A stretch of DNA of 48,691 bases from Nitrospiraceae bacterium. GTDB taxonomy: Bacteria > Nitrospirota > Thermodesulfovibrionia > UBA6902. The notes beneath the pieces were generated by a model that was not told the origin of the DNA, searched no databases, and worked only from the letters and a program-made list of their open reading frames with translations. The stretch spans positions 1 to 48,691 of the forward strand of contig QZKO01000078.1 of the NCBI GenBank assembly GCA_003599505.1, in the 5' to 3' direction. Position numbers and translations under genes: made by a program. Positions 1-48,691 of this stretch are shown here, piece after piece. Position 1 is the first letter of the stretch; each line of letters starts with the position of its first letter.

Positions 1-97
1 CAAACTTAGAGAAAGGCAAAAGGCTAACGGCAAAGGGCTAAAGGTTAGAGAAAGAAAGACCCTTAGCCTTTCGCCATTTGTCTTTTGCCGTTCAAGA
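1..97. repeat. Degenerate direct/inverted repeat, phrase 'ggcaaaaggctaa'
   Basis: The left edge (1-200) contains no gene. Bases 1-97 hold several variants of GGCAAAAGGCTAA / GGCAAAGGGCTAAAGG, followed by reverse-complement variants (CCCTTAGCCTTTCGCC, TCTTTTGCCGTT), so the block can fold into a long imperfect hairpin. It resembles the other phrase-like repeats in this window. It lies downstream of the minus-strand operon ending at 201 and could act as its 3' structure. No T-tract terminator was identified. Confidence 0.5.
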
Positions 98-200
98 TGT
101 TTTTGAACCACAGCTTGCTCCACAATATAATTTTATAAATAAACAGGGCTGACCTTCTGTGCATAAGGATAAGATCGGCAAAGAACAAATAAATCTTGAA

Positions 201-1253
201 TTATAACGCCTTCAGCCCGTAATCCAGATGTCCCAGGCCGATCTCCTCTCCGTATCCGAACTGCCGCCGGTGCGCCTTGATTTTTCCGTCCCTCGAGAAG
301 ATATCAGCCTTTTTCGCGATTATGTCAAAGGCCGCCTTGTCAGCGGCAAGGATGTCCGTTGAAGCGACTATGCCGGCGTCTTCGGCAATCTTCGGGTCAC
401 TGCCCGCGATGCAGTCGCATTCCTCGGTTATATCAAACAGGAAGTTTATGAACAGCTTCCTCCTGATATGCGAAAGGATCCCCTGCGCGTACTCAACCAT
501 CCTCTCGGCAAAGATGTTCTCGTCCTCATGCCAGTGGATCTGGACCGCGTCGAACTTGCAGCAGGCGATGCATTCGCCGCATCCGATACAGGCCTTTGAA
601 TTTATGAAAGCCTTGCCGCTCACCTCTGAAACCGCTGAAACGGGACAGGATTCAATACAGCAGCCGCAGAGGGCGCAGTTTGCGACGTTGATGACGGGTT
701 TCATGGAAGAATGCTGGACCTGTTTGCCCGCGCGCGACGCCATGCCCATCCCCACATTTTTGATTGAGGCCGCGTAGCCCGTCATGATGTGCCCTGTAAT
801 ATGCGACAGGACGATAAGGTCCTCCAGCACCCCGATAAATGAAGGCACCCTGATCTCCTTTATATTCCTGAAATCCGCTCTCACTGTTTTTGAATCGGTC
901 CCGAAGATGCCGTCGGCGATTATATACGGACACCCGAGTTTCTCGGGAGTAAACCCCTTCTGATACGCGAGGTTCAGGTGGTCTACCGCGTTCTGTCTCT
1001 GTCCCCTGTAAATCACATTAGTGTCGAAAACAAAAGGCTTGGCGCCCCTTCTTTTCAGGTTTTCAACCAGTATCTTCACCAGTTCGGGTTTGATATGCCC
1101 CGTGTTCCTTTTGTCCCCGACAGTCATCTTGATGCCTACAAATGAGCCTTTCTGAAACTGTGACAGGACCGCGTCCATGTGCTTCAGGAGCGTCCTGAGA
1201 CAGTCGTTTCTGCTCTGTTCCTTTATACTGCTGAAATAAACTTCCGGTTTCAT
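201..1253 (-). CDS. DUF362 domain protein with two 4Fe-4S clusters
   Basis: This is a 350-residue iron-sulfur protein of the DUF362 family, cytoplasmic and without a signal peptide. The N-terminal 190 residues form the DUF362 body. A ferredoxin-like insert carries two classic clusters: C193-x2-C196-x2-C199-x3-C203P and C222-x2-C225-x2-C228-x3-C232. The ATG at 1253 is preceded by AGAGGTGG. It is the last gene of the minus-strand run from dcd, 20 bp after the DUF2156 gene. Family members are electron-transfer or uncharacterised proteins found mostly in anaerobes, and no substrate can be assigned. The family call is firm; the function is open. Confidence 0.88.
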   Translation of the reverse strand: MKPEVYFSSIKEQSRNDCLRTLLKHMDAVLSQFQKGSFVGIKMTVGDKRNTGHIKPELVKILVENLKRRGAKPFVFDTNVIYRGQRQNAVDHLNLAYQKGFTPEKLGCPYIIADGIFGTDSKTVRADFRNIKEIRVPSFIGVLEDLIVLSHITGHIMTGYAASIKNVGMGMASRAGKQVQHSSMKPVINVANCALCGCCIESCPVSAVSEVSGKAFINSKACIGCGECIACCKFDAVQIHWHEDENIFAERMVEYAQGILSHIRRKLFINFLFDITEECDCIAGSDPKIAEDAGIVASTDILAADKAAFDIIAKKADIFSRDGKIKAHRRQFGYGEEIGLGHLDYGLKAL

Positions 1254-1273
1254 TATTCCACCTCTTGTTAAAA

Positions 1274-2179
1274 TCAGGGGCTGTCGCCCCTGCGTTTTAT
1301 TTTATACTTTTTAACAAACATCAGCGGGTTATATGACATCTTGGCCTGCCGCAGCCCTTCGATCCCCAGGTCCTGCTCACGGTTAACAAACTTGCAGTCG
1401 CCTGCTTCATGCCTTAGAAATTCCTGGTTGATGACCTGGTAGAGTCCCGGCATGCCGCCGTTTGCCTTTTCGACGTGTATGACCATAGTGTCACGCAGGA
1501 ATTTTTCTCCCAGGGTAAGGGCCACGATCCTGTCCCCTACGCGTATGATCCCTCCCCTGATATTCAGGACGCCGAAATTCTTCAGCATTTCAAGGACCGC
1601 GCACCGCTCCTTCTCGAGACCCGGATATTTCTCACAGTCCCTTTCCTCACACCAGTCATGTTCAAAGGCAAGGCATTCATCAATAAGCCCCGGGGTAAGC
1701 GTCTCATATTTATACCGGTACACGCTTTTAAACTTGTTTATCCTGTTTTTCTTGTCATGGAACCTGTTCCCTCTCAACTGAACGAGATCTTTTATTAAAT
1801 AGACATAATCGAAGTGGTCCCGGTCCTCTTCGGCTGTAAACTTCTTATTGTCCTTCAGGAATGCCTGAACAAAGCTCTCCGGCGCCCTTTCCAGATACGG
1901 CTTTCCCGTGCGTGTTTCAAGATAACCGAATATTTCTTCTACCGCGCTTGATATACTGAAGCCGCCGACCGGACAAAATACTGAAACAGGCTCCGCGTCT
2001 TTCAGGATGACAAGATTATTGTAAAGCAGGGACAGTTTAAAGTCATACGCCTTTCGGAAGGCGAATATATTCGTAAAATTATATTCAGAGGCTTCAAGAG
2101 GACATCCGGACAGAAAACCATTGACAGTATCCTGATGGGAAAGCCCGACATCTTCAAATTCCGGGAAACGGGGCAGCAT
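1274..2179 (-). CDS. DUF2156 domain protein (GNAT-like fold)
   Basis: This 301-residue soluble protein has no membrane segments. It matches the DUF2156 type: N-terminal FPEFEDVGLSHQ, a central DYVYLIKDLVQLRG..KKNRINKF segment and a C-terminal VNREQDLGIEGLRQAK..YNP block. These are the signatures of the stand-alone DUF2156 family, related to the C-terminal acyltransferase domain of phosphatidylglycerol lysyltransferases. A GNAT-type transferase role is therefore inferred, with unknown substrate. It lies 23 bp after trpE/pabB and 20 bp before DUF362, so it is probably cotranscribed with them. Confidence 0.82.
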   Translation of the reverse strand: MLPRFPEFEDVGLSHQDTVNGFLSGCPLEASEYNFTNIFAFRKAYDFKLSLLYNNLVILKDAEPVSVFCPVGGFSISSAVEEIFGYLETRTGKPYLERAPESFVQAFLKDNKKFTAEEDRDHFDYVYLIKDLVQLRGNRFHDKKNRINKFKSVYRYKYETLTPGLIDECLAFEHDWCEERDCEKYPGLEKERCAVLEMLKNFGVLNIRGGIIRVGDRIVALTLGEKFLRDTMVIHVEKANGGMPGLYQVINQEFLRHEAGDCKFVNREQDLGIEGLRQAKMSYNPLMFVKKYKIKRRGDSP

Positions 2180-2202
2180 AACAATGTAATTATAGCAGAT
2201 AA

Positions 2203-3747
2203 CTACAGCGTCTCGAGCGTCCGTACCAGGGCCTCGGCTTTTTTGAGGGTTTCGAGATATTCCCTTTCTGGGTCCGAATCAGCGACGATGCCCGCGCCGG
2301 CCTGGACATATGCGACCTTGTCCTTGATTACAAAAGTTCTTATAACTATATTCAAATCCATATCGCCGGTAAAGCTGATGTAACCGACCGAGCCTGTATA
2401 AGGCCCCCTGGCGACGGGCTCAAGTTCATCTATGATTTCCATGCACCGGACTTTAGGCACCCCTGTTATGGTGCCTCCGGGGAATGTCGCGCGTATCGCG
2501 TCAAAACAGTCTTTGCCGTTTGCAAGTGCGCCCCTTATATTCGACACGATATGGATGACGTGGGAATAGTCCTCTGTAATCATGAATTCGTCGACTTCAA
2601 CGGTGCTGTAACCGGAAATCTTTCCCAGATCGTTCCGTTCAAGGTCAATCAGCATGAGATGCTCGGCCCTTTCCTTCTCGTTCAGCAGGAGGTCTTTCCT
2701 CATCATGAAATCGCCTTCGGCGTCTTTTCCCCTCGGGCGCGTGCCCGCGATCGGCCTTGTCTCAACAATACGGCCCGTGACCTTCACCAGTCTCTCCGGC
2801 GATGAGCTCGCGATATGATACTGCCCCAGGTCGAGATACGCGGCAAAAGGGGAAGGATTGATACCGCTCAGTATTTTATAAATCTGCCATGGTCCGATAT
2901 CGCCGATATCAGCCGATACCCTCTGTGAAAGGTTTGCCTGGAAGATATCCCCCGCCCGTATATATTCTTTTGCTCTTTTTACTATTTCCATATAGGCCTC
3001 TTTGCCCATCTCGTGGCGGATATGGATGGGGGTGTTTGCAGGGACTGGTTTTAAACCCGCCCCTGCGGGAGGGGTGGAAGGTATTAAGCTGATCTTTTCA
3101 AACATTATTTTTATTTTTTCACACGCCCTGTCATAAGCATCTTCCCATTCACTGAGGGCGGGTTTTAAACCCGCCCCTGCATCTGCGCTAATCAGCGGGC
3201 ACGACATAAGAAACGTTTTTTGCAGTTTGCGGTCAACCGCGATTACGGAGTCAAAAAGCATAAAATGAGCGTCAGGGATGTTGAGGTCGTCCACGGCTGT
3301 CCCCGGAATATTCTCAAAGTAGCGGACGAAATCATAACTGATAAGGCCGACTGCCCCGCCGACAAACGGTGGAAGGTTTTCGGGAGATTTAATCTTGTGC
3401 GCTGAAAGCAGTTCTTTTAATTTTTTGAGAGGTGCTCCTGTTATGCCTGACCCCTGCCCCTCGGCACGAGTCGATTCCGGCCTCACCCCTGACCCCTTTC
3501 TCCTGTCCTCTACCTCAACATTCCCGTCCTTCACCCTGAAAATCAAAAAAGGCCCTGCGCCGATGAAAGAATAGCGGGCGATTTTTTCCGGCCCCTTTAT
3601 GCTTTCAAGAAGGAAACTGTGCGCGGACTGGAAATTTTCATAAATCCTCCGGGGTGAGATAAAAGGCAGCCCGGCATAGACAGGAGAAACGTCGCCCGCC
3701 TTTGCGTTCCTGATGAATTCGGATTTTGAAGGTGAAATATGAATCAT
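2203..3747 (-). CDS. trpE: Anthranilate synthase component I / aminodeoxychorismate synthase component I
   Basis: This 514-residue chorismate-binding enzyme converts chorismate to anthranilate (TrpE) or aminodeoxychorismate (PabB), with ammonia from a separate glutaminase. The C-terminal catalytic block is complete: TRPIAGTRPRG (331-340), LIDLERNDLGK (366-376), ITGVPKVRCMEIIDELEP (427-444), DLNIVIRTF and AGAGIVADSDPEREY. The Ala in PIAGT (A334) is the TrpE-type residue, as PabB usually has Lys. The FPGGTITG stretch reads more like PabB, so the symbol is provisional. No trpG/pabA or other trp gene is present. Three low-complexity insertions (residues 84-104, 189-197, 227-237) are encoded by repeats and lie outside the catalytic core. 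Confidence 0.85.
   Translation of the reverse strand: MIHISPSKSEFIRNAKAGDVSPVYAGLPFISPRRIYENFQSAHSFLLESIKGPEKIARYSFIGAGPFLIFRVKDGNVEVEDRRKGSGVRPESTRAEGQGSGITGAPLKKLKELLSAHKIKSPENLPPFVGGAVGLISYDFVRYFENIPGTAVDDLNIPDAHFMLFDSVIAVDRKLQKTFLMSCPLISADAGAGLKPALSEWEDAYDRACEKIKIMFEKISLIPSTPPAGAGLKPVPANTPIHIRHEMGKEAYMEIVKRAKEYIRAGDIFQANLSQRVSADIGDIGPWQIYKILSGINPSPFAAYLDLGQYHIASSSPERLVKVTGRIVETRPIAGTRPRGKDAEGDFMMRKDLLLNEKERAEHLMLIDLERNDLGKISGYSTVEVDEFMITEDYSHVIHIVSNIRGALANGKDCFDAIRATFPGGTITGVPKVRCMEIIDELEPVARGPYTGSVGYISFTGDMDLNIVIRTFVIKDKVAYVQAGAGIVADSDPEREYLETLKKAEALVRTLETL
3037..3069. repeat. In-frame palindromic repeat copy in trpE (residues 227-237)
   Basis: A GGTTTTAAACCCGCCCCTGC core is followed by a GGGAGGGG flank. 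Read on the coding strand it gives AGAGLKPVPA, matching the product of the second copy 90 bp away. The left arm is degenerate (GACTGG), so only half of the palindrome is conserved. Confidence 0.8.
3156..3180. repeat. In-frame palindromic repeat copy in trpE (residues 189-197)
   Basis: GGGCGGGTTT-T-AAACCCGCCC is a perfect 10-bp inverted repeat with a 1-nt centre, followed by CCTGC. On the coding strand it is read as AGAGLKPA in the same frame as the neighbouring copy. The core GTTTTAAAC is shared with the 13-bp-arm palindrome in comEC (18535-18561). Confidence 0.85.
3436..3498. repeat. Low-complexity 'cctgacccc' insertion in trpE (residues 84-104)
   Basis: This block contains CCTGACCCCTG and CACCCCTGACCCC and translates to a Gly/Ser/Arg-rich stretch (KGSGVRPES...GQGSGITG) that does not resemble TrpE sequence. 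The same phrase occurs in comEC (18550-18561), just downstream of pyrF (3768-3776) and, reverse-complemented, beside the transposase remnant at 48530-48575. Confidence 0.65.
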
Positions 3748-3786
3748 GGTTTGAAAAATCTCCCCTGACCCCGGGGGATTTTCATG

Positions 3787-4512
3787 CTACCTCTGTAGAC
3801 CGCTTATCTCTTCTTTTATCCGCTCCAGGGCCTTCAGCGGGTCCGGTTGTGAAAGGACCGCCCTCCCTAAAACGATATAGTCGGCCCCTCTCCGCAAGGC
3901 TTCCCTGGGCGCCAGCATCCTTTTCTGATCATCTGCCGCGGCCCATGACGGCCTGATGCCGGGAGTGACGATCAGGAAATCCTTCCCGAAGTGAGAGCGG
4001 ATATTTTCAGCGTCTTCAGGCGAAGCCACCACCCCGTCCAGACCGGCGTTATACGCAAGCCCGGCAAGATGCCTGACCTCGGCGCCCATTCTAAGCCCTA
4101 TTCCGAGCTCATCCCGCAAGGCGTTCTGGTCGATACTGGTCAATATGGTAACGCCGATCAGCTTCGGCCTGTCAATGTTCTCATCAAGTGAAGTCTTTCT
4201 TATCGCTTCCGCCGCCTGCCTCATCATCCCGGAACCGCCCAGCGCGTGCACATTGAACATAAAGACCCCGAGCCGGGCTGCCGCTGCCGCTGAAGCGGCC
4301 ACTGTGTTCGGTATATCGTGGAACTTGAGGTCGAGGAAGACCTTCCGGCCCATCAGGTGTATCTGTTTTATGATTTTGGGTCCTGAGGAAGTGAAAAGCC
4401 CGGAGCCGACCTTGAAGACCTCAATATGCCCCGAGAACTTCTTTACGATTTCGACTGCTTCGTCATATCCGGGGACATCAAGCGCAAGGATTATGGGGTT
4501 GCCGGGTTTCAT
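3787..4512 (-). CDS. pyrF: Orotidine 5'-phosphate decarboxylase
   Basis: This 241-residue enzyme performs the last step of UMP synthesis, OMP to UMP plus CO2. The catalytic D61-x-K63-x2-D66 motif in [12 protein letters not shown] is intact. The phosphate-binding C-terminal region reads [13 protein letters not shown] followed by [12 protein letters not shown]. The chosen start is ATG 4512, which overlaps the dcd stop as ATGA and begins exactly at the first beta strand ([13 protein letters not shown]). A longer reading would add 23 residues from inside dcd. It is coupled to dcd, a pyrimidine gene pair, and lies 39 bp upstream of trpE/pabB. Confidence 0.95.
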
Positions 4513-5057
4513 ATCTTTGCAAGCGTTATCCCTTTCTGCGCCTGATACTTGCCGGCCTTGTCGGCATAGGACCTTTCGCAAACCTCATCGGCGCCGAGGA
4601 ATATAAGCTGGGCGACGCCTTCATTTGCGTAAACTTTTACGGGCAATGGAGTCGTGTTGGATATCTCTATCGTCACGTGGCCTTCCCATTCCGGTTCAAG
4701 GGGGGTCACGTTGACGATGATCCCGCATCTCGCGTATGTGGATTTGCCGAGGCAGATGACGATCGTTTCTCTGGGGATTCTGAAATATTCCACTGAAGTG
4801 GCAAGCGCAAAGGAATTCGGCGGTATTATGCAGGCATCTCCTTTAAAATCGATAAAACTCTGCGGGTCGAATTTTTTCGGGTCAATTACCGTGGTATTTA
4901 TGTTGGTAAAAATCTTGAATTCATCCGTTATTCTCATATCATAACCGTAAGAGCTTACTCCGTATGAGATAACGCCTTCCCTCACCTGCTTTTCAGAAAA
5001 AGGGGTTATCATTCCCTTTCCGGCCATTTCCTGTATCCACCTGTCGTTTTTTACCAT
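4509..5057 (-). CDS. dcd: dCTP deaminase
   Basis: This 182-residue enzyme makes dUTP (or dUMP in bifunctional homologues) from dCTP, feeding dTMP synthesis. Conserved elements are SSYGYDMRI near the N-terminus, [10 protein letters not shown], and the [17 protein letters not shown] strand carrying the catalytic Glu, then VAQLIFL. ATG 5057 is chosen because GGGGGAAGA lies 6 nt upstream; the upstream TTG at 5072 would put that Shine-Dalgarno inside the gene. It heads the pyrimidine/chorismate operon. Whether it is mono- or bifunctional cannot be read from sequence alone. Confidence 0.93.
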
Positions 5058-5094
5058 TTGGTCTTCCCCCAAGTTTAAGAATGGACAATCACAA

Positions 5095-5124
5095 ATCGTA
5101 ACATAAAGATTTATTGCTTTACAA
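5095..5124 (-). promoter_or_regulatory. Candidate sigma-70 promoter for dcd operon
   Basis: On the minus strand TTGTAA (5119-5124) and TACGAT (5095-5100) are separated by 18 nt, about 38 nt upstream of the dcd ATG. Both boxes are imperfect. Confidence 0.4.
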
Positions 5125-5143
5125 TAACAGGAAGAACAATATT

Positions 5144-5239
5144 GCCACTGATTAACACAGAATAACGCGGATTTTTCAAGAAAAGCGCAAGCGTTATTTT
5201 TTTATTCCATCAGCGGTTATCCGTGTTTATCCGTGGCTA
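5144..5239. repeat. Inverted repeat of 'GCCAC-GATTAACAC / GTGTTTATCCGTGGC' type
   Basis: A left arm starting GCCACTGATTAACACAG and a right arm ending TTATCCGTGTTTATCCGTGGC are imperfect reverse complements about 30 bp long, with an AT-rich centre. It sits between dcd and the HTH/zinc-ribbon gene. It belongs to the dispersed phrase-like repeats of this genome. Confidence 0.6.
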
Positions 5240-5252
5240 AGTTGTTTTTGTA

Positions 5253-5576
5253 TTACTCCATCCTGAAGGACGGCTCTTCTATAGACTCGCCGTGGCAGAC
5301 AGGGCACCTGCCGGGTCTTTTAAGCCTTTCCCTTTTCCTGAATACAAAACCGCATTTAATGCATTCAGCCGGAACGACGACAAGGGCGCTTCCGGTTTTA
5401 TGAACAGTCTTACGGATGTGTTCGAGATGGTCGTAGACTTCTTTTTCCGGGACCCTTAATAATCCTGAAAGCTCTTTGGCAGTAAGCGTCTTCCCTTCCA
5501 GGGCCGAAACAATACCCTGCCGTATCGTCTCTTTTCTGTCAGGGGGGACAGCCGGTTGTCGCGGTTTATTTTTCAT
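5253..5576 (-). CDS. Predicted transcriptional regulator, HTH plus zinc ribbon (COG3357-like)
   Basis: This is a 107-residue protein. Residues 17-62 read as a winged-helix fold (RQGIVSALEGKTLTAKELSGLLRVPEKEVYDHLEHIRKT). The C-terminus is a zinc ribbon with CIKCGF and CPVC, followed by an acidic tail. This order (HTH then CxxC..CxxC) matches the archaeal/bacterial COG3357 family of predicted regulators. The target is unknown. It is transcribed alone on the minus strand, with an inverted repeat just downstream of its stop. A DNA-binding role is inferred from architecture. Confidence 0.78.
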   Translation of the reverse strand: MKNKPRQPAVPPDRKETIRQGIVSALEGKTLTAKELSGLLRVPEKEVYDHLEHIRKTVHKTGSALVVVPAECIKCGFVFRKRERLKRPGRCPVCHGESIEEPSFRME

Positions 5577-5612
5577 GCCTCTGTTTAAACGATATTATAT
5601 ATCAATTTCTTA

Positions 5613-5642
5613 TTGACTTCTGCCCGTGATTCTTAATATAGT
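5613..5642 (+). promoter_or_regulatory. Candidate sigma-70 promoter of the 93-aa exported protein
   Basis: TTGACT (5613-5618) and TATAGT (5637-5642) are separated by 18 nt. The start codon is 33 nt downstream and preceded by AAAAAGGAGAGG, so promoter, leader and Shine-Dalgarno form a coherent unit. Confidence 0.55.
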
Positions 5643-5674
5643 GTAATTAACACTACATAAAAAGGAGAGGATTT

Positions 5675-5956
5675 ATGAAAAAGGTATTTATTATTCTGCT
5701 GACAGTCGTTTTTGCGTTTACGTCGACCGCGGTATTCGCAAAGGAGAAACCTGAAGCTGAAGAAATTATCGCGGACCTTATTTTCCTGAGACCGCTCGGC
5801 CTTATCTCCTTTGTGTTCGGCACTTCCGTGTTCATCGTCTCATTGCCTCTGGCTGCTGTTACAAAAAGCACAAAACAGACGGGTGAAGTCCTGGTTAAGG
5901 ACACGTTTAATTATACGTTCAAGAGACCCATCGGAGAGATGGAATCGGGTTTGTAA
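5675..5956 (+). CDS. Small exported hypothetical protein
   Basis: This 93-residue protein has a clear Sec signal peptide ([22 protein letters not shown], cleavage near residue 22). A hydrophobic segment follows ([29 protein letters not shown]), then a polar tail ending YTFKRPIGE. The RPLG...VVSLP...YTF-RPIG pattern recalls small periplasmic or inner-membrane proteins seen in Nitrospirota and deltaproteobacterial genomes, from memory only. It has its own promoter and strong RBS. The function is unknown. Confidence 0.75.
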
Positions 5957-5982
5957 AATTTATTTCCTGCGGTCAATTCAAG

Positions 5983-6135
5983 CCTTATGACTGCGAACTT
6001 CCAGGGCTGGTTGTTCATTCCCGACGGCGCCCATGTGCCGGCCTCTATTATCTTATCGATAATTTCATCGGGCACAGGCCCATCAGTAAATTTTCTTATG
6101 CTGCGGCGGGTCTTGATGACTTCGATGCTGTCCAT
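5983..6135 (-). pseudogene. Truncated nitroreductase (N-terminal fragment)
   Basis: The first 51 codons encode a convincing nitroreductase start: [19 protein letters not shown], then [27 protein letters not shown], containing the FMN-binding RRSIR and APSG.NNQPW motifs. After that the similarity stops and the frame continues about 23 codons into unrelated sequence across the end of the 93-aa gene (stop near 5911). Nitroreductases are normally 170-220 residues, so about 70 percent of the gene is missing. It lies 15 bp downstream of prfB, and a deletion is the simplest explanation. Confidence 0.75.
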
Positions 6136-6150
6136 GCCTTGAACCCTGTA

Positions 6151-7264
6151 TTATTTGACTCCTGTTTTTTTCATTAACAAATACTCTTTTATGAAATTAT
6201 CAATCGCGCCGTCCAGCACGGCATTCACGTTGCCGGTTTCGTACCCCGTCCTGTGGTCTTTAACAAGCTGGTAAGGCTGCAGGGTGTAGGAACGTATCTG
6301 GCTGCCCCAGGCAATGTCTTTTTTCTCGCCGATAAACCCTTCGAGCTTTTCTTCCTGTTCCTTTTTCTTGATTGTGTACAGACGCGCCTTGAGTATCTTC
6401 AATGCAGTTGATTTGTTTTTATGCTGGGAGCGTTCATTCTGACAACTGATGATAATCCCGGAGGGTATATGAGTAAGCCTTATTGCCGAGGAAGTTTTGT
6501 TCACATGCTGACCGCCGGCCCCGGACGCCCTGAACGTGTCTATTTTCAGATCATCTTCCTTTATATCTACCTCGATATCCTCGCTTATCTCCGGGTAGAC
6601 AAGCACGGCGGCGAAGGAGGTATGCCGCCTTTTATTGGCGTCAAACGGTGAAATCCTTACCAGCCGGTGAACGCCTGCTTCCCCTTTTAAATAACCGTGC
6701 GCGTATGTCCCGCTGACTGTCAGGGTCACGCTCTTTATGCCCGCTTCTTCACCCGGCTGCAAATCTACAATTGCCACTTTAAAGCCCTTCCGCTCGGCCC
6801 ATCTGATATACATCCTCATCAGCATCTGCGCCCAGTCCTGGCTTTCGGTCCCCCCGGCGCCGGGATGAATAGTCATTATCGCGTCATTTTTATCTTCATC
6901 CTGTGAAAGGATGCTCTTCAGCTCGACTTCGCCGATCCCGGATATGAGGGCGTCAATTCCGGTTTCAGCGTCTTTCAGAAAGACTTCGCCCCCTTCTTCT
7001 TCGGAAAGCTCGAGGAGGACATGGAGGTCTTCGTATTTTTTTTCTATAGAATGGAAAAGCTGGAGAGAGCTTTCAACCGCTGATTTTTCCTTCAGCAGGC
7101 CCTGGGCCTTTGCCGGGTTTTCCCACAGGCTTTCATCCAGGAGGTCTTTTTGCAGGGTTTCAAGGCGTTGCATCTGGAAGGGTACATCAAAGATACCTCC
7201 TGAGGGTATCCATCTTTGATTGAATATCGCTCAATTTTTCTTTTAATTCGCCATAGGTAATCAT
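6151..7264 (-). CDS. prfB: Peptide chain release factor 2 with programmed +1 frameshift
   Basis: RF2 recognises UGA and UAA stop codons on the ribosome. The zero frame starts at ATG 7264 and runs 25 codons (MITYGELKEKLSDIQSKMD..RRYL) to an in-frame TGA at 7187-7189. The slippery site AGGAGG-TAT-CTT-TGA is present, so ribosomes shift +1 at CTT and continue at GAT 7188 for 345 codons, about 370 residues in all. The RF2-specific SPF anticodon-like tripeptide (RISPFDANKR) and the GGQ catalytic loop (GAGGQHVNKTSSA) are intact. The shift provides autoregulation: low RF2 favours frameshifting. It lies 103 bp downstream of smpB. Confidence 0.96.
7186..7202 (-). promoter_or_regulatory. prfB programmed +1 frameshift site
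   Basis: On the minus strand the sequence reads AGGAGGTATCTTTGAT. The internal Shine-Dalgarno AGGAGG sits 3 nt before CTT, followed by the TGA stop, which is the canonical RF2 recoding arrangement. Confidence 0.95.
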
Positions 7265-7367
7265 TGTTATGCGCGCCTCCTGAAATTATTCGGGGGACAA
7301 CCACCCGCCCTTCGAACACGTACCGCTATTATACCTGAATGCGTCGGCAATGTGCGCAGGGCATTGA

Positions 7368-7817
7368 TTATTTCCCCTTCAAATGCCGCTCCATCTCCCT
7401 CCGCGCTTCTTTCTCTTTTACGGCCTCTCTCTTCTCATATTGCCTCTTCCCTTTCGCAAGTCCTATCTCCACCTTGGCCTTTCCGTTTTTGAAATATATC
7501 TTCAGGGGGATGAGGGTAAGCCCTTTTTGCGTGATATGTCCGTACAGTTTATTTATTTCCTTCCTGTTCAGAAGCAGCTTCCTGGTCCTGAGGGGGTCGT
7601 GGTTGAGAATGTTGCCGTGGCTGTACGGGCTGATGTGACAATTAAGAAGGAATACCTCGCTGTTTTTAACGATGGCGTAACTGTCTTTCAGATTGGCCTT
7701 GCCTTCCCGCAATGATTTCACTTCTGTCCCAAGCAGTGAAATACCGGCCTCGTAAGTCTCCTGGATGAAGTAATCGTGATAAGCCTTCCTGTTGGTTGCT
7801 ACGACCTTTTCTTCCAT
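7368..7817 (-). CDS. smpB: SsrA-binding protein
   Basis: This 149-residue protein binds tmRNA and delivers it to stalled ribosomes. The SmpB core is complete: [71 protein letters not shown] and [26 protein letters not shown] basic C-terminal tail ([21 protein letters not shown]) inserts into the decoding centre in known structures. Length is slightly below the E. coli 160 aa. The gene encoding tmRNA itself was not seen here. It is followed by prfB, so two translation-termination or rescue genes sit together. Confidence 0.96.
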
Positions 7818-7849
7818 GATAGAGAGGATAACTTACGGTATCCCGCAAG

Positions 7850-8989
7850 TCAATATTGTTTCACCAGCTCAATCACCGTCACTTCCGGCGGCGCAAGGAA
7901 ACGTATCGGCGGTCCCCATGTGCCGGCCCCGCGACTGACGTACAGCGCTGAATTACCGGGAAGGTTTGATAACCCCGCATGGGAAGGATAATAAAGTCTT
8001 GTGATCAGGCTGAAAGGGAATATCTGCCCTTTGTGAGTATGTCCTGAAAGCTGCAAATCAAAAAGACCGGCGGAGTCCCTGTCTGTGAGGGGCCTGTGCT
8101 TCAGCAATATGGTATATCTTCCGTTAACAAGTCCCGAGAGCAATACTTTTTCGGGAATATTTTTTGACAGGCCGTAAATATCTCCGGCCGGGTCATCGAC
8201 TCCGGCAATATTAATTGTCCCCTCTACTGTAACCCCTTCCCCTCTCAGAATCCTGAACCCCGCCCTCTGAGTAAAATTCTGCGCCTGATCAAGCCCCGCG
8301 TAGAATTCATGATTGCCGGTTATCGCGAATTTCCCGTATGCGGGATTCAGCTCGTTCAGCATCTCCGCAAGTCCCTCAAGCCTGTTAATCAATCCGTCCA
8401 CAAGGTCGCCTGTGGACACCAGGATATCCGGTTCCGCAAGTTTGATCTGGTCAATAATCTTCTTAAGTCTTTCTTCCCTCACTATCAGTCCGAGATGCAC
8501 ATCGGATATCTGGACAATCTTTAATCTGCTCACGTGGTCCGGAAGCTTTGAGGTCCTGATCGTGACGTGTTCGGTGAGGATATTTTTCGCCTCGAAATAC
8601 CCGTATACGGCGGTCGTGAGAGAAAATATGACCGGAACAAAAAATGATGTCCGGGCCGAAGGGATTATCGACGAAAAATCCCTCCCGAGGACCAGGCCGG
8701 CCGAACGAAAAGTCAGCCTGTAAACGTCGATTACCAGAGACGCGGAAATGAATAAAAACAACCCTCCCATCCACAGGTAGCCCGTATAAGACATAAATCT
8801 TGCGAAGAATTCAAAACCATGCCTCTCTGAAACATATACGATGAGCGGGGAAAAGGTCATAACGACCATAAAGGCGGCAAGATAAGCGCCGCCCTTAAAA
8901 TTCAAACTAAGTGCGGCCCTTGTCCTGAGAAAGGCGTAGAGGTGAACGAAGCCGTAGACAACAAAGAAGAAGATCAGGAAGATACTCAT
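7850..8989 (-). CDS. Membrane-anchored metallophosphoesterase
   Basis: In this 379-residue protein the first 140 residues hold four hydrophobic segments. A calcineurin-like phosphoesterase domain follows, with its two-metal motifs in order: QISDVHLG (D-x-H), STGDLVDG (GD), TGNHEFYAG (GNHE), LLKHRP and LSGHTHKGQ (GHxH). This is the YkuE/YaeI type of membrane phosphodiesterase or lipid phosphatase. Known homologues include UDP-diacylglucosamine-like hydrolases, but the substrate is not determined here. It is 32 bp upstream of smpB and 8 bp after the DUF5658 gene, probably cotranscribed. Confidence 0.9.
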   Translation of the reverse strand: MSIFLIFFFVVYGFVHLYAFLRTRAALSLNFKGGAYLAAFMVVMTFSPLIVYVSERHGFEFFARFMSYTGYLWMGGLFLFISASLVIDVYRLTFRSAGLVLGRDFSSIIPSARTSFFVPVIFSLTTAVYGYFEAKNILTEHVTIRTSKLPDHVSRLKIVQISDVHLGLIVREERLKKIIDQIKLAEPDILVSTGDLVDGLINRLEGLAEMLNELNPAYGKFAITGNHEFYAGLDQAQNFTQRAGFRILRGEGVTVEGTINIAGVDDPAGDIYGLSKNIPEKVLLSGLVNGRYTILLKHRPLTDRDSAGLFDLQLSGHTHKGQIFPFSLITRLYYPSHAGLSNLPGNSALYVSRGAGTWGPPIRFLAPPEVTVIELVKQY

Positions 8990-8997
8990 GCTTTAAA

Positions 8998-9450
8998 CTA
9001 ACTCATGTAAAGATATATTTCGTATATGATGACAGCAAGGTATATCTGTATTGCTACCGGCAGGCCGATCCTGGTAATATTTACATTTTTAAAAACACAT
9101 AGGACAATTAATGCCACCGCGGTAATGACAAATTTTATCAAAGAGAAGTGGAAAACACCGACATCAAGGAAAAAGGCCATGACGGGATTAGCTTCCACAA
9201 CACTGCCTTTTTCTATCAGGGAAAGGGTCAAAACGGCATCCAGACAACTTAGCGTCAGCAGGGTCAAAATCACAATCAGCAGCCTTGTGCTGTACACATC
9301 TACAAATATATGCCTCTTTCTGTCCTCAGCCCTGCGGGAGGTCTTTCTTTTCCCGCCCCAAAAGGTATATCTGCTGATGACAGGAGTAGGACGCTCACGT
9401 CTGTCCCACAGCGCTCTCACGTATATTCCTTCATTGACCGGTTTGCTCAT
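8998..9450 (-). CDS. DUF5658-type membrane protein
   Basis: This protein has about 150 residues. A basic, Arg-rich N-terminus (about 45 residues, WDRRERPTP, KRKTSRRAEDRKR) is followed by three hydrophobic segments. The first contains LDAVLTLSLIEKGSVVEANPVMAFFL, the hallmark of DUF5658 proteins. The start is taken as ATG 9450; a GTG two codons upstream is also possible. The function is unknown. Its stop lies 8 bp before the metallophosphoesterase ATG, suggesting cotranscription. Confidence 0.75.
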   Translation of the reverse strand: MSKPVNEGIYVRALWDRRERPTPVISRYTFWGGKRKTSRRAEDRKRHIFVDVYSTRLLIVILTLLTLSCLDAVLTLSLIEKGSVVEANPVMAFFLDVGVFHFSLIKFVITAVALIVLCVFKNVNITRIGLPVAIQIYLAVIIYEIYLYMS

Positions 9451-9605
9451 TATCACTTATTATATGTCAAACTTGTTTCCAATTTCATGAACGCAAACTC
9501 CATGCCAAGTCGTAACCAGTTGATTAATTGAGGTTCCGTATTTTTTGATATCTCCTTATTTTGTAAATAAACCCGACATATTGGTAATTTCAACACATAC
9601 GCAGG

Positions 9606-10019
9606 TTACTCCGTCACTTCTATGGTGCCTTCCATGCCCCTGTCCCTGTGACCTTTAAAAAACAAAAGCTTCTTGTCACAATAGAAAGGATACTTGCCGG
9701 CCTTTACCGGGACAAAACGTATGATCTTCTGCTCGGAGCTCATCGACTCCTTTATATCCATCCCGGCTTCCGGAGAGCTTATCACAAAACTATGAGGGAC
9801 TATGCCGGGATCTTTTCTGACTATCAATTCAACAGGGATATCCTTTTTTACAATAATATGGGAAGGCTTAAAAAAGTATCCACCCCCGAATATCTCGATC
9901 CTCTGCACGCCGTCCGCGTCGACAGCCGCCGTGTAAACCTCCTGCATTTCACCTGCGTTGATTGAAAGAGCGCATAATGTGATGACCAGAAAAATCAGCA
10001 CCGGTCGAATGGTTTTCAT
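9606..10019 (-). CDS. Exported cupredoxin-like protein
   Basis: This 137-residue protein has a Sec signal peptide (MKTIRPVLIFLVITLCALSINA). The mature part is a single cupredoxin domain: FKPSHIIVKKDIPVELIVRK, VPHSFVIS, then YPFYCDKKLLFFKGHRDRGMEGTIEV. The His of VPHSF with Cys, His and Met of FYCD..GHRDRGM provides a type 1 copper ligand set. The spacing between Cys and His is slightly longer than in plastocyanin. It is likely periplasmic, in copper binding or electron transfer. AAAGGAGG precedes the ATG. It lies 51 bp downstream of the ABC ATPase gene but has no obvious functional link with it. Confidence 0.85.
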   Translation of the reverse strand: MKTIRPVLIFLVITLCALSINAGEMQEVYTAAVDADGVQRIEIFGGGYFFKPSHIIVKKDIPVELIVRKDPGIVPHSFVISSPEAGMDIKESMSSEQKIIRFVPVKAGKYPFYCDKKLLFFKGHRDRGMEGTIEVTE

Positions 10020-10070
10020 GGTTACCTCCTTTTTCTTAAAAGGATATCACTTAATGGAGGCAAGCACAAA

Positions 10071-10826
10071 TTAAATTTTAAGGATTCTGCCGAGGAACGT
10101 CTTTGTCCTCTCAACCTTCGGACTGGTAAATATTTCTTCAGGGGGGCCGGTTTCAACAATATCGCCTTTATCAAAAACAACCACCCGGTCCGCGGCCTCC
10201 CTTGCAAAGCCCATTTCATGTGTGGCAATAAGCGTGGTCATGCCTTCATCGACAAGCCCTTTTATGACAGAGAGGACTTCCCCGACCGTTTCCGGGTCCA
10301 GTGAGGACGTGGGTTCATCAAAAAGCATGGCCTCCGGCTTCATGGCAAGCGCCCTTGCGATGGCTACCCTCTGCTGTTCCCCTCCGGAAAGTTCACCGGG
10401 GTAGCAATTCACTTTCCCCTCCAGATTTATTCTCTTTAAAAGCGCAAGGGCGTTTTCAACTGCCGGATTCTTCCCCAAACCGAGCACTTTCACGGGCGCT
10501 TCGATGATATTTCCCAGGACCGTCATGTGGGGGAACAGATTGAACTGCTGGAACACCATCCCGACCTTGAGCCTGATACTCCTTATGGCTTCAAGATCTT
10601 TTCTGCCGGGTTTGACCCTTTCTATCGAATGGAGCTCGATGCCGTCAACGTGTATCTCCCCTTCCTGAAAATATTCAAGGCCGTTAATGCATCTCAAAAA
10701 CGTGCTTTTGCCGCTCCCCGAAGGGCCGATGAGCACAACCACTTCACCCTTTTGCACGTCGAGATCAATGCCTTTAAAAAGCTGTTGTTCTCCGTAATAC
10801 TTATGAAGGTTTCTGACCTGGATCAT
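10071..10826 (-). CDS. glnQ: Polar amino-acid ABC transporter ATP-binding protein
   Basis: This 251-residue ATPase powers import of a polar amino acid at the inner membrane. Walker A is GPSGSGKST, the Q-loop is [18 protein letters not shown], the signature is [15 protein letters not shown], Walker B is [13 protein letters not shown], and the switch His is in IATHEMGFA. It is of the GlnQ/HisP type. Its ATG overlaps the stop of the binding protein-permease gene by ATGA, so the two are translationally coupled. The substrate could be glutamine, glutamate or another polar amino acid. Confidence 0.93.
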
Positions 10827-12319
10827 CGCCCGGGCCCTTTCAATTTATTCTCCAGCCTCCTTGCAAGCAAAGACAACGGGTAGCTCATTGCAAAATACAG
10901 GAAGGCGACAATAAGGCCGAGCTCAAAGAACCTCAAAGTGGTCGCGGCAAGAATACTGTAAGTCTTGGTGAGCTCCACCATTGCGATCACTGATACAAGC
11001 GATGAATCCTTGAACAGCGCAATAAAATCATTGGTGATACCGGGCGTGGCAATCCTGAGCGCCTGCGGCAGAATGATTCTCCTGAGCGCCTGGGGCTGCG
11101 TCATGCCGAGAGAAGAGGCCGCCTCCATCTGCCCCTTTGGAACAGACATTATTCCGGCCCTGTAAATCTCCGCCTCATACGCGGCGTAGTTCATTCCGAG
11201 TCCCAGGAACGCGGCAGCCACCGGACTCAGTGAAATGCCTATATTGGGAAGGCCGTAATAAAGTATGTAAAGCTGGATAAGGAGAGGGGTGCCTCTGTAT
11301 ATCTCAATGTATGCTGTGGCAGTGGAACTGAAGGGGGGCCTGCCGTAAAGTCTTGCAATTGTGAGGACCAGCCCGAGCGTGACAGCGAGCGCCATGGATA
11401 CAACGGAGATAAATATTGTTATGCCCGCTCCCTTCAACAGCATAGGGAAAAAGGTATGGAGAGGGGCCTTTTTACTTTCCTCAATTATTACAGGCCCGGC
11501 GGATTCTTCCACAGTCAGGAACAGCTTTTCCTGTGTCTCGTTCCAGAGGCCCCATTTTTCATGTATTTTTTTTAACTCTCCTGACCGCAGGAGTTTGCCG
11601 AGGATTTCATCTACAGTTTTCTTGAGCCCTGTGTCTTCTTTTCTTATGGCGATCCCGTAAAAACCTTCACCGGCGGGAGGTCCCGCGTATTTGAGCTTCG
11701 GGTTGGGCTTTGCATAATAGGCCGCGATGGGGAGGTCCAGCAGCACCGCGTCCAGCCTCCCAAAGGCGAGGTCTTCATAGGGCTCAACCTGGCCTGAATA
11801 AATCCTTACATCCACTCCGCCGAGGCCTTCAAGGATATCCTGCGCGACAGCGCCTGAAAGGGTGCCTGCTTTCTTTCCCTTCAGGTCATTTATATCTCTT
11901 ATGGCCGTTTCTTCTTTTCTGACGACAAGCTGTTCAGTATAGATGTAATAAGGGACTGAAAACAGGACTTCTTCATTTCTCTGCGGGGTAATCTCCACGC
12001 CGTTCAGGACTATATCAAAATCCCCTCTTTTGAGGGCGGGGATTAAGCTGTCCCACGCATTCTGGGACTGCCGGGCCTTAACGCCGAGTTCTTTCGCGAC
12101 AGCTTCCGCGAGATCGACTTCAAATCCGATAAGCCGTGAAGGGTCTTCAGGCGAGGGGAATACATACGGGGCCCCGCCTTCCGCGTCAGAGCCCCACAGT
12201 AGATAGCCCCGCTTTTTTATCTTATCAATACTGGTTTCCCGGGGCTGGGAAGAGACGGTCCAGGAGAGGAAAAGAACCAATCCTATCAAAAGTGAAAAAA
12301 TTCTGAAAGAATTCTTCAT
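10823..12319 (-). CDS. Amino-acid ABC transporter, substrate-binding protein fused to permease
   Basis: In this 498-residue fusion, residues 1-24 are a signal peptide or anchor. Residues about 30-260 form a family 3 solute-binding domain ([66 protein letters not shown]). Residues about 285-490 form a GlnP/HisM-type permease with the EAA coupling loop [21 protein letters not shown]. The binding domain is thus tethered to the channel in one chain, an arrangement known from some GlnPQ-type transporters. It is cotranscribed with the ATPase, so the two genes appear to suffice for a whole importer. Confidence 0.93.
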
Positions 12320-12336
12320 TCTTTCCCCGAGGAGTC

Positions 12337-13371
12337 CTAAGGCTGAATCCGGGCAAAAGTCGCGTGCCCTTTTCCGTAAACCTCTTTGAGTATTTTCCCC
12401 GCGCCCTTCGCAAGGAGGGCCTCCGCGAGTTTTGTGCCGAGCGTCTCCGCGTCCTCCGGTTTCCCCCGCTTTGAGCTCTTGATCAGGGTCTTACCGTCCA
12501 GGCTGCCAACGAGCCCTTTAATCAGAAGGATAGAGTTTAGAGTTTCAGGTATTGATCCTTTCCCTTGACCCTTGACCCTTGACCCTTGACCCTTCTTTTC
12601 TATTCTCGCATAAGCCCCAATCGGCACCTGGCAGCCTCCTTCAAGTTTTTTCAGGAAGGCGCGCTCAGCCCTGACGCAGACGGAAGTCGCGCGGTGATCA
12701 AGTTTTTTCAGCAGTCCGTTGATAAATTCATCGTCAACCCTGCATTCGATACCTATTGCGCCCTGTCCGATTGCGGGGAGACTGGTTTCAGGTTGAAGTA
12801 TTTCCGTGATCCTTTTCTTCAGACCGAGTCTTTTCACGCCTGCAGCGGCAAGAATGATCGCGTCGAACTGCCCTTCATCGAGTTTTCTCAGGCGCGTATC
12901 GAGATTGCCCCGGAGCTGCGTAATCGTGAGGTCCGGCCGTTTATTCAAAAGCTGGCATATCCTCCTTAAACTGCTCGTGCCGATATGCGCCCCTGTGGGG
13001 AGGCTTTTAAAATTTTGAATTTTGAATTTTGAATTTTGAATTCCTGTTATCAACGCGTCCCTCGGGTCTTCCCTTTTGCAGATGGCCGACAGATGGAGGC
13101 CTCCAGGCAGATCGGTCGGGACGTCTTTCATGCTGTGGACCGCCAGGTCCGCCTTTTTCTTCAGCAGCGCGTCTTCGATCTCTTTCACGAAAAGACCTTT
13201 ACCGCCGACCTGGGCCAACGGCACATCGAGGATTTTGTCCCCTGTTGTTTTAATCTTTTTAAGTTCAACCTCTATGCCCCTGTTTTTTTCAAGCTGGGCT
13301 TTTACCCACTCCGCCTGCCAGAGCGCGAGCTTGCTGCCGCGCGTCGCGATAATTATCTTACGTTTCTTCAT
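12337..13371 (-). CDS. hemC: Hydroxymethylbilane synthase (porphobilinogen deaminase)
   Basis: This 344-residue enzyme polymerises four porphobilinogens to preuroporphyrinogen in tetrapyrrole synthesis. Family blocks are ATRGSKLALWQAEWV, KEIEDALLKKKADLAVHSMKDVPTDLP, IGTSSLRR, ITQLRGNLDTRLRKL, and EGGCQVPIGAYA carrying the dipyrromethane cofactor Cys. It exceeds the usual 305-315 residues because of two repeat-encoded insertions, one reading NSKFKIQNFKS after ALITGIQ and one reading KGQGSRVKGQGKG after ARIEK. The start overlaps the end of hemA by 14 bp. Both insertions sit in loops between conserved blocks, so activity is plausible. Confidence 0.94.
   Translation of the reverse strand: MKKRKIIIATRGSKLALWQAEWVKAQLEKNRGIEVELKKIKTTGDKILDVPLAQVGGKGLFVKEIEDALLKKKADLAVHSMKDVPTDLPGGLHLSAICKREDPRDALITGIQNSKFKIQNFKSLPTGAHIGTSSLRRICQLLNKRPDLTITQLRGNLDTRLRKLDEGQFDAIILAAAGVKRLGLKKRITEILQPETSLPAIGQGAIGIECRVDDEFINGLLKKLDHRATSVCVRAERAFLKKLEGGCQVPIGAYARIEKKGQGSRVKGQGKGSIPETLNSILLIKGLVGSLDGKTLIKSSKRGKPEDAETLGTKLAEALLAKGAGKILKEVYGKGHATFARIQP
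12562..12595. repeat. Heptamer tandem repeat (CCCTTGA) inside hemC
   Basis: CCCTTGA is repeated about 4.5 times. Seven does not divide by three, so successive units are read in different frames and give KGQGSRVKGQGKG on the coding strand. A gain or loss of one unit would shift the frame. Confidence 0.9.
13009..13043. repeat. Heptamer tandem repeat (ATTTTGA) inside hemC
   Basis: About 4.5 copies of ATTTTGA are read as NSKFKIQNFKS on the coding strand. This second heptamer array in the same gene has a different unit but the same 7-bp period, so it too would shift the frame if one unit were gained or lost. Confidence 0.9.
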
Positions 13372-14641
13372 CTTTTCCTTCCTCTGTTTCCAGTTGAAAT
13401 AATTTCCTGATAACCTCCAGCATCACTTCCTTGTCATCGTTATCTGCTTTAAGCGCGGCCGTAGGAGGATGAATGATTTTATTGACAATGGAAGCGGTCA
13501 GATAATCAATGGCCTTTATCTTTTCCTCTTCCATGGGGCCGAGCTTGCCGAGTGTCTTTTCCAGCTCCGCCTTTCTTATTTCTTCAGCCTTGTTGCGGAG
13601 CGCCACGATAGTAGGCGTGGCAGACAGGGAAGCATGCCATTTAAGGAAAGAACCGATCTCTTCATCGACGATCTGTTCAGCCTTTTCAGCCTCTTTGGCC
13701 CGTTCCTGGATGTTTGTGTCCACAACCCCCTGGAGGCTGTCCACATCATACAGGTAAATATTATCAAGGTCATTTATCTGCGGGTCGATATTGCGCGGCA
13801 CCGATATATCGATGATAAACATGGGCTTCTGCTTCCGCTCTTTCATGGTCCTGTGCGCCTGCTCCTTGCCCAGTATATAATGGGGAGCGCCTGTTGAACA
13901 GATTACGATGTCCGCGTGTATCAGCTCCCGGACAAAATTCTCAAAAGGCACTACCATGCCGTGAAACTCATGGGCGAGCTCTTCCGCCCTCGCGATTGTG
14001 CGGTTTGTGATAAACACGTCTTTCACGCCGCTGTTTATCAGGTGCCGGGCCGCGAGCTCCGCCATTTCTCCGGCGCCGATGAGCATAAAAGACTTCGTCG
14101 GGAGGTCATCGAAGATTTTTTTCGCAAGCTCAACAGCGGCAAAGCTGATACTCACCGCGCTTTCGGCTATCTTCGTTTCCGTCCTGATGCGTTTTGCCAC
14201 GGATACGGACTTCCTCATCAGTTTGTTAAGGATGACCCCGGTGGCCCTGTTTTTAAGCGCGGCGTCAAAGGCGTCTTTTAACTGCCCGAGGATCTGCGGC
14301 TCGCCGACCACCATTGAATCAAGGCTTGACGCGACGCGGTACATATGTCTTATCGCTTCCGGGCCTCTATGTATATAAAGTGATTTATCAAGCAGGTCTC
14401 CCTGCACCTTATGGAAATCCGAAAGAAAGCCTTTTATGCCCTCAACGCCTGAATCGATATCTTTGACGTCGGCGTATATCTCTACCCTGTTGCACGTGGA
14501 AAGGATAATGCTTTCCCTGACGACACCTGAACTTTTGAGAAGGTGCGCGGCCTCTTCGAGTTTGGGTCCGGCAAAGGCGATCTTTTCCCTCACCTCAACA
14601 GGCGCTGTCTTGTGGTTGAGTCCGATAACTAAGATATTCAT
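13358..14641 (-). CDS. hemA: Glutamyl-tRNA reductase
   Basis: This 427-residue enzyme reduces glutamyl-tRNA(Glu) to glutamate-1-semialdehyde, the first step of C5 tetrapyrrole synthesis. The catalytic Cys is in STCNRVEIYA, the tRNA/substrate segment in GLNHKTAPVEVREKIAF and SSLDSMVVGEPQILGQ, the NADPH-binding fold in FMLIGAGEMAELAARHL, and the dimerisation helices are C-terminal. ATG 14641 is chosen because it begins MNILVIGLNHK and overlaps the ccsB stop as ATGA; an upstream extension of 67 codons lies inside ccsB. HemL and HemB are not in the window. Confidence 0.96.
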   Translation of the reverse strand: MNILVIGLNHKTAPVEVREKIAFAGPKLEEAAHLLKSSGVVRESIILSTCNRVEIYADVKDIDSGVEGIKGFLSDFHKVQGDLLDKSLYIHRGPEAIRHMYRVASSLDSMVVGEPQILGQLKDAFDAALKNRATGVILNKLMRKSVSVAKRIRTETKIAESAVSISFAAVELAKKIFDDLPTKSFMLIGAGEMAELAARHLINSGVKDVFITNRTIARAEELAHEFHGMVVPFENFVRELIHADIVICSTGAPHYILGKEQAHRTMKERKQKPMFIIDISVPRNIDPQINDLDNIYLYDVDSLQGVVDTNIQERAKEAEKAEQIVDEEIGSFLKWHASLSATPTIVALRNKAEEIRKAELEKTLGKLGPMEEEKIKAIDYLTASIVNKIIHPPTAALKADNDDKEVMLEVIRKLFQLETEEGKDEET

Positions 14642-15465
14642 AAGAACACATGGCTTCCCTTCAGTATAAGTGTTACGCCGAAGAACGCGAATATGACTAC
14701 TATAAAACCGGCAATTGAAAGGAGGGCCGCCTTTTTGCCGCGCCACCCCGCCGTAAGCCTGAGATGAAGCACCAAAGCGTAAATAAGCCATGTTATCAAA
14801 GACCAGACTTCTTTCGGGTCCCATCTCCAGTAACTCCCCCACGCCGAATTGGCCCAGATAACTCCTGATATCATGGAAAGAGTCAAGAGTGGAAAACCGA
14901 GAGTTATGAGATGGTAATTGATTTCATCGAGGGTCTGAAGGCTCGGAAGCTTCTGGAAAAGCCTGCTCAGGCGCCTGGATTTAACATTCCTCTCCTGGAC
15001 GAGATACATGACGCCGATGCCGCATGCCATGGCAAAGGCGGCGTCTCCCAAAAACGCGAGTATTACGTGGATCCCGAACCAGTAGCTCTGCAGCACAGGG
15101 CTTAACGCCTTTATCTCCCTCGGAAATATAGAGGACGAAAACATGAGGAGGAAGACAATCGGCATGATGAAGGAGCTTAAAAGGTTGAGCTTGTATCTGA
15201 ACTCATGAAAGAAAAACAGGACCAGCACGCTCCAGGAAAGAAAGGACGTCGCCTCGTGCATGTTGGTCACAGGGATATGTCCGCCTTCGAGATACCTCAC
15301 GGCAATATTTGCCGTATGGAACACAAAACCGGTTACCGCCAGATAAAGCGTTGCCCTTGAAGTGTTTTTCTTTCCCCTGAAAATTTCAATGATGCCCGAA
15401 ATAGTTGCGATAAAATAGAAGGTAAGCGCCAATTCAAAAAGCAGGACATTTGTTTCAATTTGCAA
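14638..15465 (-). CDS. ccsB: Cytochrome c biogenesis protein, CcsA/CcsB-HemX type
   Basis: This 275-residue integral membrane protein has about eight hydrophobic segments. It carries the WWD heme-handling motif near the C-terminus (WGSYWRWDPKEVWSLITWLIYALVLH) and conserved His residues in GGHIPVTNMHEA and FGIHVILAF. It belongs to the CcsA/CcmC/HemX group that exports heme for System II cytochrome c maturation. The start is TTG 15465, supported by AAGGAGAGA seven nt upstream. It is coupled to hemA, linking heme synthesis with cytochrome assembly; HemX-type homologues beside hemA can also affect GluTR level. The ResB partner is not present here. Confidence 0.9.
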   Translation of the reverse strand: MQIETNVLLFELALTFYFIATISGIIEIFRGKKNTSRATLYLAVTGFVFHTANIAVRYLEGGHIPVTNMHEATSFLSWSVLVLFFFHEFRYKLNLLSSFIMPIVFLLMFSSSIFPREIKALSPVLQSYWFGIHVILAFLGDAAFAMACGIGVMYLVQERNVKSRRLSRLFQKLPSLQTLDEINYHLITLGFPLLTLSMISGVIWANSAWGSYWRWDPKEVWSLITWLIYALVLHLRLTAGWRGKKAALLSIAGFIVVIFAFFGVTLILKGSHVFL

Positions 15466-16051
15466 GATTCAGTCTCTCCTTGTTTATATATTCTTTGACA
15501 TAGGCAAGGAATTTGTCAATTTCCCCTTTTCTGCCGACTACATCTACGTAAAAAACTTTTGTGTTTTCCCTTAATATCCGGGTCAGAGATGATGGATACT
15601 CACCTTTTTCTCCGGAATTGATGATTATAATATCAGCCTGTTTGCCTGTCTCCACGGCAGACGGCTTGATCCGCCCGTCCTGCCGGATGATAAATATAAC
15701 CAGATCGGGTCTCAGGAACTTCAGGGGGCTGTTGCCTTCAACTACAACTCCTTTAAGCCCCGCCATTTTCGATAAGGCGATATTCAGGGCGTCTCTCAGC
15801 TCAGCTCCGCCGGGACTTTGTATCCAGACGACCTTTTCAGCGCCTGCCGCGAGATAAACTGCGGTGTCTTTGCCCGTCTCTCCGAGAATCTTTTCATCCT
15901 CTGTAACAGAGGTATAAAGGGCGGTTTTAGTGAATTTGACGCCCCCGAACCCTTTCAGGTATTCAAGCAGGACGGCGCAGAGCGTTGTCTTCCCGACGCT
16001 GCTGTGCGCCCCGGTTACCGAGATGATTTTAAATGCGTCCGCGTTTGCCAT
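15455..16051 (-). CDS. MobB-like P-loop NTPase
   Basis: This protein has about 198 residues. The N-terminal P-loop ISVTGAHSSVGKTTLCAVLLEYL is followed by KFTKTALYTSV, KDTAVYLAAGAEKVVWIQS, a switch-like GVVVEGNSPLKFLRPDLVIFI, and ADIIIINS. This order resembles MobB (molybdopterin-guanine dinucleotide synthesis) and related nucleotide-binding proteins, but it is not a clear orthologue. ATG 16051 (MANADAF) is chosen because the upstream TTG extension is made of an 'atacaggatac' repeat. It overlaps ccsB by 11 bp, so it is the first gene of the hem/ccs run, and a role in cofactor handling is only inferred. Confidence 0.7.
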   Translation of the reverse strand: MANADAFKIISVTGAHSSVGKTTLCAVLLEYLKGFGGVKFTKTALYTSVTEDEKILGETGKDTAVYLAAGAEKVVWIQSPGGAELRDALNIALSKMAGLKGVVVEGNSPLKFLRPDLVIFIIRQDGRIKPSAVETGKQADIIIINSGEKGEYPSSLTRILRENTKVFYVDVVGRKGEIDKFLAYVKEYINKERLNLAN

Positions 16052-16060
16052 TATTAAAGA

Positions 16061-16086
16061 ATACAGGATACATGATACAGGATACA
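16061..16086. repeat. 'atacaggata' tandem repeat
   Basis: ATACAGGATAC is repeated with a CATG linker just upstream of the MobB-like gene. It is another phrase-like repeat of the window and creates a spurious in-frame N-terminal extension. Confidence 0.6.
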
Positions 16087-16181
16087 AGAGTGTGTATAAT
16101 ACAGCGTTAGGCTATAGGGCGCTTGGCATCTGTCGAAGGTGTTCGTAATGAATAATCAGGGCTTGTAACAACTCATTACAT

Positions 16182-18659
16182 ATGATTGCCATTACTATTT
16201 CTTTCATATCGGGGATTCTCGCAGCTCATTTTTCCCTCTATTTCCCTGTATCAATTATTACGCTTTGCGTCGTCGTCATTGTCTCTTTATTTATCAAATA
16301 CAGGGTTTCGAAACAATTACCGGGACTGTTCTTTATCATTTCCGTATTTATATTTGGAATTGTTTACAGTCTTATCCGGCAGGAGACAATCCCGGAGCCG
16401 GAGTTGCCGGACGCGGAGGTATCCGTTGAAGGCGATATCATTGACGTTCCTGAACTGTCAAACGGGAGGGTCCGCTTTACTGTCGATCAGGTTTCGATAG
16501 GCGGGAAAAAGGTCCCCGGCAAGGTCAGGCTTTTTCTGCCGGAGCAGGGGACTATCAATAAACATGCCTTATCCGCCGGCGGTGAAAGGATACGCGCTGC
16601 GGCGAAATTACGCGCGCCGAAGGTCCTTCATAATCCAGGGGTTTACGCATATGATTTAAAAAAGGAAGGTATCGCGGCAGTTGGTTATGCAAAAAGCCTT
16701 CAGGTCATCGGAGAGATCAGAAGCCTGCCGGCATGGATAAATCAAAAACGTCTGCAGCTTGGAGATATTATAGAGAACAGCCTTTCCCCGGAAAACGCTG
16801 CATTGCACAAAGCGATAATCCCCGGGCTGACCGGCGGCATAAGCCGGGAGATGCGGGACGCCTTCAGCGCAACAGGGCTGGCCCATCTCCTGAGCATATC
16901 CGGCGCCCATTTCGGGCTGCTTGCGTTTATCATTTTCAGGGCTGTCAAACTGATTATAAGATGCCTGCCGGAAAAGACGCTTGCAATGATGACGTTGTAT
17001 ATTACGCCGTCTCAAATTGCGGTCCTGATGACCCTGCCGGTATTGATATTCTACGCTCTGATATCAGGCATGAGCACGCCGGTAATACGCTCCCTGATCA
17101 TGATTTCCATTTACATGCTCGCGCTGTACCTGGGGAGAAGCAATCAGTGGCTGAACTCCCTGTCGACAGCCGCCTTTATTATTCTCCTCCTGCAGCCGGC
17201 AGCGCTCTTTGATCTCTCCTTTCAGTTGTCTTTTATAGCAGTGCTTTTTATCGGATATATTGCTGGGAAGAAAAAAGAGCACAGAGCAAAGAACACAGAG
17301 CAAAGACAAGGCAGCCTGAAGAATATAATATTTCAAAAGCTGAAGGACGGGATACTGATGACAACCGCTGCCGTATGCGGCACCGCGCCTCTTATTGCCA
17401 TTTCATTCAAACAGTTCCCCCTGATCTCGCCGGTTGCCAACCTGATAGTCACGCCCTTTGTCTGTTTTATAATCCTGCCTCTGGGGTTTTTCGCGTCATT
17501 TACCGCTTTCATATTCCAAATGACCTCCATGCCGTTCAGCGGTTTACTGAATGCGCTCACACATTCGGGTTTATGGATGATTAAAATCTTTTCCCGCATC
17601 CCTTACGCAAATCTCCATGTGCACAATCCATCAATAGCGATGGTAGCGCTGTATTACTTTTCACTGGTATTCTTCATAAGATACCGATTCAACCGGAGAG
17701 GCGGTAGACCCTCTTCCCTTGCCTCTTGCCTTCCCTTTATTGTTACCATATGCCTCTACCTGACAAGCCCTTTTTTCTCCGGCAATGAATTCCAGGCGAC
17801 CTTTCTGGATGTGGGACAGGGAGACTCGTCAGTGGTCAGGCTGCCGGACCGGAAAACCATGCTTATCGACGGGGGTCTGCGGGAGCCTGATATGGGCAGA
17901 AATGTTGTTGCGCCGTATCTGTGGTCGCAAGGGATAAAGAACATAGACTACCTCGTATTGACCCACTCCGACTCCGACCACTACGGGGGGCTTCTTTATA
18001 TTATGGACAATTTCAGTGTAGGGGAAATCTGGCTGAACGGCATAAGGACTGCCGGGTCCGAAGAATTTTTCAATAAAATAGCGGAGAAGAAAATACCTTT
18101 CAGAATCCTCAGGCGCGGAGATGTTCTTCAGGCGAAAAGATACAGGATTTGCGCGCTCCATCCATACGATGAGTTTGTTTCAGGTCCTCTCAGGGGCGCT
18201 TCTTCCGCTGAAAACAGCGCGTCCCTGGTTTTGAAAATCGAATCCGGCAGGGCGTCGGTCCTTTTTACGGGCGATATCGAGACCGGGGCTGAAGAAAGCC
18301 TGATACCATTGGGCGGCCGGCTGAAGAGCGATATAATAAAAGTCCCTCATCACGGCGGCAGGACCTCAAGCTCGGCGGATTTCATAAAAGCTGTAGCGCC
18401 CAGGATAGCCGTTGTAAGCGCGGGTAAAAACAATTCCTTTGATCATCCCCATAAGGAGACTGTTGAAAGGTATAAGAACGCCGGAGCAAGGCTTTACAGG
18501 ACCGATATTGACGGCGCAGTCAGCTTTAGCATTGGGGGGTCAGGTTTTAAACCTGACCCCCTTGTCCCCACCTGCTATTGGGACAATGAGTTTAAAGAAG
18601 TAGAGGCGCTTGGAGATGAAACAAGAAACCTGAGGGCGCTGTTTTTCCGGTTTCCTTGA
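16182..18659 (+). CDS. comEC: DNA internalisation competence protein ComEC/Rec2
   Basis: This 825-residue inner-membrane channel takes up single-stranded DNA during transformation. In order it has N-terminal TM segments and a DUF4131/OB-like region (residues 1-180), a Competence TM domain with HLLSISGAHFGLLAF and LISGMSTPVIRSLIM (about 215-480), and a metallo-beta-lactamase domain from about 535 (FLDVGQGDSSVVRL, MLIDGG, VLTHSDSDHYGG, VLFTGDIE, VPHHGGRTSS). Two repeat-encoded stretches are visible: KKKEHRAKNTEQRQGS after GYIAG, and GGSGFKPDPLVPT near the C-terminus. The type IV pilus ATPases at 39-43 kb could form the matching uptake pilus. It is divergent from the MobB-like gene. Confidence 0.93.
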   Translation: MIAITISFISGILAAHFSLYFPVSIITLCVVVIVSLFIKYRVSKQLPGLFFIISVFIFGIVYSLIRQETIPEPELPDAEVSVEGDIIDVPELSNGRVRFTVDQVSIGGKKVPGKVRLFLPEQGTINKHALSAGGERIRAAAKLRAPKVLHNPGVYAYDLKKEGIAAVGYAKSLQVIGEIRSLPAWINQKRLQLGDIIENSLSPENAALHKAIIPGLTGGISREMRDAFSATGLAHLLSISGAHFGLLAFIIFRAVKLIIRCLPEKTLAMMTLYITPSQIAVLMTLPVLIFYALISGMSTPVIRSLIMISIYMLALYLGRSNQWLNSLSTAAFIILLLQPAALFDLSFQLSFIAVLFIGYIAGKKKEHRAKNTEQRQGSLKNIIFQKLKDGILMTTAAVCGTAPLIAISFKQFPLISPVANLIVTPFVCFIILPLGFFASFTAFIFQMTSMPFSGLLNALTHSGLWMIKIFSRIPYANLHVHNPSIAMVALYYFSLVFFIRYRFNRRGGRPSSLASCLPFIVTICLYLTSPFFSGNEFQATFLDVGQGDSSVVRLPDRKTMLIDGGLREPDMGRNVVAPYLWSQGIKNIDYLVLTHSDSDHYGGLLYIMDNFSVGEIWLNGIRTAGSEEFFNKIAEKKIPFRILRRGDVLQAKRYRICALHPYDEFVSGPLRGASSAENSASLVLKIESGRASVLFTGDIETGAEESLIPLGGRLKSDIIKVPHHGGRTSSSADFIKAVAPRIAVVSAGKNNSFDHPHKETVERYKNAGARLYRTDIDGAVSFSIGGSGFKPDPLVPTCYWDNEFKEVEALGDETRNLRALFFRFP
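17275..17312. repeat. 'cacagag' repeat in frame in comEC
   Basis: Variants of AGCACAGAGCAAAGAACACAG are read as EHRAKNTEQRQ. The protein product closely matches the insertion in nrdJ (QNTEHRAQNTEHR), although the two genes are unrelated. Confidence 0.8.
18535..18561. repeat. Perfect palindrome at the 3' end of comEC
   Basis: GGGGGTCAGGTTT-T-AAACCTGACCCCC has 13-bp perfect arms with a 1-nt centre. It shares the GTTTTAAAC core with the trpE copies but has GGTCAGG instead of GGGCGGG arms. It is read in frame as GSGFKPDP. Confidence 0.9.
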
Positions 18660-18757
18660 CAAGACGCGGCGCCTTCTGTTATTTTCGCTATATGTCCGCA
18701 ATGCGGGGGCATGACCCGCTCTCACAGAGAAGAATTTCATTGTAAATTTATCAATGC

Positions 18758-18794
18758 AATTATCATTTAAAATTCAAGATGCTGAATGATAATT
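18758..18794. promoter_or_regulatory. Inverted repeat upstream of feoB, candidate metalloregulator site
   Basis: AATTATCATT (18758-18767) and AATGATAATT (18785-18794) are perfect 10-bp inverted arms separated by 17 nt, 52 nt upstream of feoB. Each arm contains the TGATAAT-type half site of Fur boxes, although the half sites point outward compared with the classic 19-bp box. Iron-responsive control is inferred from position and half-site sequence. Confidence 0.45.
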
Positions 18795-18846
18795 TCGCAA
18801 TGTGTCCCTGAGCCTCAGGGGTTTTGACCGCGAATAGAGGAAGATA

Positions 18847-20823
18847 ATGCAAGGTTCTTTTGACAGGAAGACTACGATAAAGAGCGATAGCCGGAAAATT
18901 TTTCTTGTCGGTAATCCCAATGTAGGGAAAAGCGCCATTTTCGGGCTGCTGACCGGGAAATATGTAACGGTCTCGAACTACCCGGGGACGACCGTTGAAG
19001 TGACAAGGGGCGAGACCGCTATCCACAGGGAAAAGTTCCTTGTTGTGGATACGCCGGGAGTCAACAGCCTGGTCCCCATGAGTGAGGACGAGAAGGTCAC
19101 AAGGGACATCCTTCTTGAAGAAAAACCTGAAGCCGTCATCCAGGTCATAGATACGAAAAACATAAAGAGGTCGCTTTTCCTCACGCTGCAACTGGCTGAA
19201 ATGGGAGTGCCTCTTGTTCTGGACCTTAATATGAAGGATGAGGCGTCGGACAGGGGGATTGAGATTGACGACGGCAGGCTCGGCGACATCTTCGGGACCG
19301 GGGTCGTCTCAACGATAGCCGTCCAGAAGAAAGGCTTATCCACCCTGAAAAAGGCGGCCTCTCATCCCATGGTCCCGCATTTCAGTTTCCCTTATGATTC
19401 CAACATTGAAGAGTTCATTGCAGACATAGAGCCCCTCCTGCCTGCTTCGAATATATCAAAACGCTCTGTCGCGCTGATGATACTTTCCGGGGACAAGACG
19501 TTAAAAGACTGGCTGCTAAGGAACGTGTCGGCGGAAAAGATAAATACTATGGAAGCTCTCAGGGACAGGACAGCGGAAAAATATCCGATGCAGTTGAGCT
19601 ATATCATAAGCCAGCAGAGGCTCAGGGCCGTTGAAGGCGTTGTCGCGGGAATCCTGACAAAAACAGAGAGTGAAAGGAAGGGCATAACCGGATTCCTGGG
19701 TGAGATAACGACTCATCCCGTATGGGGCATCCCGTTCCTTGTCTTTGTCATTTATGCCCTGTATGAATTTGTGGGGGTGTTCGGGGCCGGGGTGCTTGTG
19801 GATTTTTTCGAGGAAGTGATATTCGGTGAATATCTTAACCCCTGGGCTGAAAAAATCGTGACATCCTTTATACCCGTACAGATAATCCAGGAGCTGCTCA
19901 TCGGCCCCTACGGAATTATTACGATGGCTGTCACCTATGCCATCGCCATCATCCTGCCGATTACGGCAACTTTTTTTATCGCCTTCTCTATCATGGAGGA
20001 TTCCGGATACCTGCCGCGTCTTGCCGCGATGCTGAACAGGATTTTTCAGACCATGGGACTGAACGGCAAGGCGGTGCTGCCCATGGTCCTCGGTCTCGGG
20101 TGCGATACCATGGCGACGTTGACGACAAGAATACTCGATACCAGGAAAGAAAGAATAATAGTCACGCTCCTCCTCGCCCTCGGCGTGCCCTGTTCGGCGC
20201 AGATAGGGGTCATACTGGGGATGTTCGGAAAACAGCCGTTCGGGGCCATGCTTATCTGGGTCTTCATGCTGACCATAGTTATATTGTTTGTCGGTTTTAT
20301 AGCCTCGAAGATTATACCGGGGCAGAGGACGGATTTCATACTCGAGCTGCCCCCGATAAGGGTCCCGCAGTTGTCGAACGTCCTCATAAAAACACTGAGC
20401 CGCATAGAATGGTACCTTAAAGAGGCGGTCCCCCTCTTCATTCTCGGCACCCTGATATTATTTGCCGCGGACAAACTGAAAATACTCCCCTTTATACGCG
20501 ACGTGGGGTCGCCCGTGGTGGTCAGCATCCTCGGGCTGCCCCCTGAGACGACGGAATCGTTTATCATGGGCTTTCTGAGGCGCGATTACGGAGCCGCGGG
20601 CCTCTTCGCCCTTCAGGAAAAAGGGCTCCTCAATACTGAACAGGTAGTGGTAAGCCTGGTCACCATAACCCTCTTTATACCCTGTATCGCCAATTTATTT
20701 ATGATGATAAAGGAGAGGGGCATGAAGACGGCCCTGGCGATTGCAGCCTTTGTATTTCCTTTCTCGGTCCTCGTCGGCGGGGCGCTCCACAGGCTGTTGA
20801 TATGGCTGGAGATCTTCAGTTAA
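18847..20823 (+). CDS. feoB: Ferrous iron transporter FeoB
   Basis: This 658-residue GTP-dependent Fe(II) permease has an N-terminal G domain with G1 GNPNVGKS (22-29), switch I NYPGTTVEV, G3 DTPGV and G4 NMKD. A helical spacer follows, then the membrane domain with two Gate motifs (PITATFFIAFSIMEDSGYLPRLA.. and VLGLGCDTMATLTTR..GVPCSAQIGVILGMFG). It is shorter than the 773-aa E. coli protein. No feoA or feoC is adjacent. GAGGAAGATA precedes the ATG, and an AT-rich inverted repeat lies upstream. The vanZ-like gene follows after 8 bp. Confidence 0.95.
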   Translation: MQGSFDRKTTIKSDSRKIFLVGNPNVGKSAIFGLLTGKYVTVSNYPGTTVEVTRGETAIHREKFLVVDTPGVNSLVPMSEDEKVTRDILLEEKPEAVIQVIDTKNIKRSLFLTLQLAEMGVPLVLDLNMKDEASDRGIEIDDGRLGDIFGTGVVSTIAVQKKGLSTLKKAASHPMVPHFSFPYDSNIEEFIADIEPLLPASNISKRSVALMILSGDKTLKDWLLRNVSAEKINTMEALRDRTAEKYPMQLSYIISQQRLRAVEGVVAGILTKTESERKGITGFLGEITTHPVWGIPFLVFVIYALYEFVGVFGAGVLVDFFEEVIFGEYLNPWAEKIVTSFIPVQIIQELLIGPYGIITMAVTYAIAIILPITATFFIAFSIMEDSGYLPRLAAMLNRIFQTMGLNGKAVLPMVLGLGCDTMATLTTRILDTRKERIIVTLLLALGVPCSAQIGVILGMFGKQPFGAMLIWVFMLTIVILFVGFIASKIIPGQRTDFILELPPIRVPQLSNVLIKTLSRIEWYLKEAVPLFILGTLILFAADKLKILPFIRDVGSPVVVSILGLPPETTESFIMGFLRRDYGAAGLFALQEKGLLNTEQVVVSLVTITLFIPCIANLFMMIKERGMKTALAIAAFVFPFSVLVGGALHRLLIWLEIFS

Positions 20824-20831
20824 AGTAAAAG

Positions 20832-21197
20832 ATGGCAAACGGAATAAATATACGGACTGCCGTAATTTTCTGGTTCATAACCGTCGGGTATATGTGCGCG
20901 ATATTCTATCTTTCTTCCCTTACGTTCGCTCTCCCCGAGCTTCCCGCGAATTCGGACAAGATAATTCATATAGCAATCTACATCCCTCTTGCTTTCATGT
21001 TTCGCCTTTCTCTGAACAGGAGCGGCATCAATAAATATCTTTTTACAGCTTCATTTCTCGCGGCAGGCATTTACGGCGTCACGGATGAGGCGCATCAGTA
21101 TTTTGTCCCGGGCAGGGATTCTGCTGTAAGCGATATTGTCGCGGATTTTATAGGAGCATTGCTGGGAAGTTACAGCGCGGGTCTTTTCAGGATATAA
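20832..21197 (+). CDS. VanZ-like family membrane protein
   Basis: This 121-residue protein has four predicted TM segments and the VanZ-like signature: YLSSLTF near the N-terminus, NSDKIIHIAIYIPLAFMFRLSL, then GVTDEAHQYFVPGRDSAVSDIVADFIGALLG. The E-x2-Q-x3-PGR..D...D..G motif is the most conserved part of the family. The function is unknown in most members. It starts 8 bp after feoB and is probably cotranscribed; its last 11 bp overlap the convergent SurA_N gene. Confidence 0.88.
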   Translation: MANGINIRTAVIFWFITVGYMCAIFYLSSLTFALPELPANSDKIIHIAIYIPLAFMFRLSLNRSGINKYLFTASFLAAGIYGVTDEAHQYFVPGRDSAVSDIVADFIGALLGSYSAGLFRI

Positions 21198-21858
21198 GGT
21201 CCCTGTTTATATTTATTTTCAGTTGTCCCTTGAACCCCTCGATGTATGCCTTTACGGACGCGCCGCTTTTGCCGGAACGGAGGATCTCAACGAGCTGTCC
21301 CCTGTCAACGCCTCCGAGTGAATCGATCATTTTAATCTCATCCGGCGAAAGCTCGGTAGTTTCTCCGATGAGTCTCGTCATCTTATTAATAACGAGGTCG
21401 TTTTTCAGCATGCTTTCATAAACCCGGGGGGTCAAACGGTTCAGACGCAGCGCCTTTTCATAAACAGCCTTGTCGAATACGCCGTTTTTCTGGAAGTACC
21501 GGGTGCCCATGATGGACTCCTGAAGCTCTTTATCGGTTACGGTTATCCCCGCCTTCTCAGAAGCGGCAATAAGGACCTTTCTGTCCACAAGCTGCTCAAG
21601 CACCCTGTCCTTGAGGTTAAGCTTCTGCATCTCCTCATCACCGGCAACGGTCTCTCTGACGCGCTTATATTCATTGTCATAGGCGCGCCAGAATTCGTCA
21701 AGGGTGATTTTTTCTTTTTCCACTTCCGCCAGGACCGTATCGGTCGGATTGTCCCTGGGCCCGATGCCCCAGAAGACGAACGTGATTATTATCATCACCG
21801 TGACCGCGGACAGGATGACAAGGGTAAACAGTTTGTTTGTGCTCATTGTTTTGAGCAT
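21187..21858 (-). CDS. Membrane-anchored SurA_N domain protein without a PPIase domain
   Basis: This protein has about 223 residues. A single TM anchor (LFTLVILSAVTVMIIITFVFWGI) is followed by a SurA_N/PpiD-like chaperone domain: VLAEVEKEKITLDEFWRAYDNEY, LKDRVLEQLVDRKVLIAASEKAGITVTDKEL, RYFQKNGVFDKAVYEKAL. No parvulin domain follows; the chain ends soon after. ATG 21858 is chosen because it comes directly after the upstream stop; ATG 21846 is an alternative. It is probably coupled to the parvulin lipoprotein gene upstream, so the two may act together in envelope protein folding. Confidence 0.82.
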   Translation of the reverse strand: MLKTMSTNKLFTLVILSAVTVMIIITFVFWGIGPRDNPTDTVLAEVEKEKITLDEFWRAYDNEYKRVRETVAGDEEMQKLNLKDRVLEQLVDRKVLIAASEKAGITVTDKELQESIMGTRYFQKNGVFDKAVYEKALRLNRLTPRVYESMLKNDLVINKMTRLIGETTELSPDEIKMIDSLGGVDRGQLVEILRSGKSGASVKAYIEGFKGQLKININRDLIS

Positions 21859-21866
21859 AGAATATC

Positions 21867-22742
21867 TTACTTCTCCGGGGCCTTCTCCCACGGGAGGGTA
21901 ACTCCCGCGAGTTTGTCCTCATTTTTTTTGACTTCAAATTTCTTTCTCAGGCCTTCGATATATGTATCCGCAAGCGCCCGTTGTTTTTCCGCAAGGAGCT
22001 GTCTTTTTATCGCTTCCTTCGACTGCTCAAAGGAAGCTGTTTCACCTTTCTGGATATCGGTCAACTGTATGATGTGAAAGCCGAAGCGGGTCTTTACCGC
22101 CTCGCTGGTTTCGCCGATTTTCAGGCGCAGAACGGCCTGTTCAAACTCCGGCACCATCTGGCCCCTGCCGAAATAACCGAGGTCGCCGCCTTTGACAGCG
22201 GAGCCTTTGTCTTTCGATAAAGATTGCGCGAGCTTTGAAAAGCTTTCACCCTTTTTTATGCGGGCGTGTATTTTCTTTGCCTGTTCTTCGGTATCAACGA
22301 GTATATGACTTGCCCGGATTTTGGTGCCTATGGTGAATTTATCGGCATTCTTGTCGAAGAATGCTTTCGCCTCTTCGTCGGAAACCCCGGCCTTGTCCTC
22401 AACCTCTTTCTTCAGGATAAGGGCCACGAGGGACATCCTTTCAAATTCTTTCTTTTTTTCGAGATACTCGGGGTCTTTGTCCAGCTTCATTTTCCTGGCG
22501 TCCTGATAAATCAGCTCTCTCTTGATGAGCTCCTCAAGGAATTTTTCTTTCCCTTCTTTGTTTGAAAACTGCTCCCTGGCCCAGTCGGGAATACGGCTGA
22601 TCTCATTTGTAAACTCGTCCTGGGTAATCTTCGCCTTTCCGACTTCCGCAAGCACAGGGCTGTCTGATTTCCCTTTTTGTCCGCACCCCGAAATAACAGA
22701 CGCCGTCAGAAGCACAAAAAACATGGTCAATATTCTTTTCAT
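21867..22742 (-). CDS. Parvulin-type peptidyl-prolyl isomerase lipoprotein
   Basis: This 291-residue lipoprotein has a signal peptide with lipobox VISGC (Cys20), giving an outer- or inner-membrane anchored periplasmic protein. A SurA_N-like helical domain (VLAEVGKAKITQDEFTNEI, LEELIKRELIYQDARK) precedes a parvulin domain with IRASHILVDTEEQAKKIHARI, GESFSKLAQSLSKDKGSAVKGGDLGYFGRGQMVPEFE, and FGFHIIQLTDI. It resembles PrsA/PpiC proteins and helps fold exported proteins. It is followed by the SurA_N-only gene, with AAAGGAG before the ATG. Confidence 0.92.
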   Translation of the reverse strand: MKRILTMFFVLLTASVISGCGQKGKSDSPVLAEVGKAKITQDEFTNEISRIPDWAREQFSNKEGKEKFLEELIKRELIYQDARKMKLDKDPEYLEKKKEFERMSLVALILKKEVEDKAGVSDEEAKAFFDKNADKFTIGTKIRASHILVDTEEQAKKIHARIKKGESFSKLAQSLSKDKGSAVKGGDLGYFGRGQMVPEFEQAVLRLKIGETSEAVKTRFGFHIIQLTDIQKGETASFEQSKEAIKRQLLAEKQRALADTYIEGLRKKFEVKKNEDKLAGVTLPWEKAPEK

Positions 22743-22841
22743 TTTATTCTCCTTTATGTTATCGATTATAAAATTCCTGAAACCGGATTAACAGGACTGA
22801 TTTTTTATACCACAACAGTTAATTTTTTACAATAAGACGGC

Positions 22842-22869
22842 TTGTAATCAGTTTTTTTTGTGATATACT
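22842..22869 (+). promoter_or_regulatory. Candidate sigma-70 promoter of the dsrC-like gene
   Basis: TTGTAA (22842-22847) and TATACT (22864-22869) are separated by 16 nt in an AT-rich stretch. A leader of about 65 nt follows, then AAAGGAGAAGG before the ATG at 22943. Confidence 0.5.
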
Positions 22870-22942
22870 TTTTTCATAAAGCAGAATGCGGAAATGCAGC
22901 ATAAGACCGAAGGGTCTGCCGCTTAAAGAAAGGAGAAGGGCT

Positions 22943-23287
22943 ATGCCGATTATTGAATATGCCGGGACAAAAGTTAACCTGGACGACGAAGGCTATCTTG
23001 TGGATTTTGATTCATGGAATGAAAATACCGCGCTCGCGCTGGCCGGGGATGAAGGGATGGGCGCCCTTACGGAAGCGCAGATGGGGATAATTAAATTCAT
23101 CAGAGAGTATTACAGGGAATATAATTTTTTCCCGATCCTGAACGCTGTCTGCAAGAATGTCCATCAGCCCAGGAACTGCGTTCAGGAAGAATTTATGAGC
23201 CCCCTCAAGGCGTGGAGGATCGCGGGGCTTCCGAAACCTGACGAGCTGATAGTCAACCTTCTGGAATTCGGGGAGTCCCCGGGATGA
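22943..23287 (+). CDS. DsrC/TusE-family protein lacking both conserved cysteines
   Basis: This 114-residue protein shows the DsrC fold signature: MPIIEYAGTKVNLDDEGYLVDFDSWNENTALALA, LTEAQ..IIKFIREYYREY, and AWRIAGLPKP. In DsrC the C-terminus is xCK(I/M)AGLPKPTGC(V). Here the two redox positions are W91 and L102, and 12 extra residues follow. Two other cysteines (C70, C79) lie earlier. It therefore cannot form the DsrC trisulfide in the known way and fits the cysteine-free RspA-like class of DsrC homologues. ATG 22943 is supported by AAAGGAGAAGG. No dsrAB is present. Confidence 0.88.
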   Translation: MPIIEYAGTKVNLDDEGYLVDFDSWNENTALALAGDEGMGALTEAQMGIIKFIREYYREYNFFPILNAVCKNVHQPRNCVQEEFMSPLKAWRIAGLPKPDELIVNLLEFGESPG

Positions 23288-23394
23288 AATAAACACAGAG
23301 ACACAGAGGCACGGAGAAAAACAAAAAGAGTAACGACTTATGAGTCAAGAGTTATGCATAAAGGAGAACATGACACACTGAAAGGGAGGCTGGG

Positions 23395-23973
23395 ATGGCA
23401 TACACTGCGAAGGACTATTCAAAACTCATCGGCATGGAAGGCTTCAGCGAGACGCTGCTGAAGAACCATTTTACACTCTATCAGGGATATGTGACGAATA
23501 CTAACAAGGCGCTTGACGCGCTGGACCGGATGCTGAAAGACGGAAAGACCGGAGACCCTGAATATGCCGAGATGAAGAGGAGGCTGGGCTGGGAATTTAA
23601 CGGCATGAGGCTGCATGAATATTATTTTGAGAACCTGGGGGGGAAAGGCGGGCCCGGCAAAGGCGGGAAACTCGTAAAGCAGGTTGAGGGAAGCTTCGGG
23701 AGTTATGAAGCATGGGAAAAGGATTTCAGGGCCACAGGCGCGATGCGGGGCATAGGATGGACGGCGCTGTACCAGGACGCCGCCGGCGGGAGATTGATCA
23801 ATTTCTGGATCAATGAACACGATGTCTCTCACCCCGCGGGCTGCAATCTGATACTCATTATGGATGTATTTGAGCATGCCTTTATGCCTGATTACGGGTT
23901 GAAAAGGGCCGACTATATCGAGGCGTTTTTTAAAAATATTGACTGGAAGGCGGGGGAGTCAAGACTCAGGTAA
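23395..23973 (+). CDS. sodB: Fe/Mn superoxide dismutase
   Basis: This 192-residue cytoplasmic enzyme dismutates superoxide. The metal ligands are in place: H25 (NHFTLYQGYVTNTN), H74 (MRLHEYYF), D157 and H161 (MDVFEHAF). The active-site region GRLINFWINEHDVSH differs from the usual N..W..H segments but keeps the aromatic cage. Fe versus Mn preference cannot be decided. No signal peptide is seen. The gene forms a small cluster with the dsrC-like gene, a 59-aa ORF and convergent rubredoxin, consistent with oxidative-stress protection in an anaerobe. Confidence 0.93.
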   Translation: MAYTAKDYSKLIGMEGFSETLLKNHFTLYQGYVTNTNKALDALDRMLKDGKTGDPEYAEMKRRLGWEFNGMRLHEYYFENLGGKGGPGKGGKLVKQVEGSFGSYEAWEKDFRATGAMRGIGWTALYQDAAGGRLINFWINEHDVSHPAGCNLILIMDVFEHAFMPDYGLKRADYIEAFFKNIDWKAGESRLR

Positions 23974-23987
23974 CCGGAGGAGGCGTC

Positions 23988-24167
23988 ATGAAGATCGAGC
24001 TGGAGGGATCTCTTCTGAGGATGGTCCCGGAAAACGACCGTGAGAAGGCCGAGCTCAACCAATTGTGGACGATAGTCGTCGGGTGCGTCAACGAAGGCAG
24101 AAAACTGGTCCCTGTCGGCGAATATATCCCCGGCATTAAAGAGGTGGCTGTTTTCAATATCGAATAG
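23988..24167 (+). CDS. Small 59-aa hypothetical protein downstream of sodB
   Basis: An ATG at 23988 is preceded by CCGGAGGAGG and lies 14 bp after the sodB stop. The 59 residues start MKIELEGSLLRMVPENDREK and continue LNQLWTIVVGCVNEG, then KLVPVGEYIPGIKEVAVFNIE. It is acidic and soluble, with one Cys, and has normal codon usage for the region. I do not recognise the family. The strong RBS and tight spacing argue it is real. Its TAG stop is the first triplet of the palindrome at 24165-24190. Confidence 0.7.
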   Translation: MKIELEGSLLRMVPENDREKAELNQLWTIVVGCVNEGRKLVPVGEYIPGIKEVAVFNIE

Positions 24168-24190
24168 GGGCGAACGGCTGTTCGCCCCTA
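24165..24190. repeat. Perfect 11-bp palindrome between convergent genes
   Basis: TAGGGGCGAAC-GGCT-GTTCGCCCCTA has 11-bp perfect arms and a 4-nt loop. It lies between the 59-aa gene and convergent rubredoxin, and may serve as a bidirectional transcript end. No long T-tract follows. Confidence 0.85.
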
Positions 24191-24194
24191 CGGG

Positions 24195-24353
24195 TTAAAC
24201 CTTTTCAAACTGGTCCTTAGGCGCGCCGCAGACCGGACAGAGCCATTCATCAGGCACTTCTTCAAAAGGGGTCCCGGGCGGGACATTGCCGTCAGGGTCT
24301 CCGTTTTCGGGCTCATAAACATAACCGCAAACAGTGCATTTCCATTTTTCCAT
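24195..24353 (-). CDS. Rubredoxin
   Basis: This 52-residue one-iron electron carrier reads [18 protein letters not shown], then [24 protein letters not shown]. The four Cys ligands (CTVCG and CPVCGA) and the aromatic core are intact. ATG 24353 has GGAGGAATAC upstream, while the longer frame would start inside an AT-rich repeat. It commonly donates electrons to rubrerythrin, superoxide reductase or other oxygen-detoxifying enzymes. Proximity to sodB suggests a similar role, but the partner is not in the window. Confidence 0.96.
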
Positions 24354-24375
24354 GTATTCCTCCCGAAATAAATTC

Positions 24376-24415
24376 CTTAATTGTTCATTTTTCATTAATA
24401 ATTGATAATTGATTT
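24376..24415. repeat. 'taatgag/ttcatta' family repeat
   Basis: The phrase CTTAATTGTTCATTTTTCATTAATAATTGATAATTG sits between rubredoxin and the sugar transferase stop. Related words occur at 37766-37872 and at 45071-45110. Confidence 0.55.
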
Positions 24416-25836
24416 CACACCGCTCCTTCTCTTTTGATTACAACCATTACTGTTTTTAACAGGATAACAACATCAAGCCATAAATTCCAGTTTCTCACGT
24501 ACCAGGAGTCAAGGGCGATCCTGTAGTCATAATCCGTATTGCTCCTTCCGCTGACCTGCCACAGACCTGTAATGCCGGGCTTCACGCCGAAACAGAGTTT
24601 CGCCTGTTCCCTGTAATACCTTTCTATCTCCGGCCTTGTGACAGGTCTGGGACCGACAAGGCTCATGTCCCCCTTAAGGACGTTGAACAACTGGGGCAAT
24701 TCATCGAGTGACGTCCTTCTTAAGAAGACGCCTATCGGCGTCGCCCGCGGATCGTTGCTCAGCTTCCGGTTTTTTTTCCATTCATCCCGCACCCCGGGAT
24801 TATTTCCCAGCACCGAGGCAAGTTGTTCATCCGCATTGTCGCACATAGTCCTGAACTTGTAGCATCTGAACGGCCTGTCATTTCTCCCGACACGCTCCTG
24901 GGAAAATATCGCGGGACCTTTTGAATTGAGCCTGATCAGGACCGCGATGACGAGCATCGGCAAGGCAAATATGGCGAGCAGGCAGAAACTGAAGAGAACA
25001 TCAAAAAATATTTTTATAATAATATTGAAGGGTCTTGCGAGGTTGTTTTTGAGCTCAAGCCCGATAGTCTGTTCCTGGAAGAAATGCTGAAGGTTTGTAC
25101 CGAGCACGGATATCCCGAAGAGGTCCGGGATAAGCAGGATGTTCCGGGTCCTGTGCTGAAGTTTGTTGATAAGGGAAAAGATCTTTTCCCTGCCGCACCC
25201 GGGCATCGCGATGATGACGTCATCAATGCCGCATCTGCCGATATATTTATGCGCGTTGTCCACTCCGCCGTGTATCCTTACGCCCCCGATCTTTCCCCCG
25301 ATCTTGAGGGGGTCGTCATCGAGGAACCCCACGACATCCAGCCCGAGGTTCGGGTCCCGCTTCAGCGCCCTGAAGATGAGCTCTCCTGTCTTGCCGGCGC
25401 CGATGACAAGCGCCTTGCTTTTGAGCAGGCCCAGGTATATAAGCAGCCTTTTTACATTAATCCTGACGACCGGGAGAACAGGAAAGGAAATAACGCCCAT
25501 AACTACCAGCGTTATTCTTGACACCCGCTCTCCGAACTTGCCGAGATAGAGTATCGCAAATACCCCGAGAGTCGAAAAAACAGCGACTTTCCATAAGGTC
25601 TTTACCTCATCCCAGAAGGAAAACCTTTTAGCATACAACCCCTCATAGAAGAAGAAAAAACTCCAGACAGGGAATATCCACCAGAAGTATGTAAAATCTA
25701 TCTGAGGGAATTCGGGAAGAGAAAAAAAGGAAGGCAGAAGACGGCCCCTCATAACTATAGCGCTCTGCAGGGTAATCAATACGGTTGCGATGTCCGTAAG
25801 GAAAAGCAGTAACATGCCGAATCTCTTCATACCCAT
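24415..25836 (-). CDS. Undecaprenyl-phosphate sugar phosphotransferase (WbaP-type)
   Basis: This 473-residue enzyme starts lipid-linked polysaccharide assembly by moving a sugar phosphate onto undecaprenyl phosphate. Four N-terminal TM segments are followed by a Rossmann-like CoA-binding domain ([18 protein letters not shown]) and, after a fifth TM, the catalytic bacterial sugar transferase domain: [65 protein letters not shown] 25836 (or 25830) is chosen because the longer frame runs through the divergent aminotransferase gene. A canonical promoter ends 7 nt upstream. The sugar (Gal or Glc phosphate) is not decided, and no other EPS genes are near. Confidence 0.9.
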
Positions 25837-25843
25837 ACGCAAA

Positions 25844-25872
25844 ATTATAGTAATTAAACGGCAATTGGTCAA
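25844..25872 (-). promoter_or_regulatory. Canonical promoter of the WbaP-type gene, near-leaderless
   Basis: On the minus strand TTGACC (25867-25872) and a perfect TATAAT (25844-25849) are separated by exactly 17 nt. Only 7 nt separate the -10 box from ATG 25836, so transcription should begin at or next to the start codon. No Shine-Dalgarno precedes it. Confidence 0.65.
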
Positions 25873-25932
25873 TCGATAGCAAGCCAAGCCGGTAACCTGG
25901 AAAATCCCCGGGCGCCGTGATAAACTGGTTCC

Positions 25933-26802
25933 GTGATTTATCTTAATAACAGGCTCGTGCCTGAAAAAAAGGCCCTTGTCTCTGTTTTTGATCACGGTTT
26001 TCTCTACGGAGACGGGATATATGAAACGATGCGCGCGTATAAGGGCGTTGTCTTCATGCTTGATGAACACCTGGAGAGGCTGTTCAGGTCCGCGTCCATG
26101 ATCGCCCTGAAAATACCCATGGCCCCTGAGGCGATCAGGAAGGCGGTTTATCAGACACTGAAGGCAAACGGCCATAAAGAAGCGGTCATAAGGATCAGCA
26201 TATCGCGGGGAAAAGGCCCCATAGGCCTTGACCCTGATCTTTGCCCGTCACCTACGTTTGTTGTAATGTCGGGAGAATTCAGAAAGCATCCCGGGCGGCA
26301 TTACCGTAAAGGAGTAAAGCTCGCGATAGTAGAAACGAGGCGGAATTACAGCGGAGCTTTAGACCCCCGTATAAAATCCCTGAATTTTTTAAACAACATC
26401 CTCGCGAAAATAGAAGCAAAAAAGAGAGGGGCATACGAGGCCGTTATGCTGAATTACAGGGGGTATGTCGCGGAAGGGACCATATCAAACATCTTTTTCA
26501 TAAAGGACCGTGTCCTCTGCACCCCGGCCGCCGGCGTCGGGATACTCGACGGTATAACAAGGAGAATAATTATTGACTCGGCAAAGGAACTGGGGATCGG
26601 GGTCAGGGAAGGGCGGTTCAGGAAAGAGGATATCTATCATGCGCGGGAAGTCTTCATTTCAAACACGACGATGGAGGTCATGCCGGTGGCGGAGGCGGAC
26701 CATATAAAAATAGGCACAGCCCCGGGGGAGATGACCCTGGCGCTTCATCAGGCATATAAAAAGAAAGTCAATGAGTTTATAAAAAGTAGTCCGCGAGATT
26801 AA
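25933..26802 (+). CDS. PLP-dependent aminotransferase, class IV (IlvE/Dat type)
   Basis: This 289-residue enzyme starts with GTG (MIYLNNRLVPEKKALVSVFDHGFLYGDGIYETMRAY). The PLP-binding Lys is in DPRIKSLNFLNNILAKIEA, the substrate-side Glu in GYVAEGTISNIFFI, and the phosphate-binding region in GILDGITRRIII and EVFISNTTMEVMPVAEAD. IKSLN is closest to D-amino-acid or branched-chain aminotransferases; aminodeoxychorismate lyases usually have KHLNRL. It could act in branched-chain amino acid synthesis or D-amino acid formation. It is divergent from the WbaP-type gene, and its 3' end overlaps the convergent HD-GYP gene by 26 bp. Confidence 0.88.
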   Translation: MIYLNNRLVPEKKALVSVFDHGFLYGDGIYETMRAYKGVVFMLDEHLERLFRSASMIALKIPMAPEAIRKAVYQTLKANGHKEAVIRISISRGKGPIGLDPDLCPSPTFVVMSGEFRKHPGRHYRKGVKLAIVETRRNYSGALDPRIKSLNFLNNILAKIEAKKRGAYEAVMLNYRGYVAEGTISNIFFIKDRVLCTPAAGVGILDGITRRIIIDSAKELGIGVREGRFRKEDIYHAREVFISNTTMEVMPVAEADHIKIGTAPGEMTLALHQAYKKKVNEFIKSSPRD

Positions 26803-28183
26803 TATTAAATTGTTTCAGGTTCATTGCTTTTATGATGGTCCTCACGTATGCGTCATTACCGTCCTTCTCCATGAGGTCCGTGACGCGCCCCTTCGTCAGG
26901 TCCCCCCTGTTATCTGAAATTATCATCACCCTGGGCCTCGACAGGAAAAGGTGGTTGTTTTCATAGACGATCCCGATCTCGTTTGTATCGAGCATGACAA
27001 GTGTTCCTATGGGGTAGACGCCTATCATGTTGACGAAAAATTTAAAAATCAGGGGGTCTATTTCCTTTCCGGTAGTTTCCATCATGATGCTTAACGCCTT
27101 GTCCTGCGATATGGGGACTTTACTGTACACGCGCGCGGAAGTCATGGCGTCATATTTGTCCGCGACGGTCACTATCCTGCTGAACAGGTCTGTCGCCGAC
27201 GGGTTTTTCAGCTTCGGATAGCCGGAGAGATTAAAATTCACGTGATGCTCAAACGCGACAATGGAGGCCTTTACGGTCAGGTCGTCAAGGTTCCTCATCT
27301 TCAGAAGGGACCTGACCCCCCATTGAGGATGCTTCTTCATTACGCCCCATTCATTGTCATTCAGGCTCCCGGGTTTGTTGAGGATTTCGTGGGGGACCTC
27401 TATCTTTCCGATATCGTGGAAGATTGCCACCATGCCGAGTTCGATCAGCATGGCCCGGTTAAGCCCGAGTTTGTGTCCAAGTGCCACGGAAAGAATGCTT
27501 ACGTTCGCTGAATGGTAATAGGTATATTCATCATAGTCTTTTATTACGGTCATTCCCAAAAGCAGTTGTTCCTGCTCGACAAGGCGGTCCACGAGGGACG
27601 CTACCACCCTTTTCGCCTTTTTGAGGTTTACCTTCTCCCCGCTCCGGACGCTGTGAAATATCCCTTTCGTATAAGAGACCGCGGAAAAGTACGTTTTCCT
27701 TACAAGTTTTTTTATGTCCAGATCGGCGTTTTCTTCGGAAACGTTCCTGATTTTCCGGATCTCGAGGCCGGGCAGTGAAGACAACTCCCCTTTCATTGAA
27801 TCAAAGGGGCGCTGCAGGAAGGACGAAGCGATAAAAACCCTTATGAACGTTTTCATGTCCTCGGGAACGAGTCCGGGTTTGATAATGACGGAGCCTAATT
27901 CCGCCTTCCTGAATTCCCTCAGGAGGAAATCGAAGTTCATGACGCATTCAGGAGAATAACGGACGCGGAAGTCGTTCAGGTAAAAATATTCGCCCCTCAG
28001 CTCAAGTGCCAGGGTCTTTTCATTTATGAGAAGCTCCGCGGCCGAGGACACAAACTTGTCGATCAGGGAAACAAACGCGTGGTTGTTCATGCTGTGTATC
28101 TGCGCCGTGCGCAGCAGCACCGCGATCTGGTTGATAAAGTCCGCCGCGCCGCCCTGAAGCTCTGTAGTTTCCTTAACTCCCAT
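26777..28183 (-). CDS. HD-GYP domain protein, probable cyclic dinucleotide phosphodiesterase
   Basis: This 468-residue protein has an N-terminal part of about 200 residues without a recognised domain. The HD-GYP domain from about 215 reads YHSANVSILSVALGHKLGL, AIFHDIGKIEVP (HD), HPQWGVRSLL, AFEHHVNFNLSGYPK (GYP) and RIVTVADKYDAMTS. All metal-binding motifs are intact, so c-di-GMP hydrolysis is plausible. Its start overlaps the HEAT-repeat gene end by 11 bp, so the two form a unit. No receiver domain is present, so input may come from the HEAT partner. Confidence 0.9.
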   Translation of the reverse strand: MGVKETTELQGGAADFINQIAVLLRTAQIHSMNNHAFVSLIDKFVSSAAELLINEKTLALELRGEYFYLNDFRVRYSPECVMNFDFLLREFRKAELGSVIIKPGLVPEDMKTFIRVFIASSFLQRPFDSMKGELSSLPGLEIRKIRNVSEENADLDIKKLVRKTYFSAVSYTKGIFHSVRSGEKVNLKKAKRVVASLVDRLVEQEQLLLGMTVIKDYDEYTYYHSANVSILSVALGHKLGLNRAMLIELGMVAIFHDIGKIEVPHEILNKPGSLNDNEWGVMKKHPQWGVRSLLKMRNLDDLTVKASIVAFEHHVNFNLSGYPKLKNPSATDLFSRIVTVADKYDAMTSARVYSKVPISQDKALSIMMETTGKEIDPLIFKFFVNMIGVYPIGTLVMLDTNEIGIVYENNHLFLSRPRVMIISDNRGDLTKGRVTDLMEKDGNDAYVRTIIKAMNLKQFNINLADYFL

Positions 28184-29813
28184 ATTCCAGTTTCCTTATG
28201 GCATTAAGTGAAAATTCCCTGAGCAGCTTATTGCCGCATGTCTTATACCTGTTCAGGAGCTCAAGCGCGTCCCTTTTTTCAAGCAGGCCGAGACAGTACG
28301 CGGCGCAGGCCCTGTTCTCCGCTTTTTTCGCGCTGAAGAAGGACCTTCTCTTCAGTATCCTGACGAGAAAATCATAAACGCTGTCGTCGCGCCAGAGGGA
28401 CAGGGTCTGAAAGCACTCTTTTTTCTCATTGAAGTCTTTTCCGTTAAATGTCCTGCCTGTTATATGTCCTATAAGCAGCTCTCTCGCTGATTCCGAACGG
28501 ATTTGCCCGAGGGCTGCAAGGACGGTCTTTCTTATCTGCGGCTGCGTATCTTCGAGGCCGCCCCTGAGGTCTTCAAGGACACTGTCCCCGCCGATCTCCC
28601 CCAGGGTCCGTATGACCTCTTTCCTTACCCTTATATCCTTGTGAGGCAGCAGCTTTAACAGGGGCTTTACCGCTTTTTTGTCCCCGATCTTCCTCAGTAT
28701 GTGAACAATGTTTCTGACAACATACCACCTGGGGTCATTCAGCTCCTGAAACAGGAGCGAAACATCCTTTTTCCCTATATGGACAAGCGCGTCTACGACC
28801 ATCCTGCGGGCGGAGATGCTCTTCAGCTCGGCCAGGATTTTCATGAGAGGCAATATGGCGTTGGTTTTTAGATGACCGGCAAAATTCCTGAAAGTGGGTT
28901 CATCGATCTGCCCCCCTTTATCAAGCATTTCCCCTACAATGGTCAGGATTGAATGCCCCCCGGCGTACAACATGACTTTCGATAAATGTTTTTTTGCCTC
29001 CTCATGGATATCGCTTTGGAGCATTTGTTCCATATTGGCCTGCGCCTCCACGACTGTGCCGAGGTTTCCCCCTGTTACGGAAAATTCGACAGCCCGCATG
29101 AAGTGGTTTGCTATTTCACTGCATTCCCCCGGTCCTTCAGCGGCAAGGAAAAGCTCAAACAGGATATTGAATAATTTCCCGGTCTTGTCATGCGCCTCTT
29201 TTTCGAGCTCGCTGAAGAACGACCTGAAATCGTCGTCCGTAAGCGAAAATATCGTGAGGTCTTTTATGGCCCCGCCGTTGCCCGCGTTGTCTTCGAAGGT
29301 CTTCAGCGGCTCCTCTTCACTGCCGGGGGCTTTCTGCCTTACCTCCCGCACCGCCTTTTCTTCAAGCTCTTCTCCTTCAGCAAGGAAAGAATCCTCAACA
29401 ACATAACTGATGTTCTCGAAGTTTTTTTCCCATAAGATAGTTACAAGGTCGTCTTCCATATCCATGTCGAAATCCCGTGAGATAATCCTCAGGAAGTCGC
29501 CCAGCTCTGCATGGGTCATCCCCTTTTTAAACGTGAGCTCACGCACCCCGTCCTTAAAGAACAAAAGGGCAAGGTTGTCCATTCTTTCGGGATTATGATA
29601 AACGGATTCGGAATTATAAAAGATGCTGTTTTTGCCGAACTGGAGCCGGAGGGTGTCCGCGTTACCGAAAAAATCATCAAACCTGTCATACACTTCCTGC
29701 ATGGTTTTCATGCAAACCGGGTTATTCTGCGGATACAGCCTTGAAATCTTCCTTGCCTTCGGGATGATCCGGATTATATTTTTAACCTTGTCTAATTCTT
29801 CATTTGTTTCCAT
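28173..29813 (-). CDS. HEAT-repeat protein
   Basis: This is a 546-residue soluble protein. An N-terminal region (1-190, MTHAELGDFLRIISRDFD, acidic linker GEELEEKAVREV) shares its layout with the N-terminus of the HD-GYP partner (RLQFGKNSIFYNSESVYHN versus LELRGEYFYLNDFRVRY). The C-terminal half carries HEAT repeats: DPRWYVVRNIVHILRKIGD, HKDIRVRKEVIRTLGEIG, DTQPQIRKTVLAALGQI. It is probably a protein-interaction scaffold. It is the first gene of a two-gene unit with HD-GYP, so it may control that enzyme. No catalytic motif is seen. Confidence 0.85.
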   Translation of the reverse strand: METNEELDKVKNIIRIIPKARKISRLYPQNNPVCMKTMQEVYDRFDDFFGNADTLRLQFGKNSIFYNSESVYHNPERMDNLALLFFKDGVRELTFKKGMTHAELGDFLRIISRDFDMDMEDDLVTILWEKNFENISYVVEDSFLAEGEELEEKAVREVRQKAPGSEEEPLKTFEDNAGNGGAIKDLTIFSLTDDDFRSFFSELEKEAHDKTGKLFNILFELFLAAEGPGECSEIANHFMRAVEFSVTGGNLGTVVEAQANMEQMLQSDIHEEAKKHLSKVMLYAGGHSILTIVGEMLDKGGQIDEPTFRNFAGHLKTNAILPLMKILAELKSISARRMVVDALVHIGKKDVSLLFQELNDPRWYVVRNIVHILRKIGDKKAVKPLLKLLPHKDIRVRKEVIRTLGEIGGDSVLEDLRGGLEDTQPQIRKTVLAALGQIRSESARELLIGHITGRTFNGKDFNEKKECFQTLSLWRDDSVYDFLVRILKRRSFFSAKKAENRACAAYCLGLLEKRDALELLNRYKTCGNKLLREFSLNAIRKLEYGS

Positions 29814-29969
29814 AAACAGGCGCCCGCCCGAACATAAAAGTACACACTTTATATCGGAATAAACTCCCTGTATATTAAATCCTGTAAAAAGCTTTGCCGT
29901 TTACAAATGCGGATAACGCCGATAAAACAATAAGTTGCTCCAGTTTGATATTGTTCCGGACAGCCCGCG
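29814..29969. other. Intergenic gap, no gene
   Basis: This 156-bp stretch separates glnE (downstream end) from the HEAT-repeat gene start. I see no ORF with an RBS and no clear repeat or terminator. Confidence 0.6.
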
Positions 29970-32855
29970 TTATCCGGATGAGGTCACGGTCTCCAGGACC
30001 TTTTTTCGTACCGCCGTCAGATGCTCCAGAAACTCTTCCCTGCTTTTATGCCCCATAAACAGATAGATGAAGCCGGCAAACTCCGAATCTCCGGTAATTA
30101 CATGCTCTTCATTCAGTCTCATAATCGTTTCAAGGTCCCTCAGATATTCATAAGAAGCTGAAAGGGCTTTCCCCGTGTCAGGGGCGAGGATGCCTTTTTT
30201 TATCATACGCCGTATCGCTGTAGCAGTGTCCTGGACCAGTATTTCAGGCGCGCGCTCCGCGTTATTAAGCTGCATCTGCTGGACGTAAAACTCTATCTCT
30301 TCTATCCCCCCCGGTCCGAGTTTTATGTCTATCCCTTTTGATTCAAGGGACAATTCTCTTACAATCCTTTCTCTCATGGTCCTTATATCGTCTCTTGTAA
30401 GCTCCATCCCCCTTTTCAAAATCACTTCCTTCGCTGTCTCCATGAATAACCTCGCGGAATTCATGTTACCGGCAACAGGTCTTGCCCTGAGAAGAGCCTG
30501 AATTTCCCATGGATGGGCATGGTGGAGATAATAATCTCTGTAGCCCCTGATATTTTTTAAAAGCGTCCCCCTGGCGCCGTCAGGACGAAGCCTGGTGTCC
30601 ACATTGTAGATTATTCCCTTCTCCGTATAAGCTGAAAGGGTTTTCAGTATTTTCTCGGCAAGTTTCAGGTCCTCCTGCTGTTCCGAAAGAAAGACAATAT
30701 CGAGGTCGGAGCCGAAGGTCAGTTCCCTGCTGCCGAGCTTCCCCATGCCGAGAACAGAGAAACCGGCGCGGGAATTCAGGGGGTTTGAGCATCTTTCCGT
30801 GATCATCCTGATTACAGCGTCCGCAAGGTGCGACAAACACTTTACCAGATAATTCACCTTTATGACGCGCATAAGGAAAAAACTCCCGAGCCGTATCTCC
30901 TCAAAATTTTTATACTCTGCGGTCCCCGTCTCAATATGTCCGGGGGAGATGCTCCGTTCAAGTTCTTCCCTTGTCCTTCTGAAAGTCTTCCTGATAATAT
31001 TGCCTTCAAGCAGAAGGTCGAGGTATCGCGGGCTGCTCATGAAGACCCTTGTCAGGTACGTGCTCAGGGAAAATATCTTCATGATGCCTTCTGCTAATTC
31101 CTTTCTCTCCATAAGGCCGGTAAGATATGTCTCTTTGATGCCGAATGACGTAAAAAAAGTGTCGAGCCCCTTGAGCGCCCTGTCAGGACTTTCCGAATTC
31201 AGCGCCTTTTCAATGAGCAGGGGGAGGGCCTTTCTCATCACGGCGCGCTCCCGCTGTGTTTTGAAAAGCTCAAACTGGTCTCTTATACCCTTGAGGTCCG
31301 TCAGGCCTGTAAACGGAGTTTTTAACCCCCTGAAAGAGAGATACTCAACAAGCTCGCTGTCGCTCAGGTCTCCTTCAAGGAGCGTAAGGGTTTCCGCGTG
31401 GACGTCTTCCTCTGTGCCGAGAAGAGAGTTGTACATATTTTTTATCTTCATTCTCCTGACTCTCAGGCCTGAAAGAAACGCGTTGATTGAAGGGAAGCCC
31501 GACTGTACGGCAAGGGCCTTCAAATCCTCTTCAGACGCGGGCAGGGAATGTGTCTGAAGGTCGTCCTTCATCTGAAGGAGATGTTCAATGCGTCTCAGAT
31601 AAAGATAATTATCCCAAAGCGTGATGAGGTCTTCTTCCGGCGCCAGCCCTATCCATCTCAGAGACTGTATTGCGTTTAAAAGTCTGTGGGTCCTGAGGCT
31701 TCCATACTCATTTCCATAAATAAGCTGAAAGGTTTGAATAAAGAATTCAGCCTCCCGTATGCCCCCGTAACCTCGCTTTATGTCGTCTTTTGAAAATACG
31801 GTATCTATTTTTTTCTTTAACCCTTTAATCTCTTCCACGTCTGAATAGTCCATTGTCTTCTTCCAGACAAAGGGTTCAAGCGTCTCCATGAACGACCTGC
31901 CGAGCCGCACGCTGCCGGCAACAGGCCGTGCTCTTATCAACGCCATACGCTCCCATGTGCGCCCCCATGTTTCATAGTATGCCCGGTAGGACTGCAGGGG
32001 AAGGGCGATCTCTCCTTTTTCTCCCTGCGGCCTCAGGCGGAGGTCTACTCTGTAGCCTATGCCGTCTTCCGTATTCCTTGAAAGCAGTATGTTAAAGAGC
32101 TCCATGACTTTGAAATAGAATTCACCGCTTCCGACCCTGTTCATCCTGACGCCCGAGGGGCTCAGGATACCCGACGTCTGTCCTTCTTCGTCCGAATAAA
32201 CCGCCATGAGGTCCACATCGGAGCTGTAATTGAGCTCCTCTCCTCCCAACTTCCCTAAAGCGATAAGGGCGAACTCTCCGCCTGACGCCGGGTCTCCGAA
32301 TTTCCGGAGGTTGATCTTTAAGGAATACTGAAGCGCAAAATGGATGACGGCTTCCGCAAGATACGTAAGCTCATCCATTGAAGAAAGGGTGTCTGTCAGG
32401 CCTGTAATGTCTCTCAGTGTAATCCTCAGGAGGTATCGTTTTTTAAATAACCTTATCAACTGCATGACGTCCGGCATATTCATTTCACCATCGAATGAAA
32501 GCTCCTTATTGCCGCTTGAGAAAAGAAACTTCTTCGTGACAGGCTCTTTCATTTCCTTTAGCGCACGGAGCAGTTCTTCGGGGTTTGAGATGCAATAATT
32601 TGCAAGGAACCGGCTGACGGCAAAGAGCTTCGCGATTTCGTTCAGATAAGGCAGAAAGCGCTCCCTGTCGGAGGCTGCCTCCGCGAGCCTGTGAAGACTT
32701 ATCTCCGCCCTTTTGGGATCAGAGGCGGCGCTGGATGCCTCTGATATCGCCTTTGTCATCCCCGTGCCGGTATTCATATAGTTTATAGTATAAGATATTT
32801 CGGGATTGACCGGCGCTCCCTCAAGTTCCAGGGATGGGCGTTGCTCTTTGTGCAA
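29970..32855 (-). CDS. glnE: Bifunctional glutamine synthetase adenylyltransferase/deadenylase
   Basis: At up to 961 residues, this enzyme adenylylates GlnA when nitrogen is abundant and removes AMP when it is scarce. Two nucleotidyltransferase domains are visible: ALGKLGGEELNYSSDVDLMAVY in the first half (deadenylase) and GMGKLGSRELTFGSDLDIVFL in the second (adenylylase). Each is followed by VDLRLRPQGEKG or VDTRLRPDGARG, and a GGIREAEF/GGIEEIEF helical block follows. The start is uncertain: TTG 32855 lacks a good RBS, and the first ATG is at 32777. It is divergent from glnB, whose product regulates GlnE in known systems. Confidence 0.94.
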   Translation of the reverse strand: MHKEQRPSLELEGAPVNPEISYTINYMNTGTGMTKAISEASSAASDPKRAEISLHRLAEAASDRERFLPYLNEIAKLFAVSRFLANYCISNPEELLRALKEMKEPVTKKFLFSSGNKELSFDGEMNMPDVMQLIRLFKKRYLLRITLRDITGLTDTLSSMDELTYLAEAVIHFALQYSLKINLRKFGDPASGGEFALIALGKLGGEELNYSSDVDLMAVYSDEEGQTSGILSPSGVRMNRVGSGEFYFKVMELFNILLSRNTEDGIGYRVDLRLRPQGEKGEIALPLQSYRAYYETWGRTWERMALIRARPVAGSVRLGRSFMETLEPFVWKKTMDYSDVEEIKGLKKKIDTVFSKDDIKRGYGGIREAEFFIQTFQLIYGNEYGSLRTHRLLNAIQSLRWIGLAPEEDLITLWDNYLYLRRIEHLLQMKDDLQTHSLPASEEDLKALAVQSGFPSINAFLSGLRVRRMKIKNMYNSLLGTEEDVHAETLTLLEGDLSDSELVEYLSFRGLKTPFTGLTDLKGIRDQFELFKTQRERAVMRKALPLLIEKALNSESPDRALKGLDTFFTSFGIKETYLTGLMERKELAEGIMKIFSLSTYLTRVFMSSPRYLDLLLEGNIIRKTFRRTREELERSISPGHIETGTAEYKNFEEIRLGSFFLMRVIKVNYLVKCLSHLADAVIRMITERCSNPLNSRAGFSVLGMGKLGSRELTFGSDLDIVFLSEQQEDLKLAEKILKTLSAYTEKGIIYNVDTRLRPDGARGTLLKNIRGYRDYYLHHAHPWEIQALLRARPVAGNMNSARLFMETAKEVILKRGMELTRDDIRTMRERIVRELSLESKGIDIKLGPGGIEEIEFYVQQMQLNNAERAPEILVQDTATAIRRMIKKGILAPDTGKALSASYEYLRDLETIMRLNEEHVITGDSEFAGFIYLFMGHKSREEFLEHLTAVRKKVLETVTSSG

Positions 32856-32921
32856 GTTTAAGGTTTATCCCAAAGTTCGGGGGAATCTGTTAATATAATT
32901 TTCCTGAATGATGTTGAATAA

Positions 32922-33278
<357 letters not shown>

Positions 33279-33282
33279 AAGC

Positions 33283-33298
33283 GCAGGGCCTGCTTTTT
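33283..33298 (+). terminator. Candidate weak intrinsic terminator after glnB
   Basis: GCAG-GGC-CTGC forms a short 4-bp stem followed by TTTTT, 5 nt after the glnB stop. The stem is short for a factor-independent terminator. Confidence 0.3.
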
Positions 33299-33354
33299 GT
33301 CAAGCCGCCGGATTTTTATAAATTACGGGCAATGATCAATTCCATTACGAAGAA

Positions 33355-34026
33355 TTAATTGTAAGATACTATCAGTGTTGTGTAGCCTTCGTTTGCGAGT
33401 CTTGACGCGGTCGTGTAAGCGCCCTCGCGGTCGCCAAACCTGCCTATCCTTACCCTGTAGAACGTCTGGTTATCCTTTAAAAAAGTGGTCAGATAAACAT
33501 CGCTGTATTTGATCTCAAGTCCCTGTTTCAGCCTGTCCGCGTTTGATTTATCGATAAAAGAGCCCACCTGAATCGTCAGCGCGCCTGCGGGAAGAGAAGG
33601 TGAATATTCGATCCTCTTTACATAACGCATATCCCTGCCGAGATGCTCAATCTTTACTAACCCTACGCCTTTGTTCGCGAAATCGATCTCCCTTGCGGCG
33701 CCGTATGAAAGGTCCAGGTCCCTTCCCGGTATGAACGGCCCCCTGTCATTCACAATTACGACAACGGATTTATTACTGTCGGGGTTGGTGACGCGCAGCT
33801 TTGTTCCGAAATCCATCTCCTTGTGCGCGCAGGTCAGGCCGTACATGTCGTACCTCTCTCCCGACGAAGTCGGCCTGCCGTGGAAGTCCTGCCCGTACCA
33901 CGAGGCAGTGACATAGCCTTCTGCCGGGGGCCGGTACCCGACCGGGGCGAGAGAGGCGCAGGAGGAGAGGAGGATGGTTAGGAGGAAAATAGCTGAGTGT
34001 TTTATCAACTTATATCGAATCATCAT
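33355..34026 (-). CDS. rlpA: RlpA-like septal lipoprotein with SPOR domain
   Basis: This 223-residue lipoprotein has a signal peptide with lipobox LLSSC. A double-psi beta-barrel RlpA domain follows (GYVTASWYGQDFHGRPTSSGERYDMYGLTCAH, MDFGTKLRVTN, VVVIVNDRGPFIPGRDLDLSYGAA). The C-terminus is a SPOR domain (ALTIQVGSFIDKSNADRLKQGL..FYRVRIGRF), which binds denuded septal peptidoglycan. Known RlpA proteins are lytic transglycosylases or structural septal proteins. Its ATG overlaps the stop of the DNA methyltransferase gene by ATGA, an unusual partner for an envelope gene. Confidence 0.92.
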   Translation of the reverse strand: MMIRYKLIKHSAIFLLTILLSSCASLAPVGYRPPAEGYVTASWYGQDFHGRPTSSGERYDMYGLTCAHKEMDFGTKLRVTNPDSNKSVVVIVNDRGPFIPGRDLDLSYGAAREIDFANKGVGLVKIEHLGRDMRYVKRIEYSPSLPAGALTIQVGSFIDKSNADRLKQGLEIKYSDVYLTTFLKDNQTFYRVRIGRFGDREGAYTTASRLANEGYTTLIVSYN

Positions 34027-35012
34027 ATGATTTCGCTATAATTTGGTTCGGTACTATGTATAAGCGCCTGTATATCGGAATTATCTATCTTTGAGCCGAA
34101 TTTCAATTTTCGTGGATCGATCTTCTTGTCAAACTTGACAGGGTCTTTAAAAACATAGGGAAGTTTGAGGATTTCTTCTTTGAAGTTTGTATGTTTCTTC
34201 TCCTGAATAACTATTTCAATGCTGTCAGGACGGTTCGTTGTATATAGCTTCTCCTGAATAACAGGCAGGAACTCTTTATTGATTTCATAGCCGATGGAGT
34301 TCCTTCCCAGATTTCTTGCGGCAAGGCATGTTGTCCCGCTGCCGAGAAACGGATCAAGCACTGTATCGCCGGCAAAGCTGAACATCCTTATCAGACGCTT
34401 TGGCAACTCCTCCGGAAACATTGCAAGGTGTTTATCCTGTTTTTCACCGGAGAAATTCCAGTGTCCGTAAAAATACTCGTTCCACTCTTTAGTTGTAAGT
34501 TTGGATTTTTCTTTAATCTCTCTGCTTACCTTCGGCGGATCGCCAAGCTTCTTGAAGATCAAGATAAACTCGTAGTCGAGCTTGATAATTCCATTCCGGG
34601 GATAGGGGAAAGAACCCATGACCGTTGCCCCACCGGTTGTATTACATGTCGTAACCTTCTGCCAGATGATAGCGCCCATGTAATCAAAGCCGATGGTTTC
34701 GCAGAATTTAATAATTTCTTCCCTTATAGGGATGATTTTATACCTTCCGTAATAAACAGACCGTGCAAACTGGTCCCCGATGTTCACGCACAAACGGCAG
34801 CCGTTATGGAGTACTCTGTAGCATTCCTTCCAGACAAGGTTCAGGTTGTTGATATATTCCTCATAGGTATCGTTGAACCCGATCTGGCTTCCGTTGCCGT
34901 AGTCTTTTAATTGCCAGTAAGGAGGAGAGGTGATGACGAGATGAACGGACTCATCTTTAAGTTCGTTCATATTACGGCTGTCGCCGATGATTATGGTGGT
35001 GTTAGAGGTCAT
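34023..35012 (-). CDS. DNA methyltransferase, beta-class (m4C type), orphan
   Basis: In this 329-residue enzyme motif IV comes first (HLVITSPPYWQLKDYG, residues about 24-40) and motif I late (TVLDPFLGSGTTCLAARNLGRNSIGYEI), the order of beta-class amino-methyltransferases. TSPPY is typical of N4-cytosine enzymes, while DPPY is the usual adenine form. No restriction endonuclease is next to it, so it looks like a solitary methylase. The target sequence is unknown. A small ORF with a strong RBS runs into its start, and rlpA overlaps its stop. Confidence 0.9.
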   Translation of the reverse strand: MTSNTTIIIGDSRNMNELKDESVHLVITSPPYWQLKDYGNGSQIGFNDTYEEYINNLNLVWKECYRVLHNGCRLCVNIGDQFARSVYYGRYKIIPIREEIIKFCETIGFDYMGAIIWQKVTTCNTTGGATVMGSFPYPRNGIIKLDYEFILIFKKLGDPPKVSREIKEKSKLTTKEWNEYFYGHWNFSGEKQDKHLAMFPEELPKRLIRMFSFAGDTVLDPFLGSGTTCLAARNLGRNSIGYEINKEFLPVIQEKLYTTNRPDSIEIVIQEKKHTNFKEEILKLPYVFKDPVKFDKKIDPRKLKFGSKIDNSDIQALIHSTEPNYSEII

Positions 35013-35157
35013 GCTGTCCTATTTTAATACAACTCATATACTGACTTCTGCCCGACACTTTGGAGACTAATTCAAGCACGAGACTTGTAATGGCGAATCC
35101 CTTTATAGCAAAAATTTTCCCAATTAGCCATGTTACTAACGAAATATTCTTTGCCAT
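35002..35157 (-). CDS. Possible small hydrophobic protein upstream of the methyltransferase
   Basis: From ATG 35157 a 51-residue frame runs MAKNISLVTWLIGKIFAIKG, then a further hydrophobic stretch ITSLVLELVSKV and a polar tail. It has an exceptionally good Shine-Dalgarno (AAGGAGGTGATTTCT). Its stop overlaps the methyltransferase start by 11 bp, so it could couple translation of that gene. No family is recognised. It could also be only a leader peptide. Confidence is modest because of its size. Confidence 0.4.
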   Translation of the reverse strand: MAKNISLVTWLIGKIFAIKGFAITSLVLELVSKVSGRSQYMSCIKIGQHDL

Positions 35158-35262
35158 AGAAATCACCTCCTTGAACATCCCTTTTAATTGTTGTCTCCGC
35201 ATAGTCGGTGCCCAGAATATCGGGCAGAAAACAGTATCGTTGCGTCATCTTACATTCCCTTG

Positions 35263-35282
35263 ATTCCCGCCTTCGCGGGAAT
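35263..35282. repeat. ATTCCCGC-CTTC-GCGGGAAT palindrome
   Basis: Perfect 8-bp arms flank a CTTC loop, and GACG follows. It belongs to a dispersed repeat type common in many bacterial genomes (ATTCCCGC...GCGGGAAT). Confidence 0.85.
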
Positions 35283-35331
35283 GACGTCAAAAAATACTCC
35301 TATAACTTTTCTTTGCCAAATAAAACACAAA

Positions 35332-35350
35332 GGGCGAGGTAACCTCGCCC
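35332..35350. repeat. GGGCGAGGT-A-ACCTCGCCC palindrome
   Basis: Perfect 9-bp arms lie around one central base, followed by CCTAC. It has the same GGGCGA...CGCCCCTA layout as the palindrome at 24165-24190. It lies just downstream of nrdJ, on its 3' side. Confidence 0.85.
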
Positions 35351-35386
35351 CTACATTCATCTCCGTGTCCTCTGTGGTTAAACAAC

Positions 35387-37747
35387 TTAACTGCACTTCG
35401 TAAACCCGCAGTCCCTGCAGACCGCGCAGCCGCCTTCGTGCTCGACGGCCCCGCCGCAGTCCGGGCATGCGCCGCAGAGCATTATCTTTTCCCTGCTCTC
35501 TTTTTTCTCTTCGGGATGTGAGCCGTTGCCGTTTCCGTTTTTCTTGCTGCCGCGTTCCGAGTATCTTTCGATGGCCTTTGATATGGCGTCCGAGCAGGAT
35601 GATATCTTTCCGCCGTTGGCCCACGCGGGGCTGTGGCAACTGATGCCTTTGAGCTGTTTGACGAGCTCTTCAGGTTCGATGTTGCTCCTGAGGGCAAGGC
35701 TTACGAGCCTCCCGATTGCCTCTGCCTGGCTTGAGGCGCAGCCGCCTGCCTTCCCCATCTGCGTAAAGAGCTCAAAGAGGTTGCCTTTTTCATCCTCATT
35801 TATTGTCACGTATAGATTGCCGCATCCGGTTTTCATGAGCCTTGTCGTTCCCGTGATGACCTCAGGCCGTTTCTTGGGAGTGATTTTAATGCGTTCTTCA
35901 GGTCTAAGTTCTGTGCTCTGCGTTCTGTGCTCTGTATTCTGTGCTCTGTGTTCTGTGTTCTGTCCTCTGTCCTCTGTTTTAGTCTTGCCTGTTGAGAGGA
36001 CCTGCTCTTCCCTGGAGCCGTCCCTGTAAACGGTGACGCCTTTGCACCCGAGGCCGTAGGCAAGGAAATATACATCCTCAACATCCTTGGGAGACGCGTC
36101 ATTGGAAAAATTGACGGTCTTGGAGACCGCGTTATCGACATGCTTCTGGAAAGCCGCCTGCATCCTTATGTGGTCGAGGGGGGAAATGTCGTGCGCGGTG
36201 ATAAAAATCTTTTTTACGTCTTCGGGGATTTCATCGATGTCGTGCAGGCTGCCTCTCTCGGCGATGCTGTCGATAAGCTCCCTGCTCCAGAAGCCTCTTT
36301 CTTTCGCGACCCTTTCAAAATGGGGATTGACCTCATAGAGCTTTGTGCCTTCAAGGACATTGCGCACAAAGGCCACCGCGAACAGGGGTTCTATGCCGCT
36401 GGAACAACCGGCAATGATCGAAAGGGTCCCTGTGGGGGCGATGGTTGTGGTCGTGGCGTTCCTCAGGGGCATTTTGTCCCTGTAAACGCTTGCGTCGAAA
36501 TTAGGGAAAGTCCCCCTTTCATCGGCGAGAAACGAGGACTGTCTTTTGCTTTCGGTCTGGATGAATTTCATCACCTCATTGGCGAGTTTCGCGGCGTCTT
36601 CGGAATTGTAAGGGACGCCGAGCTGTATCAGCATGTCGGCCCACCCCATGACGCCGAGACCTATTTTCCGGTTTGACTTTGTCGCGTCTTCTATTTTCCT
36701 GAGAGGATATTTATTGATGACGATGACATTGTCCAGGAAATGGACCGAGTGGTGCACCGTATCCCTGAGGGAGTCCCAGTCAATCAGTTCGGAAGTCTCC
36801 TCCACACTTTCGCGCTTCCGGGGTTCCGGGCTTTTTGTCTTTACGAATTTCGCAAGGTTGATCGAGCCCAGATTGCAGGACTCATAAGGGAGAAGCGGCT
36901 GCTCTCCGCACGGGTTGGTGCTTTCGATCTGTCCCGCGGACGGGGTTGGATTATACTGGTTCATCCTGTCGATGAATATGATCCCGGGCTCCCCGTTCTT
37001 CCAGGCGTGCTGCACTATGAGGCTGAACACTTCCCGGGCCTTCAGGCTGCGGGTGGGTTTGAGGGAATGGGGATTTATCAAGTCATATTCTTCGTCCTGT
37101 TCAAGCGCCTTCATGAACGCGTCGGTTACGCCTACAGAAAGGTTAAAGTTGTTGAGCCTTGAGTTATTATCTTTTGCGCTGATGAATTCGAGGATATCGG
37201 GGTGGTCTACACGCAATATGCCCATATTCGCTCCCCTCCTGGTGCCGCCCTGTTTTATCGCCTCGGTTGCCGAGTCAAAAACAGTCATGAATGAAATCGG
37301 GCCTGATGATACACCCTTGGTCGAGCCCACGATATCACCCTTGGGCCTGAGGTTGGAAAATGAAAAACCGGTCCCCCCGCCTGATTTATGTATTAACGCG
37401 GCGTTCTTGACTGCTTCGAAAATGGATTCCATCGAGTCATTTACAGGGAGGACAAAACACGCGGACAACTGTCCGAGCGTTTTACCGGCATTCATGAGGG
37501 TAGGACTATTAGGGAGAAACCTTAATGATGTCATAAGGCTGTAAAATTCATTTTCTATGTGCCTGACTTCAGCCTCGGATTTGGCATAATTAAGCTCCAC
37601 GGACGCGACAGCCCTCGCAACCCTCCTGAACATCTCGTTGGGGGCCTCTACAATCCTTCCTTCCTCGTCCTTCTTCAGATATCTCTTCTCGAGGACCTTC
37701 TGCGCGCTCTGCGTCAAATCAAGCTGTGTGGAAATAATTTCTGCCAT
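35387..37747 (-). CDS. nrdJ: Class II (B12-dependent) ribonucleotide reductase
   Basis: This 786-residue enzyme makes dNTPs with adenosylcobalamin, in the presence or absence of oxygen. Conserved blocks are RFLPNSPTLMNAG, LSACFVLPVNDSMESI, KSGGGTGFSFSNLRPKGD, NPCGEQPLLPYESCNLGSINL (active-site Cys), and ATTTIAPTGTLSIIAGCSSGIEP. The C-terminus is Cys-rich (MLCGACPDCGG...CRDCGFTKCS), a likely redox or metal tail. A repeat-encoded insertion (KTEDRGQNTEHRAQ...STELRPEE) separates the catalytic core from the C-terminal region. A candidate NrdR box lies about 165 bp upstream. Confidence 0.95.
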   Translation of the reverse strand: MAEIISTQLDLTQSAQKVLEKRYLKKDEEGRIVEAPNEMFRRVARAVASVELNYAKSEAEVRHIENEFYSLMTSLRFLPNSPTLMNAGKTLGQLSACFVLPVNDSMESIFEAVKNAALIHKSGGGTGFSFSNLRPKGDIVGSTKGVSSGPISFMTVFDSATEAIKQGGTRRGANMGILRVDHPDILEFISAKDNNSRLNNFNLSVGVTDAFMKALEQDEEYDLINPHSLKPTRSLKAREVFSLIVQHAWKNGEPGIIFIDRMNQYNPTPSAGQIESTNPCGEQPLLPYESCNLGSINLAKFVKTKSPEPRKRESVEETSELIDWDSLRDTVHHSVHFLDNVIVINKYPLRKIEDATKSNRKIGLGVMGWADMLIQLGVPYNSEDAAKLANEVMKFIQTESKRQSSFLADERGTFPNFDASVYRDKMPLRNATTTTIAPTGTLSIIAGCSSGIEPLFAVAFVRNVLEGTKLYEVNPHFERVAKERGFWSRELIDSIAERGSLHDIDEIPEDVKKIFITAHDISPLDHIRMQAAFQKHVDNAVSKTVNFSNDASPKDVEDVYFLAYGLGCKGVTVYRDGSREEQVLSTGKTKTEDRGQNTEHRAQNTEHRTQSTELRPEERIKITPKKRPEVITGTTRLMKTGCGNLYVTINEDEKGNLFELFTQMGKAGGCASSQAEAIGRLVSLALRSNIEPEELVKQLKGISCHSPAWANGGKISSCSDAISKAIERYSERGSKKNGNGNGSHPEEKKESREKIMLCGACPDCGGAVEHEGGCAVCRDCGFTKCS
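35909..35985. repeat. 'ctctgt/ttctgt' tandem repeat in frame in nrdJ
   Basis: About twelve degenerate CTCTGTG / TTCTGTG units are read on the coding strand as EDRGQNTEHRAQNTEHR and onward, about 26 residues. The repeat matches in type the comEC insertion at 17275-17312 and the intergenic cacagag words at 23291-23325. Confidence 0.85.
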
Positions 37748-38088
37748 TGTCCCTCCCTGTTAAATAAAATTAATAATGAGCAATTAATGAGTAATCAGAA
37801 ATGAGTAATGATGCCGCCGGTTAATATCCCTTTTTTCCCATTGTTCCTTATTCATTGCTAATTATTCATTAGCTTTCGATATCCTCTATTTAGATATGTT
37901 AGGAAATTAAACCACAACATATTGTATATGTCAAGCAAAAAGTAAAGATTTTTAAACTTATTGATTTTAATAATGTTTTGCAGTGCAAATTCGGTTGATG
38001 AAATGTGAATTAAGAAAAACAGGGGCAAGGGGCAAGGGGCAAAAAATCTGTATCAATATGTTTTATCTGCGGATATAATATTTCTGTT
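37748..38088. other. nrdJ upstream region with AT-rich inverted repeats
   Basis: This 341-bp gap holds no gene. Bases 37766-37811 (taataatgagcaattaatga and onward) and 37838-37872 (attcattgctaattattcat) are imperfect reverse complements and belong to the taatgag family. A candidate NrdR box sits at 37912-37927. A short GGGGCAAGG duplication is near 38020-38040. The divergent DUF4380-like gene starts at 38089. Confidence 0.55.
37912..37927 (-). promoter_or_regulatory. Candidate NrdR box upstream of nrdJ
   Basis: CCACAACATATTGTAT matches the NrdR consensus core CWATATATWG except for one base (C for T). NrdR boxes normally occur in pairs; the second partner, near 37886-37895, is poor. Confidence 0.35.
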
Positions 38089-38997
38089 ATGGCGAGAGCG
38101 CAAGTCAAAAAAATATTCTACGCAGGGTGGAAAAACTGCGTTCAGATCAGAAATGACATTGCGGACCTCGTCGTAACCACTGAGGTCGGCCCCAGGATCA
38201 TCCGGTACGGTTTTCTCGGACAGGTTAATGAATTGTGCGAAGTCGGGACAGAAACGGGATTAACAGGTGGAGATGAATGGAGGATTTACGGGGGACATCG
38301 CCTGTGGCACAGCCCGGAAGACAAAAAGAGGACATATGAGCCTGACAACTCCCCCATTAAGTGGAATGAAATTGAAGACGGCGTTCATACAGTCCAGGAG
38401 ACCGGGAGGACCACCGGCATAAAAAAAGAGATGCTGATAACGCTTTCCCCCGACAGCTCCGCGGTGACGATCATTCACCGTCTTACAAACAAAGGGCAGA
38501 TGCCTGTAGAACTGTCTGCGTGGAGTATATCCGCAATGGCGGCAGGGGGAAAAGAAGTTATACCTCAATCCGGGAGAGATACGGGCTTACTGCCGAACAG
38601 GGTCCTCTCCCTCTGGCCTTACACAAGGCTTACCGACCCCCGGATATGCCTGGGAGAGCAATATATTATTATTCAGCAGGACGCTTATATCAAACATCCC
38701 TTAAAAATCGGCACAGCCGATGAAAACGGGTGGGCGGCATATTTTAACCACAGCCATCTCTTTGTGAAATATTACACTCATTATATAAATGCCGGATACC
38801 CTGACCTCGGGGTATCATATGAAACATATGTCAATGATTTCATGCTGGAGATGGAGACCCTCTCTCCTTTGACCACCCTCCAGCCGGATTCATCCGTTGA
38901 GCATGCGGAGCAGTGGGAGCTCTTCGATAACGTGCCGGCGCCTCCGGACGACGAGTCCGGGATTGGAAGGCTGCTGAAAGGCAGGGTGCGCCTGTAA
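38089..38997 (+). CDS. DUF4380-like protein (aldose epimerase-like fold)
   Basis: In this 302-residue soluble protein, conserved-looking elements are ADLVVTTEVGPRIIRYGF, WRIYGGHRLWHSPED, KKEMLITLSPDSSAVTIIHRLTN, ELSAWSISAMAAGG and FVKYYTHYINAGYPDLG. The GPRI...YGGHRLW..PE pattern resembles DUF4380 proteins, which have a galactose-mutarotase-like beta-sandwich. A sugar-binding or epimerase role is possible but not shown. No Shine-Dalgarno is evident before the ATG at 38089. It is unlinked in function to the pilus genes that follow. Confidence 0.7.
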   Translation: MARAQVKKIFYAGWKNCVQIRNDIADLVVTTEVGPRIIRYGFLGQVNELCEVGTETGLTGGDEWRIYGGHRLWHSPEDKKRTYEPDNSPIKWNEIEDGVHTVQETGRTTGIKKEMLITLSPDSSAVTIIHRLTNKGQMPVELSAWSISAMAAGGKEVIPQSGRDTGLLPNRVLSLWPYTRLTDPRICLGEQYIIIQQDAYIKHPLKIGTADENGWAAYFNHSHLFVKYYTHYINAGYPDLGVSYETYVNDFMLEMETLSPLTTLQPDSSVEHAEQWELFDNVPAPPDDESGIGRLLKGRVRL

Positions 38998-39115
38998 TTT
39001 CCCCCTTCAGTTCAAGTGTAAATCATCCGAATAGATATTGGACATAAATATGGTATTTTTGCGCGCTCTTGTGCAACTTATACATAAGAAAGAGAAATAT
39101 TGAGGCTTAGACAAT

Positions 39116-40831
39116 ATGGCGCCGAAGATAGGGCAACTGCTTGTAACGAATAAAATCATCACGGAAGAACAGTTAGTCAAGGCCATTGAAATACAAAAAA
39201 AAGAAGGCGGCCGCATCGGCACGAACCTTATAAAGCTCGGCGTTATAAGCGATGAACAATTCGTGCAGTTTCTCAGCAAGCAGTACGGCGTTCCCGCTGT
39301 TAATCTCGCCGCCGAGCAGATTGACCCCGCTGTAATAAAGTTTATTCCATATGAAGTGGCCTATAAATATCAGATATTGCCTGTTTCAAAAAACGGCGCT
39401 TCATTTACTCTCGCCATGGCCGACCCGTCCAATGTCTTCGCGATTGATGATATAAAGTTTATGACCGGCTACAATGTAAAACCGGTTGTGGCTTCGGAGA
39501 TGGCGATTAAAGAAGCGATAGCCAAATACTATCAGCAGCAGCCGAGCCCCTCGGACGCCCTGCAGGATGTCATGGACAGTATAGGGGATTTCGGGGATGA
39601 GGGACTGGACCTGGTCCGTGAAACAGATGACGACCTGGACATATCAGCGCTGAAGACCGCCGTGGAAGAGGCCCCTGTCGTAAAGCTCGTCAACCTTATA
39701 CTCGGCGAAGCCATTGCGCGGGGCGCCAGCGATATCCACCTTGAACCATACGAAAAACAGTTAAGGGTGCGCTACAGGGTGGACGGCGTGCTCTATGACG
39801 TCATGCAGCCGCCCACCAAGTTAAAGGCGGCCCTTTCATCCCGCATAAAGATCATGTCGGAGCTCGACATCGCCGAAAGAAGACTTCCCCAGGACGGCAG
39901 GATCAAATTAAGGGTAAAAGACAGGGGCGTCGACCTCCGTGTTTCAACCCTGCCCACGCTCTTCGGGGAAAAGATCGTCATGAGGATACTCGACAAAAGC
40001 AACCTGTCGCTTGAATTGACAAAGCTCGGGTTTGAAGAAAACGCCTTAAAAGATTTTAATGAAGCGATCCATCTGCCCTACGGTATGGTGCTGGTCACAG
40101 GGCCCACGGGCAGCGGCAAGACGACAACACTATACTCCGCCCTTAGCACGGTAAACAATATAGACGTAAATATTATGACGGCGGAAGACCCTGTGGAATA
40201 CAACCTCATGGGCATCAACCAGGTGCACGTAAGGGAGGAAATAGGATTAACATTCGCGTCCGCCCTCAGGTCGTTCCTGAGACAGGACCCGGACATAATC
40301 ATGGTCGGCGAGATAAGGGATTTTGAGACCGCCGAGATCGCCGTAAAGGCGGCGCTGACAGGGCATCTTGTCCTGAGCACCCTTCATACCAACGACGCGC
40401 CGAGCACCGTATCAAGACTGCTGAATATGGGGATAGAACCGTTTTTAGTGTCCGCGTCCGTACTGCTGATACTCGCGCAGAGGCTGAGCCGGAAGATATG
40501 CGAGAAGTGCAAGACAGAGGAGCACATTCCCGAATCCGCGCTCCTTGAAATCGGCTTTTCAAAGGATGAAGTCAACACCTTTAAATGCTTTAAGGGAGCA
40601 GGCTGCCATGTCTGCGGTGGGACCGGATACAAGGGAAGGATTGCATTATATGAAGTAATGCCGGTAAAAGAGGAGATAAAAGAGATGATCCTGAAGGGCG
40701 GCTCTGTTACCGATATAAAGAAATTGGCAATTAAACTCGGTATGAAGACCCTGAGGATGAGCGGCCTTGCAAAGATCAAGGAAGGAGTGACCTCCGTGGA
40801 GGAAGTCCTGCGGGTGACCTTTGGAGATTAA
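39116..40831 (+). CDS. pilB: Type IV pilus extension ATPase
   Basis: This 571-residue hexameric ATPase drives pilus polymerisation. The N-terminal MshEN/T2SSE_N domain (IGQLLVTNKIITEEQLVKAIEIQKKEGGRIGTNLIKLGVI) is followed by the ATPase core: RASDIHLEP, Walker A GPTGSGKTT, Asp box TAEDPVEYN, Walker B DPDIIMVGEIRD, and HLVLSTLHTNDA. A zinc-binding CEKC...C..CGGTGYKGR element follows. The MshEN domain is known to bind c-di-GMP in some homologues, which could connect it with the HD-GYP protein. It is followed by pilT and pilC. Confidence 0.94.
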   Translation: MAPKIGQLLVTNKIITEEQLVKAIEIQKKEGGRIGTNLIKLGVISDEQFVQFLSKQYGVPAVNLAAEQIDPAVIKFIPYEVAYKYQILPVSKNGASFTLAMADPSNVFAIDDIKFMTGYNVKPVVASEMAIKEAIAKYYQQQPSPSDALQDVMDSIGDFGDEGLDLVRETDDDLDISALKTAVEEAPVVKLVNLILGEAIARGASDIHLEPYEKQLRVRYRVDGVLYDVMQPPTKLKAALSSRIKIMSELDIAERRLPQDGRIKLRVKDRGVDLRVSTLPTLFGEKIVMRILDKSNLSLELTKLGFEENALKDFNEAIHLPYGMVLVTGPTGSGKTTTLYSALSTVNNIDVNIMTAEDPVEYNLMGINQVHVREEIGLTFASALRSFLRQDPDIIMVGEIRDFETAEIAVKAALTGHLVLSTLHTNDAPSTVSRLLNMGIEPFLVSASVLLILAQRLSRKICEKCKTEEHIPESALLEIGFSKDEVNTFKCFKGAGCHVCGGTGYKGRIALYEVMPVKEEIKEMILKGGSVTDIKKLAIKLGMKTLRMSGLAKIKEGVTSVEEVLRVTFGD

Positions 40832-40918
40832 CGCGGCCCTTGTTTTTGCAGGAAAATTCCCCATATGTAAAGAATTACCGGGATTATGCCGAATAACACA
40901 TAGTGAATAAAGCATGCG

Positions 40919-40934
40919 GGGCAATTTTAATGCA
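40919..40934 (+). promoter_or_regulatory. Candidate sigma-54 promoter upstream of pilT
   Basis: GGGCAATTTTAATGCA has GG and GC exactly 10 nt apart and keeps GGCA and TGCA of the consensus TGGCACG-N4-TTGCA. The pilT ATG is 48 nt downstream. A sigma-54 activator of PilR type is encoded in the same cluster. Confidence 0.5.
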
Positions 40935-40981
40935 GTGCAGTAAATCACATATTCAGGAAGGAGATATTTTTTAAAATAAAT

Positions 40982-42058
40982 ATGATAACGTTATACGATT
41001 TGTTAAAAACGATGATTGACAAAAATGCCTCCGACCTCCATATAAGCACGGGGACGCCTCCCAGGGTAAGGGTGGACGGACAGCTTGTCCCTCTCAACGG
41101 AGAGCCCCTTAATCCTTCAGACACAAAGGCGCTCTGTTACAGCATTCTTACGGACTCGCAGAAACATAAATTTGAAGAAAATAACGAGCTGGACCTTTCC
41201 TTTGGAATGAAAGGATTAAGCCGTTTCAGGGCCAACATATTCATGCAGAGGGGGGCCGTGGCCGGGGCCTTCAGGATGATCCCTTACAAGATAAGGACCT
41301 TCGGCGAACTGGGGCTTCCTTCCATTATCAGCGAGCTTTCAAAGAAACCGAGAGGACTCGTGCTGGTGACAGGCCCTACCGGCTGCGGGAAATCTTCAAC
41401 GCTCGCGGCAATGATAGACAAGATCAACAGGGAGCGTCATGAGCATATTATAACCATAGAGGACCCTATCGAATATATCCACACCCACAGTAATTGCCTG
41501 GTAAACCAGAGGGAAGTGAATTCCGACACGACTTCTTTTAAAGACGCCCTGCGTTATGTATTAAGACAGGACCCCGATATCGTGCTTATCGGGGAAATGA
41601 GAGACCTGGAGACCATTGAGGCCGCGCTTACCGTTTCAGAGACCGGACATCTGACATTCGCGACACTTCATACGAATACCGCGGTCCAGACAATAAACCG
41701 CATCATAGACGTATTCCCCGCGCACCAGCAGGAGCAGATCAGGGTGCAGCTTTCTTTTGTGCTTGAAGGGATCATTTCACAGCAGCTTCTCCCGAAAAAG
41801 GGCGGCGGCAGGGTCCTTGCCGTTGAAATTTTTATTCCTAACCCCGCTATCAGAAACCTTATCAGGGAAGATAAAACGCACCAGTTGTACTCCATGATGC
41901 AGACGGGCCAGACAAAATTCGGCATGCAGACGATGAACCAGTCCCTCTTTGATTTGTATAAAAAGGGTTTAATAACATATGAAGACGCTCTGTCAAAATC
42001 CTCACTGCCGGATGAACTGCTCAATATGATGCAGAGGTCTTCGCTGGCGAAAGGATAA
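40982..42058 (+). CDS. pilT: Type IV pilus retraction ATPase
   Basis: This 358-residue ATPase depolymerises pili, driving twitching motility and DNA uptake. It shows ASDLHISTGTPPRVRVDGQL, Walker A GPTGCGKSST, Asp box EDPIEYIH, Walker B DPDIVLIGEMRDLETIEAAL, His box HLTFATLHTNTAVQTINRIIDVFP, and the PilT-specific C-terminal segment AxRNLIREDKTHQLYSMMQTG. It lies 150 bp after pilB and 3 bp before pilC. GGAAGGAGATA is upstream. Confidence 0.96.
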   Translation: MITLYDLLKTMIDKNASDLHISTGTPPRVRVDGQLVPLNGEPLNPSDTKALCYSILTDSQKHKFEENNELDLSFGMKGLSRFRANIFMQRGAVAGAFRMIPYKIRTFGELGLPSIISELSKKPRGLVLVTGPTGCGKSSTLAAMIDKINRERHEHIITIEDPIEYIHTHSNCLVNQREVNSDTTSFKDALRYVLRQDPDIVLIGEMRDLETIEAALTVSETGHLTFATLHTNTAVQTINRIIDVFPAHQQEQIRVQLSFVLEGIISQQLLPKKGGGRVLAVEIFIPNPAIRNLIREDKTHQLYSMMQTGQTKFGMQTMNQSLFDLYKKGLITYEDALSKSSLPDELLNMMQRSSLAKG

Positions 42059-42061
42059 TCC

Positions 42062-43267
42062 ATGGCAACAGTATTTAAATGGACAGGCAAATCTCCACAG
42101 GGTGGGACGCTGAAAGGCGAGCTGACCGCGGGTTCAAAGGCTGAAGTCCAGACCTACCTGAGAAGACAGCGCATTGTGCCGACGAATATTTCCCCGAAGG
42201 CGCAGCCCCTTTTAGGGTCTTTCCGCGGCGGGGTCAAGCCCAAAGATATCGTTATATTTACCAGGCAGTTTGCGACAATGATAGGGGCGGGGCTGCCCCT
42301 TGTGCAGGCCCTGGAAATCCTGTCAAAACAGACTGAAAACCCGGCCTTTGCAAAGATGGTCGAGGAAATAAAGAATGATGTTGAAGGGGGCTCCACCTTT
42401 GCCGACGCCCTGAAAAAATTCCCGAGGGTCTTTTCAGACCTCTATACCAATATGGTGGCCGCGGGAGAGGCCGGAGGTATCCTCGACACCATCCTTATAC
42501 GTCTTGCCACATATATAGAAAAGGCGCAGCAGCTCATCAGGAAGGTCAAGGGAGCAATGGTATATCCTGCGGTAGTTATTGCTGTCGCGATCCTGGTCAT
42601 CGTTATTATCATGGTCTTTGTGGTGCCCACATTCTCGAAAATGTTCGCCCAGCTCGGGGGGACCCTCCCGATGCCCACGCAGATCATTATTAACCTCAGC
42701 GAATTCCTGGGCGGCGCCGGAGGGATTATAATTCTCGCCGGTGTCATCGCCTTTATTGTCTTTGTTGCGCAATTCAGACGCACGGAAACAGGGAAACTGA
42801 CTACAGACAGGATCCTGTTAAGGCTTCCTGTGGTAGGCGTGCTTTTCAGAAAGGTCGCGGTCGCGAAATTTACCCGGACCCTCGGGACCCTTGTAAGCAG
42901 CGGCGTTCCTATACTTGACGGCCTGAACATAACGGCCAAAACCGCCGGCAACAAGGTCATCGAAAGGGCCGTGATGGGAGTAAGACAGGGGGTTTCCGAA
43001 GGCAAGACCATTGCTGAACCGTTGACCCAGTCCAAAGTCTTCCCCCCGATGGTCACGCAAATGATAGCCGTCGGAGAATCTACAGGGGCGCTGGACAACA
43101 TGTTAGGGAAGATCGCCGATTTTTATGATGAAGAGGTAGACCAGGCGGTTTCCACCCTCACCTCGATGATAGAACCGATGCTGATGATCTTCCTCGGCGG
43201 CACTGTAGGCTTTATTGTCGTCGCCATGTATCTGCCGATATTCAAGCTCATTACGCTTGTAAAGTAA
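42062..43267 (+). CDS. pilC: Type IV pilus inner-membrane platform protein
   Basis: This 401-residue protein with two T2SSF domains is the inner-membrane platform for PilB and PilT. The N-terminus FKWTGKSPQGGTLKGELTA is followed by IVIFTRQFATMIGAGLPLVQALEIL, FPRVFSDLYTNMVAAGEAGGILD, TM segments around 170-225, and the second domain FTRTLGTLVSSGVPILDGL, KVFPPMVTQMIAVGESTGALD. Its start lies 3 bp after the pilT stop. It ends before a 220-bp gap with an inverted repeat. Confidence 0.95.
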   Translation: MATVFKWTGKSPQGGTLKGELTAGSKAEVQTYLRRQRIVPTNISPKAQPLLGSFRGGVKPKDIVIFTRQFATMIGAGLPLVQALEILSKQTENPAFAKMVEEIKNDVEGGSTFADALKKFPRVFSDLYTNMVAAGEAGGILDTILIRLATYIEKAQQLIRKVKGAMVYPAVVIAVAILVIVIIMVFVVPTFSKMFAQLGGTLPMPTQIIINLSEFLGGAGGIIILAGVIAFIVFVAQFRRTETGKLTTDRILLRLPVVGVLFRKVAVAKFTRTLGTLVSSGVPILDGLNITAKTAGNKVIERAVMGVRQGVSEGKTIAEPLTQSKVFPPMVTQMIAVGESTGALDNMLGKIADFYDEEVDQAVSTLTSMIEPMLMIFLGGTVGFIVVAMYLPIFKLITLVK

Positions 43268-43299
43268 GACGTTATCATCTGCCCGGCTTTTTTTAAAAC

Positions 43300-43435
43300 C
43301 CGAAGCACGAAATACGAAATTCGAAACAATATCGAATGACCGAAATTCAAATGTTCCAAACGAGCAAGGTTTTGATCATTGAGAATTCGGATTTTGAATT
43401 TGTTTCGTATTTCGATATTCGGATTTCGGATTTAT
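43300..43435. repeat. Large imperfect inverted repeat between pilC and pilS
   Basis: The left arm begins near CGAAATACGAAATTCGAAAC, and the right arm ends TTTGTTTCGTATTTCGATATT. The arms are about 45 bp, built from many short cgaaa/ttcgg words, with about 40 bp between. It could fold into a long hairpin at the end of the pilBTC transcript and partly insulate the pilSR genes. Confidence 0.7.
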
Positions 43436-43487
43436 TACTTCCCGATATGACAAAAAAAACAAATTTTCAGTTACTATGTAAGAGATT

Positions 43488-45104
43488 ATGTCCAGGGAAC
43501 TGTTCAACAGGGTAAGAGCCCTTATTTATATCAGGGTAATTATGGTTACACTCCTGTTGGGCTCGTTCTATATCTTCAGAGTCGGATATGACAGGCTGTT
43601 TTATCCGGCGGCGTTTTCCTTTCTCATTATCTCTCTCTACCTTTTGTCGATTTTTTACGCGCTCCTGCTGAGGTGGATAAAAGACCACTCCAGGTTCTTC
43701 ATTTTTGCCTATGTTCAGATTGTCGTGGATGTAGTCGCTGAGGTTTTTCTTATTTACATAACCGGCGGCATAGGGAGCATGTTCTCGTTCCTGTTCCCCC
43801 TGAGCATCCTTTCAGCAGGCATCGTGTTAAACCGGAGGGACTGTTATATTATCGCCACGCTGAGCAGTATCCTTTACGGGCTTCTGTTAGACCTTCAGTA
43901 TTACAGAATAATAATTTCAACAGTCAGCTTCTATTCGGAGAAGGATTTTTTCTACAGCATCTTTGCCCATTTTACCGCCTTCTACCTTGTCGCCTTTCTC
44001 AGCGGATATCTTTCCGATAAGCTTCATAAAGCGACGCAGAGCCTGAAGGAGAGAGATACGGTCTTGAGCGATTTAAAGGCCTTCAGCAAATACATCATAG
44101 AAAGCATGCCGAGCGGCGTATTTACGACCGATTTAAACCGCAGGATCATCACGTTCAACAGCTCCGCGCAGGAAATAACACAGCTTTCCCTTGAACAGGT
44201 TGCCGGAAAATTTCCCGAAGAAATATTCCTTTTCCTCAGAAATTCCGGAGAACCGGCGGACCGGATAGAAGGGGAGATGCAGCGGAACGGAGAACTGTTC
44301 CCTGTGGGCATGAGGATCTCGGCGCTGAAAGACGGCGCGGGGAGACCCATAGGCATAATCGGCGTTTTCCAGGACCTGACGGAATTAAAGGCCATGGAGG
44401 CCGAAGTGAAGAGAAAGGAAAAATGGGCCTTTATCGGAGAGCTTTCCGCCTCTATTGCTCATGAGCTCAGAAACCCCCTTGCTTCACTGAAGGCTTCGGT
44501 CGAGATGCTAAGCGAGAAAAAGGTCTCGGTGGAATATGCCGACCGTCTCATGAAAATCGCGCTCTCGGAAATGGACCGGCTGAACGGCATTATTACGGAC
44601 TTCCTGCTTTACGCGCGGCCCCAGAAACCCGACAGGGAGCCGTTTGACCTCCATCAGTCTCTCCGCGATGTGGTCATGCTCCTGCAAGGTTCTGAATCAG
44701 GAAAGGAAAATGTTACAATAACCGCGAAATCAGAGGGAAGGCTTATGATTACAGGAGACGCGAAACAGATGCAGCAGGTTTTCTGGAACCTTGGGATAAA
44801 CGCGGTCGACGCTGTTTCAGAAGGGGGGCGCGTCGATATATACACAGCCAGGAAAGGCAATAAAGTCGAGATAGTTTTCAGGGACACGGGGACGGGAATA
44901 AATATGTCCGACATGGATAAAATTTTTTACCCCTTTTTCACCACAAAGGAAAAAGGGACGGGACTGGGGCTTTCCATCGCCCGGAAAATCATCGAAGAGC
45001 ACGGCGGGAAAATCATGGTCGAATCCGGAGGCCCCGGAAACGGGACGACCTTCAGGGTGATATTGCCGTTCAATAATGAGCAACGAACAATTAACAATGA
45101 GTAA
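43488..45104 (+). CDS. pilS: Sensor histidine kinase, PilS-like (six TM plus PAS)
   Basis: In this 538-residue membrane kinase about six TM segments (residues 15-185) precede a coiled linker and a PAS domain (MPSGVFTTDLNRRIITFNSSAQEITQLS). HisKA (ELSASIAHELRNPLASLKASVEML) and HATPase_c follow, with the N box NLGINAVDAV, G1 DTGTGI and G2 GTGLGLSIARKI. The layout matches PilS, which controls pilin transcription in pseudomonads. It is 3 bp upstream of the response regulator. The last ten residues (NNEQRTINNE) come from the taatgag repeat. Confidence 0.85.
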   Translation: MSRELFNRVRALIYIRVIMVTLLLGSFYIFRVGYDRLFYPAAFSFLIISLYLLSIFYALLLRWIKDHSRFFIFAYVQIVVDVVAEVFLIYITGGIGSMFSFLFPLSILSAGIVLNRRDCYIIATLSSILYGLLLDLQYYRIIISTVSFYSEKDFFYSIFAHFTAFYLVAFLSGYLSDKLHKATQSLKERDTVLSDLKAFSKYIIESMPSGVFTTDLNRRIITFNSSAQEITQLSLEQVAGKFPEEIFLFLRNSGEPADRIEGEMQRNGELFPVGMRISALKDGAGRPIGIIGVFQDLTELKAMEAEVKRKEKWAFIGELSASIAHELRNPLASLKASVEMLSEKKVSVEYADRLMKIALSEMDRLNGIITDFLLYARPQKPDREPFDLHQSLRDVVMLLQGSESGKENVTITAKSEGRLMITGDAKQMQQVFWNLGINAVDAVSEGGRVDIYTARKGNKVEIVFRDTGTGINMSDMDKIFYPFFTTKEKGTGLGLSIARKIIEEHGGKIMVESGGPGNGTTFRVILPFNNEQRTINNE

Positions 45105-45110
45105 TTAATG
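45071..45110. repeat. taatgag-family repeat spanning the pilS stop and pilR start
   Basis: CAATAATGAGCAACGAACAA is followed by TTAACAATGAGTAATTAATG. It encodes the last PilS residues, the TAA stop and the ATG of the regulator. It matches the repeat upstream of nrdJ. Confidence 0.6.
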
Positions 45111-46484
45111 AAAAAAATAAAAGGCAAGATATTAGTTGTCGACGATGAAAAGAGCATGAGGGAGATACTGGATATCTTTCTCAGGAGCGAAGGATACAGC
45201 GTGACCGCCGCCGACAACGGGAAATCGGCGCTGGAGGTCATGAAGGACGATTTTTTTGACCTCATACTCACGGACATGAAAATGCCCAAAGTCAGCGGAC
45301 TTGAACTGCTGAAAAATGTAAGGGAAATTTCCCCCGACACCGTGGTTGTAATAATTACAGCCTTCGGCACGACCGAATCAGCCGTTGAGGCAATGAAGCT
45401 GGGGGCGTTTGACTATATTACAAAGCCGTTCCAGATGGACGACATCCGGCTCGTGGTAAAAAACGCCTTTGAGAAGAAGGACCTGCTGAAGGACGTCTCT
45501 ATCCTGAAGGAGCAGTTGAGGACGCCCTCTCTCGAAAACATAATCGGGCAGAGTCCTGCCATGAAGGAATTGTTCTCTCTGATAGCAAAAACCGCTGAAA
45601 GCAACGCCAATGCGCTGATCACCGGCGAGAGCGGGACAGGGAAGGAACTCGTGGCAAAAGCCGTCCACAGTCTGAGCCCGAGAAAAGACCGCCACTTTGT
45701 GGCCATCAACTGCGCCGCGATCCCGGAGGGGCTTCTCGAGAGCGAACTTTTCGGATACATGAAAGGCGCCTTTACCGGAGCGGCAGCCAACAAACAGGGA
45801 CTGTTTGAACTCGCTAACGAGGGGACCCTCTTTCTTGACGAGATAGGGGAAATGCCCTTGCCCCTGCAGGCAAAGCTGCTGCGGGTCATTGAAGGCGGGA
45901 CCTTCAGGCGCCTTGGGGGCATATCGGACATTAAGGTTGACGTAAGGGTCATCTCCGCCACGAATAAAAACATCAAGGACCTCATAGAGAAGGGCCAATT
46001 CAGGGAAGACCTGTATTTCAGGCTTAATGTGCTGTCGGTCCAAATCCCGCCTCTCAGGGAACGCAGGGATGATATCCCTCTTCTGGTCGGGCATTTTCTG
46101 GAAAAATTTGCAGGCGGCAGGAAAAAATTCTCTTCCGAAGCGATCGGGCTGCTCATAAATTACCAATGGAAGGGAAACGTCAGGGAGCTTGAAAATATCA
46201 TTGAAAGAGTGGTCCTGCTGTGCGACAGTGAAATAATCGGCGTGGAGCACCTCCCTGAAGAAATCAGGTCATCCGCTCCCCGCGTCAAGGGTGTTACCGT
46301 GCCGCAGGGAGGGATGAATATTGAGCGGCTCATGGAAGACATGGAAAAGGCCTACCTTCTGAAGGCTCTTGAACAGACAAACGGCGTAAAGACGGAGGCC
46401 GCGAAGCTCCTCAATCTCACCTTCAGGTCGTTCAGGCACAAACTGAAAAAATACGGGATAGAGAAGAAGATAATTACGGATTAA
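45108..46484 (+). CDS. pilR: Sigma-54-dependent response regulator, PilR/NtrC family
   Basis: In this 458-residue activator the receiver domain carries phosphoacceptor D56 (ILTDMKMP) with VVDDE and FDYITKPF. The AAA+ domain has Walker A GESGTGKELVAKAVH, the sigma-54 contact loop ELFGYMKGAFTGA, Walker B GTLFLDEIGEMP, and RVISATNKNI. A Fis-type HTH closes it (KTEAAKLLNLTFRSFRHKLKKYGI). It is paired with the PilS-like kinase and adjacent to pilBTC, so control of pilus genes is likely. The sigma-54 promoter candidate before pilT is a plausible target. No pilin gene is in the window. Confidence 0.9.
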   Translation: MKKIKGKILVVDDEKSMREILDIFLRSEGYSVTAADNGKSALEVMKDDFFDLILTDMKMPKVSGLELLKNVREISPDTVVVIITAFGTTESAVEAMKLGAFDYITKPFQMDDIRLVVKNAFEKKDLLKDVSILKEQLRTPSLENIIGQSPAMKELFSLIAKTAESNANALITGESGTGKELVAKAVHSLSPRKDRHFVAINCAAIPEGLLESELFGYMKGAFTGAAANKQGLFELANEGTLFLDEIGEMPLPLQAKLLRVIEGGTFRRLGGISDIKVDVRVISATNKNIKDLIEKGQFREDLYFRLNVLSVQIPPLRERRDDIPLLVGHFLEKFAGGRKKFSSEAIGLLINYQWKGNVRELENIIERVVLLCDSEIIGVEHLPEEIRSSAPRVKGVTVPQGGMNIERLMEDMEKAYLLKALEQTNGVKTEAAKLLNLTFRSFRHKLKKYGIEKKIITD

Positions 46485-46531
46485 TCAAACATGGCGTCGC
46501 TTTCCGGGATAAGGGGCCGGACCCTATCGCT

Positions 46532-47176
46532 TCACGACTTTATTGCTGAATCCGGCCCGGTTTCAGCGGTTTCTTTTTCGCGGGGCTTATCAACAGGTTT
46601 TGCTTCCTGTTGTGACTGGCTTACCTGCACATTAACTTTGGCCCCTCTGGCTATGGAAATAAACTCCCTGTAACGCAGCTCTCCCTTTCCGGAGGCGCGT
46701 GATCCTATCTCGATTTCACCGGCTTCAAGTTTGCCGCTGAACTCTCCGTCTATATAGATTTTATTTTTCGCCTTTATCTCTCCGCCATTGAATTTCCCCG
46801 TAATCCTTACTTCCTTGCCGGCAATAATATTGCCGCCTTCCAGAGAGCCTTCAATGGTTACGCTGCCGTCTTTTGTTTCGATATTGCCTTTGCAATTACC
46901 CTTCAGGACTATATTCGAATCCTGAAAGGACCTTATATTGCCGTCGACGTCTCCGCTCAGTTCAAGGTCGCTCGTTATATTGATGTCTCCTGTCAGTTTG
47001 CTTCCCTTCAGGATCATGTTCGTTCTTTTCGGAGTGGCTGCCGGCCTGATATCAGACGCTTTATTTTCAGACCCTTCCGCGGTTCCGGCTGCGGCGGCAT
47101 TATTACTTTTAACCGTTTTATCTCCGTTGCCGTTTACGACAGCGCTCCCTGAATCCGAATTCCACATTTTAAACAT
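46532..47176 (-). CDS. Bactofilin
   Basis: This 214-residue cytoskeletal protein has a disordered Ser/Ala/Gly-rich N-terminus (residues 1-50). It is followed by a right-handed beta-helix of regular strands: ILKGSKLTGDINITSDLELSG, GNIRSFQDSNIVLKGNCKGNI, GSVTIEGSLEGGNIIAG, RITGKFNGGEIKAKNKIYIDG. This is the DUF583/bactofilin pattern. An acidic tail (ETAETGPDSAIKS) follows. Bactofilins form filaments guiding cell shape or polar placement, including of pili in Myxococcus. AGAGGAGG precedes the ATG. It is convergent with pilR. Confidence 0.93.
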   Translation of the reverse strand: MFKMWNSDSGSAVVNGNGDKTVKSNNAAAAGTAEGSENKASDIRPAATPKRTNMILKGSKLTGDINITSDLELSGDVDGNIRSFQDSNIVLKGNCKGNIETKDGSVTIEGSLEGGNIIAGKEVRITGKFNGGEIKAKNKIYIDGEFSGKLEAGEIEIGSRASGKGELRYREFISIARGAKVNVQVSQSQQEAKPVDKPREKETAETGPDSAIKS

Positions 47177-47199
47177 TGGTTACCTCCTCTGATTATTGT

Positions 47200-47249
47200 T
47201 GTCCGGAAAGGCCGATGACGCAAAGCCTTTTTTTATATTTTCCCGGACA
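47200..47249 (-). promoter_or_regulatory. Nested inverted repeats in the bactofilin leader
   Basis: TGTCCGG (47200-47206) pairs with CCGGACA (47243-47249), and inside them AAAGGC pairs with GCCTTT. The structure would sit about 24-73 nt upstream of the bactofilin ATG. A GACGCAAAGCC word on the plus strand recalls part of a GEMM riboswitch, but the rest of that motif is absent. Confidence 0.4.
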
Positions 47250-47554
47250 GGCAAGATTATTTCTGTGATAATCCGCACAAAAAAATTTGCATATCAAATA
47301 AAAAGCAAATTCAATGCCCGACCGCAAGTTGTGGTTTTTAAGGAATTAACAAGTTACGGCCAGACCGGAAGCGCAGACTTTTTGACAGAAAGGTTGTTGT
47401 ACAGGGAGGCGCGACCCTTTTTCTCTCACTTTTCTCTCATGATGACTGACGAGAGGCACTGAATGATAAATAAGGGCAATAAGACGATTCGCAGACATAA
47501 TGCTCATGCTACCTTAAAAAGCGTCCTGTGGCACTCGTTCATCTGCAACGTCTG
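47250..47554. other. Intergenic region between bactofilin and the PIN gene
   Basis: About 300 bp hold no convincing gene. A plus-strand frame (47196-47462, 88 codons) lacks a start with RBS and recognisable domains. The bactofilin promoter is presumably here, but no clear -35/-10 pair was found. Confidence 0.5.
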
Positions 47555-47965
47555 TTAGCTTTTTCTTATATGCGTATCTATGAATGCCCGTGGTTTTAAA
47601 ACCGCAACCCCTCTAAATCCAGATACATCCAAGAGATGCTTATCTCCGCTTACAATCAATTTTGTTCTGCTCGCCAAGGCGCAAGAGATAAACTTATCAT
47701 CATCTGAATCAGTTGAAACGCTAAATGGGATTTGTGGTGCATATACCCAAATAGCGTTCACTGCCAATAAATCAAGAAATGTTGAAATATCTACTTCTTT
47801 AAACTGCCTTGATAATTCTGTCGCAATGCGTTGATACTCATCAAATATTTCTTCTGATAAGACAATATCAAATTTTCCTTGCCGCCATGCGTCAAGAATC
47901 TGATATGGCGGACCACCAAAGAAGACCCCAGATATAAATACGTTAGTATCAAGTACGATTTTCAC
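47555..47965 (-). CDS. PIN domain toxin (putative RNase)
   Basis: This 136-residue PIN nuclease of the COG1569-type toxin family begins VLDTNVFISGVFFGGPPYQIL. Acidic metal-binding residues are D6 (LDTN), E in LSEEIFDEY, and the TDSDDDKFISCALAS cluster, with SGDKHLL near the end. Such toxins cleave RNA. It starts at GTG 47965, which overlaps the antitoxin stop as GTGA. Its genomic partner is the AbrB/MazE-like antitoxin upstream. The GC content is lower than that of its neighbours, consistent with acquired DNA. Confidence 0.9.
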   Translation of the reverse strand: MKIVLDTNVFISGVFFGGPPYQILDAWRQGKFDIVLSEEIFDEYQRIATELSRQFKEVDISTFLDLLAVNAIWVYAPQIPFSVSTDSDDDKFISCALASRTKLIVSGDKHLLDVSGFRGVAVLKPRAFIDTHIRKS

Positions 47966-48225
47966 TTTTGTTTTCGTACTCTTTGAATTGCTGACGTAAT
48001 ATCTGATTTCTTCATGCCAACTTTTCTGGCTTGTTTGCGGGCATCAGAAATTAACTGATCAAATTCAGTCATGGAGGGTTGAGCAATCGACTTTAAGATG
48101 ACCACATCATTTTTGCCAACTACAATAAACTGCGCCCCGGTTTTCAATCCAAGTCGTCTTCTTATGTCCTCCGGTATAACAATTTGTCCTTTGGAAGACA
48201 TTTTTGTTGTCGCTAATGGTGCCAT
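47962..48225 (-). CDS. AbrB/MazE-type antitoxin
   Basis: This 87-residue protein has an N-terminal SpoVT-AbrB swapped-hairpin domain (SSKGQIVIPEDIRRRLGLKTGAQFIVVGKNDVVILK). Its helical C-terminus (SMTEFDQLISDARKQARKVGMKKSDITSAIQRVRKQK) should bind the toxin. It is translationally coupled to the PIN gene by a 4-bp overlap. A 20-bp inverted repeat overlapping a TATAAT box lies 20 bp upstream of the start and fits autoregulation. The PIN/AbrB pairing is known as a type II toxin-antitoxin layout. Confidence 0.92.
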   Translation of the reverse strand: MAPLATTKMSSKGQIVIPEDIRRRLGLKTGAQFIVVGKNDVVILKSIAQPSMTEFDQLISDARKQARKVGMKKSDITSAIQRVRKQK

Positions 48226-48245
48226 TTCATACTCCTATCATAAAT

Positions 48246-48267
48246 TAATCTTACAGGTAAGATTATA
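48246..48267 (-). promoter_or_regulatory. Operator/promoter of the toxin-antitoxin operon
   Basis: TAATCTTAC-AG-GTAAGATTA has perfect 9-bp arms (48246-48265). On the minus strand a TATAAT -10 box (48262-48267) overlaps its edge. It lies 20 bp before the antitoxin ATG, the expected place for antitoxin binding. Confidence 0.65.
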
Positions 48268-48571
48268 GCACATAGAAGCTACTTACGAACGACTATCTGT
48301 TAAAAGCTAACAGATATCCGACTGCAACAGTCAATCTCTGATATTTACACTCCTGTATAGCGCAATAATCGCTGCTGCAATATAGTTTTTATAATGATTC
48401 TGAATTGCGATTGATGCCGATGCTTCCACGTGAGGTTATTCCTCTTATGTTCTCTATTAAAAATCTTTAAAAAGAAAGGAATACAGAGGGAATACAGGGG
48501 AATACAGGGGGAATACAGAGGGGTCAGGGCTTGAAAGGGGGAATACAGAGGGGTCAGGGAATACAGAGGGG
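48268..48571. repeat. Gap with 'gaatacagaggggtcagg' repeats
   Basis: No gene is seen in 48268-48571. Bases 48480-48575 contain five variants of GGAATACAG(A/G)GGG, three with GGTCAGGG and two with GGGCTTGAAAG. The GGCTTGAAAG word also forms the end of the adjacent transposase gene, so parts of the gene end are duplicated. Confidence 0.75.
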
Positions 48572-48691
48572 TCAGGGCTTGAAAGTGTCCAGATTCTTCT
48601 CGATATGATGAACTATCCCCCGGAGTTTCCTGTCCTCTCTTATTTCCTCCGTCACTTTTCGGTATATCTTAGCAACAGCAGAACAACTAAG
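48572..48691 (-). CDS. 3' end of a probable REP-associated (Y1-type) transposase, partial
   Basis: The last 39 codons of a minus-strand gene run off the window edge. They read LSCSAVAKIYRKVTEEIRED, then a RKLRGIVHHIEKNL and a DTFKP tail before TGA. Alternating basic/acidic helices of this type (..RK..E.I..DRKL...V..IE..L) resemble the C-terminal DnaA-like helix-turn-helix found in REP-associated tyrosine transposases. The catalytic HUH/Tyr part is outside the window. The repeat block just after its stop fits a mobile repeat unit. The call rests on a short segment. Confidence 0.45.
   Translation of the reverse strand, partial: LSCSAVAKIYRKVTEEIREDRKLRGIVHHIEKNLDTFKP

Follow-up and report, generated by a model that had tools for sequence, protein, structure and literature searches.

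A gene in the genome of a Nitrospiraceae bacterium encodes a protein that, judged by alignment and phylogeny, belongs to a branch of its own within the DsrC family. Members of this branch have lost the chemistry of the C-terminal arm, and two other cysteines, C70 and C79 (spaced CX8C), are fixed in a helix-turn-helix segment. In bacteria with the Dsr pathway this CX8C protein is usually accompanied by a small CX5C partner, and its gene is often a neighbour either of oxygen-defence genes or of those for the electron-transfer complex of DsrC. We tentatively favor the explanation that it is a DsrC-fold thiol/disulfide protein, with a presumed redox chemistry of its own, associated with the electron-transfer system of the Dsr pathway and used together with oxygen-defence genes.

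DsrC (PF04358, TIGR03342) is the trisulfide carrier of dissimilatory sulfite reduction and a hub of dissimilatory sulfur metabolism. Its relative TusE is a sulfur relay protein for tRNA thiolation, and RspA proteins are members of the family without C-terminal cysteines that have been proposed to be regulatory. Many genomes carry additional DsrC-like proteins of unclear role. A fixed thiol pair, a conserved and undescribed partner, and ties to both dsrMKJOP and SOD/rubrerythrin would make one of them a connection between sulfite/sulfate reduction and oxygen tolerance that can be put to the test. A match to the DsrC family that lacks the C-terminal cysteines is no ground for counting a protein as a sulfur carrier.

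The gene and its product

The window, i.e., the whole stretch of 48,691 nucleotides that was analysed, contains the following features around the gene:

22842..22869, + strand: putative promoter-like site by consensus match only (TTGTAA-16-TATACT, TG before the -10)
22931..22935, + strand: AGGAG as ribosome-binding site, 7 nt upstream of the ATG of the CX8C gene, from the sequence
22943..23287, + strand: gene of the CX8C DsrC-family protein, 114 aa plus stop (MPIIEY...FGESPG), from the translation
23150..23152, + strand: codon of C70, Cys in 93/96 subfamily members
23177..23179, + strand: codon of C79, Cys in 91/96 subfamily members and 0/40 canonical sequences
23213..23215, + strand: codon of W91, where DsrC has its first C-terminal Cys, Trp in 89/96 subfamily members and 0/40 canonical sequences
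23246..23284, + strand: L102 (codon 23246-23248), where DsrC has its penultimate Cys, and 12-residue C-terminal extension
23288..23394, + strand: gap of 107 bp between the same-strand CX8C and SOD genes, no terminator-like site found
23395..23973, + strand: 192-aa member of the Fe/Mn superoxide dismutase (SOD) family (PF02777, 81.5 bits), conserved as a neighbour in Nitrospirota
24195-24395, - strand: rubredoxin, within the 1-kb surroundings of the CX8C gene

The protein exceeds the cut-offs of both models of the DsrC superfamily, which places it there: it reaches 70.4 bits for PF04358 (24.9 required) and 67.1 bits for TIGR03342 (53.5 required). An AF2 model built from 95 sequences (pLDDT 85.5) has the DsrC fold, with DsrC 3or2_C as best Foldseek match (E 8e-9, TM 0.76). 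Eight DsrC-family structures head the Foldseek ranking; the LexA winged-helix domains that come next have E values above 0.1. In the model, C70 lies within predicted helix 66-72, at its end, and C79 starts predicted helix 79-84. Two kilobases upstream, on the same strand (18847-20823), is a 658-aa GTPase/transporter ORF that by eye is FeoB-like (ferrous iron uptake).

A separate branch of the DsrC family

The initial homologue search used one genome per species and gave ten relatives from Nitrospirota, a MAG titled Gaiellales, and Desulfobacula. An alignment of eleven sequences (A1) was then searched on genomes of Nitrospirota (296) and of the phyla to which Desulfobacula (297) and Gaiellales (198) belong. 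The A1 scores were bimodal, with the CX8C subfamily above 88 bits and canonical DsrC at 86 bits or less. CX8C genes were carried by 66/296, 16/297 and 6/198 of these genomes, respectively, and about 90 homologues were found across Nitrospirota, Desulfobacterota and Actinobacteriota. All counts given here are based on sampled public genomes; many of these are MAGs, in which a gene may be absent through incompleteness, and the associations ignore shared ancestry.

It was suggested in the initial annotation that both C-terminal cysteines are replaced (Trp91, Leu102), that the chain extends 12 residues further, and that C70 and C79 form a CX8C pair. The translation and the alignment to canonical DsrC agree with this description. 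The C-terminal Cys pair that the trisulfide chemistry of DsrC requires is missing from this protein, in line with the initial annotation. Both cysteines of the CX8C pair proved to be conserved: among 96 distinct members from the fetched loci, 93 have C70, 91 have C79 and 89 have W91. In 40 canonical sequences of the same alignment, Cys occurs at position 70 in 14 and at 79 in none, and Trp at 91 in none. Column 102 holds Cys in 39 of the 40 canonical sequences and in none of the subfamily. The AGLPKP motif at the base of the arm is retained by the subfamily, with A94 and G95 in 95/95 aligned members, L96 in 92 and P97 in 93. A sequencing error, chance or a pseudogene can be ruled out, given that the same pattern recurs in an orthologue from a different genome (L003, 75% identity) and in nearly all of about 90 homologues. 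The conservation of C70, C79 and W91 across these homologues in three phyla likewise rules out a degenerate one-off.

The phylogeny places the protein outside both canonical DsrC and TusE. In a tree of 136 rows, made by a quick method from few alignment columns, an SH-aLRT of 98 supports the split between the CX8C set with three Cys-less relatives on one side and canonical DsrC with E. coli TusE on the other, whereas the CX8C set by itself has an SH-aLRT of 58 only and needs one change. The tusE locus of E. coli K-12 (L199) served as yardstick.

With DsrC, the protein shares fold, length, the core residues W25, A30 and P64, and the arm base. It differs in W91 and L102, which stand in place of the two redox cysteines of the canonical arm, and in the C-terminal extension, the new CX8C pair and its separate branch. 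TusE is of the same fold family, but it keeps the penultimate Cys (E. coli TusE ends in ...PKPVKCI), where the window protein has L102 and 12 more residues, and the tree groups it with canonical DsrC apart from the CX8C group. The NCBIfam TusE equivalog model gives the window protein 44.2 bits against a cut-off of 191. Cysteine positions, tree and equivalog score together rule out that it is TusE or canonical DsrC. It resembles RspA in lacking C-terminal cysteines; a search of open papers for the definition of RspA or for DsrC paralogues in oxygen stress found nothing usable.

Connection to the Dsr pathway

The initial annotation had proposed a link with oxidative stress rather than sulfite reduction. 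The genomes that carry the gene do not support the second half of this proposal. A dsrA above the family cut-off is present in 81/88 CX8C genomes (60/66 Nitrospirota and 21/22 others), and in 84/88 if partial and sub-cut-off matches are included, three Nitrospirota genomes with split or sub-cut-off matches (G047, G119, G261) being counted as present. The CX8C gene is nearly confined to dsrA-bearing genomes. Cysteine rules for DsrC and TusE have been published (PMC3397948), and the CX8C branch violates the first of them though it co-occurs with dsrA.

At four loci the CX8C gene comes after dsrP, the last gene of dsrMKJOP, at distances of 71, 97 and 93 bp in three Desulfobacterota (L160, L161 and L164) and 18 bp in one Nitrospirota (L085). 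This adjacency is limited to 4/92 loci, three of them from one phylum. DsrP and DsrK of L085 and L160 exceed the NCBIfam equivalog cut-offs, and the dsr genes of L161 and L164 were assigned by BLAST identity to those of genome G157 (64-65% for dsrP). In the same three Desulfobacterota, a second DsrM/DsrK-like pair comes right after the CX8C gene (6512-8991 in L160); in L160 its ORFs encode 294 aa and 532 aa, the latter DsrK-like (346 bits, cut-off 400).

The window genome also carries a canonical DsrC with both cysteines (contig C85, 710-1045). No dsrA match was found in this genome, which is 95% complete, and the 11 other sampled genomes of its GTDB family all have dsrA. The order on contig C85 (a 110-aa gene, dsrC, an RsbRD-like gene) is that of the relative G157, in which dsrMKJOP comes next; contig C85 ends two genes after dsrC, where dsrM would follow. 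Upstream of the 110-aa gene lie dsrAB in G157 and other genes in C85. The dsrAB of the window genome may be unbinned or absent.

These ties to the Dsr pathway could also be those of a docking decoy or brake, which would fill the site of DsrC on DsrAB or DsrMKJOP by means of the arm base, carry no sulfur and so halt the pathway under oxygen. The retention of AGLPKP despite the loss of both cysteines speaks for it, as do the near confinement to dsrA-bearing genomes and the position after dsrP in four of them. By itself, however, a decoy explains neither the fixation of C70 and C79 nor the CX5C partner, and we consider it unlikely, if worth keeping in mind.

Oxygen-defence genes in the neighbourhood

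The part of the initial proposal that concerned oxidative stress stands with respect to SOD and falls with respect to rubredoxin. At Nitrospirota CX8C loci (5 kb, BLAST-based labels), SOD was found at 31/69, SOD or rubrerythrin at 38/69, and rubredoxin at 2/69. Because it is near so few loci, rubredoxin is not a conserved link and was dropped as a functional partner. SOD lies within 1 kb at 27/92 CX8C loci vs. 0/40 canonical DsrC loci, and within 3 kb of 29/92 CX8C members, on the same strand in 29/29. Among dsr-positive genomes, SOD is present in 61/66 with the CX8C gene vs. 41/77 without it. Outside Nitrospirota, SOD is within 5 kb at 0/23 loci, and SOD or rubrerythrin at 1/23. The SOD link is therefore real, but limited to Nitrospirota.

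The SOD of the window is itself divergent. Its PF00081 N-domain misses the cut-off (20.9 vs. 27 bits), none of the NCBIfam SOD models comes near its own cut-off, and the protein carries the unusual segment WINEHDVSHPAGCN. From its sequence, enzymatic activity of this protein should not be assumed.

KorAB (named by TIGR03710 and TIGR02177) adjoins the CX8C gene in the group with fused partner and in two Desulfobacterota (L162, L163). The latter have the order partner, KorAB, CX8C, followed by rubrerythrin in L162. KorAB and rubrerythrin share gene runs with the CX8C gene in two phyla.

A neighbouring SOD or rubrerythrin gene might be the target of a redox-switched transcriptional regulator, one form of the regulatory role raised in the initial annotation, in which the helix-turn-helix would bind DNA and oxidation of C70 and C79, flanking the turn, would release it. 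The location of the two cysteines at the end of one predicted helix and the start of the next would suit such a switch. The LexA domains ranking next after DsrC (3k2z_B: prob 0.98, rmsd 1.2 A over 45 columns) and a small Cys-less sister branch (L090, L091) with a segment that by eye is even more HTH-like point the same way. On the other hand, the protein is very acidic (computed net charge -9, subfamily mean -4.8), its putative recognition helix reads CVQEEF, the LexA matches have high E values, and canonical DsrC has the same fold. We find a DNA-binding role rather doubtful.

A CX5C protein as conserved partner

A previously undescribed CX5C protein, rather than rubredoxin, is the conserved partner of the CX8C protein. 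It has about 84 aa, adjoins the CX8C gene at many loci, and is fused to the N-terminus of the CX8C protein in a Thermodesulfovibrio-type group. Invariant in 20 aligned members are C60 and C66 (CX5C), K43, A57, G70 and P17. The partner is within 3 kb or fused at 37/92 CX8C loci (fused at 12), and fused or adjacent forms are seen in three phyla; outside Nitrospirota it is within 5 kb of the gene at 11/23 loci (BLAST-based labels). In the 296 Nitrospirota genomes, 66 have CX8C, 78 have the partner and 55 have both (Fisher odds ratio 45, uncorrected for kinship), and 17/22 CX8C genomes of the other two phyla have it as well. Partner genes located away from CX8C have rubrerythrin, nitroreductase and 2-oxoacid:ferredoxin oxidoreductase genes as neighbours. 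The partner is not always needed, because 11/66 Nitrospirota CX8C genomes are without it; a search of the window genome found none, and that genome is among the 11.

Searches of Pfam, NCBIfam and PDB sequences gave no match holding across the 20 partner members; scattered matches at a maximum E of 1 concerned 1-5 members each and were taken for chance. A model of the partner-CX8C fusion (pLDDT 78, pTM 0.45) was not confident on the domain arrangement and was discarded as evidence for domain contact, and its partner half had no confident Foldseek/PDB match.

Two plus two conserved cysteines, together with natural fusions of the two proteins, would be compatible with a metal or Fe-S site shared across their interface by C70/C79 and the partner's C60/C66. 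The Nitrospirota genomes that have CX8C alone and the poor pTM of the fusion model argue against such a four-Cys site, which seems to us improbable.

Possible function

Most of these facts can be accounted for by a redox protein that belongs to the Dsr system and acts together with oxygen defence; a regulator or a docking decoy accounts for some of them. In this redox role, C70 and C79 would cycle between dithiol and disulfide, so that the thiol pair would have been relocated from the C-terminal arm to the helix-turn-helix segment of a sulfur-free DsrC look-alike. Like DsrC, the protein might dock on the machinery of Dsr electron transfer by way of the arm base that it has kept, and it would take no sulfur from sulfite reductase. 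The CX5C partner could swap electrons with it or maintain its reduced state. The pair would serve the oxygen response of sulfite/sulfate reducers, either by passing electrons from DsrMKJOP to peroxide/superoxide defence or by signalling the thiol state. The missing partner in 11/66 genomes, SOD at 0/23 loci outside Nitrospirota and dsrP adjacency at 4/92 loci stand against this redox role.

A more speculative version, to which we give little weight, is a branched thiol chain in which DsrMKJOP, or the second DsrMK-like pair, would reduce the C70-C79 disulfide and electrons would pass through the CX5C protein to oxygen-defence enzymes. If true, the respiratory complex of sulfate reducers would also supply the power for their oxygen defence.

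It is improbable that C70-C79 is only a structural disulfide in a passive relative of unclear role. Archaeoglobus fulgidus DsrC (chain 1sau_A) does carry two cysteines in this segment, C77 and C85, in addition to its C-terminal pair, and C77 and C85 presumably form a disulfide in the crystal structure. The CX8C pair, however, is restricted to the CX8C branch, lies in the reducing environment of the cytosol, and is conserved whether the genome is that of a mesophile or thermophile-like.

Exceptions within the subfamily

The exceptions to the subfamily pattern are three Cys-less HTH-like members (one in L090, two in L091), one C79Y replacement (L067) and one fragment (L089). The Cys-less members (L090, 2623-2955; L091, 5646-6414, two in tandem) have W91, no CX8C and a strongly HTH-like segment. 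In L067 (4759-5103), where C79 is Tyr, the sole partner match of the genome (G038) is an 81-bp fragment, a possible case of joint decay. Three Desulfobacterota members (L171, L173, L175) have CX8C with W91 replaced by Cys or Ala (TTCKIAG, TAKIAG) and are possible intermediates.
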